This document shows positions 1 through 64,000 of a stretch of DNA of 64,000 nucleotides, one piece after another. Under the pieces are notes generated by a model that was not told where the DNA came from, made no database searches, and worked only from the letters and a program-made list of their open reading frames with translations. Position 1 is the stretch's first letter. Each line of letters opens with the position of its first letter. The translations under genes were made by a program, and so were the position numbers. The DNA comes from Oscillospiraceae bacterium (GTDB lineage: Bacteria; Bacillota; Clostridia; Oscillospirales; Oscillospiraceae): positions 62,001-126,000 of the forward strand of contig JAAWHG010000003.1 of assembly GCA_022795735.1 (NCBI GenBank). Direction: 5' to 3'.

Positions 1-1458
1 ACCGAGCGTCCCGGCGCGGTGTATCTGGCCTCCGTCCTCGCCACCCACGCCCAGAAGGGCCTGCCCGCTTTCGGCATCTACGGCCATGACGTGCAGAACC
101 TCGACGAGGTGGAAAACATCCCCGCCGACGTACAGGAAAAGCTGCTCCGTTTTGCCCGCGCCGCCGTGGCGGTCGCCCAGATGCGGGGCAAGAGTTACCT
201 GCAAATCGGCTCCATCTGCATGGGCATCGGCGGTTCCATCATCGACTCCGCGTTCATTGAGGAATACCTGGGGATGCGGGTTGAGTCGGTGGACGAGGTG
301 GAAATCATCCGCCGCATGACCGAGGGCATCTACGATGAGGCCGCCTATCAGAAGGCTCTGGCCTGGACCAAGGAGCACTGCAAGGAGGGCTGGGACAAGA
401 ACCCCGACTTTGTCAAGACTCCCGACGCGAAGAAGGCCGAGCAGTGGGAGTTCACCGTCAAGATGTACTGTATCATCAAGGACCTGATGGACGGCAACCC
501 TAACCTGCCCGAGGGCCGCGAGGAGGAAATGGTGGGACACAACGCCATCGCCGCCGGCTTCCAGGGCCAGCGCCAGTGGACCGATTTCTATCCCAACTGC
601 GACTATCCCGAGGCCATTCTCAACTCCACCTTCGACTACACCGGCGCGCGGGAGCCCCACATCCTTGCCACCGAGAACGACGTTCTCAACGGTCTCGGCA
701 TGCTCTTTATGAAGCTGCTGACCGGCCGCGCCCAGATGTTCTCCGACGTGCGGACCTACTGGTCCCCCGAGGCCTGCAAGCGCGCCTCCGGCTACGACGT
801 GGAGGGTATCGCCAAGGAAAACGGCGGCTTTATTCACCTCATCAACTCGGGCGCGACCGCCCTTGACGCCTGCGGCGAGTGCGTTGACGAGAACGGCAAG
901 CCGGTTATGAAGCGCTGGTGGGAGGTCACCGAGGCCGACATCAAGAAGATGACCGAGGCCACCACCTGGCCCGCGGCCGACAATGGCTACTTCCGGGGCG
1001 GCGGTTTCTCCTCCAGTTTCACCACCCGCGCCGAGATGCCGGCGACTATGATTCGCCTGAACCTGGTCAAGGGTCTGGGCCCGGTGCTTCAAATCGCCGA
1101 GGGCTGGACCGTCAAGCTGCCCGACGAAGTCACCAAGACTCTGATGATGCGCACCGACCCGACCTGGCCGTGCACCTGGTTCACCCCGCGCTGCGACGGC
1201 GTGGCGGGCAGCCCCTTCGAGAGCGCCTACAGCGTGATGAGTAACTGGGGCGCCAATCACGGCGCAATCTCCTACGGCCACATCGGCGCCGACCTGATTA
1301 CCTTCTGTTCCATGCTCCGTATCCCCGTTTGCATGCACAATGTCCCCGGCAAGGACGTTTTCCGTCCCGCCGCGTGGAACGCTTTCGGCATGGACAAGGA
1401 GGGGCAGGATTACCGCGCCTGCGCCGCCTACGGTCCCATGTACCGCAACATTCGCTAA
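1..1458 (+). CDS. fucI: L-fucose isomerase (5'-truncated by window edge)
   Basis: Interconverts L-fucose and L-fuculose (and often D-arabinose and D-ribulose), the first cytoplasmic step of fucose use. The frame is open from base 1, so the start lies outside the window; 485 residues of a roughly 590-residue family are visible. The text matches E. coli FucI closely. The three Mn2+ ligands known there (E337, D361, H528) correspond to Glu225 in ATEND, Asp249 in SDVRTYW and His420 in GANHG of the visible part. The C-terminal motifs RIPVCMHNV and [12 protein letters not shown] are typical. No other fucose gene is visible, as the upstream neighbours are cut off. A strong terminator follows directly, so this is probably the last gene of its transcript. 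Confidence 0.96.
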
Positions 1459-1469
1459 CATACAGTCCA

Positions 1470-1516
1470 AATGGCCGGCCCGCTCCTTCTTGGGAGAACG
1501 GGCCGGCCATTTTTTC
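1470..1516 (+). terminator. Rho-independent terminator of fucI
   Basis: A GC-rich inverted repeat (arms AATGGCCGGCCCG and CGGGCCGGCCATT, with a further CTCC/GGAG pairing inside) ends in a run of T at 1511-1516. It lies 11 bases after the fucI stop. Confidence 0.9.
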
Positions 1517-1657
1517 CATTCTTTTTTACGTACCATTCCAGCGCGTGACACCGAGATAACTGTTTCAGGAAAATGGATCGACAATGACCTACGCAACGCA
1601 ATTCTTATCAAATGAACCCAGCGGCGTCATCCTTTCCGGCCGGTACGCAAATCTCAG

Positions 1658-1686
1658 TTGAAAAAAAACGCCGGTCAAGCTATAAT
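1658..1686 (+). promoter_or_regulatory. Sigma-A type promoter of the tfoX-dinB pair
   Basis: TTGAAA at 1658-1663 and a perfect TATAAT at 1681-1686 are separated by 17 nt, 45 bases upstream of the TfoX-like start. The rest of the 1517-1657 gap shows nothing I recognise. Confidence 0.7.
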
Positions 1687-1730
1687 GAAGCAAAGCCTCT
1701 ACCAAAGAGGGCAGAAAGGAGGCGCTTGCG

Positions 1731-2054
1731 ATGGCGTCCAGCAAAGAATATGTCAATTTTATTCTAGAACAGCTCTCCGGCCTGGAGGGGGTCCGCTGCC
1801 GTGCCATGATGGGAGAATATGTCCTCTATTACAAGGACAAGATCGCCGGAGGCATCTACAATGACCGTCTGCTCATCAAGCCCGTACAGGCCGCCTTGGA
1901 CTACATGCCCCAAGCCGCGTGGGAGCTGCCCTATCAGGGCGCGAAGGAAATGCTGCTGGCGGACAATGTTGACGACCGCGCCTGGCTGACCGGGCTGTTC
2001 GAGGCGATTTACGACCAGCTTCCTGAGCCAAAAAAGAAGAAGAAAAAGTCATGA
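1731..2054 (+). CDS. TfoX/Sxy N-terminal domain protein
   Basis: A small cytoplasmic protein of 107 residues matching the TfoX N-terminal domain family (MMGEYVLYYKDKIAGGIYNDRLLIKP is recognisable in pieces such as MMGEY and GGIYNDRL). In gamma-proteobacteria full-length TfoX/Sxy regulates competence. Stand-alone N-terminal domains are common in Firmicutes and have no established function. The C-terminus is a lysine tail (KKKKKK) that could bind nucleic acid; this is inference. The start is chosen for the AAAGGAGG sequence just upstream. The stop codon overlaps the dinB start (ATGA), so the two are probably translationally coupled, which hints at a DNA-related role. Confidence 0.8.
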   Translation: MASSKEYVNFILEQLSGLEGVRCRAMMGEYVLYYKDKIAGGIYNDRLLIKPVQAALDYMPQAAWELPYQGAKEMLLADNVDDRAWLTGLFEAIYDQLPEPKKKKKKS

Positions 2055-3307
2055 TTTTTCATGTTGACGTGAACAGCGCGTTTCTCTCCTGGGAGGCGGT
2101 GCGGCGGGTCGCGGCGGGACAGGACGATTTACGGCGCATCCCCTCGGCCATTGGCGGCGACCGGGACAAGCGGACCGCCGTGATTCTGGCAAAATCCATT
2201 CCGGCCAAGGCGCGGGGCGTCAAAACCGGCGAACCGGTGTCGATGGCGCTGCGCAAGTGTCCCGAGCTGGTGCTGGCAAAGCCCGATTTCCGGCTCTATG
2301 AGCGCGGGTCACGGGCGTTTATGGACATTTGCCGGCGCTACGCCCCTGTCGTTGAGAAGTTCTCGATCGACGAGTGCTTTCTCGACATGACCGGCACCCG
2401 TCTGCTTTACCCGGACCCGGTAGAGGCGGCGGCGGCCATTAAAAACGAAATCCGCGACACGCTGGGCTTCACCGTCAACGTGGGCGTCGCCCCCAACAAG
2501 CTGCTGGCTAAAATGGCGAGCGATTTTGAAAAGCCGGACCGGGTCCACACCCTGTTTGCCGGCGAGATTGCGGACAAGCTTTGGCCCCTCCCGGTGGGCG
2601 ATCTTTTTTCCGTGGGCCGGGCTACGGCGGAAAAGCTGGAAAAGTCCCAAATCCGGACCATCGGCGATCTGGCCCACGCCGAGCCGCAACGGCTTCAACG
2701 CCTGGTGGGGGCAAAGCTGGGCGCACAGCTCCGCCGGTTTGCCAATGGCATAGACCATTCCCCCGTCCTCAGCGAACGGGAGTCCGCCAAGGGCTACGGC
2801 AACTCCGTCACGCTGGAGGAGGACATCGTCACGCTGAACGCCGCCGACCTGGTGCTTTTGGAGCTCTGCGACAGCACGGCGTCCCGCCTGCGGGCCGATG
2901 GGTCCTATTGTACCGGCGTCTCGGTCACCATCCGGTTTCGGGATTTCAAAACCCGTTCCCACCAGCGCAAGCTGGCTGAGCCGACCGACGTGACCCATGA
3001 GATTATCCAAACGGCGCGGCAGCTCATACGGGAACTGTGGGACGGCCACACGCCGCTGCGTCTGTTGGGGGTAACCTTGATGGACGTGACCCGCGACGGC
3101 GCGGCGCAGCTCTCCCTGTTTCCGATGAAAGAACGGGCGCGGCAGCAGAAGGTGGACCGGACAGTGGACGCCCTCCGGGGCCGGTTCGGCGCGGACGCGA
3201 TTGTGCGGGGCGCGAGTCTCCGGTCCAACCTGCGGGTTGGAAAAAAGTTCAAGGCGCAGCATGAGCTGAACCGTCAGAACGGTGGGCCCCACGGCGGGGA
3301 CCGCTGA
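2051..3307 (+). CDS. dinB: DNA polymerase IV (Y-family)
   Basis: Error-prone translesion polymerase of 418 residues, the usual family length. The first metal-binding aspartate is Asp6 in HVDVNSAF, and the catalytic pair is Asp107-Glu108 in SIDECFLDMTG. The palm/fingers region is followed by the helix-hairpin-helix part (VGRATAEKLEKSQIRTIGDLA) and the little-finger domain. A beta-clamp-binding motif is plausible in QLSLFPM near the C-terminus. The start overlaps the tfoX-like stop by 4 bases, so expression is probably coupled. No LexA box is evident at the operon promoter by eye. Confidence 0.95.
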   Translation: MIFHVDVNSAFLSWEAVRRVAAGQDDLRRIPSAIGGDRDKRTAVILAKSIPAKARGVKTGEPVSMALRKCPELVLAKPDFRLYERGSRAFMDICRRYAPVVEKFSIDECFLDMTGTRLLYPDPVEAAAAIKNEIRDTLGFTVNVGVAPNKLLAKMASDFEKPDRVHTLFAGEIADKLWPLPVGDLFSVGRATAEKLEKSQIRTIGDLAHAEPQRLQRLVGAKLGAQLRRFANGIDHSPVLSERESAKGYGNSVTLEEDIVTLNAADLVLLELCDSTASRLRADGSYCTGVSVTIRFRDFKTRSHQRKLAEPTDVTHEIIQTARQLIRELWDGHTPLRLLGVTLMDVTRDGAAQLSLFPMKERARQQKVDRTVDALRGRFGADAIVRGASLRSNLRVGKKFKAQHELNRQNGGPHGGDR

Positions 3308-3494
3308 GACGCCGGTATACCAGCAAACCCTCGTACAGGGACACCGTAAACGAGATCATAGCGTCGAAGGAGGTTCCGCAAATGGCGGAGGACCTGTTTA
3401 TGCGCATCTGTCAGGATGCGCGGGGATGCGCTATGTTCCGCAGCCGAAGGATGTATCCGACCGGCGTGCAATCAAGATTTGAACACCGCCGAAC
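3308..3494 (+). other. Intergenic stretch with a doubtful small reading frame
   Basis: Between dinB and the terminator at 3495. A frame starting at ATG 3382 has a good AGGAGG at 3369-3374, but it runs straight through the strong terminator to 3612, and its product (MAEDLFMRICQDARG...) resembles nothing I know. The same frame stays open upstream into dinB. It may be a gene remnant or chance. I do not call it a gene. Confidence 0.3.
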
Positions 3495-3546
3495 AAAAAG
3501 GAGAACGCTGGGAGTGCAGCTATGCGCTCCCAGCGTTCTCCTTTTT
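3495..3546 (+). terminator. Strong Rho-independent terminator after dinB region
   Basis: Perfect 20-base arms (3495-3514 and 3527-3546, core GGAGAACGCTGGGAG) with a 12-base loop. They begin with A5 and end with T5, so the structure may work in both directions. It insulates the following ECF locus from dinB. Confidence 0.9.
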
Positions 3547-3630
3547 GCCCCCCTAACGCGCAGCAAGCCGCCGGCTCGAAAGGCCTGTTTTTATACAATT
3601 TTAACAAAATAAAATTTTTTTGGAAAAAAG

Positions 3631-3661
3631 TGTCCAAAATTGCATCTCTGAAACGTATTAA
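3631..3661 (+). promoter_or_regulatory. Probable ECF-sigma dependent promoter 1 (autoregulation)
   Basis: TGTCCAAAATTG (3631-3642), 11 nt, CGTATTAA (3654-3661). The same arrangement with identical spacing recurs at 4973-5003 (TGTCCAATATTG, 11 nt, CGTATTAA) and not elsewhere that I noticed. The CGTA in the -10 position is typical of ECF promoters. Both copies lie shortly before a start within this locus, so the sigma factor encoded here is the obvious candidate reader (inference). Confidence 0.6.
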
Positions 3662-3690
3662 CTATTGAGGAGAAAAGGAGCAAATAAAAG

Positions 3691-3774
3691 ATGGGTAAAA
3701 AGCTGACTTTACAATTTTCGCAGTGGCGCACCGGTCCCCCAGCCTTCCGCGGGAGGTGCAATCCGTTTGATTAA
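3691..3774 (+). CDS. 27-codon leader peptide overlapping the sigma-factor start
   Basis: ATG at 3691 follows a good ribosome binding site (AGGAGAAAAGGAG, 3668-3680) and opens a frame that ends with TAA at 3772-3774. It overlaps the TTG start of the sigma gene (3767) by 8 bases. The peptide begins MGKKLTLQFSQW and ends GRCNPFD, and has no similarity I recognise. Its codons run through the hairpin that contains the sigma ribosome binding site (3728-3759), so ribosomes translating the leader would open that hairpin. A role in translational coupling or attenuation is inferred. Conservation of the region in the copy at 6962 supports function, although the copy has lost this ATG. Confidence 0.5.
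   Translation: MGKKLTLQFSQWRTGPPAFRGRCNPFD
3728..3759 (+). promoter_or_regulatory. RBS-sequestering hairpin before the sigma gene
   Basis: GCACC (3728-3732) can pair with GGTGC (3755-3759), and TCCC (3735-3738) with GGGA (3751-3754). This places the ribosome binding site GGGAGG (3751-3756) in the stem. The TTG start follows 10 bases later. The same hairpin is kept in the duplicate at 6983-7014, where the only change inside the element (G to A) falls in the loop. Confidence 0.5.
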
Positions 3775-4291
3775 ATACTTACAGAAGGTAAAACCAAAGA
3801 GACAAAAGTACAAGTTTGAAAAAATCTATTCGGAATATGGTGAAATGATGTATAATATTGCCTTTACTCTGTTACGGCATGAGCAGGATGCCCAGGACGC
3901 GGTGCAGCAGGCGTTTATGAGCATTGCGGAAAATATAGCGGACATTGACGAGCCGGGGCCGAGAACAAAAGGCTACGTCGCTGTCATAGCCGAAAACAAG
4001 GCCATTGATTTACTCCGCAGGAGAAACCGGCAGCCAGTCCTTCTTGCCGACGAGGATTTTCCCGGGATTGAAATTGAGTACGACGGAGACAATTTCCTGA
4101 CCTCCTGCATCAACAATCTGCCCGCGCTGCAACGCCAGGTCATCTGGCTGAAATATGTGTATGGCTGCAATCTCCGGGAAATTGCGGACAGGCTGAATAT
4201 GACCTATGGGAGCGTGTGTAAACTGCATCAGCGCGCCAAAGCAAAATTGAAGGAACTTTGTATTCAGGAGGGTTACCAATTTTATGACTGA
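3767..4291 (+). CDS. ECF-type RNA polymerase sigma factor
   Basis: 174 residues with the two-domain layout of ECF sigma factors. Region 2 lies at about 18-85 (EMMYNIAFTLLRHEQDAQDAVQQAF) and region 4 at about 110-165 (LPALQRQVIWLKYVYG then a helix-turn-helix LREIADRLNMTYGSVCKLHQRAKAKL). It would direct RNA polymerase to a small regulon and is probably held by the membrane protein encoded next, which overlaps its 3' end by 8 bases. The TTG start is supported by GGGAGG at the right distance; no in-frame ATG gives full region 2. It is preceded by a leader ORF, a hairpin and a putative autoregulated promoter. The segment is AT-richer than the flanking housekeeping genes, suggesting transfer (inference). 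Confidence 0.9.
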   Translation: MIKYLQKVKPKRQKYKFEKIYSEYGEMMYNIAFTLLRHEQDAQDAVQQAFMSIAENIADIDEPGPRTKGYVAVIAENKAIDLLRRRNRQPVLLADEDFPGIEIEYDGDNFLTSCINNLPALQRQVIWLKYVYGCNLREIADRLNMTYGSVCKLHQRAKAKLKELCIQEGYQFYD

Positions 4292-4955
4292 TGAAATGCT
4301 GCGGCAGGCCGCCAAGGAATCCTTTACATTTTATATGGAAACTGTCACGCGGAACGGCAACCCGGCCCATACGTTTCATCCTTCCCCCGCGTTCGAGCAA
4401 AAAATCGGGAGGCTGGCCCACCGGGCCAGCCGTCCTACTCATTACAAGCTTTTACAGAGGGTGGCCTCCGTCGCCTTGGCCGCAGTGCTGGCCGGCGGCG
4501 CATGGCTGGCCGTGAGCAAAGACGCACGGGCGGAATTTGTCGCCTGGGCCCGGCAAATGTTCGAGAATAGCGTGGTTTACGACTTCTATGGCACCTATCA
4601 CGAGGAATCGCTGCCGGAATATGTGATAGCCCCCCTACCGGATGGATTTGTCGAGTCTGATGTAATCGGCGGTGACACAATGTACATACGGGTTTATGAA
4701 AATGACAAGGATATCGTTATATTTTCCTATATGATAATGTCAGAAGATTCTACCATGAGTCTTTTTTCAGACGGTCATAACTATGAAAGTGTACAGGTTG
4801 GCCCTTATTCCGGAGATTTTTATGAAATGACCAACTCAGAAGAAACAAATGAATTAATCTGGTTTGACACTGAAAATAACATCGTCTTTCAAATTTCAGC
4901 GTTCATGAACAAGGACGCTATGCTTGCCTTAGCTGAATGCGTAGAAAAAAAATAA
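4284..4955 (+). CDS. DUF4367-like membrane protein, probable anti-sigma factor
   Basis: 223 residues. The N-terminal 55 or so are cytosolic, one membrane helix lies at about 57-77 (VASVALAAVLAGGAWLAV), and the outer part ends in a region with DUF4367 features (LPDGFVESDV, IWFDTENNIVFQISAFMNKDAMLALAE). This layout is usual for proteins encoded directly after clostridial ECF sigma factors, so an anti-sigma or regulatory role is inferred. No zinc anti-sigma motif (HxxxCxxC) is present, so it is not a classical ZAS protein. The start overlaps the sigma stop by 8 bases, indicating coupling. Confidence 0.75.
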   Translation: MTDEMLRQAAKESFTFYMETVTRNGNPAHTFHPSPAFEQKIGRLAHRASRPTHYKLLQRVASVALAAVLAGGAWLAVSKDARAEFVAWARQMFENSVVYDFYGTYHEESLPEYVIAPLPDGFVESDVIGGDTMYIRVYENDKDIVIFSYMIMSEDSTMSLFSDGHNYESVQVGPYSGDFYEMTNSEETNELIWFDTENNIVFQISAFMNKDAMLALAECVEKK

Positions 4956-4972
4956 AATATTTTGAAAGAAGA

Positions 4973-5003
4973 TGTCCAATATTGGTATCCTGATTCGTAT
5001 TAA
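4973..5003 (+). promoter_or_regulatory. Probable ECF-sigma dependent promoter 2
   Basis: TGTCCAATATTG, 11 nt, CGTATTAA, which is the same motif and spacing as at 3631-3661. It lies 32 bases before the next gene, whose ribosome binding site is AGAAAGGAGGTGA at 5018-5030. It suggests that the small exported protein that follows is a target of the sigma factor encoded upstream. Confidence 0.6.
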
Positions 5004-5035
5004 AATATAGGCAGGCAGAAAGGAGGTGAGATCGT

Positions 5036-5380
5036 ATGAAGAGATTGATTTCTCTCGCATCAATAATGGTCCTTATCTTCGCGCTTTGCGTATCCGTAAA
5101 TGCAGCAGATGCCAGAGCTACCACGCCCAATGTTACGCTAACCTTTAGTGGTAATACTGCATACTGTAAAGCCCGGATTACAAGCGCGGGTGCCTCAATT
5201 GATGCGAAAATGACACTAAAACAGGGCAGCACGGTGATTGCTTCATGGTCAGGTTCGGATACATCAGCCCTTTACCTGGAAGGCGAACATACCGTCACAA
5301 AAGGCAGCACCTATACCCTGGAAGTGTCCGGCACCGCAAACGGCAAGTCCTTTAGTGCGACCACATCAGGCAAGTGCTAA
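5036..5380 (+). CDS. Small secreted protein of unknown family
   Basis: 114 residues with a clear signal peptide (MKRLISLASIMVLIFALCVSVNAADA, seen in parts KRLIS and VLIFALCVSV; cleavage likely after NAA or ADA, about residue 23-25). The mature part is rich in Ser, Thr, Gly and Ala with alternating hydrophobic residues, as in a small beta-sandwich. Two cysteines (in AYCKAR and at the very C-terminus, SGKC) could form a disulphide. I do not recognise the family. It sits directly behind the second copy of the putative ECF promoter, so it may be the main output of the sigma factor. A perfect hairpin follows the gene. Confidence 0.75.
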   Translation: MKRLISLASIMVLIFALCVSVNAADARATTPNVTLTFSGNTAYCKARITSAGASIDAKMTLKQGSTVIASWSGSDTSALYLEGEHTVTKGSTYTLEVSGTANGKSFSATTSGKC

Positions 5381-5397
5381 CACACGGCAACAAAAGG

Positions 5398-5425
5398 ATG
5401 CGATTTGCATTCATGCAAATCGCAT
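5398..5425. repeat. Perfect 13-bp inverted repeat
   Basis: ATGCGATTTGCAT, 2-base loop, ATGCAAATCGCAT. There is no T-run on either side, so it is not a classical terminator. It could be an mRNA-stabilising hairpin at the end of the small secreted-protein message or a dyad for a DNA-binding protein. Which one cannot be told from sequence. Confidence 0.6.
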
Positions 5426-5501
5426 GAGGTATACCCCGTAAAGTGCTGTAAATGTGAGGTGATTTCCTATACAATTTTATAACTGGTTAACTCTTCCAAC
5501 G

Positions 5502-5948
5502 GTGGTAGCCATTTTCTCTTGTGTATTTGTTCATAGCGGTGTTAAAGCGGTAAATAGGACTAACAATATAATAAAGCCGCTCATATCTGAAAATAGCGAA
5601 CATGATATACAGGAGCATGACGCCGAATGGTACATAGAAATGGCGACACAAATAGATGCTCAGTATTTGCGCTGTGAAGAAGACATTCAATATTATGCGT
5701 ATCTTGACTACAACAGCGCATTAGAGCAAATAAAACCTGTCATTCTTCAAGCACGAGAAAAAATTATTTATCGTCAGTCATGGGCCGCAGATGGAACAAA
5801 TATATACATTCTCGATGAAAACGGGCATGTGATGAAAGACATACCCAATTTTTCAGACCTCTTTCCGGCGGACTGGAATGAACCTATTATTCCTAAACCA
5901 TTTCGAGAAGTTAACCTGGACCACTATGCAGCGCCCTCGACTGAATAG
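5502..5948 (+). CDS. Exported or membrane-anchored protein, paralogue of the next gene
   Basis: Translation from GTG 5502 gives 148 residues, but no ribosome binding site precedes that codon. The frame is open back to 5463, and a good site (GAGGTG, 5455-5460) stands 8 bases before ATA at 5469. An AUA start, or an ATG lost by mutation, would give a complete N-terminal membrane or signal segment (LPTVVAIFSCVFVHSGV). The C-terminal half (about 80-140) is clearly related to the next protein: both have an AR-x-x-II motif, S-W-x-ADG, YIL-x-E-x-G and PNFSD-x-FP-x-DW. Family and function are unknown. The pair looks like a tandem duplication. Confidence 0.6.
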   Translation: MVAIFSCVFVHSGVKAVNRTNNIIKPLISENSEHDIQEHDAEWYIEMATQIDAQYLRCEEDIQYYAYLDYNSALEQIKPVILQAREKIIYRQSWAADGTNIYILDENGHVMKDIPNFSDLFPADWNEPIIPKPFREVNLDHYAAPSTE

Positions 5949-5964
5949 ATGAAAGGAGTACATA

Positions 5965-6693
5965 ATGAAAAAGATTTCTGTTGCATTATTAGTTCTTTTA
6001 TTGGTTACAACTATGAGCATTCCTGCGGTAGCTATCGACCTTAGCGAGCCGACTTCTGCTACAAGCAGAGAAAGCGAAATTGCATATATGAAAATTGATG
6101 AGACAACTCCCGAGGCCGAGGAGGAGCAAATACTTGCAGCTCGCAATGAAATTATTTTTAGCACATCCTGGGTAGCCGACGGAATGAAGTGTTATATCTT
6201 AAATGAAGATGGAAACATTGAGAAGGTTATACCGAATTTTTCCGACGTTTTCCCTGAAGATTGGGAATTACCAGATCTGGAAGACCAAGAAGAAGCTTTA
6301 AAGAGCCTCGTTCTGTGGCAATCAGAAGCAATGCCATTGTCTGAGGACATGCAGCCTTTTTATAATGATTCCGTATGGCTGAGCAAGCCATCTGGACAGT
6401 ATAACACATCACCTTTTTGTAGTTTCTCAACTACAAATAATGTTGGAGGGACATATAGAGGGCATATAGAAAAGGTGTACACAAATGGATATAATGCCAA
6501 TTCAGACGCAACCTATAATGTGGGCTACTCCAATGTGGACACCGGAAAATCACTTGGGTTTACTGAGCGCATACCTGAAGGCTTGCCTTGTATATGTGAG
6601 CCACCATCGGGTATAACATTGGGTGTCAGAGCCAGCACATATACTGATCCCGGTTTGTGGACGATGAAGGTCGCTGGTACGTATGTATACTAA
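5965..6693 (+). CDS. Secreted protein with duplicated unknown domain
   Basis: 242 residues, starting at an ATG with a good AAAGGAG site. The signal peptide is about residues 1-23 (KKISVALLVLLLVTTMSIPAVA). Residues about 45-100 carry the domain shared with the preceding gene (ARNEIIF, SWVADG, YILNEDG, IPNFSDVFPEDW). The C-terminal part (about 130-242) is rich in Tyr, Asn, Ser and Thr and looks like a beta-structured extracellular domain with three cysteines. I recognise no family. It is the last gene before a terminator, so 5036-6693 could be one transcript driven from the ECF-like promoter at 4973. Confidence 0.7.
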   Translation: MKKISVALLVLLLVTTMSIPAVAIDLSEPTSATSRESEIAYMKIDETTPEAEEEQILAARNEIIFSTSWVADGMKCYILNEDGNIEKVIPNFSDVFPEDWELPDLEDQEEALKSLVLWQSEAMPLSEDMQPFYNDSVWLSKPSGQYNTSPFCSFSTTNNVGGTYRGHIEKVYTNGYNANSDATYNVGYSNVDTGKSLGFTERIPEGLPCICEPPSGITLGVRASTYTDPGLWTMKVAGTYVY

Positions 6694-6792
6694 TTAAAAA
6701 AGCTAAAAAGCTAAAACGATGTAAACAGACTGGGCGGGGACGATGAAAGCTCATTAACTTCTGTTTTCACCCAGCCTGTTTGACGTAACCAA

Positions 6793-6836
6793 GAGCGGGA
6801 AGGTCTCTGGCTTGGACCTTTCCGCTCTCCTTTTTT
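6793..6836 (+). terminator. Terminator of the secreted-protein cluster
   Basis: GAGCGGGAAGGTC (6793-6805) pairs, with one wobble, with GACCTTTCCGCTC (6815-6827), followed by CC and T6. The gap 6694-7084 also holds a sigma-A promoter and the duplicated leader described below. Confidence 0.85.
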
Positions 6837-6868
6837 CGGAGAGAAAAGGAATTTTTATGACAGAATCG

Positions 6869-6897
6869 TTGACAAATTGAAAAATATCGCGTACACT
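6869..6897 (+). promoter_or_regulatory. Sigma-A type promoter before the lipoprotein gene
   Basis: Consensus TTGACA (6869-6874), 17 nt, TACACT (6892-6897). It lies just upstream of the duplicated leader, so the copy would be transcribed from a housekeeping promoter rather than from the ECF-like motif seen before the original. Confidence 0.65.
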
Positions 6898-6961
6898 TAT
6901 TTCCATATAAAAGTAAACGATACAAAACAGATACATTTGGAGGCAGCGAAGGTTTATTTTT

Positions 6962-7063
6962 CTTTACAATTTTCGCAGTGGCGCACCGGTCCCCCAGCCT
7001 TCCACGGGAGGTGCAATCTGTTTGATGAAATACTTATAGTTTGAAAAAATCTATTCGGAATAT
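6962..7063 (+). repeat. Duplicated sigma-factor leader with a shrunken sigma gene start
   Basis: Bases 6962-7036 match 3707-3781 with only 3 differences in 75. Bases 7039-7063 match 3814-3838 exactly. The 30-nt net deletion between them is in frame. The copy keeps the hairpin and GGGAGG of the original but has lost the leader ATG, and a C-to-T change makes TAG five codons after the TTG. After 7063 similarity to the sigma gene ends, 21 bases before the lipoprotein start. The copy is a remnant or a reused 5' leader. Confidence 0.9.
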
Positions 7064-7084
7064 AAGGAAGGGGGAAGTAACGCT

Positions 7085-7693
7085 ATGAAACGATTCATTT
7101 GCATAATTTGTATCACTGTTTTGCTCCTGACTGGCTGTCAGACAAAGAAAGCTCTTCCAAGGCCGGATTATCCTCTCAAGGAAGAGGCCTTGAATACGGC
7201 AATAGAGGAGACGGGGTTGTCGTGGAGTATTACCAGTACAGACACGTATTCAGAGGGAGACAATAGCCGGACAAGCTACGGCTTTTCCCGTCCGGAAAGC
7301 AGCTCAAATTTTCAGACCGCTTTTATTTCCAGCGCCCTTTATCGTCAAAAGAGAATGCTGACGATGTCGGTAATGATTAACAGTGATGCAGCATCACAGC
7401 AGTCATGGGAAACTTGGAAGGATTGGATTATCCTGGCCACCCGACTCTATGGCGGTTTTATAGAGGTTGAGGAGCTATACAATGCCTGTTCGACCCAGGA
7501 ACTTCCTCTTAATGAAAAAACTGTTTATGCCGGAACCCTTACTGGCGGTTATTGTCAGATTCGTGTAGACCCGCCGGTTGAAAATTGGTGGCAGGTAATG
7601 AATCGGCCAAATACAGTATTTATTGAGATATTTGAATCAAAAGAAGCATGTCAGGAGTTTTACGACTCAATAGAAATGAAAACGGAGCCGTAG
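7085..7693 (+). CDS. Lipoprotein of unknown function
   Basis: 202 residues with a type II signal peptide; the lipobox LLTGC puts the lipidated cysteine at residue 18. The mature part resembles nothing I recognise. It has mixed alpha/beta composition and ends with a helical FESKEACQEFYDSI segment. The ribosome binding site is AAGGAAGGGGGAAG. Its 5' untranslated region is a duplicate of the ECF sigma leader, and the codon after the remnant is in frame with this gene (7022 to 7085 is 21 codons). Gene and leader may therefore have been joined by recombination. It is probably anchored on the outer face of the membrane. Confidence 0.75.
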   Translation: MKRFICIICITVLLLTGCQTKKALPRPDYPLKEEALNTAIEETGLSWSITSTDTYSEGDNSRTSYGFSRPESSSNFQTAFISSALYRQKRMLTMSVMINSDAASQQSWETWKDWIILATRLYGGFIEVEELYNACSTQELPLNEKTVYAGTLTGGYCQIRVDPPVENWWQVMNRPNTVFIEIFESKEACQEFYDSIEMKTEP

Positions 7694-7866
7694 ATACAGC
7701 AACAGAATTGTTTTTTGCGGATATTTTACCCTGTAAATAGCGAGGTTAGAGATGGGACAGAGGAAGCCTGCGGGCAAACGAAGGCTTCGAACGCTAAAAA
7801 GCATAGAGCGGCAAGCGGGGCTGAAATTTCGGTAAGCTCCATCCCGGTAGTGAAAAGGAGTTTTCT

Positions 7867-8274
7867 ATGTATCCTAATAATTACGCATTTCCGGCCCTCT
7901 TTTACTATGACGATGATGGAATTTCTATTGAATTTCCCGACCTCCCCGGTTGTCTGCCCTGCGCGCAAACCTCGGAAGAAGCATTTCATAACGCCAAAGA
8001 GGCCCTTGGCCTGCACTTGTTCGGCATGGAGCAGGATGGCGACGCCATCCCCGCCCCTACGCCAGTGAAAAATTTACAGCCTTCCGCAGGAGCGGCCGTG
8101 GCTATGGTTGAAGTATTTATGCCCGCCGTTCGCGACCGGATCAATAACAAGGTCGTCAAAAAAACATTAACCCTCCCTGCCTGGTTGAATTGGGAAGCGG
8201 AGGCCGCTAATGTAAATTTCTCCCTCATTTTACAAGACGGATTAAAACGCTATCTGGGAAAAACCGCAGAATAG
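7867..8274 (+). CDS. hicB: HicB-family antitoxin, apparently solitary
   Basis: 135 residues. The N-terminal HicB fold (YPNNYAFPALFYYDDDGISIEFPDLPGC then SEEAFHNAKEALGLHL) is typical of the partially degraded RNase-H-like antitoxins. The C-terminal part (KKTLTLPAWLNWEAEAANVNFSLILQDGLKRYL) looks like a ribbon-helix-helix DNA-binding segment. No HicA toxin (about 60-80 residues with GSHH) is found on either side. The 173-base gap upstream holds only a 27-codon frame at 7752-7835 with a weak site that does not resemble HicA. An orphan antitoxin or transcriptional regulator is the likely reading. Confidence 0.85.
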   Translation: MYPNNYAFPALFYYDDDGISIEFPDLPGCLPCAQTSEEAFHNAKEALGLHLFGMEQDGDAIPAPTPVKNLQPSAGAAVAMVEVFMPAVRDRINNKVVKKTLTLPAWLNWEAEAANVNFSLILQDGLKRYLGKTAE

Positions 8275-8281
8275 TGCAAGA

Positions 8282-8308
8282 AGGCCCGGAGGCGTATCCT
8301 CCGGGCCT
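8282..8308 (+). terminator. Hairpin terminator after hicB
   Basis: AGGCCCGGAGG and CCTCCGGGCCT arms with a 5-base loop directly after the hicB stop. The T-tract is poor (CTCTAATTT), so it may be only a partial terminator. Confidence 0.6.
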
Positions 8309-8421
8309 CTCTAATTTGCAATACAATTATACCACAAAATATAGAAAAAAGAAAGACTGTTCTTTCCGCCCGCTCAATGCTATACTTATGACTCCAATTC
8401 AACATAGGAGGGACGAAGTAT

Positions 8422-9630
8422 ATGCAGCAATCATGGAAACGAAAATTCTGGATTATTTCCATCGGGCAAATCGCTTCCCTGATCGGAAGCTCCGCCGTCC
8501 AGTTCGCGTTGATCTGGTGGATCGCCAGTGAAACGGGTTCCGCAATCATGATGGGCTTATCCGGATTGGTTGCCTTTCTGCCGGCTACGCTCCTGAGCCC
8601 GCTGGCGGGAATTGTGGCAGACCGGTACCACAGAAAATACATTTGCATTTTTGCAGACCTGTTTATCGGCGTAAGCGCGGCCATCTTCTCCGTCCTGCTG
8701 TGGCTGTTTGAAATGCCGGTGTGGACCGCCCTCATCATCCTGTTTTTCAGAAGCATCGGAAACGCCTTCCATCAGCCCGCCTTTCAAGCTATGATCCCAC
8801 AATTTGTCCCCGCCGAAGACCTGGTCAAAATCGGGGGCTGGAATCAATTGATTGCCTCCGGCTCCTTCCTGCTCGGCCCGGCAATCGGCGCGGCCCTGTA
8901 CGCCGCCTTTTCCCTGCCCGTTATTTTGCTCACCGACTTACTGGGGGCAATTATCGCAAGCGTCATGCTTGCCGCCGTACAGATCGCCCCCATGCAGCGG
9001 GTCACGCGGGAAAGCCAAAACACGCGGAAGGAATTAAAAGAGGGAATCGAAGTTTTCCGGGCCGACAAAGCGCTTACCCTGCTCATCGTCGTCGAAACAC
9101 TGTGCATGATTTTCTACATGCCCCTATCGTCATTTTATCCCCTGATGACCAGCGACTATTTCAACGCCACGGCATGGCACGGCAGCGTAGTCGAAATTCT
9201 GTATGCCGCCGGCATGATGGTCGCGGCGTTTCTATTCAGCAGCGTCATCAAGGTCAAGCAGCATCTGCTGTTTTCATACATTGGAATGCTGGGGGTCGGC
9301 ATCACCTCCGCAATCGGCGGTCTGCTGCCGCCGGACATGTGGGCCTGGCTCATCTTTGCCCTCGCCTGCGGCGTCATGGGAGCCTTTGGAAATGTCCACA
9401 GCATTCCGCTGATCGCATACATGCAGACCACCATTCCCGCCGAAAAAATGGGGCGGGCCTTTTCCCTCATTGCGCTGGCCGCGTCGCTTTCCATGCCGGT
9501 CGGACTTCTGATCGCCTCCCCGGTTGCTGAAACGGTCGGCGTCAACGTCTGGTTTTTGCTGTCTGGAGTCGGGACGGTTTTAATCACAGCCACCGGCCTT
9601 TTCCTGCATCAAAGAATGCAGCGGCAATAA
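8422..9630 (+). CDS. MFS transporter, drug/metabolite exporter type
   Basis: 402 residues with about 12 hydrophobic segments, the usual size of MFS_3/enterobactin-exporter-like carriers. The N-terminal signature GQIASLIGSSAVQFALIWW (in parts) and the loop motif PLAGIVADRYHRKY (motif A, G-x-x-aDRyxRk) are clear. Such proteins export drugs or siderophores by proton antiport. The substrate cannot be told here. The start follows AGGAGGG at 9 bases spacing. A TATACT at 8379-8384 may be its -10 box, with a poor -35. It is convergent with the next gene, 10 bases apart, with no obvious terminator between. Confidence 0.9.
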   Translation: MQQSWKRKFWIISIGQIASLIGSSAVQFALIWWIASETGSAIMMGLSGLVAFLPATLLSPLAGIVADRYHRKYICIFADLFIGVSAAIFSVLLWLFEMPVWTALIILFFRSIGNAFHQPAFQAMIPQFVPAEDLVKIGGWNQLIASGSFLLGPAIGAALYAAFSLPVILLTDLLGAIIASVMLAAVQIAPMQRVTRESQNTRKELKEGIEVFRADKALTLLIVVETLCMIFYMPLSSFYPLMTSDYFNATAWHGSVVEILYAAGMMVAAFLFSSVIKVKQHLLFSYIGMLGVGITSAIGGLLPPDMWAWLIFALACGVMGAFGNVHSIPLIAYMQTTIPAEKMGRAFSLIALAASLSMPVGLLIASPVAETVGVNVWFLLSGVGTVLITATGLFLHQRMQRQ

Positions 9631-9640
9631 CCGGCCCGCC

Positions 9641-10126
9641 TTACCCGTCCGGCGGCATGCCCTTCGCCTTAGCGGTAAATTCTTTTACACAGACCTTGAT
9701 TACCGTCACAGATTCCGCCATTTTCTCCTCTATGACGAAATCCCGGCCCGTCTGATTCCGCATCAGCAAATGCAAGCCTCTGGTTTTCTCCGGTCCGTTC
9801 CGGACGATTTCCGCCGTTCCCCGGCCAATCACCGACCTGTACGCACAGCCGTACCGGCACGGAGTTTCGCCGCCGGATACCAATTCCACATCGCATTCCA
9901 GTTCGACACAAACCTGCGGATTGTTTCGTATCAAATCAAGCTTATGCCCCTCCCCTGCGCTGTGCAGAAAGAAGACAAACATTCCATCCTTCCACTCATA
10001 GCCATAGTGCAGCGGAACCACATACGGATACGCGCCGTCAAACAGTCCGAGATGAAGGATTTTCGCCTTGTCAACTGTTTTCAAAATCTCGCCGGTATCC
10101 GTAACTTCACGATCTTTTCTTCTCAT
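9641..10126 (-). CDS. Pyridoxamine 5'-phosphate oxidase-like flavoprotein (NimA-type)
   Basis: Translation from ATG 10126 gives 161 residues beginning MRRKDREVTD. The longer open frame to 10210 adds a segment without a ribosome site that overlaps the hairpin upstream. The text (AKILHLGLFDGAYPYVVPLHYGYEW, FVFFLHSAGEGHKLDLIRNNPQVC) matches the split-barrel flavin-binding family often called nitroimidazole resistance or PNPOx-like proteins. The HSAGEGHK segment is the typical FMN-binding strand. The native substrate is generally unknown in this family. It stands alone between a convergent MFS gene and glnS. Confidence 0.88.
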   Translation of the reverse strand: MRRKDREVTDTGEILKTVDKAKILHLGLFDGAYPYVVPLHYGYEWKDGMFVFFLHSAGEGHKLDLIRNNPQVCVELECDVELVSGGETPCRYGCAYRSVIGRGTAEIVRNGPEKTRGLHLLMRNQTGRDFVIEEKMAESVTVIKVCVKEFTAKAKGMPPDG

Positions 10127-10178
10127 AACCCCACAACGCTCCTTTTTTAGCCGCGAAACTCGCTCCAATAAAGGGGAA

Positions 10179-10230
10179 CAGCTCCCGGATACGCGCCGGT
10201 AAAACGGCATATCCGGGAGCTGACTTTTTT
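10179..10230. terminator. Bidirectional hairpin between glnS and the flavoprotein gene
   Basis: CAGCTCCCGGATA (10179-10191) and TATCCGGGAGCTG (10210-10222) pair perfectly. The better T-run (ACTTTTTT) follows on the plus strand, with a weaker one (TTCCCCTTT) on the minus strand. It most likely ends glnS transcription. Confidence 0.75.
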
Positions 10231-10248
10231 ATCCGAACGCTTTCAACG

Positions 10249-11934
10249 TTATCCTTTGAACGAGTCCTTCAAACTGACCGCCCGGTTGAAGACCAACCGG
10301 CCCGGCTTACTGTCCCGGCTGTCCGGGCAGAAGTACCCCAGCCGCATAAATTGCAGCCGCGCGTCCGGCTCGACCCCGGCCAGTGAAGCCTCCAGCTTGC
10401 AACCGGTCAGCACTTCCAGCGAATCGGGGTTCAGGCACTGCATAAAATCCTTGTCGGCGGCGTCGGGCGCCTCGTCGGAAAACAGGTTGCCGTATAACCT
10501 GACCTCGGCCTCAACGGCGGTGGCGGCGTCCACCCAATGGATGGTCGCGCCCTTGACCTTCCTGCCGTCCGCCGGATTGCCGCCCCTTGAGTCGGGGGCG
10601 TATTCGGCGGCAATCTCGGTCACATTGCCGTCGCCGTCGGTCTCGTAACCCACGCAGCGGATGAGATACGCTCCCTTCAACCGGCACTCCGGTCCGCCCG
10701 GATACAGCCGCTTAAACTTGGGGGCCGCCTCGGGCAGGAAATCGTCGGCCTCCACATACAGCTCCCGGGAGAAAACCACTTCCCGCGTCCCGTCCTCGGG
10801 CCGGTTGGGGTTGTTCTCCACCGTGAAGGTCTCGGTCTGTCCCGCTGGATAGTTGGTGATGACCAGCTTGACCGGACGCAGCACCGCCATGACGCGCCGG
10901 GCGGTTTCATTCAGGTCCTCCCGCAGGCAGTGCTCCAAAAAGGCGTATTCCACCGTGCTGGCCGCCTTCGCCACCCCGATACGTTCGCAGAAATTGCGGA
11001 TGGAGGCCGGGGTGTAGCCCCTGCGCCGCAGGCCGCACAGGGTGGGCATCCGGGGGTCGTCCCACCCGTCCACCAACCCGCCCTCCACCAGGGCGCGGAG
11101 CTTGCGCTTGCTCATGACGGTGTGGTCGATGTTGAGCCGCGCAAATTCAATCTGCCTGGGCTTGTGGTAGGGGATGGAGACATGGTTGACTACCCATTCA
11201 TACAGGGGCCTGTGCGCTTCAAACTCCAGCGAACACAGAGAGTGGGTAACCCCCTCCAACGCATCCTGAATCGGGTGGGCAAAATCATACATGGGATAGA
11301 TGCACCATTTATCCCCCTGCCGGTGGTGATGGACATAGCGAATCCGGTAGAGCACCGGGTCGCGAAGGTTGAAGTTGCCCGAGGCCAGATCAATCTTGGC
11401 CCGCAGCGTCTTGGAGCCCTCGGGGAACTCGCCGTTCCGCATTCTCGCAAAGAGGTCCAAGCTCTCCGCAACCGGCCTGTCCCGGTAAGGGCTGACGGCG
11501 GGAACGCCGACGCCGCCCCGGTTGGCCATAAACTCTGCGGGGCTGAGCTCGCAGACGTAGGCCAGCCCCTTTTGAATCAGCTCGACGGCGAACTGGTAGT
11601 CCTGCTCGAAATAGTCCGAGCCATAGAACAGCCTGTCCCCCCAGTCAAAGCCCAACCAGTGGATATCCTCCTGAATGGCCTCGACGAACTCTGTGTCCTC
11701 CTTGGCGGGGTTGGTGTCGTCAAAACGGAGGTTGCACAGGCCGCCGTACTTCTCCGCCGAGCCGAAGTCAATGCACAGGGCCTTACAATGGCCGATGTGC
11801 AGATAACCGTTGGGCTCGGGCGGGAACCGGGTATGGACCCGCATGCCCTCGAACTGCCCGCCGGGGGCGGTGTCCTCGTCAATAAAGGCGTGGATAAAAT
11901 TTTTGGATTCAACCGGCTTCAACTCGTCGGCCAT
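10249..11934 (-). CDS. glnS: Glutamine--tRNA ligase
   Basis: Charges tRNA-Gln with glutamine in the cytoplasm. 561 residues, class I synthetase. The HIGH motif is exact at 46-49 (GYLHIGHCKAL), preceded by FPPEPNG, which marks the Gln/Glu group. The KMSKS equivalent is MSKRK at 274-278. The C-terminal anticodon-binding beta-barrels are present. Most Firmicutes lack GlnRS and make Gln-tRNA through GatCAB, so this is a taxonomically informative gene, probably of transferred origin in this lineage. It is a single-gene transcript from its own promoter, divergent from the pyrH operon. Confidence 0.97.
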   Translation of the reverse strand: MADELKPVESKNFIHAFIDEDTAPGGQFEGMRVHTRFPPEPNGYLHIGHCKALCIDFGSAEKYGGLCNLRFDDTNPAKEDTEFVEAIQEDIHWLGFDWGDRLFYGSDYFEQDYQFAVELIQKGLAYVCELSPAEFMANRGGVGVPAVSPYRDRPVAESLDLFARMRNGEFPEGSKTLRAKIDLASGNFNLRDPVLYRIRYVHHHRQGDKWCIYPMYDFAHPIQDALEGVTHSLCSLEFEAHRPLYEWVVNHVSIPYHKPRQIEFARLNIDHTVMSKRKLRALVEGGLVDGWDDPRMPTLCGLRRRGYTPASIRNFCERIGVAKAASTVEYAFLEHCLREDLNETARRVMAVLRPVKLVITNYPAGQTETFTVENNPNRPEDGTREVVFSRELYVEADDFLPEAAPKFKRLYPGGPECRLKGAYLIRCVGYETDGDGNVTEIAAEYAPDSRGGNPADGRKVKGATIHWVDAATAVEAEVRLYGNLFSDEAPDAADKDFMQCLNPDSLEVLTGCKLEASLAGVEPDARLQFMRLGYFCPDSRDSKPGRLVFNRAVSLKDSFKG

Positions 11935-12014
11935 ACTTTCTCTCCTCCCGTATCATCTTGAAACGGGGCCGGATTCGCCCGGTCCCGCCGTCTCATCTCC
12001 TGCTAGCTTTCTTT

Positions 12015-12043
12015 ATTATACTCAAAAAGCGGCGCTTTCGCAA
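12015..12043 (-). promoter_or_regulatory. Sigma-A promoter of glnS
   Basis: Read on the minus strand: TTGCGA, 17 nt, TATAAT. The transcript would begin about 75 bases before the glnS ATG. I see no T-box elements in the leader. Confidence 0.7.
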
Positions 12044-12092
12044 TCCTTTCTTCCTCTGTTGGTGAATTTTTTGTAAAATACAAAATTCCCCC

Positions 12093-12121
12093 TTTTCAAT
12101 TGGGTCAAATTATTATAGAAT
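12093..12121 (+). promoter_or_regulatory. Possible promoter of the pyrH operon
   Basis: TTTTCA (12093-12098), 17 nt, TAGAAT (12116-12121): a good -10 box with a weaker -35. It lies about 35 bases before the pyrH start, divergent from glnS. Confidence 0.45.
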
Positions 12122-12155
12122 ATAGGGAGATTTGATTCTTAGAGGAGAGATGGGT

Positions 12156-12875
12156 ATGAACGTACCGTACCGCCGCGTCCTTTTAAAGATTAGCGGCGAA
12201 GCGCTGGCCGGCGAGGCCAGCCGGGGATTGGACTTTGACGTCATCGGCCAGGTCTGCGACGTGATAAAGAAATGCGTCGGCGCGGGCGTCCAAATGGGCG
12301 TCGTGGTCGGCGGCGGCAATTTCTGGCGCGGCGTCAAGGACGGCGGCGACCGCATGGAGCGCACCCGCGCCGATCAGATGGGCATGCTCGCCACCGTCAT
12401 AAACTGCCTCGCCGTGGCCGACAGCCTGGAACAGCGCGGGGTGGACGTCCGGGTGCAGACGGCGGTGGAGATGAACAAGATCGCCGAGCCCTATATCCGC
12501 AGCAAGGCCATCCGGCACATGGAGAAGGGCCGCGTCGTCATTTTCGGCTGCGGCACCGGCAACCCCTACTTCTCCACCGACACCGGCGCGGTGCTCCGGG
12601 CCGCCGAGATCAACGCCGACGTAATTTTGCTCGCCAAAAACATCGACGGCGTCTACAGCGCCGACCCGGCCAAGGACCCCGAGGCGGTCAAATATGACCG
12701 GATCACCTACAACGAAATGCTCGCCAAGCGCCTGATGGTCATGGATTCCACCGCCACCTCCCTCTCTATGGACAACAATATCCCCATTTTGCTCTTCGCC
12801 CTCAAGGACCCGGAAAATATCTACCGCGCGGTCATGGGGGAAAAGATCGGCACCATCGTAAAAGAAGCGTTTTGA
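12156..12875 (+). CDS. pyrH: UMP kinase
   Basis: Phosphorylates UMP to UDP in pyrimidine synthesis. 239 residues from ATG 12156 ([17 protein letters not shown]), chosen because AGAGGAG stands at the right distance; the earlier ATG at 12150 is too close to it. Amino acid kinase fold motifs are visible: KISGEAL at the N-terminus, [26 protein letters not shown] and the [16 protein letters not shown] nucleotide region. It is the first gene of the classical Firmicutes operon that continues to polC. Confidence 0.96.
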
Positions 12876-12943
12876 CCTGCGGCCCGCCCCGCCCGCCGGC
12901 GGATGGGGCGGCCGGATGAACATTAACAAAGGAGGCACATACC

Positions 12944-13495
12944 ATGTCAGATTACGCAGAATACAGCCGCAAGATGGACAAGACCATAGAAATTCTCACC
13001 GCCGACTTCGGCGCGGTCCGCGCTGGCCGGGCGAACGCCCAGGTACTGGACCGGATTACCGTCCCCTACTACGGCGTGGACTCTCCCATCGGGCAGGTGG
13101 GCTCCATCTCGTCGCCCGACGCCAGAACGCTGGTCATCCAACCCTGGGACGCCACCCTTCTGAAACCCATTGAGAAAGCCATCCAGAGCTCTGATCTGGG
13201 CATCAACCCGCAGAACGACGGGCGCGTCGTCCGCCTCATCTTCCCCCAGCTGACCGAAGACCGCCGTAAGGAGCTGACCAAACAGGTTAAAAAGTACGGC
13301 GAGGACGCCAAAGTGGCCATCCGCAACATCCGGCGTGACGCGGTTGAGTTTTTCAAGGGCCAGAAGAAGAAGAGCGAGATCACCGAGGACGACCTCAAAA
13401 AATGCGAGAAGGACCTCCAGGACCTGACCGACAAGTATACCAAGAAAATCGACGACATGTGCGCCAAAAAGGAAAAGGAGCTCATGGAGATTTAA
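12944..13495 (+). CDS. frr: Ribosome recycling factor
   Basis: Splits the post-termination ribosome together with EF-G. 183 residues, the normal length, with the expected alpha-helical text: KTIEILTADFGAVRAGRANAQVLD near the start, VQPWD-like VIQPWDATLL in the middle, and the KKYGEDAKVAIRNIRRDA helix. AAAGGAGG precedes the ATG. A short GC hairpin (GGGGCGCG/CGCGCCCC, 13508-13531) separates it from uppS and may adjust downstream expression. Confidence 0.97.
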   Translation: MSDYAEYSRKMDKTIEILTADFGAVRAGRANAQVLDRITVPYYGVDSPIGQVGSISSPDARTLVIQPWDATLLKPIEKAIQSSDLGINPQNDGRVVRLIFPQLTEDRRKELTKQVKKYGEDAKVAIRNIRRDAVEFFKGQKKKSEITEDDLKKCEKDLQDLTDKYTKKIDDMCAKKEKELMEI

Positions 13496-13554
13496 AAAAC
13501 CACAGCCGGGGCGCGTTGGAAGACGCGCCCCGCGCCGCAGAGGAGAGGGACCGA

Positions 13555-14286
13555 ATGCAGGACAAACCAACCCCGCCCAGACACATCGCCATCATCATGG
13601 ACGGCAATGGCCGTTGGGCCAAAGGACGCGGGCTCCCCAGGACGGTGGGGCACAAGGCGGGCGCGGAAAATTTCCGCAAAATCGCCACCTACTGCAAGAA
13701 TATCGGCGTCAAATACCTGACCGTCTACGCCTTCTCCACCGAAAACTGGAAGCGCTCTGAGGTCGAGGTCTCGGCCATCATGACCCTGCTCAAGCGGTAT
13801 CTGCTCGAGGCGGTGGACAGCATGGAACGCGACCGAATCCGCCTCCATTTTTTTGGGGACATGACCCCCATCTCCCCTGAGCTGCGCGCCCTGGCGCGGG
13901 AGACCGACGGAATCAGCGGCCGCCTCGCGGCAGACGACTTTCAGGCCAACGTCTGCCTCAACTACGGGGGCCGGGACGAGCTTTTGCGGGCCGCCCGCCG
14001 CTTCGCGGCGGACTGCGCGGCGGGGCGGCGCTATCCCAATGAGCTGGACGAGACGCTCTTTTCCAGCTATCTCGACTCCGCCGGCATTCCCGACCCGGAG
14101 CTGATTATCCGCCCCGGTGGGGAGCAGCGTCTCAGCAATTTTCTTCTCTGGCAGTGCGCTTACGCCGAGCTGTACGTCACCGATACCCTCTGGCCCGATT
14201 TCGGCGAGAGGGAGTTGGACCAGGCCATTGCGGCTTTCCAACGCCGGGACCGCCGCTTTGGCGGTGTAAAGGAGAGTGAAACGTGA
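13555..14286 (+). CDS. uppS: Isoprenyl transferase (undecaprenyl diphosphate synthase)
   Basis: Makes the C55 lipid carrier for cell wall synthesis from farnesyl-PP and IPP. 243 residues from ATG 13555 (AGGAGAGG just upstream); the longer open frame into frr is not used. The diphosphate-binding motif IIMDGNGRWAKGRG puts the catalytic aspartate at 16. FSTENWKRS and the C-terminal IRPGGEQRLSNFLLWQCAYAELY are family signatures. The first of these C-terminal residues is usually RTSGE or RTGGE; here it reads RPGGE. The stop overlaps the cdsA start. Confidence 0.96.
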   Translation: MQDKPTPPRHIAIIMDGNGRWAKGRGLPRTVGHKAGAENFRKIATYCKNIGVKYLTVYAFSTENWKRSEVEVSAIMTLLKRYLLEAVDSMERDRIRLHFFGDMTPISPELRALARETDGISGRLAADDFQANVCLNYGGRDELLRAARRFAADCAAGRRYPNELDETLFSSYLDSAGIPDPELIIRPGGEQRLSNFLLWQCAYAELYVTDTLWPDFGERELDQAIAAFQRRDRRFGGVKESET

Positions 14287-15113
14287 TGTTTAAACGGGTT
14301 ATGGTGGCCGTCGCCGGCATTCCCTTTCTGTTTCTGGTCCTGTGCGTCCTCCCCCCTTTGGCCACGGCAATCCTACTGGCCGTGATGTGCGCCATGGCGG
14401 CCTGGGAACTGATGTGCGCCGTCCAGGCCTGGCCGGACAAGCGGCGGGCCATTACCCTGTGCGCCGGTCTCGTCCCCCTCTGGCTCCATCTGGACCAGAC
14501 GCTGACCCTCTTCCTCCTGCTTCTCATCCTTTTTACCATGTTCCTCGCCGCCATTCTGGCCTATGAACGGCAGGCCCCCGTTCCCTTTACCCATCTGACC
14601 GCCGCTGTTTTCGCCGGAATCATTCTGCCCCTGATGCTCTCCTGTCTTCTGCGCCTGCGTCAGCTTCCGGGCGGGCAGGCGCTGGTTTTCACGCCGCTGT
14701 GCATCTGCTTTGGCAGCGACTCCCTCGCCCTGTTCGCCGGCATGCTCTTCGGCAAGCGCAAGCTGGCCCCGAGAGTCAGCCCCAAGAAAACCGTCGAAGG
14801 GGGCGTCGGCGGCCTGCTGGGCGGCGTCGCCGGCATGGCGGTCCTCAAGGGCGCGTTGGCGCTGCTGGCGCGGCTCTCCTGGTATCAGGGCCCGTCCCTG
14901 GGCTGGCGGACGGTGATTCTCCTAGGTCTGCTGGGCGGCCTGGCTGGCGAGCTGGGGGACCTGAGCTTTTCCGTCATCAAGCGGGAGTTTGACGTCAAGG
15001 ATTATGGCAAGCTGCTCCCGGGCCATGGCGGCGTGTTGGACCGTTTCGACAGCGTGGCCTTTGTCGCGCCGCTGGTCTGGACGCTGCTGTCGGTCTTCTA
15101 CAGCGTGAGGTAA
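14283..15113 (+). CDS. cdsA: Phosphatidate cytidylyltransferase
   Basis: Integral membrane enzyme making CDP-diacylglycerol from phosphatidic acid and CTP. 276 residues with about eight hydrophobic segments. The family signature near the C-terminus is complete: SVIKREFDVKDYGKLLPGHG, then GVLDRFDS, including the essential KD and DRxD. The start is GTG 14283, overlapping the uppS stop as GTGA; ATG 14286 is an equal alternative. It belongs to the pyrH-polC operon. Confidence 0.95.
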   Translation: MMFKRVMVAVAGIPFLFLVLCVLPPLATAILLAVMCAMAAWELMCAVQAWPDKRRAITLCAGLVPLWLHLDQTLTLFLLLLILFTMFLAAILAYERQAPVPFTHLTAAVFAGIILPLMLSCLLRLRQLPGGQALVFTPLCICFGSDSLALFAGMLFGKRKLAPRVSPKKTVEGGVGGLLGGVAGMAVLKGALALLARLSWYQGPSLGWRTVILLGLLGGLAGELGDLSFSVIKREFDVKDYGKLLPGHGGVLDRFDSVAFVAPLVWTLLSVFYSVR

Positions 15114-15119
15114 CGGACG

Positions 15120-16268
15120 ATGAAAACCAAAACAATTTCCATTCTCGGCTCCACCGGCTCCATTGGGCGGCAGACCCTTGACGTGGTAGACGGCCTTGGC
15201 ATACAGGTGGCGGCGCTGGCCGCCCATTCCGGCGTATCCCGGTTGGAGGAACAATGCCGCCGTTTCCGGCCCAAGCTGGCCGTTCTCGCCGATGAAACGG
15301 CCGCCGCAGATTTGAAAGTCCGGCTGGCCGGCACCGAAACCAAGGTGTTGGGCGGCGCCGACGCCCTGTGCGAAGCCGCGACGCTGCCAGAGGCGGACAC
15401 GGTTCTCTCATCGGTTGTGGGCATGGCGGGACTCAAGCCCACCCTGGCCGCCATCCGCGAGCGGAAACGGATCGCCCTGGCCAACAAGGAGACCTTGGTT
15501 TGCGCCGGTGAGCTGGTCATGACGGAAGCGGCGCGGTACGGGGCGGAGCTTCTCCCGGTGGACTCGGAGCATTCCGCCATTTTCCAATGCCTGATGGGCG
15601 TTCGGGACCGGGCCCAGGTACGCCGGCTGATTCTCACAGCCTCCGGCGGGCCTTTTTTTGGCATGAAAACGGAAGACCTGCGTAAAGTAACAAGGGTGGA
15701 AGCCCTTCGGCATCCAAACTGGACCATGGGCCCCAAGATCACGGTGGACTGCGCCACCCTGATGAACAAGGGCCTGGAAGTCATTGAGGCCATGCGGCTC
15801 TATTCCCTGCCGCTGGAACAGGTAGACGTGGTGGTTCACCGGCAAAGCGTGATTCACTCCATGGTAGAGCTGCAAGACGGAGCGGTTATGGCCCAGTTGG
15901 GCGCGCCTGACATGCGGCTTCCCATCCAGCTTGCGCTGACTTACCCGGACCGGCTGCCCAGTCCCGCGCCGGCGCTGGACCTTCTTGACTGCGGACCGCT
16001 GACCTTTGACCCGCCCGACGAGCAGGCCTTTCCCTGTCTGGCTCTTGCCAGACGGGCGGCAAAGCTCGGCGGCACGGCCTGCGCCGTCCTCAATGGGGCC
16101 AATGAAGCGGCGGTAGCGTTATTCCTGGAAGACCGCCTGGACTTCTATGGAATTTCCGACGCGGTCGCGCGGGCGCTGGACGACACGCCCCGCATTGCCG
16201 CCCCCAGCCTGGAACAGCTTTTGGAAGCGGACCAGACGGCCCGGGAGAGCGTATATTCCAACCTGTGA
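15120..16268 (+). CDS. dxr: 1-deoxy-D-xylulose 5-phosphate reductoisomerase
   Basis: Second step of the MEP isoprenoid pathway, converting DXP to MEP with NADPH. 382 residues. The NADPH-binding loop LGSTGSIGRQTLDVV is near the N-terminus. The metal and substrate region PVDSEHSAIFQC, the flexible-loop part ASGGPFFG and RHPNWTMGPKITVDCATLMNKGLEVIEA (in parts) are all recognisable. Only 6 bases separate it from cdsA, and it forms a functional set with ispG and uppS in the same operon. Confidence 0.97.
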   Translation: MKTKTISILGSTGSIGRQTLDVVDGLGIQVAALAAHSGVSRLEEQCRRFRPKLAVLADETAAADLKVRLAGTETKVLGGADALCEAATLPEADTVLSSVVGMAGLKPTLAAIRERKRIALANKETLVCAGELVMTEAARYGAELLPVDSEHSAIFQCLMGVRDRAQVRRLILTASGGPFFGMKTEDLRKVTRVEALRHPNWTMGPKITVDCATLMNKGLEVIEAMRLYSLPLEQVDVVVHRQSVIHSMVELQDGAVMAQLGAPDMRLPIQLALTYPDRLPSPAPALDLLDCGPLTFDPPDEQAFPCLALARRAAKLGGTACAVLNGANEAAVALFLEDRLDFYGISDAVARALDDTPRIAAPSLEQLLEADQTARESVYSNL

Positions 16269-16278
16269 GGTTATGTGC

Positions 16279-17352
16279 ATGACGGTATTCTATATTCTGT
16301 TCGCAATCTTTATTTTCGGCTTTCTGATTTTCATTCACGAGCTTGGACATTTCATCGCGGCCAAGAAGCTTGGCGTGCAGGTCAACGAGTTTGCCATCTG
16401 TATGGGGCCCGTGCTCTGGAAAAAGAAAAAGGGCGAGACCACCTACTCCATCCGCGCCATTCCGGTCGGCGGCTTCTGCGCCATGGAGGGGGAGGACCAA
16501 GCGCTGGACAACCCGCGCGCTTTCACGTCGGTGTCCTGGTGGCGGCGGCTGATTATCCTGGCCGCCGGGTCCTTTATGAACTTCCTGGCCGGCTTTTTGG
16601 TGGTGGCCGCCATCGTCTCGATGTCCGGCGGCTTTTTCCGGCCCATCATCACCGGCTTCTTCGACGGCGGAGGACTGGAGGCGCAGGGACTCCAGGTGGG
16701 GGACGAAATTATAAAAATTGACGGGGAACCCGTCTACCTCTATGACGACGTCTCCATGTTGCTCTCCCGGGGAGACGGCGTGTTCGACCTAGTCGTCCGG
16801 CGCGGCGGCGAGAAAGTTTCTCTTCCCCATGTCAACCTGCAAAAGGGCGACTATGAGCTGGACGGGCAGATTGTTCACATGTACGGCATCAATTTTGGCG
16901 CAAAGGAAGAGCAAAACCTTTGGACCACCCTTCGGATGTCCTGGTTTCAGACGCTGGACTTTATCCGCCTTGTCCGCCTGGGCCTCCAGGACTTGGTGAC
17001 CGGCGCGGTCGGCATCAACGACATGTCCGGCCCGGTCGGCATTGTCAACGTGATGGTGGACACCGGCACCTCGGCTGAATCGGCCTCGATTGGCTTTTTG
17101 AACGTAGTCTATCTGGCCGCCTTCATCGCGGTCAATCTGGCGGTCATGAACCTGCTGCCCCTCCCCGCGCTGGACGGCGGACGGATTGTCTGCCTGCTGC
17201 TGACCACTGTGGCGGAAAAGTTCAGCCACCGCAAGCTCAATCCCAAATACGAGGGTTATCTCCACGGCGCGGGGCTGGCCCTGCTGCTGGTCTTAATGGC
17301 CTATGTCACCTTCCACGACGCGTTTAATCTGGTAAGGGGCTGGTTTGCATGA
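16279..17352 (+). CDS. rseP: Site-2 protease RseP/RasP
   Basis: Membrane-embedded zinc metalloprotease that cleaves anti-sigma factors and leftover signal peptides. 357 residues from ATG 16279 (GTGAGG at good spacing). Active-site HELGH lies at 20-24 in the first membrane helix, a PDZ domain (AQGLQVGDEIIKIDGEPVYLYDD) is in the middle, and the second zinc-ligand motif PLPALDGGR is near the end. In other Firmicutes RasP activates ECF sigma factors by cutting their membrane anti-sigma. It could in principle act on the anti-sigma-like protein at 4284 (inference only). Confidence 0.95.
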   Translation: MTVFYILFAIFIFGFLIFIHELGHFIAAKKLGVQVNEFAICMGPVLWKKKKGETTYSIRAIPVGGFCAMEGEDQALDNPRAFTSVSWWRRLIILAAGSFMNFLAGFLVVAAIVSMSGGFFRPIITGFFDGGGLEAQGLQVGDEIIKIDGEPVYLYDDVSMLLSRGDGVFDLVVRRGGEKVSLPHVNLQKGDYELDGQIVHMYGINFGAKEEQNLWTTLRMSWFQTLDFIRLVRLGLQDLVTGAVGINDMSGPVGIVNVMVDTGTSAESASIGFLNVVYLAAFIAVNLAVMNLLPLPALDGGRIVCLLLTTVAEKFSHRKLNPKYEGYLHGAGLALLLVLMAYVTFHDAFNLVRGWFA

Positions 17353-18398
17353 CAAAAAGAATCCAAGTGGGCGGCCTTCCCCTGGGAGGCGGCGCGCCGG
17401 TGACGGTGCAGTCGATGCTCAACACCAAAACCACCGACGTCGAGGGCTCCCTGGCCCAGCTCCGCCGGCTTCAGGCGGCTGGCTGCGAAATCGCCCGTCT
17501 GGCCGTTCCCGACGCGGCTGCCGCTACGGCGTTCGGCGAAATTGCCGCCGCTTCGCCGCTGCCGCTGGTGGCCGATATCCATTTTGATTACAAGCTGGCC
17601 CTCGCCGCCGCCAGAGGCGGCGCGGCCAAAATCCGCATCAACCCCGGCAACATCGGCGGCCCGGAGCGGGTCCGGGCGGTGGCCGAGACCTGCGGGGCGC
17701 GGGGGATTCCCATCCGCATCGGCGTCAACGGCGGCAGCCTGGACAAGGCCCTGCTGGCGCAATACGGAGCGCCCACGGCGGAGGCGCTGGTCGAGAGCGC
17801 CTTTTCCCACATCCGGCTCCTGGAGGCGTGCGGGTTTTATGACATCTGCGTCTCCATGAAGTCCTCCCGCGTGCCCGTGATGATGGAGGCGTACCGGCTG
17901 TTCCATGACCGTTCCGATTACCCGCTGCATTTGGGGGTCACCGAGACCGGTACGGCCTATATGGGCACGGTGAAGTCGGCCATGGGCATTGGGGGCCTCT
18001 TGTGCCTCGGCATCGGGGACACCATTCGGGTGTCGCTGACCGACGATCCGGTCGAGGAGGTCCGCGCGGGCATCGCGATTCTGAAGGCCGCCGGTCTCCG
18101 TCAGGACGGGGTCAACATTATTTCCTGCCCCACCTGCGGGCGGACGAGAATTGACTTGATCGGGCTGGTCAAACAGGTGGAAGCGGCGCTGGCCGGGTGT
18201 AAAAAACCGGTTACCGTCGCCGTCATGGGCTGTGTGGTCAACGGGCCCGGGGAGGCCCGGGAGGCAGACGTCGGCATCGCCGGCGGCGAGGGCTGCGGTT
18301 TTCTCTTCGTAAAAGGGGAAAAACGGGAGAAGCTTCCCTATGACCGCCTGCTCCCGGCGCTGCTGGCCTATGTGGACAAGCTTCCCGGCCCGGTATAA
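17349..18398 (+). CDS. ispG: 4-hydroxy-3-methylbut-2-enyl diphosphate synthase (IspG)
   Basis: Iron-sulphur enzyme of the MEP pathway making HMBPP from MEcPP. 349 residues. The [4Fe-4S] ligands are Cys260 and Cys263 (SCPTCGRT) and Cys295 (GCVVNGPGEA), with the conserved glutamate after the latter. The TIM-barrel N-terminal half (PVTVQSMLNTKTTDVE, ADIHFDYKLA, RINPGNIG) is typical. It overlaps the rseP stop by 4 bases. In the B. subtilis operon this position is taken by proS; ispG here is common among clostridia. Confidence 0.97.
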   Translation: MTKRIQVGGLPLGGGAPVTVQSMLNTKTTDVEGSLAQLRRLQAAGCEIARLAVPDAAAATAFGEIAAASPLPLVADIHFDYKLALAAARGGAAKIRINPGNIGGPERVRAVAETCGARGIPIRIGVNGGSLDKALLAQYGAPTAEALVESAFSHIRLLEACGFYDICVSMKSSRVPVMMEAYRLFHDRSDYPLHLGVTETGTAYMGTVKSAMGIGGLLCLGIGDTIRVSLTDDPVEEVRAGIAILKAAGLRQDGVNIISCPTCGRTRIDLIGLVKQVEAALAGCKKPVTVAVMGCVVNGPGEAREADVGIAGGEGCGFLFVKGEKREKLPYDRLLPALLAYVDKLPGPV

Positions 18399-18422
18399 CA
18401 ACTCCGAAAGAGGTTTCCTTCC

Positions 18423-21400
18423 ATGGAAAAAACGCTCTCCCTGGCTACGCTGTTCCAAGACCTGGCCCCGCCCGGCCTCCTCTCCCCCCGCCTGGCGGAG
18501 GCGGAGGTCCTCCGCGTCGACATCGACGCCGCCCAGCGGCGCGTTGACGTCTCCCTGCGCCCGGCGGAATACATACCGATAAAATCCCTCCGGGAAACCG
18601 CCCACAGTCTGGAACGGACCTTTTCTCTCCGCGAGCTCCGGCTCACCCCGTCCTACCGTCCCGACCTCCTAGAAACCATGGATTTCTCCGACCTCACCCA
18701 AATTCTTCTCCGCGATTACCCCCCTGCCTCCGCCACCCTGGCCGGCGCGGGCTGGCGTCTCGACGGCAGCACCCTCCAAATCCGCCTGCGGGCCAACGGG
18801 AAGGCCGCCCTTGCGCCCCACCTTCCGGTCGCGGAGCGGTATCTGCGCGAGCGCTTCGGACGGGAAATCGCCATTGAGATCGAGTCGGGCGGACTGCCCG
18901 AAGACGCCGACCTCTTCGCCGAGACCGCCCGCATCCGTGCCGAAGCGGTCGCCCATTGGACCCCTCCCGCCCCTCGGGAGGAGCGCCCCAAACGGGAAGA
19001 GTCACCGGTGCAGACCGATTTGATCTATGGAAAGCCCTTCCAAGGCCCCGTCACTTCGATGGACGAGCTGAGCCTGGATATGCCACGGGTCATCGTCGAG
19101 GGGGCCGTCTTTGGCGTGGACAACAAGGAACTGAAAAAGCGCAACGCCTGGATTGTCAATTTCAACCTAACCGACAACCGAAGCTCCATCCGCGTCAAGC
19201 AGTTCCTGGAGGCGGCCAAGGCCAAGCCCCTGCTCGGGCGCATCGCCAACGGTATGTACCTCCGCGTCCAGGGGCGTATGAACCTGGACCGCTATGACAA
19301 CGAATTGACCCTCCAACCCCTTTCCATCATGGCCGGGAAGGCGCCCCAGCGCCAGGATACCGCCGCGGGCGGCAAACGGGTCGAGCTGCATTTACACACC
19401 AGCATGTCCAACATGGACGCCCTGACCAATGCGGGCGATGCCGTCAAGGCCGCCGCCCGCTGGGGCCACCGGGCCATTGCCATCACCGACCACGGCTGCC
19501 TCCAGGCGTACCCCGACGCCATGCACGCCGCCGAAAAGGCCAAGGTGGCCGGTTCCGGCGAACCCATTAAAATTCTCTACGGACTCGAGGCTTACTTCTA
19601 CAACGACCTGGACCCCCTCGCCGCCGTACACGGCCCGGAGGACTTCCCCCTGGACGGCGAATTTGTCGCTTTCGACCTGGAAACCACGGGGCTCTCCTCC
19701 CTGGATGACGAGATCATTGAGTTTGGCGCGGTAGTCTGGCGGAACGGCAAGCCCGGCGAGGAATTTCAAGCCTTCGTCAACCCGGGCCGCCACCTGAGTC
19801 CGGAGACCACCGACCTCACCGGCATCACCGACGCCGACCTTCGGGACGCGCCCGGAATCGGAGAGGTCCTGCCCAAGTTTCTGGAATTTTGCGCCGGCCG
19901 TCCCCTGGCCGCCCACAACGCCCTCTTTGACGTGGGCTTTGTCAAAGCGGCCTGCAAACGTCTGGGTATCGACTACCGGCCCACCTATCTGGACACTCTG
20001 CCCCTGGCCCAGCGCCTGCTTCCCGACCTGGGGCGGTACAAGCTCAATTTGGTGGCCGACGCGCTCGAGCTGCCCGCCTTCCGCCACCACCGGGCGGTGG
20101 ACGACGCGCGGACGGTCGGATACATGCTGCCCCCCTTTGCCCGGATGCTGGCGGAGCGGGGGATAACCCGGCTGTCAGAGATCAACCCGCTCCTGCGCAC
20201 CCTGCCCTCCGGCGCAAAGCTGGACCGCCGGGATATCCGCCATCTGATTATCTTTGCCAAAAACCAGACCGGCCTGCGCAATCTCTACCGGCTGGTCTCC
20301 TACTCCAATCTGCGGCACTATAAGTACAAGCGTCCCCTCATTCCCAAGTCGGACCTGGAACAATGGCGCGAGGGCCTTCTCCTGGGCTCCGCATGCGAGG
20401 CGGGCGAGCTGTTCCAGGCCGTCGTGGCCGGACGGGATGAGGACGAACTGCTGCGTCTGGCCTCCTTCTACGACTTTTTGGAGATTCAGCCCCTCGCCAA
20501 CAACCGCTTTATGCTCGCCAAGGGCCTCGCCAGGGACGACGAACAGCTTCGGGATTTCAACCGTACCGTCGTCCATCTGGGCCGCCTGCTGGACAAGCCG
20601 GTGGTGGCCACCGGCGACGTTCACTTCCTCAACCCCGAGGACGAAATTTTCCGCCGTCTCCTGCTGGCCTCCAAGGGCTTCGAGGACTGCGACCGGGAAA
20701 ATCCTCTCTATTTCCACACCACCGATGAGATGTTAAGCGAGTTTTCCTACCTCGGGCCGGACGCCGCCAGGGAGGTTGTCGTCGACAATCCCAACCGCAT
20801 TGCCGACATGTGCGAAACCCTGCGGCCTGTTCCCTACAACCTCTTCGCCCCCTCCATTGAAAACTCGGAGGAGGATTTAAAGGCTCTGGTCTACGGCAAG
20901 CTGGAACGTCTCTACGGCAAAACCCCGCCCGAGCTGATCGTCAGCCGGGTGGAAACCGAGCTGCATGACATCATCTCCTGTCACTACGACGTGATCTACA
21001 TGTCGGCCCAGAAGCTGGTGCAGAACTCCCTGGAAAACGGCTATCTGGTCGGCTCGCGCGGCTCGGTCGGTTCCTCGCTGGTGGCCTTTCTCTCGGGCAT
21101 CACCGAGGTCAACTCCCTCCCTCCGCACTACCGCTGCCCCAAGTGCAAATACTGCTCCTTCGACGTCCCTGAGGGGCGGGCCTGCGGCGCCGACCTGCCC
21201 GACGCGGTCTGTCCGGAATGCGGCGAAGCGTTGGACAAAGACGGGTTCAACATTCCCTTCGAAACCTTCCTGGGCTTCGGGGGAGACAAGGTGCCCGACA
21301 TCGACCTCAACTTCTCGGGCGAGTATCAGTCCCGGGCCCACGCCTACTGCGTCGAGCTCTTCGGCGCGAGCCACGTCTTCCGGGCGGGGACCATCGGCAC

Positions 21401-22730
21401 CGTCGCCGAAAAGACCGCCTTCGGCTATGTCAAAAAATACCTCGACGAACGGGGCAAGACCGCCTCCAAGGCGGAGGAAACCCGTCTGGCGGGCGGCTGC
21501 GTGGGGGTCAAGCGGACCACCGGACAGCACCCCGGCGGATTGGTGGTCATTCCCCAGGAAAACGAAATTTGGGACTTTTGTCCGGTGCAGCACCCGGCCG
21601 ACGACCCGGACTCCGACATCATCACCACCCACTTTGAATACCACTGCATGGAGGACAATCTGCTCAAACTGGACATGCTGGGGCACGATGACCCCACCAT
21701 GATTCGGATGATGGAGGATCTAACCCACTTGGACGCCACCAAAATCCCCCTGGACGATCAGGACACCATGTCCATCTTCACCTCCAGCAAGATTTTAGGC
21801 TTTGCGGACGATCCCCTGCTCGGCCCTGTCGGGACCTGCGCCATTCCCGAATTTGGAACCTCCTTCACCCGCGGCATGCTGGTGGAGACCCAGCCCCATG
21901 AGTTTGACATTTTAGTCCGGCTCTCCGGCTTTTCCCACGGCACCGACGTCTGGCTCGGCAACGCCAGGGACCTGGTGCTGTCGGGCACCGCCTCGGTCAA
22001 AGACGCCATCGGCTGCCGCGACGACATCATGCTCTACCTCATCAAGTGCGGGATGCCGGAGAAACGCTCCTTCAAAATCATGGAGGCGGTCCGCAAGGGC
22101 CGTGGCCTGCCGGAGGGCGCAGAGGACGAAATGCGCGAGGCGGGCGTGCCCGAATGGTACATCGGGTCGTGTAAGAAGATCAAATACCTCTTCCCCAAGG
22201 CGCACGCGGTGGCCTATGTGATGATGGCCTTTCGCATCGCCTGGTTCAAGGTCCACCAGCCGCTGGCCTTTTACGCCGCCTACTTTTACCGCCGGAGCCA
22301 GAAGGGGGCATTTGACGCCGCCATGATGTGCCACGGCATCGAGCTGGTGCGGGACAAGATCAAGGAGATCAACGACAATCCCGACGCCACCGACAAGGAC
22401 GACGACCTCAAGACCACCTTGGAGGTCTGCTATGAATTCTACCTTCGGGGCTTCGACTTCCTGCCGATGGACCTCTACGAATCGGAAGCGTTAAAGTTCG
22501 GCATCGTGGACGGGGACAAGCTGCTTCCCCCCTTCGTCGCGGTGTCGGGGCTGGGCGAAGCCGCCGCCTGGGACATCACGGAGGGACGGAAGAACAAGCG
22601 TTTTTTGTCCGTCGAGGAGTTTTCCGCCGCCTGTCCGAAGGTGTCCAAGACGCACATCGAAAACCTCAAGGCCGCCGGCGCCTTCGGCGACCTGCCCGAC
22701 AGCAGTCAAATGTCGCTGTTCGGTACATAA
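18423..22730 (+). CDS. polC: DNA polymerase III PolC-type alpha subunit
   Basis: Gram-positive replicative polymerase with built-in proofreading. 1435 residues, the normal size. Order of domains: N-terminal and OB-fold region (1-315), PHP domain from about 320 ([19 protein letters not shown]), a DEDD exonuclease inserted in it at about 415-585 ([30 protein letters not shown]), the polymerase core, and a Cys4 zinc motif at about 904-935 ([15 protein letters not shown]). The catalytic PDIDLNFSG lies at about 956. The helix-hairpin-helix at the C-terminus is followed by SSQMSLFG, a clamp-binding motif (QMSLF). It ends the conserved operon. Confidence 0.98.
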
Positions 22731-22761
22731 TAGAAGAAAAGTAAATAAGGAGCGTATCACA

Positions 22762-23421
22762 ATGGAACTGAAAAAACCGCTGGCAAAATATATCGACCAC
22801 ACCCTTTTGAAGCCGGACGCCACGCCGAATGAAATCAAGAAGCTGTGCGCCGAGGCGCGGGAATACGGCTTCGCGTCGGTCTGCGTCAACAGCTGTTACG
22901 CCGCCCTGGCCTCCGCTGAGTTGGAGGGGAGCGGCGTGGAGGTCTGCTGCGTCGTCGGCTTCCCCCTCGGGGCCATGGACATGGCGTCCAAGTCCATCGA
23001 GGCGCGCAATGCGGTGGCCGCCGGAGCGCAGGAGATCGACATGGTGATGAATGTCGGGCGCTTAAAGGGCGTGGAATACGAGTATGTCCGCGCCGACATC
23101 GCCACGGTGGTGCAGACGGCGGGGGTACCGGTCAAGGTCATCATCGAGACCTGCCTGCTCAGCGACGACGAGAAGCGCTGGGCCTGCCAGATCGCCGAAC
23201 AGGCGGGGGCCGCCTTTGTCAAAACCTCCACCGGCTTCTCAACCGGAGGCGCGACGGTGGAGGACGTGCGGCTGATGCGGGAGACCGTGAGCGAAAAAGT
23301 GCAGGTCAAGGCCGCCGGTGGCATTCGGGATTATCAGACCGCCATGGCGATGATTGAGGCCGGGGCGGACCGTCTGGGCGCCTCGGCGGGCATCGCGATT
23401 TTGAAGGGCGCGCAGGCGTAG
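22762..23421 (+). CDS. deoC: Deoxyribose-phosphate aldolase
   Basis: Splits 2-deoxyribose 5-phosphate into glyceraldehyde 3-phosphate and acetaldehyde in nucleoside breakdown. 219 residues. The Schiff-base lysine is Lys154 in FVKTSTGF; the second active-site lysine is in VKAAGGIRD. Start motif [12 protein letters not shown] is diagnostic. It follows polC by 31 bases with its own AAGGAG site and no visible terminator between, so it may be read from the upstream operon. A terminator follows. Confidence 0.97.
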
Positions 23422-23426
23422 CAGAA

Positions 23427-23466
23427 GCGTCCTCCTCCCGGGAAGTACGGAGGGGGACGCCTTTTC
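23427..23466 (+). terminator. Terminator after deoC
   Basis: GCGTCC-CCTCC and GGAGG-GGACGC arms (23427-23460) with small mismatches, followed by CTTTTC. Confidence 0.75.
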
Positions 23467-23529
23467 ATCGGAACGCGAATCCCCCCTCTGGGAGGAAAAT
23501 TGATGGCCGCGCCGCCCGTTTGCCGGGTG

Positions 23530-23558
23530 TTGACAGGACCGCGTTTTTGTGCTATACT
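23530..23558 (+). promoter_or_regulatory. Sigma-A promoter of the rib operon
   Basis: Consensus TTGACA (23530-23535), 17 nt, TATACT (23553-23558). The FMN aptamer begins about 16 bases downstream. Confidence 0.8.
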
Positions 23559-23573
23559 TATTTTAATTGAACA

Positions 23574-23685
23574 AGGATCTTCAGGGCGGGGTGTAAGTCC
23601 CCACCGGCGGTAGAGCCCGCGAGCCGAAAGGCTGATTCGGTGAAATTCCGAAGCCGACAGTATAGTCTGGATGATAGAAGATCGT
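23574..23685 (+). promoter_or_regulatory. FMN riboswitch (RFN element)
   Basis: The conserved RFN blocks occur in order: GATCTTCAGGGCGGGGTG, CCCCACCGGCGGTAGAGCC, CGCGAGCC, GATTCGGTGAAATTCCG, AAGCCGACAGT, AGTCTGGATGATAGAAGATC. The outer helix GATCTTC/GAAGATC closes the aptamer. FMN binding represses the riboflavin operon, here through the terminator at 23713 (inference from layout). Confidence 0.97.
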
Positions 23686-23712
23686 GCGATGTGGGAGTTC
23701 CCCCGTCCATGG

Positions 23713-23746
23713 CGCTCTGGAACGGTTTTCGTTTCAGAGCTTTTTG
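23713..23746 (+). terminator. Riboswitch expression-platform terminator
   Basis: GCTCTGGAAC (23713-23722) pairs, with one wobble, with GTTTCAGAGC (23731-23740), followed by T5. It lies 28 bases after the aptamer and is the likely FMN-controlled terminator. Confidence 0.8.
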
Positions 23747-23778
23747 TATGCTGTGCGCGCACTCTCCTTTGGCATGAG

Positions 23779-23808
23779 GCCCTGAACCGACGTGTTCAGG
23801 GCTTTTTC
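23779..23808 (+). terminator. Second leader terminator before ribD
   Basis: GCCCTGAAC (23779-23787) and GTTCAGGGC (23794-23802) pair perfectly, followed by TTTTTCTTTT. The ribD ribosome site (TTGGAGG) begins immediately after. Two tandem terminators in one leader suggest tight repression; the sequence does not show whether the second is also FMN-controlled. Confidence 0.75.
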
Positions 23809-23823
23809 TTTTGGAGGCGAAAC

Positions 23824-24930
23824 ATGAACGATATCGACTATATGCGTCTGGCCCTCTCCCTGGCCGAAAAGGGGCTCGGCTGGACCAGTCCCAACCCCAT
23901 GGTAGGCGCGGTAATCGTCAAAGACGGACGCATCATCGGGCAGGGCTATCACCGCCGCTGCGGGGACCTGCACGCCGAACGGGACGCTCTCGCGAACTGC
24001 GGCGAATCTCCGGCGGGGGCCACGATGTACGTCACTCTGGAACCCTGCTGCCACCATGGACGCCAGCCGCCGTGTACCGAGGCCATTCTCTCGGCGGGCA
24101 TTGCCCGCGTCGTGGTAGGCTCGGACGACCCGAATCCCCTGGTCGCGGGGAAGGGGCTGGAACAGCTTCGAGCCAGCGGCGTAACGGTGGAAACCGGTCT
24201 GCTTCGCAAGGAATGCGACGCCCTCAACCGGGTCTTCTTCCACTATATCCGAACCGGACGGCCCTATGTCACCATGAAGTACGCCATGACTCTGGACGGC
24301 AAAATTGCCACCCGGACCGGGGCCTCCCGCTGGATTACCGGCGAGGCGGCCCGAGAGCAGGTCCACCGGGACCGCCACCGGAACGCGGCCATTCTAGTGG
24401 GAATCGGAACCGTTCTGGCCGACGACCCGCTGCTGACCTGCCGGATAGCGGGCGGGAAGAACCCCCTTCGGATTGTCTGTGATTCCACACTACGAACCCC
24501 GCCGGACAGCCAGCTTGTCCGTACCGCCAGAGAGGTCCCCACCATCCTGGCCGCGGCGGAAGGGGCGGCGGCGCGGTGCGAACCATATGAAGCGGCCGGG
24601 TGCCGGGTATGGATCCTCCCGGAACAAGACGGTCACGTGGATTTGACCGCCCTGATGGAGCGGTTGGGGGCAGAACAGATCGACAGCGTTCTCCTGGAAG
24701 GCGGCGGAAGCCTGAACTGGGCCGCCCTGGAGGCCGGGCTTGTCCACAGGGTGCAAGCCTATATCGCCCCCAAGATTTTCGGCGGCGCGGCGGCCAAGTC
24801 CCCGGTACGCGGGCTTGGGGTGGGACTGCCCGCCCAGTGCGCCCAGTTGCAAAACGTCACCATGACCCAGCTCGGCGCGGATATCCTGTTGGAGGGAGAG
24901 GTAAAAAGCCATGTTTACGGGGATTGTTGA
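23824..24930 (+). CDS. ribD: Bifunctional riboflavin deaminase/reductase RibD
   Basis: Deaminates and then reduces the pyrimidine intermediate of riboflavin synthesis. 368 residues from ATG 23824 (TTGGAGG upstream); longer open frames run through the riboswitch and are not used. The deaminase domain (1-145) has the zinc ligands His50 (HAE), Cys75 and Cys84 (EPCCHHGRQPPC). The reductase domain (about 147-365) starts at RPYVTMKYAMTLDGKIAT. First gene of the ribD-ribE-ribBA-ribH operon; its end overlaps ribE by 20 bases. Confidence 0.96.
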   Translation: MNDIDYMRLALSLAEKGLGWTSPNPMVGAVIVKDGRIIGQGYHRRCGDLHAERDALANCGESPAGATMYVTLEPCCHHGRQPPCTEAILSAGIARVVVGSDDPNPLVAGKGLEQLRASGVTVETGLLRKECDALNRVFFHYIRTGRPYVTMKYAMTLDGKIATRTGASRWITGEAAREQVHRDRHRNAAILVGIGTVLADDPLLTCRIAGGKNPLRIVCDSTLRTPPDSQLVRTAREVPTILAAAEGAAARCEPYEAAGCRVWILPEQDGHVDLTALMERLGAEQIDSVLLEGGGSLNWAALEAGLVHRVQAYIAPKIFGGAAAKSPVRGLGVGLPAQCAQLQNVTMTQLGADILLEGEVKSHVYGDC

Positions 24931-25558
24931 AGAGACCGGAACCATCCGCGCCATCCGGCAGGGCGCACATTCCGCCCGCCTGACCGTCGGGGCGGCGCAC
25001 ATCCTGCCCGGCCTGAAAATCGGGGACAGCGTGGCGGTAAACGGCGTCTGCCTGACCGCCGTTTCGATAGGCGCGGACAGCTTCACCGCCGACGTGATGC
25101 ACGAGACCCTCAACCGCTCCACCCTGGGCGCGCTGGTCCCGGGCAGCCCGGTGAACCTGGAACGGGCCATGCCCGCAGACGGGCGCTTCGGCGGCCACAT
25201 TGTCTCCGGACATATCGACGCGGTCGGGACCGTCGCCAGCACCCGGCAGGACGACGTCGCGGTCTGGTACACCATCGAAGCCCCGCCCGATGTGCTGCGG
25301 TATGTGGTGGAAAAGGGTTCCATCGCCATCGACGGCATCAGCCTGACGGTTGCCGCCGTGACCAGCCGGAGCTTTTCCGTTTCGGTCATTCCGCACACCG
25401 CCTCCGTCACCATCTTGGGCGGGAAGAGGCCGGGGGACAAGGTAAACCTGGAAGCCGACATCATTGGAAAATATGTGGAAAGGCTGCTGTCCCCCAATGG
25501 GAAACCGGCAAAAAAAAGCGGCCTTACCATGGAATTTTTAGCCCAAAACGGCTTTTAA
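24911..25558 (+). CDS. ribE: Riboflavin synthase alpha subunit
   Basis: Dismutates two 6,7-dimethyl-8-ribityllumazines to riboflavin. 215 residues made of two homologous lumazine-binding barrels, each with the start motif MFTGIVEETG or FGGHIVSGHIDAVG. ANRM-type sequence at the N-terminus is replaced by AIRQGAHSARL, a normal variation. It overlaps ribD. Confidence 0.95.
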   Translation: MFTGIVEETGTIRAIRQGAHSARLTVGAAHILPGLKIGDSVAVNGVCLTAVSIGADSFTADVMHETLNRSTLGALVPGSPVNLERAMPADGRFGGHIVSGHIDAVGTVASTRQDDVAVWYTIEAPPDVLRYVVEKGSIAIDGISLTVAAVTSRSFSVSVIPHTASVTILGGKRPGDKVNLEADIIGKYVERLLSPNGKPAKKSGLTMEFLAQNGF

Positions 25559-25588
25559 GCGAAAAAAGGAATGTTGGAGGAAGGAAAC

Positions 25589-26788
25589 ATGTTTCAATAC
25601 AGCACGATTCCGGAGGCAATCGAAGCCCTTCGTCAGGGCCGGGTCATCCTGTGTACCGACGACCCGGAGCGGGAAAACGAGGGCGACATGATCTGCGCCG
25701 CCCGGTTCGCCACCACAAGCAACGTCAATCTCATGGCCTCCCAGGCCAAGGGGCTGATCTGTATGCCCATGTCGGCCGAATACATCGGCAAACTGGGCCT
25801 GCCCCAGATGGTGCCCGTCAACACCGACAACCACGAGACTGCCTTTACCGTCTCCATTGACCACATCGCCACCAGCACCGGCATCTCGGCCGCCGAGCGC
25901 TCCATCACAGCAATGAAGTGCGTCGAGCCGAACGCGCGACCCGAGGACTTCCGCAGGCCGGGCCATATGTTCCCCCTGCTGGCCAAGCCAAACGGCGTCT
26001 TGGAGCGGGAGGGCCACACCGAGGCCACGGTGGACCTGCTGCGGCTGGCGGGATTGGAGCCCTGCGGCCTCTGCTGCGAGGTCATGCGGGAGGACGGGAC
26101 CATGATGCGCGCGCCCGAGCTTCAGAAAAAGGCGCGGGAATGGGATATGCCCTTTATCACGATTCGAGATTTGAAAAATTACCGGAAACGCCATGAAAAG
26201 CTCATTGAACGAGTGGCCGCCGCCCATCTGCCCACCAGATACGGCGACTTCACCGCCTACGGCTACCGGAATCTGCTCAACGGCGAGCACCATATCGCGC
26301 TGGTAAAGGGCGAGGTCGGCGGCGGGGAGGATTTGCTCTGCCGGGTCCACTCCGAATGCCTGACGGGGGACTGTTTCGGTTCGCTCCGCTGCGACTGCGG
26401 CGAACAGCTGGCGGCGGCTCTGTCCCAGATCGAGGAGGAGGGCCGGGGCGTTCTCCTCTATATGCGGCAGGAGGGCCGGGGCATCGGACTTTTAAACAAG
26501 CTGAAAGCCTACGAGCTCCAAGAGCAGGGAATGGACACCCTGGAGGCCAATCTCGCCCTGGGCTTCGCCGGAGATTTGCGCGAGTACTACATCGGCGCGC
26601 AAATTCTGCGGGACCTGGGAGCCAAAACCCTCCGCCTGCTGACCAACAACCCGGACAAAATCTACCAGCTCAACGACTTCGGCATGGAGATTGTGGAGCG
26701 TCTTCCCATCCAGATACCGGCGACGGCCCACGACCTGTTCTATTTGCAAACCAAGCAAGCCCGTATGGGACATATTCTGCAATATTAG
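25589..26788 (+). CDS. ribBA: Bifunctional DHBP synthase / GTP cyclohydrolase II
   Basis: Makes both precursors of riboflavin: DHBP from ribulose 5-phosphate and the pyrimidine from GTP. 399 residues from ATG 25589, which has GGAGGAAGG at the right distance; ATG 25571 lacks one. DHBP synthase domain at about 1-200 ([11 protein letters not shown] metal site, HTEATVDL). GTP cyclohydrolase II domain at about 205-399 with zinc ligands Cys257, Cys268 and Cys270 ([18 protein letters not shown]) and the RQEGRGIGL substrate loop. Confidence 0.96.
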
Positions 26789-26800
26789 GAGGAAATGAAC

Positions 26801-27268
26801 ATGAAAACATTTGAGGGAAAACTGGTTGCCGACGGCATTCGAATTGGCATCGTCTGCGCTCGCTTCAACGAGTTTATCGTCTCCAAGCTGCTCAGCGGCT
26901 GTCAAGACGGCCTGCTCCGTCACGGCGTTCGGGACGAGGACATCGAGGTCGCCTGGGTCCCCGGCGCGTTTGAAATCCCGCTGATCGCCTCCAAAATGGC
27001 ACGGAGCGGACGGTATGACGCGGTCATCGCCCTGGGGGCGGTCATCCGGGGGAGCACCAGCCACTATGACTACGTCTGCGCCGAGGTCTCCAAGGGAATT
27101 GCCAGCGTGTCGCTGCAAACCGGCGTGCCGGTGATGTTTGGCGTCCTGACGACCGACACCATTGAGCAGGCCATCGAGCGCGCCGGGACCAAGGCGGGCA
27201 ACAAGGGCTCCGACTGCGCGCAGGGCGCCATTGAGATGGTCAACCTGGCCCGCCAGCTCGGCCAATAG
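26801..27268 (+). CDS. ribH: 6,7-dimethyl-8-ribityllumazine synthase
   Basis: Condenses DHBP with the ribityl-aminopyrimidine; forms icosahedral or pentameric shells. 155 residues from ATG 26801, 8 bases after AGGAGG (ATG 26795 is too close). Signature text: [15 protein letters not shown] in form [50 protein letters not shown] and the final [12 protein letters not shown] with the usual Asn-Lys-Gly of the C-terminal helix. Last gene of the rib operon. Confidence 0.97.
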
Positions 27269-27356
27269 GAACCGGCGGCAGGCGGGAAACCCAATTCCCT
27301 GTCGAACTATCACAAGCTTTTTCTGAAAAAAGCGCAAGGTTTCTCCGCTTCGCCCA

Positions 27357-27385
27357 TTGCGTATTGGGTCAAAACATGGTATTGT
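27357..27385 (+). promoter_or_regulatory. Possible promoter of carAB
   Basis: TTGCGT, 17 nt, TATTGT, 30 bases before carA. Moderate match only. I see no PyrR-type attenuator in the 146-base gap. Confidence 0.45.
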
Positions 27386-27414
27386 AAAGGGAAAAAGATT
27401 TTTGGAGGCGCGAT

Positions 27415-28509
27415 ATGCGGGGCTATAATCGAAAGCTTGTTCTGCCCGACGGCAGCGAATACTATGGCTACGGCTTCGGCGGGGACGCGGAGCGGGTCTG
27501 CGAGCTGGTGTTCAACACCTCCATGGTGGGATACCAGGAGATCATCTCCGACCCCAGCTATACCGACCAGCTGGTGGTCATGACCTATCCGCTCATCGGC
27601 AACTACGGAATCGCCGACGACGACTTTGAAACCAAGGTTCCCACCATCGGCGGCCTTGCGGTCCGGGAATACAACGACAATCCCTCCAATTTCCGTTACA
27701 CCAAGACACTGTCCGAAATTTTGGAGGAAAACCACATCCCGGCCATCGAGGGCGTGGACACCCGCCTGCTGGCCCGCTCCATCCGCGACCAGGGCAGCGG
27801 CAAGGTTCTGCTCTGCGAGGCGGGGCTCCCGCTGGACGAGGCGCTGGAACGGCTCAACGCCGCCCAGCTTCCCCACGACCAGGTCAGCCGGGTCAGCTGT
27901 AAAAAGCGCTGGTATTCCAGAACCTCCAATCACAAATTCAACGTCGTCGCCGTAGACTGCGGCATCAAGCTCAACATTATCCGCTCCCTCAACCGGCGGG
28001 GCTGCAACGTGACGGTCGTCCCCTACGACACCTCCGCCGAAACCATCGAGGCCATGCAGCCCGACGGCATCTTCCTCTCCAACGGTCCGGGCGACCCGGA
28101 GGACGTCCTCCCGGTCATCGCGCTGGTGCGGAAACTCCGGGGCAAATATCCCATCTGCGGCATCTGCCTGGGCCATCAGATGATCGCCCTGGCGGGGGGC
28201 GCCAAGACCTACAAGCTCAAATTCGGCCACCGCGGCGGCAATCACCCGGTCAAAAACCTCAAAACCGGCAAGCTGGAAATCACCAGCCAGAATCACTCCT
28301 TCGCGGTGGACGCCAATAGCGTTGCCGCCGCCGGGCTGGAAGTCACCCATATCAATCTGCTCGACGGGACGGTCGAGGGCCTCGCGTGCCGGGAGGACCG
28401 TATTTTCTCGGTGCAGTACCACCCCGAGAGCGCGCCCGGCCCGCAGGACAGCGCCTATCTGTTCGACCAATTCCTGGACTATATGAAGGAGGCGAAGGCC
28501 CATGCCTAA
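27415..28509 (+). CDS. carA: Carbamoyl-phosphate synthase small subunit
   Basis: Glutaminase subunit that feeds ammonia to CarB for arginine and pyrimidine synthesis. 364 residues. The class I amidotransferase triad is visible: nucleophile Cys251 (CGICLGHQ), His336 and Glu338 (YHPES). The N-terminal domain carries the conserved [16 protein letters not shown] (in parts). GGAGG precedes the ATG. The end overlaps carB by 8 bases. Confidence 0.97.
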
Positions 28510-31500
28510 GAGAACCGACATCCGCCGCATTCTGGTCATCGGCTCCGGCCCCATTGTGATCGGGCAGGCCGCCGAGTTTGACTACGCCGGTACCCAGGCA
28601 TGCCTGGCCTTGAAGGAGGAGGGCTACGAGGTTCTTCTGGCCAACTCCAACCCGGCCACCATCATGACCGACACCTCCATTGCAGACAAGGTCTATATGG
28701 AACCCCTGACCGCCGAATTTGCCGCCCACATTCTCCGGGTGGAGCGGCCCGACGCGCTGCTCCCCGGCATCGGCGGGCAGACCGGCCTGAACCTCGCAAT
28801 GCAGCTGAGCCGGATGGGAGTTTTGGAGGAGTGCGGCGTGGAGCTGCTGGGCACCTCCGCCGACTCCATTGACCAGGCCGAGGACCGCGAGCGGTTCAAG
28901 GAGCTGTGCCAGCGTCTTGGCGAGCCGGTGCTGCCCTCCATCATCGCCAACACCCTGGAAGAGGGTCTTGCGGCGGCGGAACAAATCGGTTACCCGGTGG
29001 TCCTGCGCCCCGCTTTCACCCTCGGCGGCACCGGCGGCGGCTTTGCCGACAACGAGGAGGAATGCCGCGAGCTGCTCAAAAACGGCCTCGCCCTTTCCCC
29101 CGTCAGTCAGGTGCTGGTGGAAAAGAGCATCCGGGGCTACAAGGAAATCGAATATGAGGTCATGCGGGACGCCAACGACACCGCCATCACCGTCTGCAAC
29201 ATGGAGAACATCGACCCGGTTGGCATCCACACCGGCGACTCCATCGTCGTGGCCCCTAGCCAGACCCTGACCAACAAGGAATACCATCTGCTCCGCGACA
29301 GCGCCCTCAAGCTGATTCGCGCCCTCAAGATTGAGGGCGGCTGTAACGTGCAGTTCGCGCTGGACCCGGAGTCCTTCCGGTACTATCTGATCGAGGTCAA
29401 CCCCCGCGTCTCCCGTTCCTCCGCCCTGGCCTCCAAGGCCAGCGGCTATCCCATCGCCCGGGTGTCCGCCAAGATCGCGGTGGGTATGTTCCTTGAGGAA
29501 ATTCCCCTGGCCAACACCCCCGCCAGCTTTGAGCCAGCGCTGGACTACGTGGTCACCAAAATGCCCCGCTTCCCCTTTGACAAATTCTCCGACGCCTCCA
29601 ACGTCCTCTCCACCCAGATGAAGGCCACCGGCGAGGTCATGGCGGTGGGCCGGACCATCGAGGAGAGCCTTTTAAAGGCGGTCCGCTCGCTGGAAATCAA
29701 CGTCCACCACCTGTACAAGGACAAATTCGACGATATGGACGCCAAGCAGCTTCTGGACTATATCGCCACCGGCACCGACGACCGGCTCTTCGCCATCGCC
29801 GAGCTGATTTACCACGGCGTGGACCTGGGCTTTATCTGCAACGCGACCAAGATCGACATGCTCTTCCTCGACAAAATCAAGAACATCATCGACCACGAAG
29901 CCAAGCTCAAGGCCGCCCCCGGCGACCTGGACCTCCTCTGGGAGGCCAAGCGCCTGGGCTTCTCCGACCTCTATATCGCCAAGCTGTGGAACACCACCGG
30001 CGAGGACATCCGGCAGCGCCGCAAGGCGGTCGGCATCGTCCCGGTCTATAAGATGATCGACACCTGTGCCGCCGAGTTTGAGAGCTACGTCCCCTACTTC
30101 TACTCCACCTACGAGCAGGAAAACGAATCTATTGTCTCCGACCGCCGGAAGATCCTAGTGCTCGGCTCCGGCCCCATCCGCATCGGCCAGGGCGTGGAGT
30201 TCGACTATTCGACGGTCCACGCGGTACAGACCATCCGGCAAAGCGGCTGCGAGGCCATCATCATCAACAACAACCCCGAAACGGTATCCACCGACTACAC
30301 CTGTTCGGACAAGCTCTACTTTGAGCCGCTGACGGTAGAGGACGTGATGAACGTCATCGACCTCGAGCAGCCCGCGGGAGTCATCGCATCCCTGGGCGGC
30401 CAGACGGCGATCAACCTGGCCCAGCCCCTTGCCGAGCGCGGCGTCAAGCTGATTGGAACCGACTTCGCCGCCATCGAGCGGGCGGAGAACCGGGACGCCT
30501 TCGAGCGGGTGCTGAAAGAGCTCGGCATTCCCCAGCCCCAGGGCGAAGCGGTCACCAACATTGAGGACGGCGTCCGGGCTGCCACACGCATCGGTTACCC
30601 GGTGCTGGTCCGTCCGAGCTACGTTCTGGGCGGGCGGGCCATGCAGATTGTCTCCAAGGAGAAGGAGCTTCGCTCCTATCTTCAAACCGCCGTCGCCATC
30701 AACGAGGACCAGCCTGTGCTGGTGGACAAGTATATCTCCGGCAAGGAGCTGGAGGTGGACGCCATCTGCGACGGCGACGACGTCTTTGTCCCCGGCATCA
30801 TGGAGCTGGTGGAGCGCACCGGCATCCACTCGGGCGACTCCATCAGCGTCTACCCCACCTTCTCCATCTCACCCCGGGTCCGGGAGACCATTCTCGACTA
30901 TACCCGCCGCCTGGGCCTCGGCATCGGCATTGTGGGACTGTACAACATTCAGTTTATCGTGGACCCGCAGGACCGCATCTATATCATTGAGGTCAATCCC
31001 CGCTCGTCCCGCACCGTTCCCTTCCTCTCCAAGGCCACCGGCTTTTCGCTGGCCGACATCGCGACCCGTGTGATTCTGGGGCACAGCCTCAAGTCCCAGG
31101 GGCTGGGAACCATGTACCCGCCCGAGAAGCCGCGGTACTATGTCAAGGTGCCCGCTTTCTCCTTCTCCAAGATTCCGGGACTGGACGCCTATCTTTCCCC
31201 CGAGATGAAGTCCACCGGCGAGGCCATCGGCTACGACGTCAACCTCAACCGCGCCCTCTACAAGGCCCTCAAGGCCTCCGGCGTCCGGCTGTCCGACCAC
31301 GGAACGGTGGTGGTCACCGTGGCCGACGAGGACAAGGGCGAGGTTCTGCCCCTGGTCCGGCGCTTCTACCGCCTGGGCTACAGCATCGCGGCCACGGTCG
31401 GGACCGCCAACTTCCTCAAGGAGAACGGTCTTCGGGTTAAGGTGCTGGGCAAGCTCAGCGAGGGGAGCGACGAAATACTCAACACCATTCGCGCCGGCCG

Positions 31501-31684
31501 CGTCAGCTATATCCTCAACACCCGCGCCATCAACTCCGGAGTCCACTACGAGGACGGCGTTGCCATCCGCCGCTGCGCCGTGGAAAACGGCGTGACCATG
31601 TTCACCTCCCTGGACACGGTGCAGATGCTTTTATGCTCGTTGGAGGACCTGTCCTTCTCCATCTCCACCATCGACGAAGCGTAG
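28502..31684 (+). CDS. carB: Carbamoyl-phosphate synthase large subunit
   Basis: Makes carbamoyl phosphate from bicarbonate, ammonia and two ATP. 1060 residues with the two homologous ATP-grasp halves ([19 protein letters not shown] at the start and [19 protein letters not shown] near 550) and a C-terminal MGS-like regulatory domain (about 930-1060, KVLGKLSEG). Substrate-tunnel motifs such as [22 protein letters not shown] are intact. Coupled to carA. Confidence 0.98.
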
Positions 31685-31692
31685 GTGCGCGT

Positions 31693-32322
31693 ATGAGTCC
31701 CGTGTCAACCATCATCATCGGCGGCCTGACCGTCGCGGCGACAGCGGTGTGCTACGCCCTCACCCACAGCATTGTCCTCGCCATCCTCATCTTTCTCGCG
31801 TCCTACCTGATCTGCCGGAACCTTCAGCCGTTCATCTCCCAGAAGTGGCGGAGCGCCCATCCCAGCCGTCTGCCCCAGCTGCACGAGTTCCGCGTGAAAA
31901 ACATGCCGGTGGAAGACGGCGCTCCGCAGGGATTTCGGCTGCTTGCCATGACCGAATACCTGGAGCCCGGCCCCAAGACCCAACCGGTGTATAAGGAGAT
32001 TGCCGGGGCGGCGTTGGAAGCGCTGTCCCAGCAGTCCCCCCTGTTTGCGCTCCGGCTCAGCGCCGTCCGGCAGCGGGAGCATCCCGAACAATATGTCTGC
32101 GCCCTGTGCGGGGCGGACGGCAAGAATATGCGTAAGTGCCTCAAGTCTTGGGTACGCTCCGACGCGCTGCGCAACATGCGGTCTAAAACCCAGAATAGGG
32201 ATTTATTCCTTTATGACGGCGCAATCGGCGTGCCGGGCGAGGAGAACGAGGTGCCATACACCGTTCTGGTTCTCTTCGACAGCACCCTTCCCGTCACCCT
32301 GCCAAAAGCGGAAGCCGAATAA
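31693..32322 (+). CDS. Small membrane-anchored protein of unknown function
   Basis: 209 residues from ATG 31693. Two hydrophobic segments at about 4-22 and 26-43 form an N-terminal hairpin in the membrane; the rest is soluble and probably cytoplasmic. Four cysteines occur as CALCGAD and a single C in MRKCLKS, which might bind metal weakly, but no known zinc motif is complete. I do not recognise the family. It follows carB by 8 bases and precedes a strong terminator, so it is the last gene of the carAB transcript. Confidence 0.7.
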   Translation: MSPVSTIIIGGLTVAATAVCYALTHSIVLAILIFLASYLICRNLQPFISQKWRSAHPSRLPQLHEFRVKNMPVEDGAPQGFRLLAMTEYLEPGPKTQPVYKEIAGAALEALSQQSPLFALRLSAVRQREHPEQYVCALCGADGKNMRKCLKSWVRSDALRNMRSKTQNRDLFLYDGAIGVPGEENEVPYTVLVLFDSTLPVTLPKAEAE

Positions 32323-32366
32323 AACCGGGCCTTGTTTGACGCTGCGCAAACAAGGCCCGGTTTTAT
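32321..32366. terminator. Bidirectional terminator between carAB operon and murI
   Basis: Perfect 17-base arms AAAACCGGGCCTTGTTT and AAACAAGGCCCGGTTTT with A and T runs at the outside on both strands, placed between two convergent genes. Confidence 0.92.
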
Positions 32367-32370
32367 TCCG

Positions 32371-33123
32371 TTACATTTGGAGGAGCTTCCAGGCGGTTTC
32401 CAGCTTGTCCTCGCGGCTGTTGGTCAGTTCGACATGCCCCGGCCCCGGCCGGCCGCTCAACAGGCCGCAGGCCGCCAAGCGCCGGCGGGTTTCCCGCGCG
32501 ACCCCTTCAGCGCCGTCGTAAAAATGGACCGGCTGGCCCAGCGCGTGGGCGATGGCGTCCTTGGCGAAGGGGAAATGGGTACACCCCAATACAACCGCCT
32601 CCGGCGGATTGTCCCGGCAGGGGGCGAGCAGCGCGTTGAGATATTCCTCCAACGCGGGACCCGCCGTTTCGCCCCGCTCCACACATTCGACGATTCCCGG
32701 CGCGGCAATGGTAGAGACGTCGGACGAGCCGCCGTAGTCCCGGAGGAGCTTAGCAAACTTCTCCTCCCGCAGGGTCATCTCGGTCGCCAGCACCAGCACC
32801 CGCCGGTGGACCGACGCGGGCTTGAGCGCCGGTTCCACCCCGACAACAGGGCGCGCCGGCCACGTCTCGCGCAGCAGAGCGGCGGCGGCGGAGGTGGCCG
32901 TGTTACAGGCGACCACCAGGGCCTTGCAGCCGCGCGCGAACAGCTTTTCCGCAGCGGCGAGGGTCAAGGTCCGGACCGCTTCGAGGGTTTTGGGGCCGTA
33001 GGGGGCGTTGGCCGAATCGCCGAAGTAGAGGAAGTCCTCCCGGGGCAATTGCCCGGTCAGCTCCCGCAGGACGCTGATCCCGCCCAGCCCCGAATCAAAG
33101 ACCGCAATGGGCGCATTGTCCAT
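32371..33123 (-). CDS. murI: Glutamate racemase
   Basis: Makes D-glutamate for peptidoglycan. 250 residues. The two catalytic cysteines are Cys73 (VACNTATS) and Cys181 (LGCTHFP). Substrate-binding FDSGLGG is at 9-15 and NAPYG at 39-43. Its own promoter lies 30 bases upstream on the minus strand, and it shares a terminator with the convergent carAB operon. Confidence 0.97.
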   Translation of the reverse strand: MDNAPIAVFDSGLGGISVLRELTGQLPREDFLYFGDSANAPYGPKTLEAVRTLTLAAAEKLFARGCKALVVACNTATSAAAALLRETWPARPVVGVEPALKPASVHRRVLVLATEMTLREEKFAKLLRDYGGSSDVSTIAAPGIVECVERGETAGPALEEYLNALLAPCRDNPPEAVVLGCTHFPFAKDAIAHALGQPVHFYDGAEGVARETRRRLAACGLLSGRPGPGHVELTNSREDKLETAWKLLQM

Positions 33124-33152
33124 AGCCCGTATCCCACCTCCTTGTCTCCTAA

Positions 33153-33181
33153 ATTATAGCACAAGCGAAAAAACGCCGCAA
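33153..33181 (-). promoter_or_regulatory. Sigma-A promoter of murI
   Basis: On the minus strand: TTGCGG, 17 nt, TATAAT. Confidence 0.65.
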
Positions 33182-33246
33182 GTCCGGCGAATTGGAACCC
33201 AAAATCTATTTCGGCTCCGATTTCCCCGTTTTGGCAAAATCCAGGG

Positions 33247-33275
33247 TTGACAAACCGCGAGAGAGCTGTTATTAT
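33247..33275 (+). promoter_or_regulatory. Sigma-A promoter of the tRNA cluster
   Basis: Consensus TTGACA (33247-33252), 17 nt, TATTAT (33270-33275), 27 bases before the first tRNA. Confidence 0.75.
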
Positions 33276-33302
33276 AATACACGGCTTCCAAAGGCATGAG
33301 CT

Positions 33303-33391
33303 GGAGAGATGTCCGAGCGGTTTAAGGAGCTGGTCTTGAAAACCAGTGACCCGGCAACGGGCCGTGGGTTCGAATCCCACTCTCTCCGCCA
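33303..33391 (+). tRNA. tRNA-Ser (anticodon UGA)
   Basis: Acceptor arms GGAGAGA and TCTCTCC, encoded GCCA end, anticodon loop CTTGAAA between CTGGT and ACCAG, long variable arm as in serine tRNAs, and GGTTCGAATCC in the T arm. Confidence 0.95.
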
Positions 33392-33418
33392 ATTTTTCCG
33401 GTTGTTGTCAATGGATTT

Positions 33419-33510
33419 GGAGTGGTACCCAAGAGGCCGAAGGGGCTCCCCTGCTAAGGGAGTAGGTGTCTAAACCGCACGCGAGGGTTCAAATCCCTCC
33501 CACTCCGCCA
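33419..33510 (+). tRNA. tRNA-Ser (anticodon GCU)
   Basis: Acceptor arms GGAGTGG and CCACTCC, encoded GCCA end, anticodon loop CTGCTAA between CTCCC and GGGAG, long variable arm, GGTTCAAATCC. Confidence 0.95.
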
Positions 33511-33514
33511 GCCT

Positions 33515-33599
33515 GCGAGAGTGCTGGAATAGGTAGACAGGCACGTTTGAGGTGCGTGTGTCAACTGACGTGGGAGTTCAAGTCTCCTCTCTCGCACCA
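33515..33599 (+). tRNA. tRNA-Leu (anticodon GAG)
   Basis: Acceptor arms GCGAGAG and CTCTCGC, encoded ACCA end, anticodon loop TTGAGGT between CACGT and GCGTG, long variable arm, GTTCAAGTC. Only 4 bases after the second tRNA-Ser. Confidence 0.92.
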
Positions 33600-33604
33600 G
33601 CTCA

Positions 33605-33709
33605 GAAATTCCCATCATTGCTCCGTTTCCGCCTTTCGGCGAAAACTGCGCTATGATGGGAATTTCTTCGCTCTCGGCCGAAATCCGCTTCGCTGGGTTT
33701 TCGGCCGAG
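33605..33709. repeat. Two consecutive inverted repeats after the tRNAs
   Basis: The first has 14-base perfect arms GAAATTCCCATCAT (33605-33618) and ATGATGGGAATTTC (33653-33666), with a small inner hairpin (CGC-CTTTCG-GCG). The second has 11-base arms CTCGGCCGAAA (33673-33683) and TTTCGGCCGAG (33699-33709). T-tracts are poor. It could end the tRNA transcript, or be a REP- or MITE-like intergenic repeat; a genome search would tell. Confidence 0.7.
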
Positions 33710-33760
33710 GGGAACGTGGGACGGGGGGACGCGGGGGCTATTGATTCCTGCCGTTTCCGC

Positions 33761-33807
33761 AAACAAGAGAGCGGCGTCCCGCCGGTGGGGATGCCGCTCT
33801 CTTGTTT
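33761..33807. terminator. Inverted repeat at the end of the ABC transporter operon
   Basis: Perfect 15-base arms AAACAAGAGAGCGGC and GCCGCTCTCTTGTTT. It stands 9 bases beyond the stop of the last transporter gene (minus strand). A weak T-run makes termination probable but not certain. Confidence 0.6.
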
Positions 33808-33815
33808 GTTGGGGA

Positions 33816-34880
33816 TTATAATACATGAACGTCGTCGCGGGAAAAGTTTACCCAGGCGTTGTCGCCCACCTGATAGATTTTTTTGCTCTTGGGGTTGAAG
33901 TCAGTGATTTTGACCAGGGTATCGCCGACAGTTACGTGATAGTTTTGATAGGAGCCCATAAAACAGGAGAGGATCACCTTGCAGGGCAGCTGTCCCTGAT
34001 CGGCCAGGACCGCCGACTCCGGGCGCAGCACCAGCGTACAGTCTTGGCCGGCCGGCCGGCCGGCTGACGGCGGAACCTCCACCATATGGCCGCAGATTTC
34101 TGCCTTGCCGCCGCCGGCGAGCTTGCCCCGGAGGAAGTTGGCCTCGCCGATGAAGTCGGCCACAAACTCATTGCTGGGGTGGTAATAGACTTCCTGCGGT
34201 GTGCCGATTTGCGCCACGACGCCCTTTTCCATGATGATAATCTGGTCGGACAGCGCCATGGCCTCCGACTGATCGTGGGTGACATAGACGGCGGTGATAC
34301 CCGCCTCCTGTTGGATGCGGCGAATCTCGGTCCGCATGGTCACCCGCAGCTTGGCGTCCAGATTGGACAGCGGTTCGTCAAAGAGCAGCACCCCGGGCTC
34401 GAGGACCAGCGCCCGGGCCAACGCCACGCGCTGCTGCTGGCCGCCCGATAGCTGGTTAGTCATGCGCCCCTCCATCCCACTGAGGCCGACCAAATCCAGA
34501 ATGCTCAGCACCTTCCTTTTGATGGTTTCCCTGTCCTGTTTGCGCAGCTTCAGGCCGTAGGCGACATTGTCAAAGACGTTGTAATGGGGCAGCAGCGCGT
34601 AGCTCTGAAACACCATGGCGGTGTCCCGCTTATTGGGGGCAAGGGCGTTGATGGGTTCTCCGCCCAGGTAAATCTCCCCAAAGTCGGGGCTCTCAAACCC
34701 GGCGATCATGCGCAGCGTCGTCGTCTTGCCGCAGCCGGAGGGACCCAACAACGTGACAAACGCGCCCGGCGCGATCTCTAAATGGGCGTTGTTGACGGCG
34801 TAAAAGTCCTTTTTCGTCTTGGGGTCCTGATAGATCTTGGAGATATGCTCCAGACGCACACTTTTTTTCTCTTTTGCCAT
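33816..34880 (-). CDS. ABC transporter ATP-binding protein (PotA/FbpC type)
   Basis: ATPase of an importer. 354 residues. Walker A GPSGCGKTT at 46-54, signature LSGGQQQR near 143, Walker B VLLFDEPLSNLD near 166, and the H-loop YVTHDQ. The C-terminal TOBE domain (about 285-354) is typical of the spermidine/putrescine-iron-sulphate group. Its ATG is one base after the permease stop. The substrate is decided by the binding protein at 36769. Confidence 0.93.
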   Translation of the reverse strand: MAKEKKSVRLEHISKIYQDPKTKKDFYAVNNAHLEIAPGAFVTLLGPSGCGKTTTLRMIAGFESPDFGEIYLGGEPINALAPNKRDTAMVFQSYALLPHYNVFDNVAYGLKLRKQDRETIKRKVLSILDLVGLSGMEGRMTNQLSGGQQQRVALARALVLEPGVLLFDEPLSNLDAKLRVTMRTEIRRIQQEAGITAVYVTHDQSEAMALSDQIIIMEKGVVAQIGTPQEVYYHPSNEFVADFIGEANFLRGKLAGGGKAEICGHMVEVPPSAGRPAGQDCTLVLRPESAVLADQGQLPCKVILSCFMGSYQNYHVTVGDTLVKITDFNPKSKKIYQVGDNAWVNFSRDDVHVL

Positions 34881-34881
34881 A

Positions 34882-36648
34882 TCAACCGTCCTCCTTGATT
34901 TTCTGACTGGTGCCGAAGAAGCGCATCAGCAGGTTCATCAGCAGCACCGAGCCATAGGTGATGATGATAAGAATGGTGGCAAAGGCGCAGGCGATGCTGT
35001 AGGAGCCTTTCTCCGCGAACTCGTTGATCTGCACCGTGATGAGCAGGAATTGCGGGGTCACCAGCAGGATGATAGCCGAGATGGCGGTGATGCTGCGGAC
35101 AAAGGCGGTGACCAGGCCGCTGAGGAAAGAGTCCTTGATGAGGGGCAGCGTAACCGTCATAAAGACCTTGAAGCTGTCCGCTCCCATGTCGTAGGCCGAC
35201 TCTTCAATGGACTTGTCGATTTGCCGCAGGGCGGAGATGCCGCTCCGGGTTCCCGTTGGCAGGCTGCGCACCACAAAGACGATGATTAAAATTGCGGCGC
35301 TTCCATAAATGCCGCCCAGCAGACCGTTGGGGAGGACCGAATGCAGGGCGCCTCCATCCCGGAACAAATCCCAACTGCCGCTGTGGAGCAGACCGCTGGA
35401 ATAACCCCGGATGAAGCCGACGCCGAGCACCGTTCCCGGCACCGCCATTGCCAGCATGGACACCGCCTCAATGAAGCCCTTGGATTTGAATTTCCGTTTT
35501 ACAACCAGATAGGAGATAATCATGGACAGCAAAGCGGTAATGGGGGCGGCGATGAGGGAGAGTACAAAGGAATCCCGGAAGGCCTGGAGACCCTTGTACC
35601 GGCTGAACACCTGCCCGAACCATTTGAAGGTCAGCGGCGTGAACTTGTACCCCCAGGTCGGGAACAGCGCGCCGATGGGCACGCAAAGGTACATCAAAAT
35701 GACGAAGGCGGCGGCCAGCGAGCACAAGACCTTGAGGGGGATGGTGACACTCCGGTCGGCGATGAGCATTCTCGCCCTGGACGCCTTGCCCGTCAGCGTG
35801 GCGGCGGTCTTGCGCTCTAAATAGTATTTCTGAACGGCGAACATCGCCAGCGTAATGCACAGCAGCACCACCGCCATCGCCGCCGCGCCCTCTTTGTCGT
35901 AAGCGCCGGTGATTTGGAGATAGATGGTGGTGGCCATGGTATCGTAGGAGCCGCCGATAATCATCGGGTTGGCGAAGTCGGCAATGGACTCGATAAAAGT
36001 CACCAGGAAGGCGTTGCCAAGCCCCGGCAGCACCAGGGGCAGGGTCACACTGGTAAACACTTTCCATCGTGAGGCTCCCATGTCGCGCGCCGCCTCTTCC
36101 AGGGAGGGGTCGATGTTTTTCAGCAGCCCCTTGAACATCATGTAGCATACGGGGAAGAAGGTGAGGGTTTGTACGATGACGATCCCCCAGTAGCCGTAGA
36201 CGCTGTTGTCATAGATATTCAGCAGGAAGCGGGTAATCAGCCCCGCCTTGCCGAAGAGCATAATCATGGACAGAGACAGCACAAACGGCGGGGACACGAC
36301 GGGCAGCATGGATACCATCTTGAACAGCCCGCCCGCCAGACGGCCAATCCGGACGTACACCTCCACGTAGGCGAACAGCAGCCCCACGGCGGCGGACAGG
36401 ATGCCCACCACCAGCCCAATTTTCATGGTGTTGCCGATGGCGGTACGGAAGTTGGGCATAGCCAGGACCCGCTTGAAAATGTCCAGCGTGAAGCCATTTC
36501 CGCTGTAGATGCTGTCCACCAGGAGGATGGCCAGGGGATACAAAATAAACAGGGTCAGAAAGGCGATGAGTACCACAATGGTGCACACCAGAATGGGATC
36601 GCCCATCAGCTTTTTACGGTCCAGCGCTGCGCTTTGACCTCTTGCCAT
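34882..36648 (-). CDS. Fused ABC permease (FbpB/iron type, two MetI-like domains)
   Basis: 588 residues from ATG 36648 (AAAGGAGG just upstream); a longer frame to 36726 overlaps a hairpin and is not used. About 12 membrane helices in two homologous halves, each with an EAA loop for the ATPase: EEAARDMGASRWKVF and EESAYDMGADSFKVF. A fused double permease is the usual architecture of FbpB/AfuB-type systems for ferric iron or organic phosphates. Confidence 0.92.
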   Translation of the reverse strand: MARGQSAALDRKKLMGDPILVCTIVVLIAFLTLFILYPLAILLVDSIYSGNGFTLDIFKRVLAMPNFRTAIGNTMKIGLVVGILSAAVGLLFAYVEVYVRIGRLAGGLFKMVSMLPVVSPPFVLSLSMIMLFGKAGLITRFLLNIYDNSVYGYWGIVIVQTLTFFPVCYMMFKGLLKNIDPSLEEAARDMGASRWKVFTSVTLPLVLPGLGNAFLVTFIESIADFANPMIIGGSYDTMATTIYLQITGAYDKEGAAAMAVVLLCITLAMFAVQKYYLERKTAATLTGKASRARMLIADRSVTIPLKVLCSLAAAFVILMYLCVPIGALFPTWGYKFTPLTFKWFGQVFSRYKGLQAFRDSFVLSLIAAPITALLSMIISYLVVKRKFKSKGFIEAVSMLAMAVPGTVLGVGFIRGYSSGLLHSGSWDLFRDGGALHSVLPNGLLGGIYGSAAILIIVFVVRSLPTGTRSGISALRQIDKSIEESAYDMGADSFKVFMTVTLPLIKDSFLSGLVTAFVRSITAISAIILLVTPQFLLITVQINEFAEKGSYSIACAFATILIIITYGSVLLMNLLMRFFGTSQKIKEDG

Positions 36649-36692
36649 AGCGAGGCCTCCTTTCCTTGCGAATGATGGAAACCGTTGGAGGC

Positions 36693-36733
36693 AAGAAAAC
36701 GGGGAGGACGGAGGTGATGCCTCCATCCTCCCC
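36693..36733 (-). terminator. Intra-operon attenuator hairpin
   Basis: On the minus strand GGGGAGGATGGAGG pairs, with one mismatch, with CCTCCGTCCTCCCC, followed by GTTTTCTT. It sits between the binding-protein gene and the permease gene and would let more binding protein than permease be made, a common arrangement. Confidence 0.7.
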
Positions 36734-36768
36734 GCGGCAGGTTTCTTCCCTAACGGTTTCGCTCTGAT

Positions 36769-37974
36769 TTACTCGGTCTGGAAGCGGTCGTCGCCGCCGC
36801 CCAGTGCGGCCATGACCTCTTCGATATAAGTGGTGATGTTGTTCTTGGCGTCCTCGAAGTCATAGTCCATGACGTTCTCGGGATCGAGGCCGAACTCAGC
36901 CGCCTGCGCAGGCTGGGTGGCGTTGTCGATAACCAGGAACTGATAGGAGCCGTTGTCATCGGCCAGCTCCACGCACTCGGGAGACAGGGCGTATTCCACC
37001 CACAGCTTGGCGGCGTTGGGATGTGCGCAGCCCTTGAAGATGGCGGTCGCGCCGATCTCGAAGGAGGTGCCGCTGGAGGGAATAATCAGGTCGATGTTTT
37101 CATAGCCGTTGTCCACAATCTGGGTGATGCCGTCGTGGAGGAAGCCGATGCCCACCACGCACTCGCCGGTGCCCACATTCTTGGACGGGCCGGAGCCGGA
37201 CTTGGTGTAAACCTCGATGTTTTTGTCCAGGTCCACCAGATACTGAATGCCCTCGTCATGGCCGTACTTCTGAATCATGGTGTTGATGACCAGCTTGGCG
37301 GTGCCGGCGGTATTGTAGTTGGACAGCCAGATCAGGTCCTTGTACTCCGGCTTGGTCAGGTCGGCCCAATCCTGGGGCGCTTCCAGATTCATGCGCGCGA
37401 GCTCGTCGCGGTTGACCATGAAGCCCAGGATGCCCTTGTAGATGCCGTGCCAGTTGCTGTCGGCGTCCTTGTACTGGTCGCCCAGCAGGTGGGAGGCGTT
37501 GATGGCCTCATAGGGCATCAGCAGGCCTTCCGCCGCCACGACGTTGTAGGGATCGGTGGTGCCACCGAACCAGACGTCGGCGGAGGGGTTGCCGTTTTCC
37601 TCTTCAATCTTGGCCTGGACCTCGCCGGTGGACAGGCGCTGGAAGGTGGTCTTAATGCCGTACAGCTCTTCAAAGTGCTCGCAGGCGGCTGCCAGATACT
37701 CTTCCTCGCAGGAGCCATAGACCACCAGCTCGCCTTCCGCCTGGGCGGCTGCGACAAGCTCGGCCATGGGGTCGGCGGCAGGCGCCGGCTCGGCGGGCTG
37801 CTCAGCGGGTTCGGCCGGGGCCTCCGGCTCCGTGGCAGGCTCGGTAGCCGGCTCGGTTGCGGGCTGTGTGGCGGGCTTGGCGGGGGCTGGTGTGTCGGCC
37901 GGCTTGTTGCCGCAGCCGGCCAGCAGACCGAGCACCATGACGGTGGTCAAGAGAATTGCAAGTGCTTTTTTCAT
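36769..37974 (-). CDS. ABC transporter substrate-binding lipoprotein (AfuA/FbpA-like)
   Basis: 401 residues. The lipobox LLAGC gives the lipidated Cys21. Residues about 26-70 are a low-complexity linker of Pro, Ala, Thr and Glu with three repeats of ATEP. The periplasmic-binding fold follows (GELVVYGSCEEEYLAAACEHFEELYGIKT, SADVWFGGTTDPYNVVAAEGLL). This text fits the COG1840 group, whose members bind Fe3+ or, in AfuA, hexose phosphates. The tyrosine pair of true ferric-binding FbpA is not obvious, so the substrate is open. First gene of its operon, with a consensus promoter upstream. Confidence 0.9.
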   Translation of the reverse strand: MKKALAILLTTVMVLGLLAGCGNKPADTPAPAKPATQPATEPATEPATEPEAPAEPAEQPAEPAPAADPMAELVAAAQAEGELVVYGSCEEEYLAAACEHFEELYGIKTTFQRLSTGEVQAKIEEENGNPSADVWFGGTTDPYNVVAAEGLLMPYEAINASHLLGDQYKDADSNWHGIYKGILGFMVNRDELARMNLEAPQDWADLTKPEYKDLIWLSNYNTAGTAKLVINTMIQKYGHDEGIQYLVDLDKNIEVYTKSGSGPSKNVGTGECVVGIGFLHDGITQIVDNGYENIDLIIPSSGTSFEIGATAIFKGCAHPNAAKLWVEYALSPECVELADDNGSYQFLVIDNATQPAQAAEFGLDPENVMDYDFEDAKNNITTYIEEVMAALGGGDDRFQTE

Positions 37975-38043
37975 TTCCGATAGAACCTCCTATAATCCGT
38001 TTTGTGTGCTTTTGACAAAATCCCTTGGGATTTCACACGCAAT

Positions 38044-38072
38044 ATTTTACGCCCCATCTAATGTCCTGTCAA
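38044..38072 (-). promoter_or_regulatory. Sigma-A promoter of the ABC transporter operon
   Basis: On the minus strand TTGACA, 17 nt, TAAAAT, 70 bases before the binding-protein ATG. Confidence 0.75.
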
Positions 38073-38107
38073 GGTCCAATCGAAAAAATAGGCAGGATTT
38101 TCTACTG

Positions 38108-39181
38108 TCAGCCCGGGTAACGGGTGGTTCCGAAAAAGTTGCCCCCCTCCAGATAGGCGCGTGTGAGCTCACGGTCCCAGTGCACGACGCCCTCATAGTT
38201 GCCCTCGGTCACAATCACGCTGTCCGCAAGCACCTCCAACACGACAACGGAGTGGCTGTTGTGCTTGACGCGGAGTATGTCTCCGACGCGGATGGACTCG
38301 AACCCCTCATATCGCGTCCCAGGATTGTCCCCCCAAACCTCGTCGGTGCACATGGCCGCAAAGGCGGCGCAGCCGACGCCTCGGAATCCCAGCCCGTCAG
38401 AGCTGTAATAGGTTCCGAGGTTCCAGACGGTCCCCTCTGGATAACCGTCGCGCAGGCCGTTGAGAATTTCCCGAATATTTTCGTCCGTAATTTCCTTCCC
38501 GTTTGCCAAAAATCCCGCAACCGTTGCGGCGGGAGGCGCCGGCTCAGCGGGAACCTCCGACCCGGCGGAAGGGTCCAAAACGGAAGGCGGGTCCAGCGGG
38601 GTCTCCGGCTCAGGCGGCACAGGGTCGGCGGACAGCCCGCTATCCTTGGTAGCCTCCTCCAGCGCCCAAGCCTCGGCATGGGATGCGTCTGCGCTGACGA
38701 CGGCCCGTTCCTGCGCATGGTCCCAATAGACCGCAACGTCAAGCGCCTGGCCCAAATCCCGAAGCTTGTAGAAATTGTTGTTGTCCAAATTATAGCCGGA
38801 CAGCGAGACCGGTTCCCCGTCCAACAGGACATTGGCGGCGGAGGCTTTTACCTCGGGGTTGTCCGCAAGCGCGGTCCACTCGCCGCCGGTTCTGGTATAT
38901 GCCATGCCGCTGGTGAGCTCGACGGCCTCGCGCTCGCTGTTCCAGGCGCATTCAAAGGGAACGCCGGCCGAATCCAAGAGGACCGCGAGGTCGCGGAGCT
39001 TTATGTAGTTGCTGCCCTCTATGGAATACATCGGCACGTCAAAGGATTCGGAACGTCCGTTGTCGAGCAGAAGAATCTCCTGATTGGAAACGACCGGACG
39101 GACGTCTGCCGCAGCCGCCGCGAAGGGCAGCAGCGACAGGCTCAACGCAAGCGCGGGAAAAAGGCGATAGGGTTTCTTCAC
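38108..39181 (-). CDS. Secreted stalk-domain protein with cysteine-peptidase-like C-terminus
   Basis: 357 residues from GTG 39181 (AAGGAGG upstream). Signal peptide about 1-25 (LFPALALSLSLLPFAAAAA). Residues about 30-165 contain two copies of the copper-amine-oxidase-N/stalk type unit (NYIKLRDLAVLL and NFYKLRDLGQAL). A Pro/Glu/Ala linker (about 180-215) follows. The C-terminal domain has GVGCAAFAAMC and, about 50 residues later, HNSHSVVVLEV, which resembles the Cys-His arrangement of CHAP/NlpC-P60 peptidases. A cell-wall hydrolase is possible but not proven. Confidence 0.75.
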   Translation of the reverse strand: MKKPYRLFPALALSLSLLPFAAAAADVRPVVSNQEILLLDNGRSESFDVPMYSIEGSNYIKLRDLAVLLDSAGVPFECAWNSEREAVELTSGMAYTRTGGEWTALADNPEVKASAANVLLDGEPVSLSGYNLDNNNFYKLRDLGQALDVAVYWDHAQERAVVSADASHAEAWALEEATKDSGLSADPVPPEPETPLDPPSVLDPSAGSEVPAEPAPPAATVAGFLANGKEITDENIREILNGLRDGYPEGTVWNLGTYYSSDGLGFRGVGCAAFAAMCTDEVWGDNPGTRYEGFESIRVGDILRVKHNSHSVVVLEVLADSVIVTEGNYEGVVHWDRELTRAYLEGGNFFGTTRYPG

Positions 39182-39237
39182 TGAAAAACCTCCTTGGTAA
39201 AAATATGAGCGTCCATACTTTTGCTGAAAGCTGACAT

Positions 39238-39267
39238 ATTATACAACGAATCCCATCCTTACGTCAA
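39238..39267 (-). promoter_or_regulatory. Sigma-A promoter of the stalk-domain gene
   Basis: On the minus strand TTGACG, 18 nt, TATAAT. Confidence 0.65.
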
Positions 39268-39298
39268 TAAGCCGTTTGATATGAGTCGTTGGCAACTG

Positions 39299-40939
39299 TT
39301 AATTTTTGCTAATCTGACCCTTGACCGTATATACAATATATGTCAAATGGTCCCCCAATCTTTCAATATTTGACACAAGATTAATAAAAACCCCGCTGCT
39401 CTCCGGCTTACAAATACCCGCGTTAAGGCGTTCTATGTGTTCATCAATCAACCGCTTCCGGGAGGCGTCAATCTGATCCTCCAGCATATCCGCCTTCGAA
39501 ACGAGCGACATATCTTTTTCCAAAACAATTCGTTTTGTCAGGCCAAAGAGTTGCACCACAGTTTGAATCATTTCATAAATTTCGTTCCGAACATCCTCGG
39601 AAAAATCCAGATTATTCTTAATTGAGCTCTGGGCATATTTTGTAAAATTATCGGCGATTTCCGCAATTCGCATAATATCGCTCGCGTTGCTGTGAACATT
39701 CGATATACTTTTTTCATCCGAAAGCTGGCGGCTTTTTGTGGAAAGCCGAATCAGATAATTCAAAATATCGTGATAAATCGCATCCGCCTCCTCAATTTTT
39801 CCATGCGCCGTTTCTATAAGCTGCCGGTCCTTTGTGTCAAACGAGCGGTACGCCGTCTGGAACGCGTCCATTGCCTTGTCCGCCAGGAGAACCGTCTCAT
39901 TCTCCAACTGAGAGATCGCGAGCGACGGCGACGACAGCATTCTGTCGTCAAGATGGGTCACTTTCTCTTCCGGCTCCTTATCTTCGATCAACATCTCAGA
40001 AATTTTCACAAACATACCGCAGAAAGGCAGAAAAATCACCGTGCAGGTCACGTTGAAAAAGGTATGAAACATAGCAATCTGCGTCGCGGCGGAGTGGAAC
40101 CATTTTCCAAACGTCATGCGCATAAAATCTGGCTGCAGCATCAGCAAAATGGCAAAGATTGCCGACCCGAACGCGTTAAAAAGCAAGTGAATCAGGCTTG
40201 TCCGCCTTGCGTTTGTCCCCGCCGTCATGGAAGACATCAGCGCCGTAACACACGAACCGATATTCGTTCCGAGGATGATATACAGCACTTCATTTCCGCC
40301 CGTTCCAACCGTCAGCCCCGCCACCGACATGGCAATAATAATCGAGGTGGTCGCGGAGCTCGACTGTACAATTGCCGTCAGGATGACCCCGATCACAAAA
40401 AGCAAAAGCGGATTTTTTACGTTTTCAAATATTACCTGTATCGCTTTGGCGTTGACCTTCATCGCGTCCGACATAATGGAGAGGCCAATAAAGACAAGTC
40501 CGAACCCGGCTATAATCAGCCCTGTCTTTTTTAGATTCTCATTTTTGCACAGCATACTAATCATAATTCCCACAAACACGAAGGCCTGAATATAGGTCGT
40601 TATGGGAAACGCGCTGAGGGCGGCGATCTGCGCCGTGATTGTTGTGCCTATATTCGCGCCCATTATCATTGCCGTGGCCTGATAGAGGTTTACGATGCCA
40701 ACATTGACAAAACCGACAATCAGTACCGTCGTCACACCCGAACTCTGAATCAGCGCCGTAGCGGCGGTGCCAATCGCCATATTGGTCAATCTTTTGTCCG
40801 CAATTTTTCCAAAGATACCCTTTATTTTGCCGGTGGCAAGCTGTTCGATATTGGCCGTTAAAAAGTGAACGCCCACCAAAAACACGCCGGTTCCCGCCAG
40901 CAGTTTGACCAAAAACAGAATCAACTCGTTCCAACTCAT
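39299..40939 (-). CDS. Na+/phosphate cotransporter family protein with PhoU-like tail
   Basis: 546 residues. The membrane half (1-310) carries the two inverted Na/Pi repeats with their QSS signatures (ATALIQSSGVTTVLI, QSS at 65-67, and ILTAIVQSSSATTSIII). The C-terminal 220 residues are helical and PhoU-like. These bacterial proteins are thought to move phosphate with sodium, often as exporters. The start is 33 bases after the CaCA exporter gene with GGAGGAGG between, so both are probably cotranscribed and share the riboswitch control. Confidence 0.92.
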   Translation of the reverse strand: MSWNELILFLVKLLAGTGVFLVGVHFLTANIEQLATGKIKGIFGKIADKRLTNMAIGTAATALIQSSGVTTVLIVGFVNVGIVNLYQATAMIMGANIGTTITAQIAALSAFPITTYIQAFVFVGIMISMLCKNENLKKTGLIIAGFGLVFIGLSIMSDAMKVNAKAIQVIFENVKNPLLLFVIGVILTAIVQSSSATTSIIIAMSVAGLTVGTGGNEVLYIILGTNIGSCVTALMSSMTAGTNARRTSLIHLLFNAFGSAIFAILLMLQPDFMRMTFGKWFHSAATQIAMFHTFFNVTCTVIFLPFCGMFVKISEMLIEDKEPEEKVTHLDDRMLSSPSLAISQLENETVLLADKAMDAFQTAYRSFDTKDRQLIETAHGKIEEADAIYHDILNYLIRLSTKSRQLSDEKSISNVHSNASDIMRIAEIADNFTKYAQSSIKNNLDFSEDVRNEIYEMIQTVVQLFGLTKRIVLEKDMSLVSKADMLEDQIDASRKRLIDEHIERLNAGICKPESSGVFINLVSNIERLGDHLTYIVYTVKGQISKN

Positions 40940-40972
40940 CGAAATAAACCTCCTCCAGACAACAAATATAGT

Positions 40973-41908
40973 TTACACAATCGCGCCAAAATATAAAACA
41001 TATCCCAACAGCATGGCCGCGCCGTGCCAACGCCTCAGCTTTTTACGCCCGGCGCAAAACACGATCAAAAGCAGCGCCGCCGCCGCAGAGACAGCGCTGT
41101 CAAAGCGAAAGCCCTCCGCGAACGCCACCGGCCGGATCAACGAGGAAATTCCCACCACAAATAAAATGTTAAAAATGTTGCTGCCCACAATATTGCCAAT
41201 CGCAATATCCGGCTTTCCCTTTTTCGCGGCTGTAACAGACGTTACCAGCTCAGGAAGCGAGGTGCCGAGCGCCACGATTGTCAATCCAATAAACCGCTCG
41301 CTCATGCCCAGTCTTTCCGCAATTGCGCAGGCGGCGTCCACCGCCAGACCGCTTCCCGCCACCGTCATAGCCAAGCCGGAAATACAAAGCAGAATGACCT
41401 TCCAAGTCTTTCCAGACCGTTGGGTAACCGCTCCCGTTCCATCAGCCCCGCCTTTCTTTTTTACCGGGATAAACAAATAGCAAAGGTACAGTCCGAACAG
41501 AATTACCAGAACCATGCCGTCCGCAAACCCGATGCTTCCATCCAGCCCCTGTATCAGCAGCAGAATACTAGTTCCCGTCAGAAACGGAAGCTCATATTTC
41601 ACCGTGTTTGTTTTAACAGCAAGGGTCGTGACCGCCGCTGACAGGCCCAAAATGATAAGAATGTTCAAAATATTGCTGCCCACTACGTTCCCGATTGTAA
41701 TAGCCGCGTTGCCCTTCATGACAGCGGAAATGCTGACTGCCGCCTCCGGCAAACTCGTACCCATCGCCACCACGGTAAGCCCTACCACAAGCGGCGGAAT
41801 GCCAAGCTTCCCCGCCAGTTCGGAAGCGCCGCACACAAACCAATCCGCGCCTTTTACCAGCAGCGCGATACCCGCCGCCAGAATCAGCGTCCACACCAAA
41901 ATTTCCAT
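40973..41908 (-). CDS. CaCA-family cation/sodium antiporter, probably Mn2+- or Ca2+-exporting
   Basis: 311 residues with about ten membrane helices. The two alpha repeats are clear: VAMGTSLPEAAVSISAVMKG...GNVVGSNILNI and VALGTSLPELVTSVTAAKKG...GNIVGSNIFNI, as in YrbG/CaxA sodium-calcium exchangers. Its leader contains a probable yybP-ykoY Mn2+ riboswitch with a terminator, and genes under this switch usually handle Mn2+ excess. A role in Mn2+ export is therefore inferred in addition to the Ca2+ role suggested by homology. Confidence 0.9.
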   Translation of the reverse strand: MEILVWTLILAAGIALLVKGADWFVCGASELAGKLGIPPLVVGLTVVAMGTSLPEAAVSISAVMKGNAAITIGNVVGSNILNILIILGLSAAVTTLAVKTNTVKYELPFLTGTSILLLIQGLDGSIGFADGMVLVILFGLYLCYLFIPVKKKGGADGTGAVTQRSGKTWKVILLCISGLAMTVAGSGLAVDAACAIAERLGMSERFIGLTIVALGTSLPELVTSVTAAKKGKPDIAIGNIVGSNIFNILFVVGISSLIRPVAFAEGFRFDSAVSAAAALLLIVFCAGRKKLRRWHGAAMLLGYVLYFGAIV

Positions 41909-41940
41909 AAAAAAACGACCTCCTTACCAGACCGGCAAAG

Positions 41941-41985
41941 CATAAAAACAGAGACTTTGCCGCTAATCTATAACAGCAAAGTCTC
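41941..41985 (-). terminator. Riboswitch-linked terminator before the CaCA exporter
   Basis: On the minus strand GAGACTTTGC (41985-41976) pairs perfectly with GCAAAGTCTC (41960-41951), followed by TGTTTTTATG. Its first arm contains the CTTTG that closes the aptamer, so the two structures exclude each other. Confidence 0.75.
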
Positions 41986-42075
41986 GCCATTTCATTACAA
42001 AGCCGGATTTCAGGAAATCGTACTGACGGCAAAGTAAACACGGAATGACTCCATGCAAGCTACTCCCTTTGTACT
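41975..42075 (-). promoter_or_regulatory. Probable yybP-ykoY (Mn2+) riboswitch
   Basis: On the minus strand the conserved parts occur in order: ACAAAGGGAGTAGCTTGC (L1 region; usual form AAAGGGGAGUAGC), GCCGTCAGTACG, then CCGGCTTTGTAATG (the L3/P3 region CCGGCUUUGU), and GGCGAGACTTTGC (closing strand). The P1 helix CAAAG/CTTTG brings the ends together. Formation of P1 would take away the first arm of the terminator, so ligand should switch the gene on. The call is from remembered consensus, not a covariance search. Confidence 0.75.
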
Positions 42076-43175
42076 TACAGTATATCGTTTTTGCGTATTT
42101 TTGTCAATCCAAATATTTCTCCGGACGCCGCCGGCGGCGCATGGTCCGCCAACGCGCCATCTGGCAGGGCGCGCAAATAGGTCTCGCGGGAGATGATCCC
42201 GGCCTGGAACAAATTTTGCACGGCGCGCTCCATCAGGATGTTGCCCGCCCCGGCGGTGGTCTGGATGACATTGGCAATCTGATGGGTCTTGCCCTCGCGG
42301 ATCAGGCTGCGGATGGCAAAATCGGTTTTCATCACCTCGCAGGCCAGCACCCGCCCTCTTCCCGACGTCCGGGGAAGCAGCTTCTGACAGAGCACCGCCC
42401 GAAGCGTCTGCGAGAGCTGAAGCCGGATTTGCTGCTGCTGTCCGGTGCCGAACACCCCCACAATGCGGTCAATGGCGTCGGCGGCCGAACCGGTGTGCAC
42501 CGTGCCAAACACCAGATGACCGGTCTCGGCGGCGGTCAGCGCGGTTTCAATGGTGTCCAGGTCGCGCAGCTCCCCCACCAGGATCACATCCGGGTCCTCT
42601 CGCAGGGCAGCGCGGAGGCCTGCGGCGAAGCTGGCGGTGTCCCTGCCAATTTCCCGTTGATGAATCACGCAGCGGTCGGGTACGTAGACATACTCGACCG
42701 GGTCCTCCAACGTCAAAATATGCTTAAATGCGGTGTGGTTAATCTCGTTGAGCACCGCCGCGAGGGTGGTGGACTTGCCCGACCCGGTCTCGCCGGCAAC
42801 CAGCACCAGGCCATGGCCATACCCGGACAGCTCCAACGCGGCGGCGGGGAGCCCCAGGTCTTCAACACGGGGAATCTCCGCATGGAGCAGACGCAGGGCA
42901 GCCGACCATCCTCCCTGGGCCCGGAACAGGTTGATGCGGCAGCGGACCCCGGAGATGGTCTTAGCAAGGTCCAGCTCGCCCGCCCGGACCGCGCTGTCAA
43001 GTGCATCGCCGGCAAACGCCCGAACAATGCGTTCACACCCGTCCGGAGTCAGCCGGACGCAATCCAGTTCCCGCACCTCTCCATCGACGCGGCAGCGCGG
43101 CGTCAGACCGGAGACCAGGTGTATGTCGGATGCGCCTTCCGCATGGGCCTTGCGCACAAGTTCCTCCACCGTCAT
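42075..43175 (-). CDS. pilT: Type IV pilus retraction ATPase PilT
   Basis: Hexameric ATPase that pulls pili back. 366 residues. An N-terminal PAS-like region (LVRKAHAEGASDIHLVSGLTPRCRVDGEV), Walker A GETGSGKSTT, the acidic Asp box region HQREIGRDTASF, Walker B GELRDLDTIETAL and the His box HTGSAADAIDRIVGVF are all intact. Last gene of the pilus operon, 24 bases after the PilB-like gene. Its presence argues for true retractable pili rather than a secretion or competence pseudopilus only. Confidence 0.94.
   Translation of the reverse strand: MTVEELVRKAHAEGASDIHLVSGLTPRCRVDGEVRELDCVRLTPDGCERIVRAFAGDALDSAVRAGELDLAKTISGVRCRINLFRAQGGWSAALRLLHAEIPRVEDLGLPAAALELSGYGHGLVLVAGETGSGKSTTLAAVLNEINHTAFKHILTLEDPVEYVYVPDRCVIHQREIGRDTASFAAGLRAALREDPDVILVGELRDLDTIETALTAAETGHLVFGTVHTGSAADAIDRIVGVFGTGQQQQIRLQLSQTLRAVLCQKLLPRTSGRGRVLACEVMKTDFAIRSLIREGKTHQIANVIQTTAGAGNILMERAVQNLFQAGIISRETYLRALPDGALADHAPPAASGEIFGLTKIRKNDIL
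42079..42107 (-). promoter_or_regulatory. Sigma-A promoter of the CaCA exporter leader, inside pilT
   Basis: On the minus strand consensus TTGACA, 17 nt, TATACT. The -10 box is part of the last codons of pilT, and the aptamer begins only about 8 bases later. Confidence 0.8.
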
Positions 43176-43199
43176 AGAATTTCCCTCCGTTTGGCCGGT

Positions 43200-44414
43200 T
43201 TAAAACCCATAGCAGCACCGCAGCATTTCTTCCGGGGTGGTAACGCCCTGTCCGACCAGTTCCAACCCCTTTTCCCGGAGCAGTCTCATGCCCCTCTCTT
43301 CCCGGGCATAAGTCTCGATCTCCGCCGCCCTGGCGCCCCGGGCAATCATACTGCGGATATTCTGATCCGCCGGCAAAATCTCATATACCGCCACACGGCC
43401 CTTGTACCCCGTGCCGCCGCACCGGGCGCAGCCCGCGCCCCGCCTGATGCGCACGATGCCGCCGCCTAAAAGCCGCCGCTCCTCCTCTGTCGCGGGCACC
43501 TCCTGCGCGCAGTAGGGGCAGGTTTTGCGCACCAGCCGCTGCGCCGTCAGGCAGACCAGGGAGCTGGCCACCAAAAAGCGGTCCGCTCCCATATCGGTCA
43601 GCCGGGCAATGCCCGACACCGCGTCGTTGGTGTGCAGGGTGCTGAGCACCAGATGGCCCGTAATGGCAGCGCGGACCGATATCTGCGCCGTCTCTGTGTC
43701 CCGGGTCTCACCCACCATGATAATGTCGGGGTCCTGCCGCAGCACTGCCCGGAGCCCATTCCCAAAGTTCACCCCGATCGAAGGGGCCACCTGCATCTGG
43801 TTGACGCCCGGGATGTTCTTCTCCACCGGGTCCTCCACCGTCATGATATTGACCTGACGGCGGACCAGATACTCCAAAATCATATACAGCGTCGTTGTTT
43901 TGCCCGACCCGGTAGGGCCCGTCAAATAGATGAGCCCGCTGGGGAAGTCCAACGTGGGCAGAAAGCGGCGGTAGCTCTCGCCGTCCATGCCAAATTGACC
44001 GGCATAATCGACTCCCGAAGCGCTGGTCAGCAGCCGGAGCACCGCCTTCTCTCCGAACACCGTGGGCAGGAGAGAGACCCGAATGTTGACAGCCGCCTCC
44101 CTTCCATCCCCCTGCCGGACGCGGAAATGGCCGTCCTGCGGCAGACGGCGTTCGGTAATATCCAGATTTGACATGACCTTGATACGGGAGATCAACGGCT
44201 GATGCGCGTTCCGTGGGAGGCGCGTATAGGGCAAAATGACGCCGTCGATGCGCATCCGGACCGCCGTGCTGGCCTCAAAAGGCTCGATGTGGATGTCGCT
44301 GGCCCCGTCGGCAATCGCCCGCCGGATCAGCCCTTCGAGCAGCTCAACGGCGGAGGCCTCCTGGGCGGCATTTCCCTCCGCCATGATCCGGTCCTCAAGA
44401 TGTCCGCCGCTCAC
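43200..44414 (-). CDS. Type IV pilus assembly ATPase (GspE/PilB family), short form
   Basis: 404 residues from GTG 44414, which overlaps the pilO-like stop as GTGA and has GGGGAGG 9 bases before. Walker A GPTGSGKTTT, Walker B VGETRDTETAQ, His box HTNDAVSGIARL and the zinc-binding four-cysteine motif (CPYCAQ and CARCGGTGYKGR) are present. The N-terminal MshEN/T2SSE_N domain of full-length PilB (about 560 residues) is missing, so only the motor core is left. It powers pilus extension in the cytoplasm. Confidence 0.93.
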   Translation of the reverse strand: MSGGHLEDRIMAEGNAAQEASAVELLEGLIRRAIADGASDIHIEPFEASTAVRMRIDGVILPYTRLPRNAHQPLISRIKVMSNLDITERRLPQDGHFRVRQGDGREAAVNIRVSLLPTVFGEKAVLRLLTSASGVDYAGQFGMDGESYRRFLPTLDFPSGLIYLTGPTGSGKTTTLYMILEYLVRRQVNIMTVEDPVEKNIPGVNQMQVAPSIGVNFGNGLRAVLRQDPDIIMVGETRDTETAQISVRAAITGHLVLSTLHTNDAVSGIARLTDMGADRFLVASSLVCLTAQRLVRKTCPYCAQEVPATEEERRLLGGGIVRIRRGAGCARCGGTGYKGRVAVYEILPADQNIRSMIARGARAAEIETYAREERGMRLLREKGLELVGQGVTTPEEMLRCCYGF

Positions 44415-45067
44415 CTTCCGTCCGCCTCCCCGCACATGTAGATTTCCAGGCCGCAGTGAAACCTGCCGCCAGACTCCACCGCTTCCGTCTCACCGCCGTA
44501 TACCGGGACCGCAAAGCCGGTCACCCGCAGCCCGGGATAATTCCACGCCACATCGTCCAAAAAAGCCTGCCACTGCGCCGTGCTGCCGCCGGCCTCCAAT
44601 TGCGCCTTCGCCATCAAAACATAGCCCTCCTCCCCTTCCGCCGCGCCGGTCTCCAACCCGGAATCCGGCAAATCCTCCCGCTCCGGCTGGTAGCGATAGG
44701 GTGCAGCCAGCCCCGGCGCGGCCTCGGTCAGCGAAAGACGCTCCGGTACCAAGCCGTGCCTGACGGCCAGCCCGGTAATCAGCATATCCATCTCCCAAGC
44801 CGCCATGGGTTTATAATAGGGTTGGGACGCAACGGCCAGCGCAAGCCGCTGCCATTCCATGGTTCCTTCTGCACCAGCCCGCTCATCCATGCGAGTCCGC
44901 CGCTCTGTACAGTCGGCGGAGACCCTCGCAATGGCCCGTTCCAGCTCCCGCCCCCACGCGAAAGCGGGCCAAATCAGGGCGCGCCCCAACAGCACAAGCG
45001 CGGCGGCGGCACAGGTAAACGCCAGAAGCCGCTTGTCCGCCTTACCGTTCGATATGACCAGCCGCAT
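44411..45067 (-). CDS. PilO-like pilus alignment protein
   Basis: 218 residues from ATG 45067 (GAGAGGAGGGG upstream). One membrane helix at about 14-35 (LLAFTCAAAALVLLGRALIWP) is followed by a coiled-coil-prone stretch and a small alpha/beta domain. This layout and its place after the PilM- and PilN-like genes identify it as the PilO equivalent; similarity by sequence alone is weak. It overlaps the PilN-like gene by 26 bases and the ATPase gene by 4. Confidence 0.65.
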   Translation of the reverse strand: MRLVISNGKADKRLLAFTCAAAALVLLGRALIWPAFAWGRELERAIARVSADCTERRTRMDERAGAEGTMEWQRLALAVASQPYYKPMAAWEMDMLITGLAVRHGLVPERLSLTEAAPGLAAPYRYQPEREDLPDSGLETGAAEGEEGYVLMAKAQLEAGGSTAQWQAFLDDVAWNYPGLRVTGFAVPVYGGETEAVESGGRFHCGLEIYMCGEADGR

Positions 45068-45644
45068 CTTGCCCCTCCTCTCCGCCGGCGGCCCGCAGAA
45101 CACACCGCACCTGCAACCTGTACCGTTCATCATCCCAAACATAGCCGTTGTAGTACACAGTCTGAAACACCCCCAACCCTTCCAGCTTTTTCACATAACC
45201 CGACGCGTCAATGGCGCTCTTGCTCTCCGCCTGCAACACCAACTCGCCGGACCCGCTGTCGTAGCTCTGCACCGTAGCCCGAATCTCCGCGCCGCCCACC
45301 GCAGATACACGCGCCAGCAACGCGGAATCCACCTTCGGATAACAAGCCAGCCGGGCGGTCAACATCCCAACCAACGCGATCCGCTGCTTTAACTCGCCGG
45401 CAATCTCGCCACTCGCCACCGCTTCCTTGTAGCTAGACACGTTCCTCGGGTCGTCGAGCCAGGCCCAATACCCCTCCAGTTTTTCTTCCAGCCCGCGATT
45501 CCGAAACTCGAGCAGTTGCCACGCAAGGACGAAGACCGCCGCCGCCACAGCCGCCAAAAGCCAGCCGCGGCGGCGGTGTCCGTCATTTTTCCGCTCGAGC
45601 TTCCGGTAACGGAGATAAAGGTCAAACCCTTTCCATCTTGCCAC
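45042..45644 (-). CDS. PilN-like pilus alignment protein
   Basis: 200 residues from GTG 45644, which has GAGGAGG at the right distance; the longer frame overlaps pilM. A short basic cytosolic tail (RWKGFDLYLRYRKLERKN), one membrane helix (about 25-43, GWLLAAVAAAVFVLAWQLL) and a soluble domain, as in PilN. The tail would dock on the PilM-like protein. The assignment rests on topology and gene order. Confidence 0.65.
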   Translation of the reverse strand: MARWKGFDLYLRYRKLERKNDGHRRRGWLLAAVAAAVFVLAWQLLEFRNRGLEEKLEGYWAWLDDPRNVSSYKEAVASGEIAGELKQRIALVGMLTARLACYPKVDSALLARVSAVGGAEIRATVQSYDSGSGELVLQAESKSAIDASGYVKKLEGLGVFQTVYYNGYVWDDERYRLQVRCVLRAAGGEEGQDAAGHIER

Positions 45645-45658
45645 CCTGCCGCCCTCCT

Positions 45659-46513
45659 CTACCGCAGCATGCCGCCGGCACACATCAGCCAATCGCCCAT
45701 CCGCTCTCCCGCGGGAAACTGACGAATGCGTTCGCATCGAGGCAGCGGGACCGCCTGAAAGCCGAGCTTTCGAAGCCCCGGGACACATGCCCTGAAATCC
45801 CCGCCGGCACAGCCCGCATAATAAATGCAGGACAGCGGGGCATTCATGTCCTGTACGGCCCGAAACCGCAGAATTTCTGAAACATGGCCAATGATCCCGC
45901 CGGCATCGTCCGCCGCCCCCGCTTCATCCTGGAGCAGGCTGTAAGCCGCATAACGGCAGACGCCCCGCTCCGTCAAAATGGAGAGCAGAGCCGAGCCGTC
46001 AAAGAAAAGCAGGATACAGGACCGGGTCCGTATCTCATGGGTATCACGCACCAACTTGAACACGGGCTCTACAGGGACCGTAATACCCGCCGTCCCAAGT
46101 CCCAGGCGTTCTATCATATCTATCAGCCGCCGTAAGTCCTCCCGCAGGCAGGAACAGGCTAAAACCCGCCACATCCCCGACGCCTCCCGTCCGATGGGAA
46201 CGTAACCGGCAACCAGCGCTTGCTCCCCGCGATACTGCATCTCGTCCTGCACCGCCCGGGCCAACCGTCCCCGCCGCATGGGCGGCAGGCTGAAGATACG
46301 GATGCTGGACAGCGTCCCGGGTAAAACCAGAAGAACCCGCCCCTGAGGCAGACGATACCGCTTCCAGAGATACCGGGCCGCGTTCTCCCATTCGTCGGCG
46401 GCCCCGCCGGCACGCTCCAGACGCTGCTGGCACAGCATGTACACCCCGACGCCGGGCTTGCCAACGCCAACCTGAACCCGGTCATGCAGCAGCGCCAGGA
46501 CAATTCGCTCCAT
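45659..46513 (-). CDS. PilM-like actin-fold pilus protein
   Basis: 284 residues, cytoplasmic, from ATG 46513 (AAAGGAGGG upstream). Pattern and order fit PilM, which binds the PilN tail under the membrane. The similarity is low: the FDGSALLSILTERG segment resembles the phosphate-2 loop of actin-like ATPases, but the usual N-terminal DIGS loop is replaced by LALLHDRVQVG. It may therefore not bind ATP. It is one of several diverged proteins in this cluster. Confidence 0.6.
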   Translation of the reverse strand: MERIVLALLHDRVQVGVGKPGVGVYMLCQQRLERAGGAADEWENAARYLWKRYRLPQGRVLLVLPGTLSSIRIFSLPPMRRGRLARAVQDEMQYRGEQALVAGYVPIGREASGMWRVLACSCLREDLRRLIDMIERLGLGTAGITVPVEPVFKLVRDTHEIRTRSCILLFFDGSALLSILTERGVCRYAAYSLLQDEAGAADDAGGIIGHVSEILRFRAVQDMNAPLSCIYYAGCAGGDFRACVPGLRKLGFQAVPLPRCERIRQFPAGERMGDWLMCAGGMLR

Positions 46514-47187
46514 GACCGCCCTCCTTTTCTTGTAAATCCGCCCCAGCGGGATTGAGGGGGAGGCCCACCTTTACCCGCACGCCGTCCTCCAGCACTGTAG
46601 CGTAGCGCAGATCGGCGATGACGCTTTCCGTACAGAGCACATCCCGCACCACCGGTCCCGCGCCGGCGTTTTCCACGCTTGTCCCAACCTGAGCTGTAAT
46701 TTTAACGTGCATCAGCAGCCCGTCCTCAAAAACAGGCAAAAAACGTAAGCCGACATACAGCCCTGTATAAAATTCCTCAGGGAAGACCGCCGTCTCCATA
46801 CTGGTCTCCGGCCTCCCTTCCTCCCGAAAGCCGCCCCCGGAGTCCTCGGCACAATAGCGGTACAGCAAGTGCCCGGCCTCCGCCGCCTCCGTACCGCCAG
46901 TTGAGATGCAAACGATGTATCCGTCATTGTTGATAAATGTAACGGACCCGTCCGCATGGGGCAATTCCGCGCCGCCATCCCCCGTCATACGGGTCCATCT
47001 TAACGTACTCCCTGGCCTCTTCCACCTCGGCGCGGACGCTCTCCACAACGCTGTCCGCGACAATTTGGGCCTCCAACACCCGCCGCATCCGCCATATGAC
47101 CTTGGCCGCAGGATGCAGGGCTGAAGCGCACATCGTAATGAGCGCCACCAGCAGGAAACTCGCGCACATCACTTCCGCCAGCGTCAT
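46482..47187 (-). pseudogene. Frameshifted type IV pilin-like gene
   Basis: Two overlapping frames make one protein. The first (47187 to about 46984) begins MTLAEVMCASFLLVALITM, a class III signal helix. Just upstream is GQRRG, so the cleavage site would be G-MTLAEV. The second (to 46482) continues with GAELPHADGSVTFINNDGY. Removing one base from the G5 run at 46979-46983 joins them. No usual start codon exists for the prepilin leader: the best ribosome site (AAGGAGG) points to ATA at 47226-47224, overlapping the preceding stop. The frameshift may be a real mutation, slippage or a sequence error. Confidence 0.75.
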
Positions 47188-47222
47188 TCCCCGGCGCTGG
47201 CCGATAATGGAAAACAGGCGGC

Positions 47223-47615
47223 CTATGACCCGTCTCCTCCTTCCTGCGCGGCAAAAAGGTAAAAAGTGGTCACCTTTTCCTCATAGGCAGGGGACCCACC
47301 GTCCGCCTTCTGGTAGACCGCCTCCCGCGCCATCGCCTGAACGGACAAAAACCGGACGGGCACCGCGACTCTGCCGCCGCCAAAATGGAGCACGCCCGCC
47401 CCGCCGTCAGTCATATTGCCTTCCGCCAAATTCCGGCGCAAACTCTCCTGAAATTGAACCACGCTGTCCCGAATCGTCTCAGCCCTCATCAGCGCGCCGG
47501 ACGCAAACCGCGTCCCCGCACAGAGGGTCCCCATCAGAACGAGAAACACCACAATCGCCACCAGAACCTCCACCAGGCTCTCGCCGCCCCGGCCATGCAG
47601 CAGCTTACCAAACAT
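47223..47615 (-). CDS. Type IV prepilin-like protein (minor pilin)
   Basis: 130 residues from ATG 47615. An 11-residue basic leader ends in GRGG, and cleavage before ESLVEVLVAIVVFLVLMG gives the expected Glu-containing pilin helix. The rest is short, with FASGALMRAETIRDSVVQFQE and a beta-rich tail. The start overlaps the end of the upstream gene by 11 bases (ATG 47624 is an alternative). It is probably a minor pilin of the PilV/GspI kind. Confidence 0.75.
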   Translation of the reverse strand: MFGKLLHGRGGESLVEVLVAIVVFLVLMGTLCAGTRFASGALMRAETIRDSVVQFQESLRRNLAEGNMTDGGAGVLHFGGGRVAVPVRFLSVQAMAREAVYQKADGGSPAYEEKVTTFYLFAAQEGGDGS

Positions 47616-48666
47616 CCCCGCCATCTTCCTCCACGCCGTCCGCCCGGTCCTTCTCATAAACCGGAACAAAATGTTTATAGGTCGCGTCGAACTCCCCATT
47701 TTCATCGTAATACACGTAGGAAACCGTAACCTCCTCCACCCACGTGCGGCGGTTACAGCCGTCAATTTCAGAGTCCGCGTCATCACTGGGCGCATCCCAA
47801 GCCCACACCGCCGGCTCCATTTCCACTGTTTTCTCTCCATCCCGAAAAAATTTCCGGCGGACCGGGTCCCAAAAGACCTGAACGCCGTCCAGCGGCGACG
47901 CCTGGGTTCCCTCCACAGGCCGGTAAAGCTCGAAGTTGTCCGGCTTACTGTCCAGATTTGTCACGTGCCAGGTATAGAAGGGCTGATAGCAGTCCTCCCG
48001 GTAGTATCTGGCGCTCCAAAGCATCGCCTCCCCGCCCACCGCCGCCACCTCGTCCACCCGCACCCGGTAGCGGATAAACTTGTTTTCCAGCTCGGCGGTC
48101 CGGGTCCCCTCCGCAGCCTCGCTATAGCCGAAGCTGCCATAGCTGTGAAACGCCGTGTCGTGCACCGCCGTAATGTCCTCCCGAAAGGACTTTCTGGTCC
48201 CCACGGCGGTGTCCATCAGGTCGGTCAGATGCAGCCGGATTTCCAGATCACCATAGGGCCCGTCCGGATCCCCATCGTCCAGCTTGAGAGAAATGGGGGC
48301 TTCAAAGCCGCAGCCGGTCCTGTCGCAATCTTCCAAAACAGCGTTGACTTGACTGTAAAAGGATCCCTCTGCCGCAACGCGGTTGGCGGTATCGTCCCAC
48401 ACAGGTTCCTCCCAATCCAGCCCCACCGCCTCAGCGGTGTACTTCCGCAGCTCCGTGTCCACCACTGCCGCAAAGGAGCCTACCAGCACATGGCAGCGCT
48501 CCTGCTGCAATTTTCGGTTAGCCCGGGCCACCGGAATAGAAGCCGCGTAAATCAGACCTAAGGTCAGGCTGAGCAGAAGGGCGGAGGCGCACAGAGCGAT
48601 GAGCAGGGCCAAACCGCTCCGGCGGTTTTCCCGCAACGCCGCCCAGCCATAGCGAATTCGCCCCAT
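47605..48666 (-). CDS. Pilus-locus membrane-anchored protein (PilX-like position)
   Basis: 353 residues, ATG with AAGGAGGGGG upstream. One N-terminal membrane helix (about 17-42, GLALLIALCASALLLSLTLGLIYA), then a helical neck (VARANRKLQQERCHVLVGSF) and a large extracellular domain without a family I know. There is no prepilin cleavage Glu at position 5, but the RRSGLALLIAL start resembles PilX/GspK-type minor pilins. It is part of the pilus operon between two pilin genes. Confidence 0.65.
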   Translation of the reverse strand: MGRIRYGWAALRENRRSGLALLIALCASALLLSLTLGLIYAASIPVARANRKLQQERCHVLVGSFAAVVDTELRKYTAEAVGLDWEEPVWDDTANRVAAEGSFYSQVNAVLEDCDRTGCGFEAPISLKLDDGDPDGPYGDLEIRLHLTDLMDTAVGTRKSFREDITAVHDTAFHSYGSFGYSEAAEGTRTAELENKFIRYRVRVDEVAAVGGEAMLWSARYYREDCYQPFYTWHVTNLDSKPDNFELYRPVEGTQASPLDGVQVFWDPVRRKFFRDGEKTVEMEPAVWAWDAPSDDADSEIDGCNRRTWVEEVTVSYVYYDENGEFDATYKHFVPVYEKDRADGVEEDGGDVW

Positions 48667-48739
48667 CTGTCCCCCTCCTTCTCCAATCCGTTCCTTTCTT
48701 TGTAGCCGTCATATTTTTAGATACGACCGCAAAGGAAGG

Positions 48740-48759
48740 AACGGCCCCATGGAGCCGTT
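48740..48759. repeat. Short inverted repeat between the first pilin and downstream genes
   Basis: AACGGC and GCCGTT with an 8-base loop. It lies in the 101-base gap after the major-pilin-like gene and could reduce read-through so that the pilin is made in excess. Weak evidence. Confidence 0.35.
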
Positions 48760-48767
48760 AAACCAAT

Positions 48768-49376
48768 TCAGCGCCGCTCTGTCTCTGACACACGCATCAT
48801 TTCTCCGGCCAAATAACAGCCCAAACGGCGTTCGAGACGACTGCCATATGCCCGGTCACCCAGATAACCGTCCGTTCCGGGCTCGTATCCCAGCGCACCG
48901 GTGGTTGTGCTGTAGAAAACCGCCCGAGCATGTCCCGACGTCACATCCACCTCAATACAGATGTAGGCGTTTAGTATCCCGGCGTCATAGGTATCCCGAT
49001 CCACCAGCTTCTCCACAACCCGCCCTTTCGCCCCGCCGTCTGGCGTACTCCCATTCAGCAAGACGGCGCGGATTTCATGCGTCCTCGATTCCGCGCTCTC
49101 CGGGAGGCTAGCCGTTTCCCCCACAGAGCACAGTTCCGCTTTAAAATCCTCCCACAGCCCGGCGGCGCGAAGATGGGTCAAATTGGCCTCCACATCCAGA
49201 AAAATGGTCCTGGCATACGCCTCATTGCGCTGAAATTGGGCGTGATGGACATAGGCGGTCAGGCTGGGGACAGCGATGGCCGCAAGGACGCCCGCAACGG
49301 CCAAGGCAACCACCAGCTCGACCAAGGTCATTCCTGACTTCCGCCGCCCCTTCCAAATTCCAGCGCGATTTTCCAA
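48768..49376 (-). CDS. Type IV prepilin (probable major pilin)
   Basis: 202 residues from TTG 49376, supported by AGGGGG 7 bases before. The leader ends KSG, with cleavage before MTLVELVVALAVAGVLAAIAVPSL, a textbook pilin helix with Glu5. The globular part has two cysteines (AELCSVG and YICIEVD) and ends near LGCYLAGEMM. First gene of the operon and therefore the candidate main subunit. A TATACT -10-like box lies just upstream on the minus strand. Confidence 0.85.
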   Translation of the reverse strand: MENRAGIWKGRRKSGMTLVELVVALAVAGVLAAIAVPSLTAYVHHAQFQRNEAYARTIFLDVEANLTHLRAAGLWEDFKAELCSVGETASLPESAESRTHEIRAVLLNGSTPDGGAKGRVVEKLVDRDTYDAGILNAYICIEVDVTSGHARAVFYSTTTGALGYEPGTDGYLGDRAYGSRLERRLGCYLAGEMMRVSETERR

Positions 49377-49444
49377 GCGTTTTCCCCCTATCTATATGAG
49401 TATATCACAGACGCCGAACGGTTGCACGCCTATCTTTTCACCAA

Positions 49445-49488
49445 AAAAAGGAACGAATTTTGTCGTTTCCGTCAAACCCGTTCCTTTT
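49445..49488 (-). terminator. Terminator of the threonine-synthase-like gene
   Basis: On the minus strand AAAAGGAACG and CGTTCCTTTT arms are followed by a further run of T (eight in all). It separates this gene from the pilus operon downstream. Confidence 0.8.
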
Positions 49489-49537
49489 AGAAAAGAAGAG
49501 AGACAGCGATTGGCGCGCCGCCTCCCCTTAAGAAATG

Positions 49538-50632
49538 TCAGTGGCCAGATTTCAGTCCGGCGCCGCACATGGTAATCAGCGTGTCCGCCGCCGGCCCGTA
49601 TTTCTCGCAATAGTGCAGATACGCCGCGTAATTAGCCGCCGTGGTATGTTCGCAATAAATGCCCTTCTCCGCCAATTTCGCGCGCGCCTCTAAAATCTTG
49701 TTCTCCGGCGCGTGGATGAAGCGAACGCTATACTTTTTGGCAAGCTCCAAAATTTCCCCGCCGCGCATCGGCCTGCCGATGGCGATTCCCTCCGCGATGG
49801 TGGGCTCCGGCGTGATGTCTGCGGGCCTGGTCATCCCCTGCTCGGCCGCGCGCAGCAGCGGGTCGCAGGTTTCGGTCTGAAGGGCGATAACCTGCGGCAT
49901 TTTCTCGATACAGCCGGAAGCGAGCAATTCCTCCAAAGCGCGAATCGCGCCGAGGAACAGCGTCCCGTTGCCCACGGGAATCACAATATGTTGCGGGATA
50001 CGGTGAAGCTGCTCGTACACCTCATAAATGTAAGTCTTGGTCCCCTCGTAGAAGAACGGATTGTAGACATGATTTGCGTAATAGACGCCCTCTCGCTCCA
50101 CCTTCTCCCGGCACACGTCCGCGCAGTGGTCCCGCGACCCCGGAACCACGGTGCAGACTGCGCCATGGGCGCGGATCATATCAATCTTCTTGGGACTGGT
50201 TCCCTCTCGGACAAAAATCTCACAGTCTATGCCGGCCCTTGCGCAATAGGCTGCCACGGAATTGCCCGCGTTACCGCTGCTGTCCTGCACGACGCGCTCC
50301 ACGCCAATGGACTTGCAGTGTGCCACCAACACCGCCGCGCCGCGATCTTTAAAGGAGAGGGTCGGCATGTAGTAATCCATCTTGACCAGAACGCCGCCGT
50401 CCAGCTGGACCACCGGCGTCATCCCCTCGCCCAATGTGACGTCCCGCCAGGTCTCATCCTCCAGCGCCATAAATTGCCGGTAGCGGAACATGCTCCACGT
50501 ATTCCGGTCAATTTTTGCCTCGTCAAACGCCGGCGCCGTAAAATCCAGCTTCCACAGCCCGCCGCATGCACAATGCGCCCTTCGGGTGTTGACCGGCTCC
50601 CGCTTCCCGCAGCCTGCGCAGTAAAACTCCAT
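49538..50632 (-). CDS. PLP-dependent threonine-synthase-like enzyme
   Basis: 364 residues. An N-terminal zinc ribbon (CAGCGKREP and CACGG) precedes a fold type II PLP domain. The PLP lysine is Lys95 in LSFKDRGA, and SSGNAGNSVAAYCARAG is the phosphate-binding loop. Family members are called threonine synthase, but several closely related enzymes act on other substrates, and no hom or thrB is nearby. The product name is therefore tentative. Confidence 0.85.
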   Translation of the reverse strand: MEFYCAGCGKREPVNTRRAHCACGGLWKLDFTAPAFDEAKIDRNTWSMFRYRQFMALEDETWRDVTLGEGMTPVVQLDGGVLVKMDYYMPTLSFKDRGAAVLVAHCKSIGVERVVQDSSGNAGNSVAAYCARAGIDCEIFVREGTSPKKIDMIRAHGAVCTVVPGSRDHCADVCREKVEREGVYYANHVYNPFFYEGTKTYIYEVYEQLHRIPQHIVIPVGNGTLFLGAIRALEELLASGCIEKMPQVIALQTETCDPLLRAAEQGMTRPADITPEPTIAEGIAIGRPMRGGEILELAKKYSVRFIHAPENKILEARAKLAEKGIYCEHTTAANYAAYLHYCEKYGPAADTLITMCGAGLKSGH

Positions 50633-50695
50633 ACCTCAATCCTCCGTTTCTTTTGTTATTTTATCCTATCACAATGTAAAACAAAAAGAAACCCG

Positions 50696-50724
50696 TTGAC
50701 TTTCCAAATTATTTCTGCTATAAT
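50696..50724 (+). promoter_or_regulatory. Sigma-A promoter of the rpsL-fusA operon
   Basis: TTGACT, 17 nt, perfect TATAAT, 50 bases before the L7Ae-like gene. Confidence 0.8.
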
Positions 50725-50774
50725 GCACATTCAGTGTGATTTGATGTCCCATAGAAGCAAAAGGAGGAAGCCTG

Positions 50775-51017
50775 ATGCTCGAGGAATTGAAGCAAGGACC
50801 CATTGTGGTAGGCCTCAAGCAGCTCAAAAAGGCCCTCAAGGACCACGCTGCCCAGAAGGTCTTCCTCGCCCGCGACGCCGAGTCCCGCCTGACCGCCCCC
50901 ATTGAAGCCCAGTGTGAAACGGACGGCATAGCGGTCGTCTGGGTCGCCACGATGGCTGAGCTTGGCGCGGCCTGCGGCATTGAGGTCGGCGCTGCCGCCG
51001 CCGCTACATTAAAATAG
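50775..51017 (+). CDS. L7Ae-family ribosome-associated protein
   Basis: 80 residues, ATG with AAAGGAGG upstream. It belongs to the L7Ae/L30e/S12e/Gadd45 family (GLKQLKKALKDHAAQKVFLARDAE, WVATMAELGAACGIEVGAAA), which in Firmicutes stands in front of rpsL (ybxF/rplGB in B. subtilis) and can bind kink-turn RNA. The otherwise usual rpoB-rpoC genes are not upstream here; the neighbour is on the other strand. Confidence 0.9.
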   Translation: MLEELKQGPIVVGLKQLKKALKDHAAQKVFLARDAESRLTAPIEAQCETDGIAVVWVATMAELGAACGIEVGAAAAATLK

Positions 51018-51105
51018 CGGACGGCCCAAATCTTTGTATCCATCGGAATAGATTTCCTGTTCCGGGATAAAATATAACTTAACCATCCAAGGAAGGAGGA
51101 AAACC

Positions 51106-51531
51106 ATGCCCACTTTTAACCAGCTGGTCAGAAAGGGCCGGGAGGCGGTTTCCTACAAGTCCACCGCGCCCGCGCTGCAAAGAGGCCTGAACACCCTGAA
51201 GAATCAGCCCACCGATCTGTCCGCGCCGCAGAAGAGAGGCGTGTGCACCGCAGTCCGTACCACCACCCCCAAGAAGCCCAACTCGGCGCTCCGTAAGATC
51301 GCCCGTGTCAAGCTGACCAACGGCTTCGAGGTCTCGGCCTATATCCCCGGCGTCGGCCACAACCTGCAGGAGCACTCCGTCGTGCTCATTCGCGGCGGCC
51401 GTGTCAAGGATCTCCCCGGTGTCCGCTACCACATCATCCGCGGCGTTCTCGACACCCAGGGCGTCCAGGGCCGGATGCAGGCTCGCTCCAAGTACGGCGC
51501 GAAGCGTCCCAAGGCGGCCAAGAAGAAGTAA
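51106..51531 (+). CDS. rpsL: 30S ribosomal protein S12
   Basis: 141 residues, decoding-site protein. The highly conserved [20 protein letters not shown] (in parts) and [26 protein letters not shown] are intact; the lysines linked to streptomycin resistance (in TPKKPNSA and the GRVKDLPG loop) are wild-type. The AAGGAGG site is strong. Confidence 0.98.
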
Positions 51532-51597
51532 GCTTTTTCTCACCGCAATTTCGCTTTTTTCAACGCAAAGTCGCAAGGTAACGCCTTGCCCTGAGCC

Positions 51598-51617
51598 GTT
51601 TTCATATAGATGAAAAC
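51598..51617 (+). other. Perfect hairpin in the rpsL-rpsG spacer
   Basis: GTTTTCAT, 4-base loop, ATGAAAAC. A second small hairpin (GCAAGG/CCTTGC, 51574-51590) precedes it. The 161-base spacer is long for this operon. It may be an S7-type feedback target, but the known S7 site lies in the E. coli spacer and I cannot show homology. Confidence 0.35.
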
Positions 51618-51692
51618 CTCCCGGGCGGGCGTCTACGAGGGCCTTGGCCTTCGGAGTACCTATGAAATCATTCTATGAAGGAGGGAAGCGAC

Positions 51693-52163
51693 GTGCCCAG
51701 AAGAGGTAATGTCCCCAAAAGAGAAATCCTTCCGGACCCGATGTACAACTCTGTCCTGGTAACCAAGCTCGTCAACAGCATTATGCTCGACGGCAAGAAG
51801 GGCGTAGCGCAGAAAATCGTCTACGGCGCCTTTAATATTATTGAGGACAAGACTGGCAAGAACGGTCTGGAAGTCTTCCAGCAGGCCATGGAAAACATCA
51901 TGCCTTCCCTGGAGGTCAAGTCCCGCCGTGTCGGCGGCGCGACCTACCAGGTTCCCATCGAGGTCCGGCCCGAGCGCCGGCAGACGCTTGGCCTGCGTTG
52001 GCTGACCAGCTACAGCCGCAACCGCAGTGAAAAAACAATGAGGGAGCGTCTGGCCGCCGAAATCATGGATGCCAGCAACAACACCGGCTCCTCTGTTAAA
52101 AAGCGCGAGGACACCCACAAGATGGCCGAGGCCAACCGGGCGTTCTCCCATTTCCGTTGGTAA
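51693..52163 (+). CDS. rpsG: 30S ribosomal protein S7
   Basis: 156 residues from GTG 51693, the exact standard length, with GAAGGAGGG upstream. Typical text: [45 protein letters not shown] and [13 protein letters not shown] at the end. Assembly nucleator of the 30S head. Confidence 0.98.
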
Positions 52164-52175
52164 AGGAGCCGGCAA

Positions 52176-54254
52176 ATGCCCAGACAATATTCTCTCGAAC
52201 ACACCCGCAACATCGGCATCATGGCCCATATCGACGCCGGCAAGACGACGACCACCGAGCGCATTCTCTTCTACACCGGCGTCAACTACAAGATCGGCGA
52301 GACCCACGACGGCACCGCCACCATGGACTGGATGGCCCAGGAGCAGGAGCGCGGCATCACCATCACCTCCGCCGCCACCACCTGTTTCTGGAAGGATTGC
52401 CGCATCAACATCATCGACACGCCGGGCCATGTCGACTTCACCGTTGAGGTGGAGCGTTCCCTTCGCGTGCTGGACGGCAGCGTAACCGTCCTCTGCGCCA
52501 AGGGCGGCGTCGAGCCCCAGACCGAGACGGTCTGGCGGCAGGCCGACAAGTACCATGTCCCGCGCATGGTCTATGTCAACAAAATGGACATCACCGGCGC
52601 GGACTTCTACAACGTCCTCCAAATGATGGACGACCGCCTCAAGTGCAACGCCGTACCCATCCAGCTCCCCATTGGGACCGAGCAGGAATTTCGCGGCGTC
52701 ATCGACCTAGTCAAGATGCGCGCTTTTGTCTTCTATGACGAGATGGGCAAGGACATGCGCGAGGAGGACATCCCCGACGACATGATAGACCTGGCCAACG
52801 AGTACCGTGAGAAGCTCCTCGAAGCGGTTTCCGATTTCGACGAAGCCATCATGGAAAAGGTTCTGGAGGATGAAGACGTCCCCGAGGACATGATCCGCGC
52901 CGCTATCCGCAAGGCCACCATTGAGGTCAAAATGGTCCCCGTGTGCTGCGGCACCTCGTACCGCAACAAGGGCGTGCAGGAACTCCTCGACGCCATCGTG
53001 GCCTATATGCCCTCCCCGCTGGACATTCCGGCCATCGAGGGCGTCAACCCCAAGACCGACGAGGAGGATTGCCGTCATCCCGACGACAAGGCCCCGTTCT
53101 CGGCCCTGGCCTTTAAAATCGCCACCGACCCCTACGTCGGCAAGCTCTGCTTCTTCCGCGTCTACTCCGGCCAACTCAAAGCGGGCAGCACCGTCCTCAA
53201 CTCCACCAAGGGCGGCAAGGAGCGCATTGGCCGCATCCTTCAGATGCACGCCAATCACCGCGAAGACATCGACATGGTCTACTCCGGCGACATCGCCGCG
53301 GCGGTCGGCCTGAAAAACACCACCACCGGCGACAGTCTCTGCGACGAGTCCCACCCGATCATCCTCGAGTCCATGGAGTTCCCCGAGCCGGTCATCCGGG
53401 TCGCCATCGAACCCAAGACCAAGGCTGGTCAGGAGAAGATGGGCGTCGCCTTGGCCAAGCTCGCCGAGGAGGACCCCACCTTCCGCACCTACACCGACGA
53501 GGAGACCGGCCAGACCATCATCGCCGGCATGGGCGAGCTCCATCTGGAGATCATCGTGGACCGCCTCCTGCGCGAGTTCAAGGTCGAGGCCAACGTCGGC
53601 GCACCCCAGGTCGCCTATAAGGAGACCATCAAAAAGCAGGTCGAGCAGGACACCAAGTACGCCCGCCAGTCGGGCGGCAAGGGCCAGTACGGCCACGTCA
53701 AAATCCGCGTCGAGCCCAACGAATCGGGCAAGGGCTACGAGTTTGTCAACAGCATCGTCGGCGGCGCCATCCCCAAGGAGTATATCCCCGCCGTTGACGC
53801 CGGCATCCAGGGAGCCATGCAGGCCGGCGTGCTGGCCGGCTACCCGGTGGTTGACGTCAAGGTCACGCTGTATGACGGCTCCTTCCACGAGGTTGACTCC
53901 TCCGAAATGGCCTTCAAAATCGCCGGCTCCATGGCCTTCAAGGAGGCCTGCCGCAAGGCGCAGCCCGTGATTCTTGAGCCCATCATGAAGGTGTCCATCA
54001 TCGTTCCCGATGACTATATGGGCGATGTCATCGGCGACGTCAGCGCCCGGCGCGGCAGCGTGCTTGGCATGCTGCCCAGAGGCAACGCCCAGCAGATTGA
54101 CGCCAACATTCCGCTGAGCAACATGTTCGGCTACGCGACCGACCTTCGCTCCCGCACCCAGGGCCGCGGCCAGTACGCCATGGAGCCCAGCCACTATATT
54201 GAACTGCCCAAATCTCTGTCCGAGGAATTGGTAGAGAAACGCACAAAAGGATAA
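52176..54254 (+). CDS. fusA: Elongation factor G
   Basis: Translocation GTPase of 692 residues. G1 [15 protein letters not shown], switch II region [22 protein letters not shown]4 VNKMD and the domain IV loop region [13 protein letters not shown] are all canonical. AAAGGAG precedes ATG, 12 bases after rpsG. Confidence 0.98.
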
Positions 54255-54262
54255 ATTGTGCT

Positions 54263-54291
54263 TGTCATACAGCGAAAAATAGTGTATGATA
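54263..54291 (+). promoter_or_regulatory. Additional promoter in front of tuf
   Basis: TTGTCA, 17 nt, TATGAT in the fusA-tuf spacer. It would allow EF-Tu to be made in excess over EF-G. Confidence 0.6.
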
Positions 54292-54343
54292 TGGGCAACC
54301 ATAAAATTTTCGGATTCACCCAACTACAAGGAGGATTTATTCA

Positions 54344-55549
54344 ATGGGCAAGCAAAAATTTGAGCGCACCAAACCCCACGTAAACATCGGCACCATCGGC
54401 CACGTTGACCATGGCAAGACCACCCTGACCGCCGCCATCACCAAGTGGCTCGCTTTCCAGGGCAAGGCCGATTACACCGACTACTCCAGCATCGACAAGG
54501 CCCCCGAAGAGAAGGCCCGCGGCATCACGATCAACACCGCCCACGTCGAGTACCAGACCGATTCCCGCCACTACGCCCACGTTGACTGCCCGGGCCACGC
54601 CGACTATATCAAGAACATGATTACCGGCGCCGCGCAGATGGACGGTGCGATCCTGGTCATCGCCGCCACCGACGGCCCCATGGCCCAGACCAAGGAGCAC
54701 ATCCTGCTCGCCCGTCAGGTCGGCGTGCCCGCCATCGTGGTCTTCCTGAACAAGGTCGATCAGGTTGACGACGAGGAGCTGCTCGAGCTGGTCGAGATGG
54801 AAGTCCGCGAGACCCTGAGCTCCTACGACTTCCCCGGCGACGACATTCCAATCATCAAGGGTTCCGCTCTGAACGCCCTGGTTTCCGAGTCCCAGGACGC
54901 CAACGCTCCCGAGTACGCCTGCATCAAGGAGCTCATGGACCAGGTTGACAGCTATATCCCCACCCCGCCGCGTGACGATTCCCTGCCCTTCCTGATGCCT
55001 GTCGAGGACGTCTTCACTATCTCCGGCCGCGGCACCGTCGCCACCGGTCGTGTCGAGCGCGGCAAGATCAACAAGAACGAGGAAGTTGAGATCGTCGGCC
55101 TGATGGACGAGAAGAAGAAGACCGTCGTCACCGACATTGAGATGTTCCACAAGCTGCTCGACTACGCTGAGGCCGGCGACAACATCGGCGCCCTCCTGCG
55201 CGGCGTCGACAAGAAGAGCATCGAGCGCGGCCAAGTTCTGTCCAAGCCCGGTTCCATCCATCCCCACACCAAGTTCACCGGTCAGGTCTACGTCCTGTCC
55301 AAGGAGGAGGGCGGTCGTCACACCCCCTTCTTCAACAACTATCGTCCCCAGTTCTACTTCCGCACCACCGACGTCACCGGCATCATCAGCCTGCCTGACG
55401 GCGTTGAGATGTGCATGCCCGGCGACAACGTTGACATGAAGGTTGAGCTGATTACCCCCATCGCCATCGAGAAGGGCCTCCGTTTCGCTATCCGCGAGGG
55501 CGGTCGTACTGTCGGCTCCGGCGTCGTTATCGACATCACCGAGGACTAA
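54344..55549 (+). CDS. tuf: Elongation factor Tu
   Basis: Carries aminoacyl-tRNA to the ribosome. 401 residues. [15 protein letters not shown] at the N-terminus, the effector region [46 protein letters not shown] (G4; NKCD in many species) and the SGSA-equivalent [13 protein letters not shown] base use matches highly expressed genes. A strong terminator follows. Confidence 0.98.
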
Positions 55550-55570
55550 TCTTTAAATCCTATTAAGCTT

Positions 55571-55597
55571 GGTGCGCCGCTCTGCGGCGCACCTTTT
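55571..55597 (+). terminator. Terminator of the tuf operon
   Basis: GGTGCGCCGC and GCGGCGCACC arms with a 3-base loop and T6. Confidence 0.95.
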
Positions 55598-55675
55598 TTC
55601 TGCCCGCCATTTCCCCTGCTTTTGCCCCCTTTCACCCTGAAAACGTGATTTTTCCGGCCGCCCCGCAAGATTCTA

Positions 55676-55704
55676 TTGTAATTCCTGGAAAAATCGTGTA
55701 GAAT
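55676..55704 (+). promoter_or_regulatory. Sigma-A promoter of the recD2 gene group
   Basis: TTGTAA, 17 nt, TAGAAT, 54 bases before the small membrane-protein gene. Confidence 0.6.
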
Positions 55705-55757
55705 AGGAAGCGCAAGCCGCATAGCATGGAATACTTCATTCTATGGGAGGCGGCACG

Positions 55758-56111
55758 ATGATTGCGAAAATTATTTCATGTACCCTGGCAGCCGCCGGGC
55801 TGCTCCTCTTTCTGTGGTGTCTGGCCGGCGCGTTCCTGTTGCCCGCCCACGGCTTCACCCTCCGCTGCCGCGCCTGCGGCGACGGGGAGGGCCTGGAGCA
55901 GAGGATTCGCGGGGCGGCCTGGCTGTTCGACACCGGACTGATCCGGGGCTCGCTGGAAATCGCCGACTGCGGTCTGTCCCCCGTCGGCCTGGACCGTGCC
56001 CGGCGGCTGGCCCGCTCCAGACGCTACATTGAAATCGTACCGGAGGAAAGCTGTGGAGGAACAACGGGAGCTGATACGCGGGAGCGTAGCGGCGGTGATC
56101 TATCAGAATGA
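55758..56111 (+). CDS. Small membrane protein of unknown function upstream of recD2
   Basis: 117 residues from ATG 55758 (GGAGG upstream). One membrane helix at about 5-30 (ISCTLAAAGLLLFLWCLAGAFLL), then a cytosolic or outer part with a CRACGDGEGLEQRIRGAAWL segment. No family recognised. Its 3' end overlaps the recD2 start by 59 bases, unusually long, and the last 20 or so residues may be shaped by that overlap. Confidence 0.65.
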   Translation: MIAKIISCTLAAAGLLLFLWCLAGAFLLPAHGFTLRCRACGDGEGLEQRIRGAAWLFDTGLIRGSLEIADCGLSPVGLDRARRLARSRRYIEIVPEESCGGTTGADTRERSGGDLSE

Positions 56112-58263
56112 GGAAAACGGCTACGCCGTCCTCCGCCTCCAGTGCGAGGACGGGGAGGAAATCACTGTGGTCGGCACGATTCCCGAGACCTGCGCCGGAG
56201 AACGGCTGCTGGTCACCGGCAAATGGCGGCATCACGCGTCCTATGGCCGGCAATTCGAAGCGGAGTTTCTTGAGCGGCTGATGCCGGAAACCGCCCCCGA
56301 AATTTTGGCCTACTTCGCCTCCCGCGCCCTCAAGGGTGTGGGAGCGCGAACCGGCGAACGCATTGTGGAGGCGTTTGGCTCACGCGCGCTCGACGTGATC
56401 GAAAACGAGCCGGAGCGGCTGGCTGCCCTCCCCGGCATTTCCATGCGAAAGGCCATGGAAATCAGTGAAAACTTCCGCAAGCAGGTGGGCGTCCGGCGGC
56501 TGATTGAGTTCCTCTCCCTCCACCGCCTGCCCCCCGAGCTTGCCATGCGTCTCTACCGCTGTTACGGCGAAGCGGCGCTGGACGCGGTGCGGGACGATCC
56601 CTACCTGTTGACCGGCCCCTACTTCGGCGCAGACTTCGGCACGGTGGACGGCTTCGCCCTGGAGCTGGGGGTGGACGGGGCCGACGAACGGCGGGTGGAG
56701 GCTGGTATTCTCTTCGAGCTGTCCCACAATCTGGGCAACGGCCACACCTTTCTCCCCCGCGATAAGCTCCTCCACGCAACCATGCAGCTGTTGGACCTGG
56801 ACGCCGAAACAATCGGCGCGGGATTGCTCCGCCTTTCCGAGCAGGACCGCATGTATCTCGACACCCTTGGCCGGCTCGAAGTCTGTTACCTGCCCGAATT
56901 TTACGAGGCCGAACGCGCCGTCACCGAGCGCATTCTCCGAATGGCCGCCGCCCCCGTGGAGGAGGACTGTTCTGGGCTGGTCGCCGGGGTGGAGGCGGAC
57001 AAGGCCCTCACCTACGCCGCCCAGCAGCGGGAGGCCATCCGCACCGCCGGCGAGCGGCGGATCATGCTGCTGACCGGCGGTCCCGGCACCGGCAAAACCA
57101 CCACCCTGGACGCCATTCTTGACCTCTTTGACCGCCTGGGCCTCAAATCCCAGCTTGCCGCGCCCACCGGCCGGGCCGCCAAACGGCTGACCGAATTGAC
57201 CGGGCGGGAGGCCTCCACCATACACCGTCTGCTGGAGGCCCAGTTTGACAGCGAGACCGGCCTGATGGTCTTTTTCCACGACGAGGACAACCCCTTGAAG
57301 CTGGACGCCATGATTATAGACGAGGCCTCCATGGTGGACCTTCTGCTGATGCAGTCTCTTCTGCGCGCCCTGCCGGAGCGCTGCCGCCTGGTGCTGGTGG
57401 GCGATCCGGACCAGCTCCCCTCGGTGGGGGCGGGCAACCTCTTTTCCGATTTCATCCGCAGCAAACGCGTTCCCACCGTGCGCCTGACTGAAATTTTCCG
57501 CCAGGCGCGGGAGAGCATGATCGTCATGAACGCCCACGCGGTCAACCAGGGTCTGCTGCCCGAACTGCGGACCACCGACCGGGATTTTTTCTTCCTCAAG
57601 CGGAGAACCGCCAGTTCTGTTGTGGAGACGGTGCAAGACCTCTGCGTGCGCCGCCTGCCCGAAAAAATGGGCATCCCCCCCGAGGAGATTCAAGTGCTCT
57701 GCCCCAACCGCAAGCATGAGGTGGGGACGGTCAATCTCAACCAGCAGCTCCAAGCCGTCCTCAACCCGCCGGCCCACGGCAAGCGGGAGCGGCCCCGGGG
57801 CGGGCACATCCTGCGGGAGGGCGACCGGGTGATGCAGATTCGAAACAATTACGACATCCTCTGGAAGCGCTCCGACGGCCTCGGCGCGGGGGCGGGGATT
57901 TTCAACGGAGACCTGGGCGTCATCCAGTCCATCGACTTCTCCGAGGAAATCGTCGCCGTTCTCTTTGACGGCGACCGGATCGCAGAATACGCCTTTGACC
58001 AGCTCTCCGAGTTGGAGCATAGCTACGCCATGACCGTACACAAGAGCCAGGGCAGCGAATACCGGGCCGTCATCCTGACCGCCTGGCCGGGCTCCCCCTA
58101 CCTGCTCACCCGGGGGGTTCTCTACACCGCCATCACCCGCGCCCGTCAGCTTTTGATCGTCGTCGGCGACGAAGCCGTCATCGCCGCCATGACCGCCAAC
58201 GACCGCCAGCAGCGCCGTTACAGCGGCCTCAAGCTGCGGCTGGAACGGGGTCTGAACGCATGA
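56053..58263 (+). CDS. recD2: RecD2-type DNA helicase
   Basis: ATP-dependent 5'-3' helicase of superfamily 1, involved in replication and repair, independent of RecBC. 736 residues from GTG 56053 with GGAGG upstream. The N-terminal region has the helix-hairpin-helix motifs (LKGVGARTGERIVEAFG, LPGISMRKAMEI). Walker A GGPGTGKTTT lies at about 342-351, Walker B IIDEASMVDLLL, and the final motif SQGSEYRAVIL then LLTRGVLYTAITRAR is intact. Confidence 0.96.
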   Translation: MEEQRELIRGSVAAVIYQNEENGYAVLRLQCEDGEEITVVGTIPETCAGERLLVTGKWRHHASYGRQFEAEFLERLMPETAPEILAYFASRALKGVGARTGERIVEAFGSRALDVIENEPERLAALPGISMRKAMEISENFRKQVGVRRLIEFLSLHRLPPELAMRLYRCYGEAALDAVRDDPYLLTGPYFGADFGTVDGFALELGVDGADERRVEAGILFELSHNLGNGHTFLPRDKLLHATMQLLDLDAETIGAGLLRLSEQDRMYLDTLGRLEVCYLPEFYEAERAVTERILRMAAAPVEEDCSGLVAGVEADKALTYAAQQREAIRTAGERRIMLLTGGPGTGKTTTLDAILDLFDRLGLKSQLAAPTGRAAKRLTELTGREASTIHRLLEAQFDSETGLMVFFHDEDNPLKLDAMIIDEASMVDLLLMQSLLRALPERCRLVLVGDPDQLPSVGAGNLFSDFIRSKRVPTVRLTEIFRQARESMIVMNAHAVNQGLLPELRTTDRDFFFLKRRTASSVVETVQDLCVRRLPEKMGIPPEEIQVLCPNRKHEVGTVNLNQQLQAVLNPPAHGKRERPRGGHILREGDRVMQIRNNYDILWKRSDGLGAGAGIFNGDLGVIQSIDFSEEIVAVLFDGDRIAEYAFDQLSELEHSYAMTVHKSQGSEYRAVILTAWPGSPYLLTRGVLYTAITRARQLLIVVGDEAVIAAMTANDRQQRRYSGLKLRLERGLNA

Positions 58264-58913
58264 AGGCGGCAGTCTGGCTGTTGGACCTCTTCTATCCGCC
58301 CCGGTGCGTTCTCTGCCGAAAGCTGCTCCAGAAGGACGAGCGTGATTTCTGCACCCCCTGCCGTCTGGCCCTTCCCATCTTCGATGGACCGTGGGAGCTT
58401 CCACCGGAGTTCAGCGGCGCGGCGGTTGCCCTCCGGTATCACGGTACGGTCCGGGAGGCTCTTCTCCGGTTCAAATTTAACGGCTGTTCCTTTTACGCCG
58501 GCAGTTTTGCCCCGCTGCTGGCCGCCGCCGCCTCGACGCTGCCCCTGCCGGCCCTTGACGCGGTGACCTGGATTCCGGTCAGCCGCCGCAGAAAGCGGGA
58601 GCGGGGCTACGACCAAACCTTTCTTCTCGCCCGCAGCGCGGCGTCCATCCTGGACAAGCCCCTCGAGGCCTGCCTGGATAAATGGCGGGACAATCCGCCC
58701 CAATCCTCCCTCGGCCCGGCGGACAACCGGCGGGCCAACGTCGCCGGCGTCTACCGCCTGCGGCGGGGCGCGGCCTGCGCCGGACGGCGCTATCTGTTGC
58801 TTGATGATATTATAACCACGGGTTCGACCGCCCGAGAGGCGGCCCGGACCCTGCTGTCCGCCGGCGCTTCGGCGGTATATTTCGCAGCCCTGGCGACGGG
58901 GCGCGACCCGTAA
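58260..58913 (+). CDS. ComF-family phosphoribosyltransferase-like protein
   Basis: 217 residues. An N-terminal zinc finger (CVLCRKLL and CTPC) is followed by the phosphoribosyltransferase fold with the PRPP loop LLLDDIITTGSTARE. ComF proteins are needed for natural transformation in several Firmicutes, acting with the ComFA helicase in DNA uptake. No comFA is next to it. It overlaps recD2 by 4 bases (ATGA). Together with the pilus locus it may hint at competence (inference). Confidence 0.9.
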   Translation: MKAAVWLLDLFYPPRCVLCRKLLQKDERDFCTPCRLALPIFDGPWELPPEFSGAAVALRYHGTVREALLRFKFNGCSFYAGSFAPLLAAAASTLPLPALDAVTWIPVSRRRKRERGYDQTFLLARSAASILDKPLEACLDKWRDNPPQSSLGPADNRRANVAGVYRLRRGAACAGRRYLLLDDIITTGSTAREAARTLLSAGASAVYFAALATGRDP

Positions 58914-58927
58914 GGTGGAGACTGCAT

Positions 58928-59959
58928 ATGCCGAAATTTTCAAGAGACCTGGGGATTGATTTGGGAACCTCCAATGTCCTCATCTATGAGAGCGGAAAGG
59001 GAATCGTCCTTCGGGAGCCCTCTGTCGTGGCGGTGGACAAGCACAGCGGCAAGGTCCTGCAAATCGGCCAGGCCGCCAGCAACATGCTCGGACGCACCCC
59101 CGGCAACGTGGTGGCTCTCCACCCGCTGCGCGACGGCGTCATCTCCGACTACGAGATGACCGAAAAAATGCTTGCCGCCATGCTGCGCAAGCTCAGCCGC
59201 TTTGACTTCGTCAAGCCCAGAGTGGTGGTCAGCGTCCCAAGCGGCATCTCCGAGGTGGAGGAACGCGCCGTCATCCAGGCCACCATGGAGGCGGGCGCCC
59301 GGCGGGTCTATCTGCTCGAAGAGCCCTTTGCCGCCGCGCTGGGTCTCAACCTGGACCTGTCCGTTCCCAGCGGGCAGCTGGTGGTTGACATCGGCGGCGG
59401 CACCACCGACGCGGCGGTGCTGACCATGAACAACGTCGCCCTGTCTGCCTCCGTCAAGGTGGCGGGCGACACCTTCAGCAGCGAAATCATCCGCATTCTC
59501 CGCCGGCGCTACAACATGCTCTGCGGCTCCGCCGTCGCCGAGCGGGTCAAGCTCACCATCGGCAGTGTCTACCGCCGGGGGCAGACCATCTCCACCATCG
59601 CCAAGGGCCGCGATCTCAAGACCGGCCTGCCCCGGGAGGCCGAGCTCAATTCCGACGAGATTTTCGATGTCTTCCGCCGCCCCGCCCGTCAAATTACCGA
59701 CATGATTCTGTCCGTCATGGAGCAGACGACGCCCGAGTTGGCCTCCGACATCGCCGCCAGTGGCATCACCCTGACCGGCGGCGGCGCGCAGCTCTGGGGC
59801 TTCCCCGAGCTCATCGCCGAGCGGACCGGCATCGCCTGCCGTCTGGCCGAGGACCCCGCCACCTGCGTCGTGGAGGGCTGCGGCAAAAGCCTCGACTGGC
59901 TTTCCCAGATGCAGGAGGGCACCATTAACCTCGCCAGAAAAAAGCTGCTCAAGGAGTAA
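58928..59959 (+). CDS. MreB/Mbl-type rod-shape actin homologue
   Basis: 343 residues, cytoplasmic filament protein guiding cell wall synthesis. Phosphate-1 loop GIDLGTSNVLIY, phosphate-2 loop VVDIGGGTTDAAVL and the adenosine motif ITLTGGGAQLWGFPELI are complete. No mreC or mreD follows, so this looks like a solitary MreB/Mbl/MreBH paralogue rather than the main operon copy. Confidence 0.93.
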   Translation: MPKFSRDLGIDLGTSNVLIYESGKGIVLREPSVVAVDKHSGKVLQIGQAASNMLGRTPGNVVALHPLRDGVISDYEMTEKMLAAMLRKLSRFDFVKPRVVVSVPSGISEVEERAVIQATMEAGARRVYLLEEPFAAALGLNLDLSVPSGQLVVDIGGGTTDAAVLTMNNVALSASVKVAGDTFSSEIIRILRRRYNMLCGSAVAERVKLTIGSVYRRGQTISTIAKGRDLKTGLPREAELNSDEIFDVFRRPARQITDMILSVMEQTTPELASDIAASGITLTGGGAQLWGFPELIAERTGIACRLAEDPATCVVEGCGKSLDWLSQMQEGTINLARKKLLKE

Positions 59960-60000
59960 CCGGCAAAACCCGCACCCCCTGAGAGAATGGAGAAATCAAC

Positions 60001-61149
60001 ATGCGACTACCCATGAACGGCGCGGTGGAACGCCTCCGCCTGTCCGGCATCCGCCATTTTACCGCCCTCGCCCGGGAGACCCCCGGCTGTGTCCTTCTCA
60101 CCCTTGGCGAGCCCGAGTTCGACACGCCGGAACCAGTCAAGGAGCAGGTCCTCCTCTCCCTCTCGCGCAACGAAACCCACTATCCGCCCAACAACGGCCA
60201 GCCCTATCTATTGGAAGCCCTCTCCGCCGCCGCCGCCAAGCGCGGCCTCCATTACCGCCCGGAGGAGATCATCGTCACCTGCGGGGCCACCGAGGCGCTC
60301 TTCTCCGCCTTGACCGCCCTGTTGAACCCCGGCGACGAGGTGATTATCCCCACCCCCGCCTTCGGACTCTACGAATCCATCACCTGCCTGTGCCGCGGAA
60401 ACTACGTCCCGCTGGACGTCAGCGGCAGCCATTTTCAGATCACCGGACCGGCCCTTTCGAAGGCGGTGACGGCGCGGACCAAGGCCATCGTCCTCACCTC
60501 CCCCAACAACCCCACCGGCTGCGTCTACACCTCGGAGACCTTGGCTCTGGTCGCCGAAATCGCGAAACAGACCGGCATTTATGTGATTTGCGACGAGGTC
60601 TACCGCCAGCTGGCCTACGTGGACCGCGAGCTGAGCTTTGCCGTCCTCCACCCCGCGCTGCGGGAGCAGACCATCGTGGTGGACAGCTTTTCCAAGCCCT
60701 ACGCCATGACCGGCTGGCGTCTTGGCTGGCTGATGGCGGACGAGCCGGTCAAGGCTCAGATTCAAAAGGTCCATCAGTACGCCGTATCCTGCGCGGCCGC
60801 CTTCACCCAACGGGCCTGCGTTGTCGCCCTGTCGGAGGACATCTCCGAAATGCGGGAGCGCTACCGCCGCCGCCGCGACCTGGTCTATGGACGTCTCGTT
60901 GAAATGGGAATGGAGGTCGCCAAGCCGGAGGGGGCGTTCTACATCTTTCCCTCAATCCAGCAATACGGCCTCGATTCGGAGACCTTCTGTACCCGTCTGA
61001 TTCGGGAAAGCGGGCTCGGTCTGGTGCCGGGCGTCTGCTTTGGAGCCGAGGGCTATGTACGCCTCTCCTATTGCTACAGCGAAGCCGAGCTCCGCGAGGG
61101 CCTGGACCGGCTGGAACGCTTTTTAAAGACCCTGCGGCCCCTAAAATAA
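60001..61149 (+). CDS. Class I/II pyridoxal-phosphate aminotransferase
   Basis: 382 residues, aspartate aminotransferase fold. The PLP lysine is Lys232 in SFSKPYAMTGWRLGW, with SPNNPTGCVY and CDEVYRQLAY as the other cofactor motifs. It fits the PatA/AspC subgroup that acts on aspartate or aromatic amino acids; the exact substrate is not clear from sequence. ATG with GAGAATGGAG upstream. Confidence 0.93.
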   Translation: MRLPMNGAVERLRLSGIRHFTALARETPGCVLLTLGEPEFDTPEPVKEQVLLSLSRNETHYPPNNGQPYLLEALSAAAAKRGLHYRPEEIIVTCGATEALFSALTALLNPGDEVIIPTPAFGLYESITCLCRGNYVPLDVSGSHFQITGPALSKAVTARTKAIVLTSPNNPTGCVYTSETLALVAEIAKQTGIYVICDEVYRQLAYVDRELSFAVLHPALREQTIVVDSFSKPYAMTGWRLGWLMADEPVKAQIQKVHQYAVSCAAAFTQRACVVALSEDISEMRERYRRRRDLVYGRLVEMGMEVAKPEGAFYIFPSIQQYGLDSETFCTRLIRESGLGLVPGVCFGAEGYVRLSYCYSEAELREGLDRLERFLKTLRPLK

Positions 61150-61204
61150 AATCCAAGGAACGGGTTATCCTAACCGTATAAAACCGGAAAGGAGCACCCA
61201 TTTT

Positions 61205-61810
61205 ATGGACTTTTTATCTTCCCAAACCGCCCAAAACCTGGCCCGCAGTGTCGCCGGCGAGTCGCAGGCGCGTAGCCGTTACACGGTCTACGCCGGCCAG
61301 GCCCGCAAGGAGAAGCAGGAATTTATCGCCCGCATCTTCGAGCAGACCGCCGACAATGAAAAGGTCCACGCCCAGGAGTTTTTGGAAATGCTGGTCAAGC
61401 TGGCCGGCGGGCCGGTCCACAACATCGACCTCACCGCCGGTTACCCCTACGACCTGGGCTCCACCGCCGACAACCTTCAGTTTGCCGCCGAGGGCGAGGG
61501 GCAGGAACACGACACCATCTACCCCGAGTTCGCCCGCATTGCCCGCGAAGAGGGCTATGCCGACGCGGCCAAGCTGTGGGAAAACATCGCCGCCATTGAG
61601 GGCCTCCACCACAATATCTTCCTGGACGCCCACAAGCAGTACACCGACTGCACCCTCTACCAGAAAGACAAGCCTGTGGTATGGCGCTGCCTCAACTGCG
61701 GCCATATTGTGGAGGCGCTGGAGCCTTGGAAGGTCTGCCCGGTCTGCCACAAGGACATGGGCTGGGCTATGGGCTATGTAGACGAACGGCAGGTCCCCAA
61801 GCAGAAATAA
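61205..61810 (+). CDS. Rubrerythrin
   Basis: Non-haem di-iron peroxidase that protects anaerobes from peroxide. 201 residues. The four-helix ferritin-like part (1-150) supplies the iron-binding Glu residues (AGESQARSRYTVYA, EQTADNEKVHAQEF, NIAAIEGLHHNIF). The C-terminal rubredoxin-like domain has WRCLNCGHI and CPVCHKDMGW. Normal domain order. Consistent with an anaerobic lifestyle. Confidence 0.95.
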   Translation: MDFLSSQTAQNLARSVAGESQARSRYTVYAGQARKEKQEFIARIFEQTADNEKVHAQEFLEMLVKLAGGPVHNIDLTAGYPYDLGSTADNLQFAAEGEGQEHDTIYPEFARIAREEGYADAAKLWENIAAIEGLHHNIFLDAHKQYTDCTLYQKDKPVVWRCLNCGHIVEALEPWKVCPVCHKDMGWAMGYVDERQVPKQK

Positions 61811-61876
61811 GCAAAAAGCGTCCGGTAAATGGGGCGGTGACGTAAAAAAACATTTTGAGCGAGGGTCGGCGTAGTG

Positions 61877-62283
61877 TTAAGCTGCGCCGGCTTTCGCATT
61901 ATTTTTGTCTTGGGCAGTTTGAGATTTCTCCCGCGCTCCCTCAAAGTCAAACGCACCAATGAAGTTATAGATGATCTCAATTTCCCGGATTTTCACCCGC
62001 TTCTGCTGTTCGTCGGTCAAGTAAGCGTCGGACACTCTGATCTGTTCCACAAACTCACGCAGGATAGTGGCGTCAAGCTGGGTCATGTCCGTGTACTTCT
62101 TCACCACGGAAATGAATTTCCTGACGTTGGTTTTCTTCTGCTCCTGCTGTTTTACTTCCCGCCCCAGGGTTTCCACGACGGCCTTTAACTGTTCCTGCTC
62201 CTGTTCATAGTCACGGGATAGCTTGATAAACCGATCATCGGACAGCTTGCCGGAAATATTGTCCTCATAGAGCTTTTGTCAAG
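61877..62283 (-). pseudogene. C-terminal fragment of a large serine recombinase (TnpX type)
   Basis: The minus-strand frame reads KLYEDNISGKLSDDRFIKLS, a coiled-coil, then TNVRKFISVVKKYTDMTQLDATILREFVEQIRV and EIEIIYNFIGAFDF. This is the tail (DUF4368-type) of Tn4451/Tn-like large serine recombinases. The catalytic domain with its serine is gone: a stop stands just upstream and sequence similarity ends near 62283. It marks the edge of a decayed mobile element. The gap 62284-62437 holds AT-rich sequence without a recognisable gene. Confidence 0.8.
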
Positions 62284-62437
62284 GGTAAGTTTATGTAAGA
62301 AGTAAAAGTTCCCCTACTTCAGAGAAAAATTTTGATAGTAAGGCAAAACTTTGTTTGAAAATGTTGCTCCCTATGTTATATTGCTCATATATTCTTCTGT
62401 ATCTTATCTCGAATTCAAAATGCGGTAGGGAATTATC

Positions 62438-63981
62438 GTGGATATGACAATGTTGACCGAACAAGAAATCCGCACCAGATTTATTACTCCTGCCATTTCA
62501 AAAGCTGGTTGGTCTTTTTCACAAATTCGTGAGGAGTATGCTATCACAAAGGGCCGGATTATTACCAGGGGTGGTACATACAAGCGGGACAAGGCAAAAT
62601 TTGCTGACTATGTCCTGTTTTACAGGCCACATATCCCTCTTGCCATAGTCGAGGCAAAAGGCAATAATCACAGCGTTTCAGACGGAATGCAGCAGGCTTT
62701 AGACTATGTGGAGCGCTTGTTGATCCCGTTTGTATTTACTTCTAATGGAGATAGTTTTACTTTTCACAATATGTTGTTCTGGACAAGGATGCAGAAGGAT
62801 GACGTCCTTATGAAGGACAAACAGATCGTTATGGAAATATTATCGAAGATAGAGAATATGGCCCAAATGATTTTGACCGCGAATTGGTGCTGGAGCGGCG
62901 TACCCGTATCGTTGCAAAAGTGGTATCAAACTATTTAAAGAAGCATGACTTGCGATTTGACAAGGCTATATTTTTCTGCGTTGATACAGAACACGCAGAC
63001 CGAATGTGGCAAGCTCTTATCAACGAAAATCAGGATTTAGTCAATCAGGACGAACGCTACATTATGCGTATCACCGGTGATGACCCTATTGGAAAAAAGC
63101 AGCTTAAAAACTTCCAAGACGTATCCAGTCGCTGCCCCACATTAGTGACAACCTCAAAGCTGCTGACTACGGGCGTAGATGCCCAAATGGTGAGATTTAT
63201 CGTCTTGGACTCCAATATCAACAGCATGACAGAATTTAATCAGATTATTAGCCGGGATACTCGTGTTCGGGATGGCCCCAGCAAACAAGACCAGTCGTTT
63301 ACACCAGATGTTGAAGGTAATATTCCTGATTTTGATAGTGACCCTGTCGATATACCGTCGGATAACACTGATGAAAATAATCCTACAGATTTCACAGATG
63401 AACCCCCATCCGAGCGGAGAGTGAAACACTATGTTCATGACGTTGAAGTTACTGTTTTGAAACAGCGTGTCCAGTACATTGATAAAGACGGGAAACTGAT
63501 TACAGAGTCGCTGACTGACTATACACGCCGCAATGTGCGAAATCAATATGCAACATTAGACGATTTTTTGACAGCGTGGTCCTCTGCCAACCGCAAACAG
63601 GCCATATTGGATGAATTGGCGGCGCAAGGTGTACTGATTGAAGAATTACAGGAACAAATCGGGCCAGAATTTGATCCTTTCGATTTGCTCTGCCATGTTG
63701 CCTTTGATATGCCGCCGCTGACACGCCGGGAGCGGGCAAATAATGTAAAAAAACGCAATTATTTTGCCAAATACGGTAAACAGGCCCAAGCTGTCCTGAA
63801 CGCATTGTTGGACAAATATGCGGATACTGGTGTGACCAATCTGGAAAATATGGATGTTCTGAAAATCCGGCCCATCTCTGATTTTGGAAATCCGGCATAT
63901 ATCGTCAACCGCATTTTCAAGGGAAAAAAAGTTTTTGAACAGGCGTTGCGGAAATTGGAAGAAGCCCTGTATGCCACCTAA
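62438..63981 (+). pseudogene. hsdR: Decayed type I restriction enzyme R subunit (HsdR)
   Basis: The N-terminal part (62438 to about 62780, TEQEIRTRFITPAISKAGW, RDKAKFADYVLFYRPHIPLAIVEAKGNN) is the nuclease domain with the D-x-ExK motif. After a junction at about 62770-62815 the frame changes to one reading TDRYGNIIEDREYGPNDFDRE (in parts), IFFCVDTEHADRMW and the C-terminal EcoEI_R_C domain. The whole first helicase lobe with Walker A and DEAD box is missing. Motif VI is altered (normally GRGTR, here SRDTR). It cannot translocate DNA. Confidence 0.8.
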
Positions 63982-63987
63982 AGATAC

Positions 63988-63993
63988 AGGAGG
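63988..63993 (+). promoter_or_regulatory. Ribosome binding site of the next gene (outside window)
   Basis: AGGAGG, 7 bases before the window end. By gene order of type I systems the next gene could be hsdM or another part of the restriction locus (inference). Confidence 0.6.
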
Positions 63994-64000
63994 ATTACCA

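Follow-up and report, generated by a model that had tools for sequence, protein, structure and literature searches.

Predicted promoters of a self-regulated ECF sigma factor in an Oscillospiraceae genome, and a candidate cognate promoter within the sigma genes of its relatives

The analysis of a 64,000-nucleotide stretch of DNA from an Oscillospiraceae bacterium (hereafter the window) suggests that two copies of a bipartite element function as promoters of the ECF sigma factor encoded between them, and this account, taken as a whole with the feedback wiring described below, is very likely to be correct. The promoter reading draws on the motif itself, on how uniquely it is placed within the genome and on the fact that relatives have conserved it at equivalent locations, all of which is evidence at the level of sequence. 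It also appears rather likely that a family of these ECF sigma genes in the order Oscillospirales carries the cognate promoter within its region-2 codons, which encode a part of the protein involved in promoter recognition. The protein and DNA codes would there be locked together such that a change in the -35 element (TGTCC to TGTCA or TGTAG) is at the same time a change of residue (Pro to His or Ser), and is mirrored by the promoter of the secreted-protein gene; lineages of the window type would then have moved the promoter upstream, with feedback giving way to autoactivation.

The predicted promoter pair and its genomic context

Searches of the window with TGTCCAAWATTG-N11-CGTATTAA recovered two exact copies, both on the forward strand and at the positions claimed in the initial annotation (Table 1), in each of which 18 nt separate TGTCC from CGTA. 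When up to 3 mismatches were allowed, the 64-kb window had 2 matches versus 0.01 expected from 100 dinucleotide shuffles. The two halves and fixed spacing described in that annotation hold, and so does its observation that the copies are otherwise dissimilar, both between and around the boxes; the motif as written there is one base short. The correct form is TGTCCAA-A/T-ATTG-N11-CGTATTAA, and a pattern search with the earlier TGTCCA-N-ATTG-N11-CGTATTAA found 0 matches. The downstream site lies 18 nt after the stop codon of the putative anti-sigma gene and 33 nt ahead of the secreted-protein gene.

Table 1. Predicted promoter elements and genes of the sigma factor locus, in window coordinates
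Feature	Coordinates	Strand	Basis and remarks
A/T-rich, UP-element-like tract upstream of the predicted sigma-gene promoter	3601..3630	+	Sequence; common to site 2, the third genomic site and 26 extragenic sites of relatives
Sigma-gene promoter (predicted; site 1)	3631..3661	+	-35 TGTCCAA 3631-3637; -10 CGTATTAA 3654-3661; exact match
Leader ORF, 27 codons, MGKKLTLQFSQWRTGPPAFRGRCNPFD	3691..3774	+	Own ribosome-binding site; overlaps the sigma start
ECF sigma factor, 174 aa, TTG start	3767..4291	+	Pfam; TIGR02937; N-terminus alignable with 16 relatives
Place of the relatives' intragenic copy, decayed here (GGGCCGAGAACAAAAGGCTACGTCGCTGTC)	3956..3988	+	Codon alignment; relatives NGTCCAAAAAC...TCGTTACT
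Putative membrane anti-sigma factor, DUF4367, 223 aa	4284..4955	+	PF14285 2.9e-10; 8-nt overlap with the sigma gene
Secreted-protein-gene promoter (predicted; site 2)	4973..5003	+	-35 TGTCCAA 4973-4979; -10 CGTATTAA 4996-5003; exact match
Small secreted all-beta (Ig-like) protein, 114 aa	5036..5380	+	Signal peptide; conserved target

Both of the genes that the initial annotation placed behind these sites, the sigma gene and the first secreted-protein gene, proved to be real ORFs with good ribosome-binding sites. The sigma protein matches Sigma70_r2 (residues 20-88, 2.8e-13) and Sigma70_r4_2 (residues 111-161, 1.1e-13) in Pfam as well as TIGR02937 (4e-23); it thus contains Sigma-70 regions 2 and 4 only, and its 174 aa fall within the range of about 170-200 aa of the ECF (group 4) factors. 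The adjoining and overlapping gene, whose arrangement is kept in relatives, codes for a protein with a DUF4367 domain that is present in 10 of the 10 aligned relatives. Its structural model has N-terminal helices, a long hydrophobic helix (51-77) and a C-terminal beta domain, and its membrane topology, with a cytosolic N-terminus, is inferred. This gene order and architecture, which is that of sigma/anti-sigma operons, marks the DUF4367 protein as a putative anti-sigma factor. Homologues of the small secreted protein (113-136 aa) occupy the same position in 10 relatives, and its model (pLDDT 84) has five long strands.

Several other features of the region are recorded here as side observations. 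The leader ORF lies between the predicted promoter and the TTG start of the sigma gene, making translational coupling possible. Two exported proteins that lack a Pfam match (5502-5948 and 5965-6693) share a W.ADG...NEDG/DENG...IPNFSD.FP.DW block and might represent further members of the secreted-protein operon. Farther downstream are a gene for a HicB-like antitoxin (7867-8274; PF15919, 8.5e-14) and one for an MFS pump close to the Mef macrolide efflux proteins (8422-9630; NCBIfam Mef(A), E 2.4e-90, with 303 bits falling below the cutoff of 675). An ORF similar in appearance to the HicB-like gene lies near the third promoter site described below (L036:10772-11179).

The genome-wide check proposed by the initial annotation was run over the 2.40-Mb genome. 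With up to 3 mismatches it returned the two window sites and one more, the reversed pattern giving 0 matches. The additional site, TGTCCAATTTTG-N11-CGTATATA (C13:54619-54649, reverse strand), has 3 mismatches to the strict pattern and lies 7.4 kb before the window, ~110 nt ahead of the start codon (ATG) of a gene whose exported product weakly matches the Cu_amine_oxidN1 type. The sole further occurrence of the motif thus again precedes an exported-protein gene; since an estimated ~0.3 matches with 3 mismatches are expected by chance per 2.4 Mb, the weight of the third site comes from its context. In all three genomic sites an A/T-rich tract with a TTTTGAAAAA-like end, absent from the initial annotation, stands directly 5' of TGTCCA. 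The predicted regulon is consequently small, comprising 3 sites on one contig within 13 kb. Two further weak matches in a relaxed scan of the same genome (contigs C21 and C60; 3 mismatches, poor -35 or -10) were rejected.

Relatives were gathered from 400 family genomes, 394 order genomes and GTDB contigs, yielding about 70 non-redundant related sigma loci, with Flavonifractor, Evtepia, Oscillibacter, Pseudoflavonifractor and Subdoligranulum among the named representatives. The element TGTCC-N18/19-CGTW precedes the sigma gene in L020, L054, L056, L060, L180, L182 and L191, and is commoner just behind the anti-sigma gene, 4-60 nt (mostly 9-22) past its stop codon, where the next gene usually codes for a small secreted protein related to that of the window. 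Across 26 extragenic sites the spacing is N18 in 21 and N19 in 5, and the upstream sequence is A-rich, with the consensus aaaaa.aAAAaa.ttt. The consensus TGTCCAAAA-N13-TCGTTA was found 17 times in the 400 family genomes, and its reversed control gave 0 matches. Sigma genes contain 8 of the 17, another 3 follow anti-sigma genes, 2 precede exported-protein genes, 1 precedes an anti-sigma-like gene, and 3 are unassigned. The match before the anti-sigma-like gene (L164, site at 1501) stands directly ahead of a short ORF with no adjoining sigma gene in view, possibly an orphan or broken anti-sigma gene under the same type of promoter. In about half of the sigma relatives neither the extragenic nor the intragenic form of the promoter was detected.

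A single bipartite element with fixed spacing, placed before the sigma gene as well as before its targets and recurring in dozens of related loci at 18-19 nt, is the arrangement of an autoregulated ECF promoter, and supports the earlier reading of the motif as the sigma factor's own promoter. We hold with high confidence that the upstream and downstream sites of the window are promoters used by this sigma factor; the predicted self-regulated ECF pair is ordinary in itself. It is highly improbable that the motif is instead the operator of another regulator, such as a dimeric repressor or activator, with no sigma promoter involved. Site 2 is indeed palindromic around CCAATATTGG, and two sites flanking a regulatory gene pair would also be compatible with a repressor, but the palindrome is missing from sites 1 and 3, and a dimeric operator is rejected because of this restriction to site 2. 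Relatives likewise lack the palindrome, reading TGTCCAAAATC, TGTCCCxx, TGTCACAA or TGTAGT; the placement of CGTW at 18-19 nt together with an A-rich tract on the 5' side is promoter geometry, and the -35 variants of the element track the sigma lineage, which also argues against an operator. Chance or local duplication without function, which the presence of only three sites in the genome might be taken to favor, can be practically dismissed given the dissimilarity around the boxes, the lack of any occurrence in shuffled sequences, the 17 to 0 ratio over the reversed control and the conservation in relatives.

A candidate promoter inside the sigma genes of relatives

The consensus matches inside sigma genes, which came as a surprise, all fall on codons 64-72 (window numbering) of region 2, reading NGT CCA AAA ACN ... 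NNC GTT, and lie ~320 nt ahead of the anti-sigma start. These relatives thus possess, at the sequence level, a sigma-type promoter within the sigma gene. Internal sites are present in 33 of the 37 loci that have a downstream site; among the order-level loci outside the first set they occur in 8 of 22, each of which also has an extragenic site, and base 6 of the -35 agrees between the two in only 6 of these 8. We consider it probable that the internal site is a real sigma-dependent promoter, and, at a lower level of confidence, favor feedback through the anti-sigma gene as its job.

The same site might instead act as a sigma-dependent pause or decoy, or as the source of a short sigma fragment, and not as a promoter for the anti-sigma gene. 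Promoter-like intragenic sequences can re-bind sigma and thereby pause the polymerase (PMC10771440), and the distance to the anti-sigma start would be compatible with such roles. Nevertheless, this alternative appears unlikely given that the -35 and -10 elements are both kept, along with the A-rich stretch and the exact spacing of a full promoter, and that in 43 of 45 loci the final codons of the sigma gene include a separate ribosome-binding site for the anti-sigma gene. For the short fragment in particular, no conserved start codon in the sigma frame was found after the site in the sequences read.

It is still less likely that the internal copy arose as a by-product of codon habits and of the conserved protein sequence Cys-Pro-Lys-Thr...Val-Val, although it does sit in the conserved region 2, and intragenic sigma sites are often inactive in E. 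coli, where RNA effects were detectable for 5 of 30 FliA sites (PMC4183435). When synonymous codons were shuffled within genes, 2.8 internal copies were expected, with a maximum of 8 in 1000 shuffles, as against the 27 present in the 51 sigma genes. Synonymous conservation peaks at codons 64-77 with an excess of 0.133, the remainder of the gene having a median of 0.033 and a maximum of 0.082. The first residue of the site is only ever Cys, Arg, Gly or Ser, which are precisely the four residues that NGT codons can specify, and GTCC is kept; likewise, the codon preceding Val ends in C across five different amino acids.

A further argument against the by-product reading is that the internal -35 covaries with that of a physically separate promoter, residue-changing variants included. 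In the first set, the Pro wobble base that follows TGTCC is identical to its counterpart in the locus's own upstream or downstream site in 19 of 19 loci, and for the Val wobble base at the end of CGTW this holds in 18 of 19. For -35 bases 4-6, 92 of 99 cells agree between the internal site and a downstream site picked blind (permutation mean 59, maximum 76). The internal variants TGTCAC and TGTAG change the encoded Pro to His or Ser, and it was predicted beforehand that a locus with either the Cys-His or the Cys-Ser variant would carry the matching variant in its downstream promoter; this was the case in 6 of 6, these being the variant loci in which both sites were found (L067, L187, L190, L193, L194 and L195). 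The wobble base 6 of the -35 switches state only 3 times on the tree, and hence the independent events are few, with 2-3 independent pairs and a sign test without power. The main weight for selection on the internal copy is accordingly placed on the conservation at saturated synonymous positions and on the TGTCA/TGTAG variants.

Proposed feedback wiring and private promoter codes

The corresponding codons 64-72 of the window sigma gene have decayed to GGGCCGAGAAC...TCGCTG and contain no sigma-type promoter. On the tree, the window sigma groups with internal-copy relatives in a supported clade (98/89). Conversely, the upstream promoter that is present in the window is missing in 25 of the 27 loci with an internal copy. 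With the internal copy lost and an upstream one in place, the wiring in the window should be mainly positive autoregulation, and its lineage has probably replaced anti-sigma feedback with an arrangement in which the sigma factor activates its entire operon.

In the mechanism that we propose, an envelope signal would cause the DUF4367 membrane protein, as the putative anti-sigma factor, to release the sigma factor. RNA polymerase carrying this sigma would then start at site 1, yielding more sigma and anti-sigma, at site 2, yielding the small secreted protein, and at the third site, yielding another exported protein. In most relatives, initiation at the internal promoter would produce transcripts that include only the end of the sigma gene but the whole anti-sigma gene, amounting to negative feedback.

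A second ECF sigma/DUF4367 pair lies about 6 kb from the first on the opposite strand (L036:16395-17870, reverse strand); on contig C13 this places it about 2-4 kb ahead of the window. Its sites, TGTCCAAAAAYRG-N8-GTACATATATWW with a -10 of CATATAT, number exactly two in the genome, one between its own sigma and anti-sigma genes and the other before a later gene. A third paralogue (C60) is associated with TGTCCGG...CGTTATATA. These private sites imply that TGTCC is common to the paralogues, with the following bases and the -10 being different.

Relationship to known systems and implications

Autoregulated ECF operons generally rely on a bipartite promoter from which the sigma factor has its own operon transcribed together with a few envelope genes, and the locus described here appears to follow the same self-promoter scheme. 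To our knowledge, neither the -35 TGTCC(A) nor the DUF4367 partner is that of the well-studied Bacillus ECF factors. Our literature searches found no paper linking DUF4367 to sigma/anti-sigma systems, and none on the ECF sigma factors of Oscillospiraceae. The best Foldseek matches of the DUF4367 model are RseB/MucB, sensors in other sigma/anti-sigma systems, although the similarity is weak (E 1.1e-3, TM 0.28) and the domain is here fused to a membrane anchor; this provides a weak hint that it might adopt a sensor fold.

The closest parallel to the internal copy is the ECF sigma/anti-sigma pair sigH-rshA of Corynebacterium glutamicum, in which PrshA, a SigH-dependent promoter located within the sigH coding region, transcribes the anti-sigma gene rshA alone, starting 62-66 nt before it (PMC3489674). 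The feedback logic proposed for the relatives is the same and is thus already known. The two systems differ in that PrshA is situated at the very end of sigH, whereas the relatives' site lies in the region-2 codons, and also in motif, in the type of anti-sigma factor and in phylum, the window itself being devoid of an internal copy. The coding-embedded, co-evolving promoter in region 2 therefore looks like a new variant of the internal anti-sigma promoter. A similar case is the E. coli regulator gene flhC, whose coding sequence contains a FliA promoter that drives downstream genes (motAB-cheAW); unlike the sigma genes described here, each of which would hold its own cognate promoter, flhC does not encode FliA. 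That most intragenic FliA sites have no RNA effect (PMC4183435) is the main caution regarding the internal promoter.

The proposed promoter code, TGTCC-N18/19-CGTW with private variants for each sigma paralogue, offers a testable scheme for the ECF factors of gut Oscillospiraceae, and connects each sigma with a conserved small secreted protein and with a putative anti-sigma whose domain has no known function. The relatives' internal copy would offer a clear example from nature of a DNA segment in which protein and promoter codes overlap, with sufficient variation to show a promoter shaping a protein, and the comparison with the window lineage suggests a simple route by which feedback may be rewired, namely the moving of one promoter.
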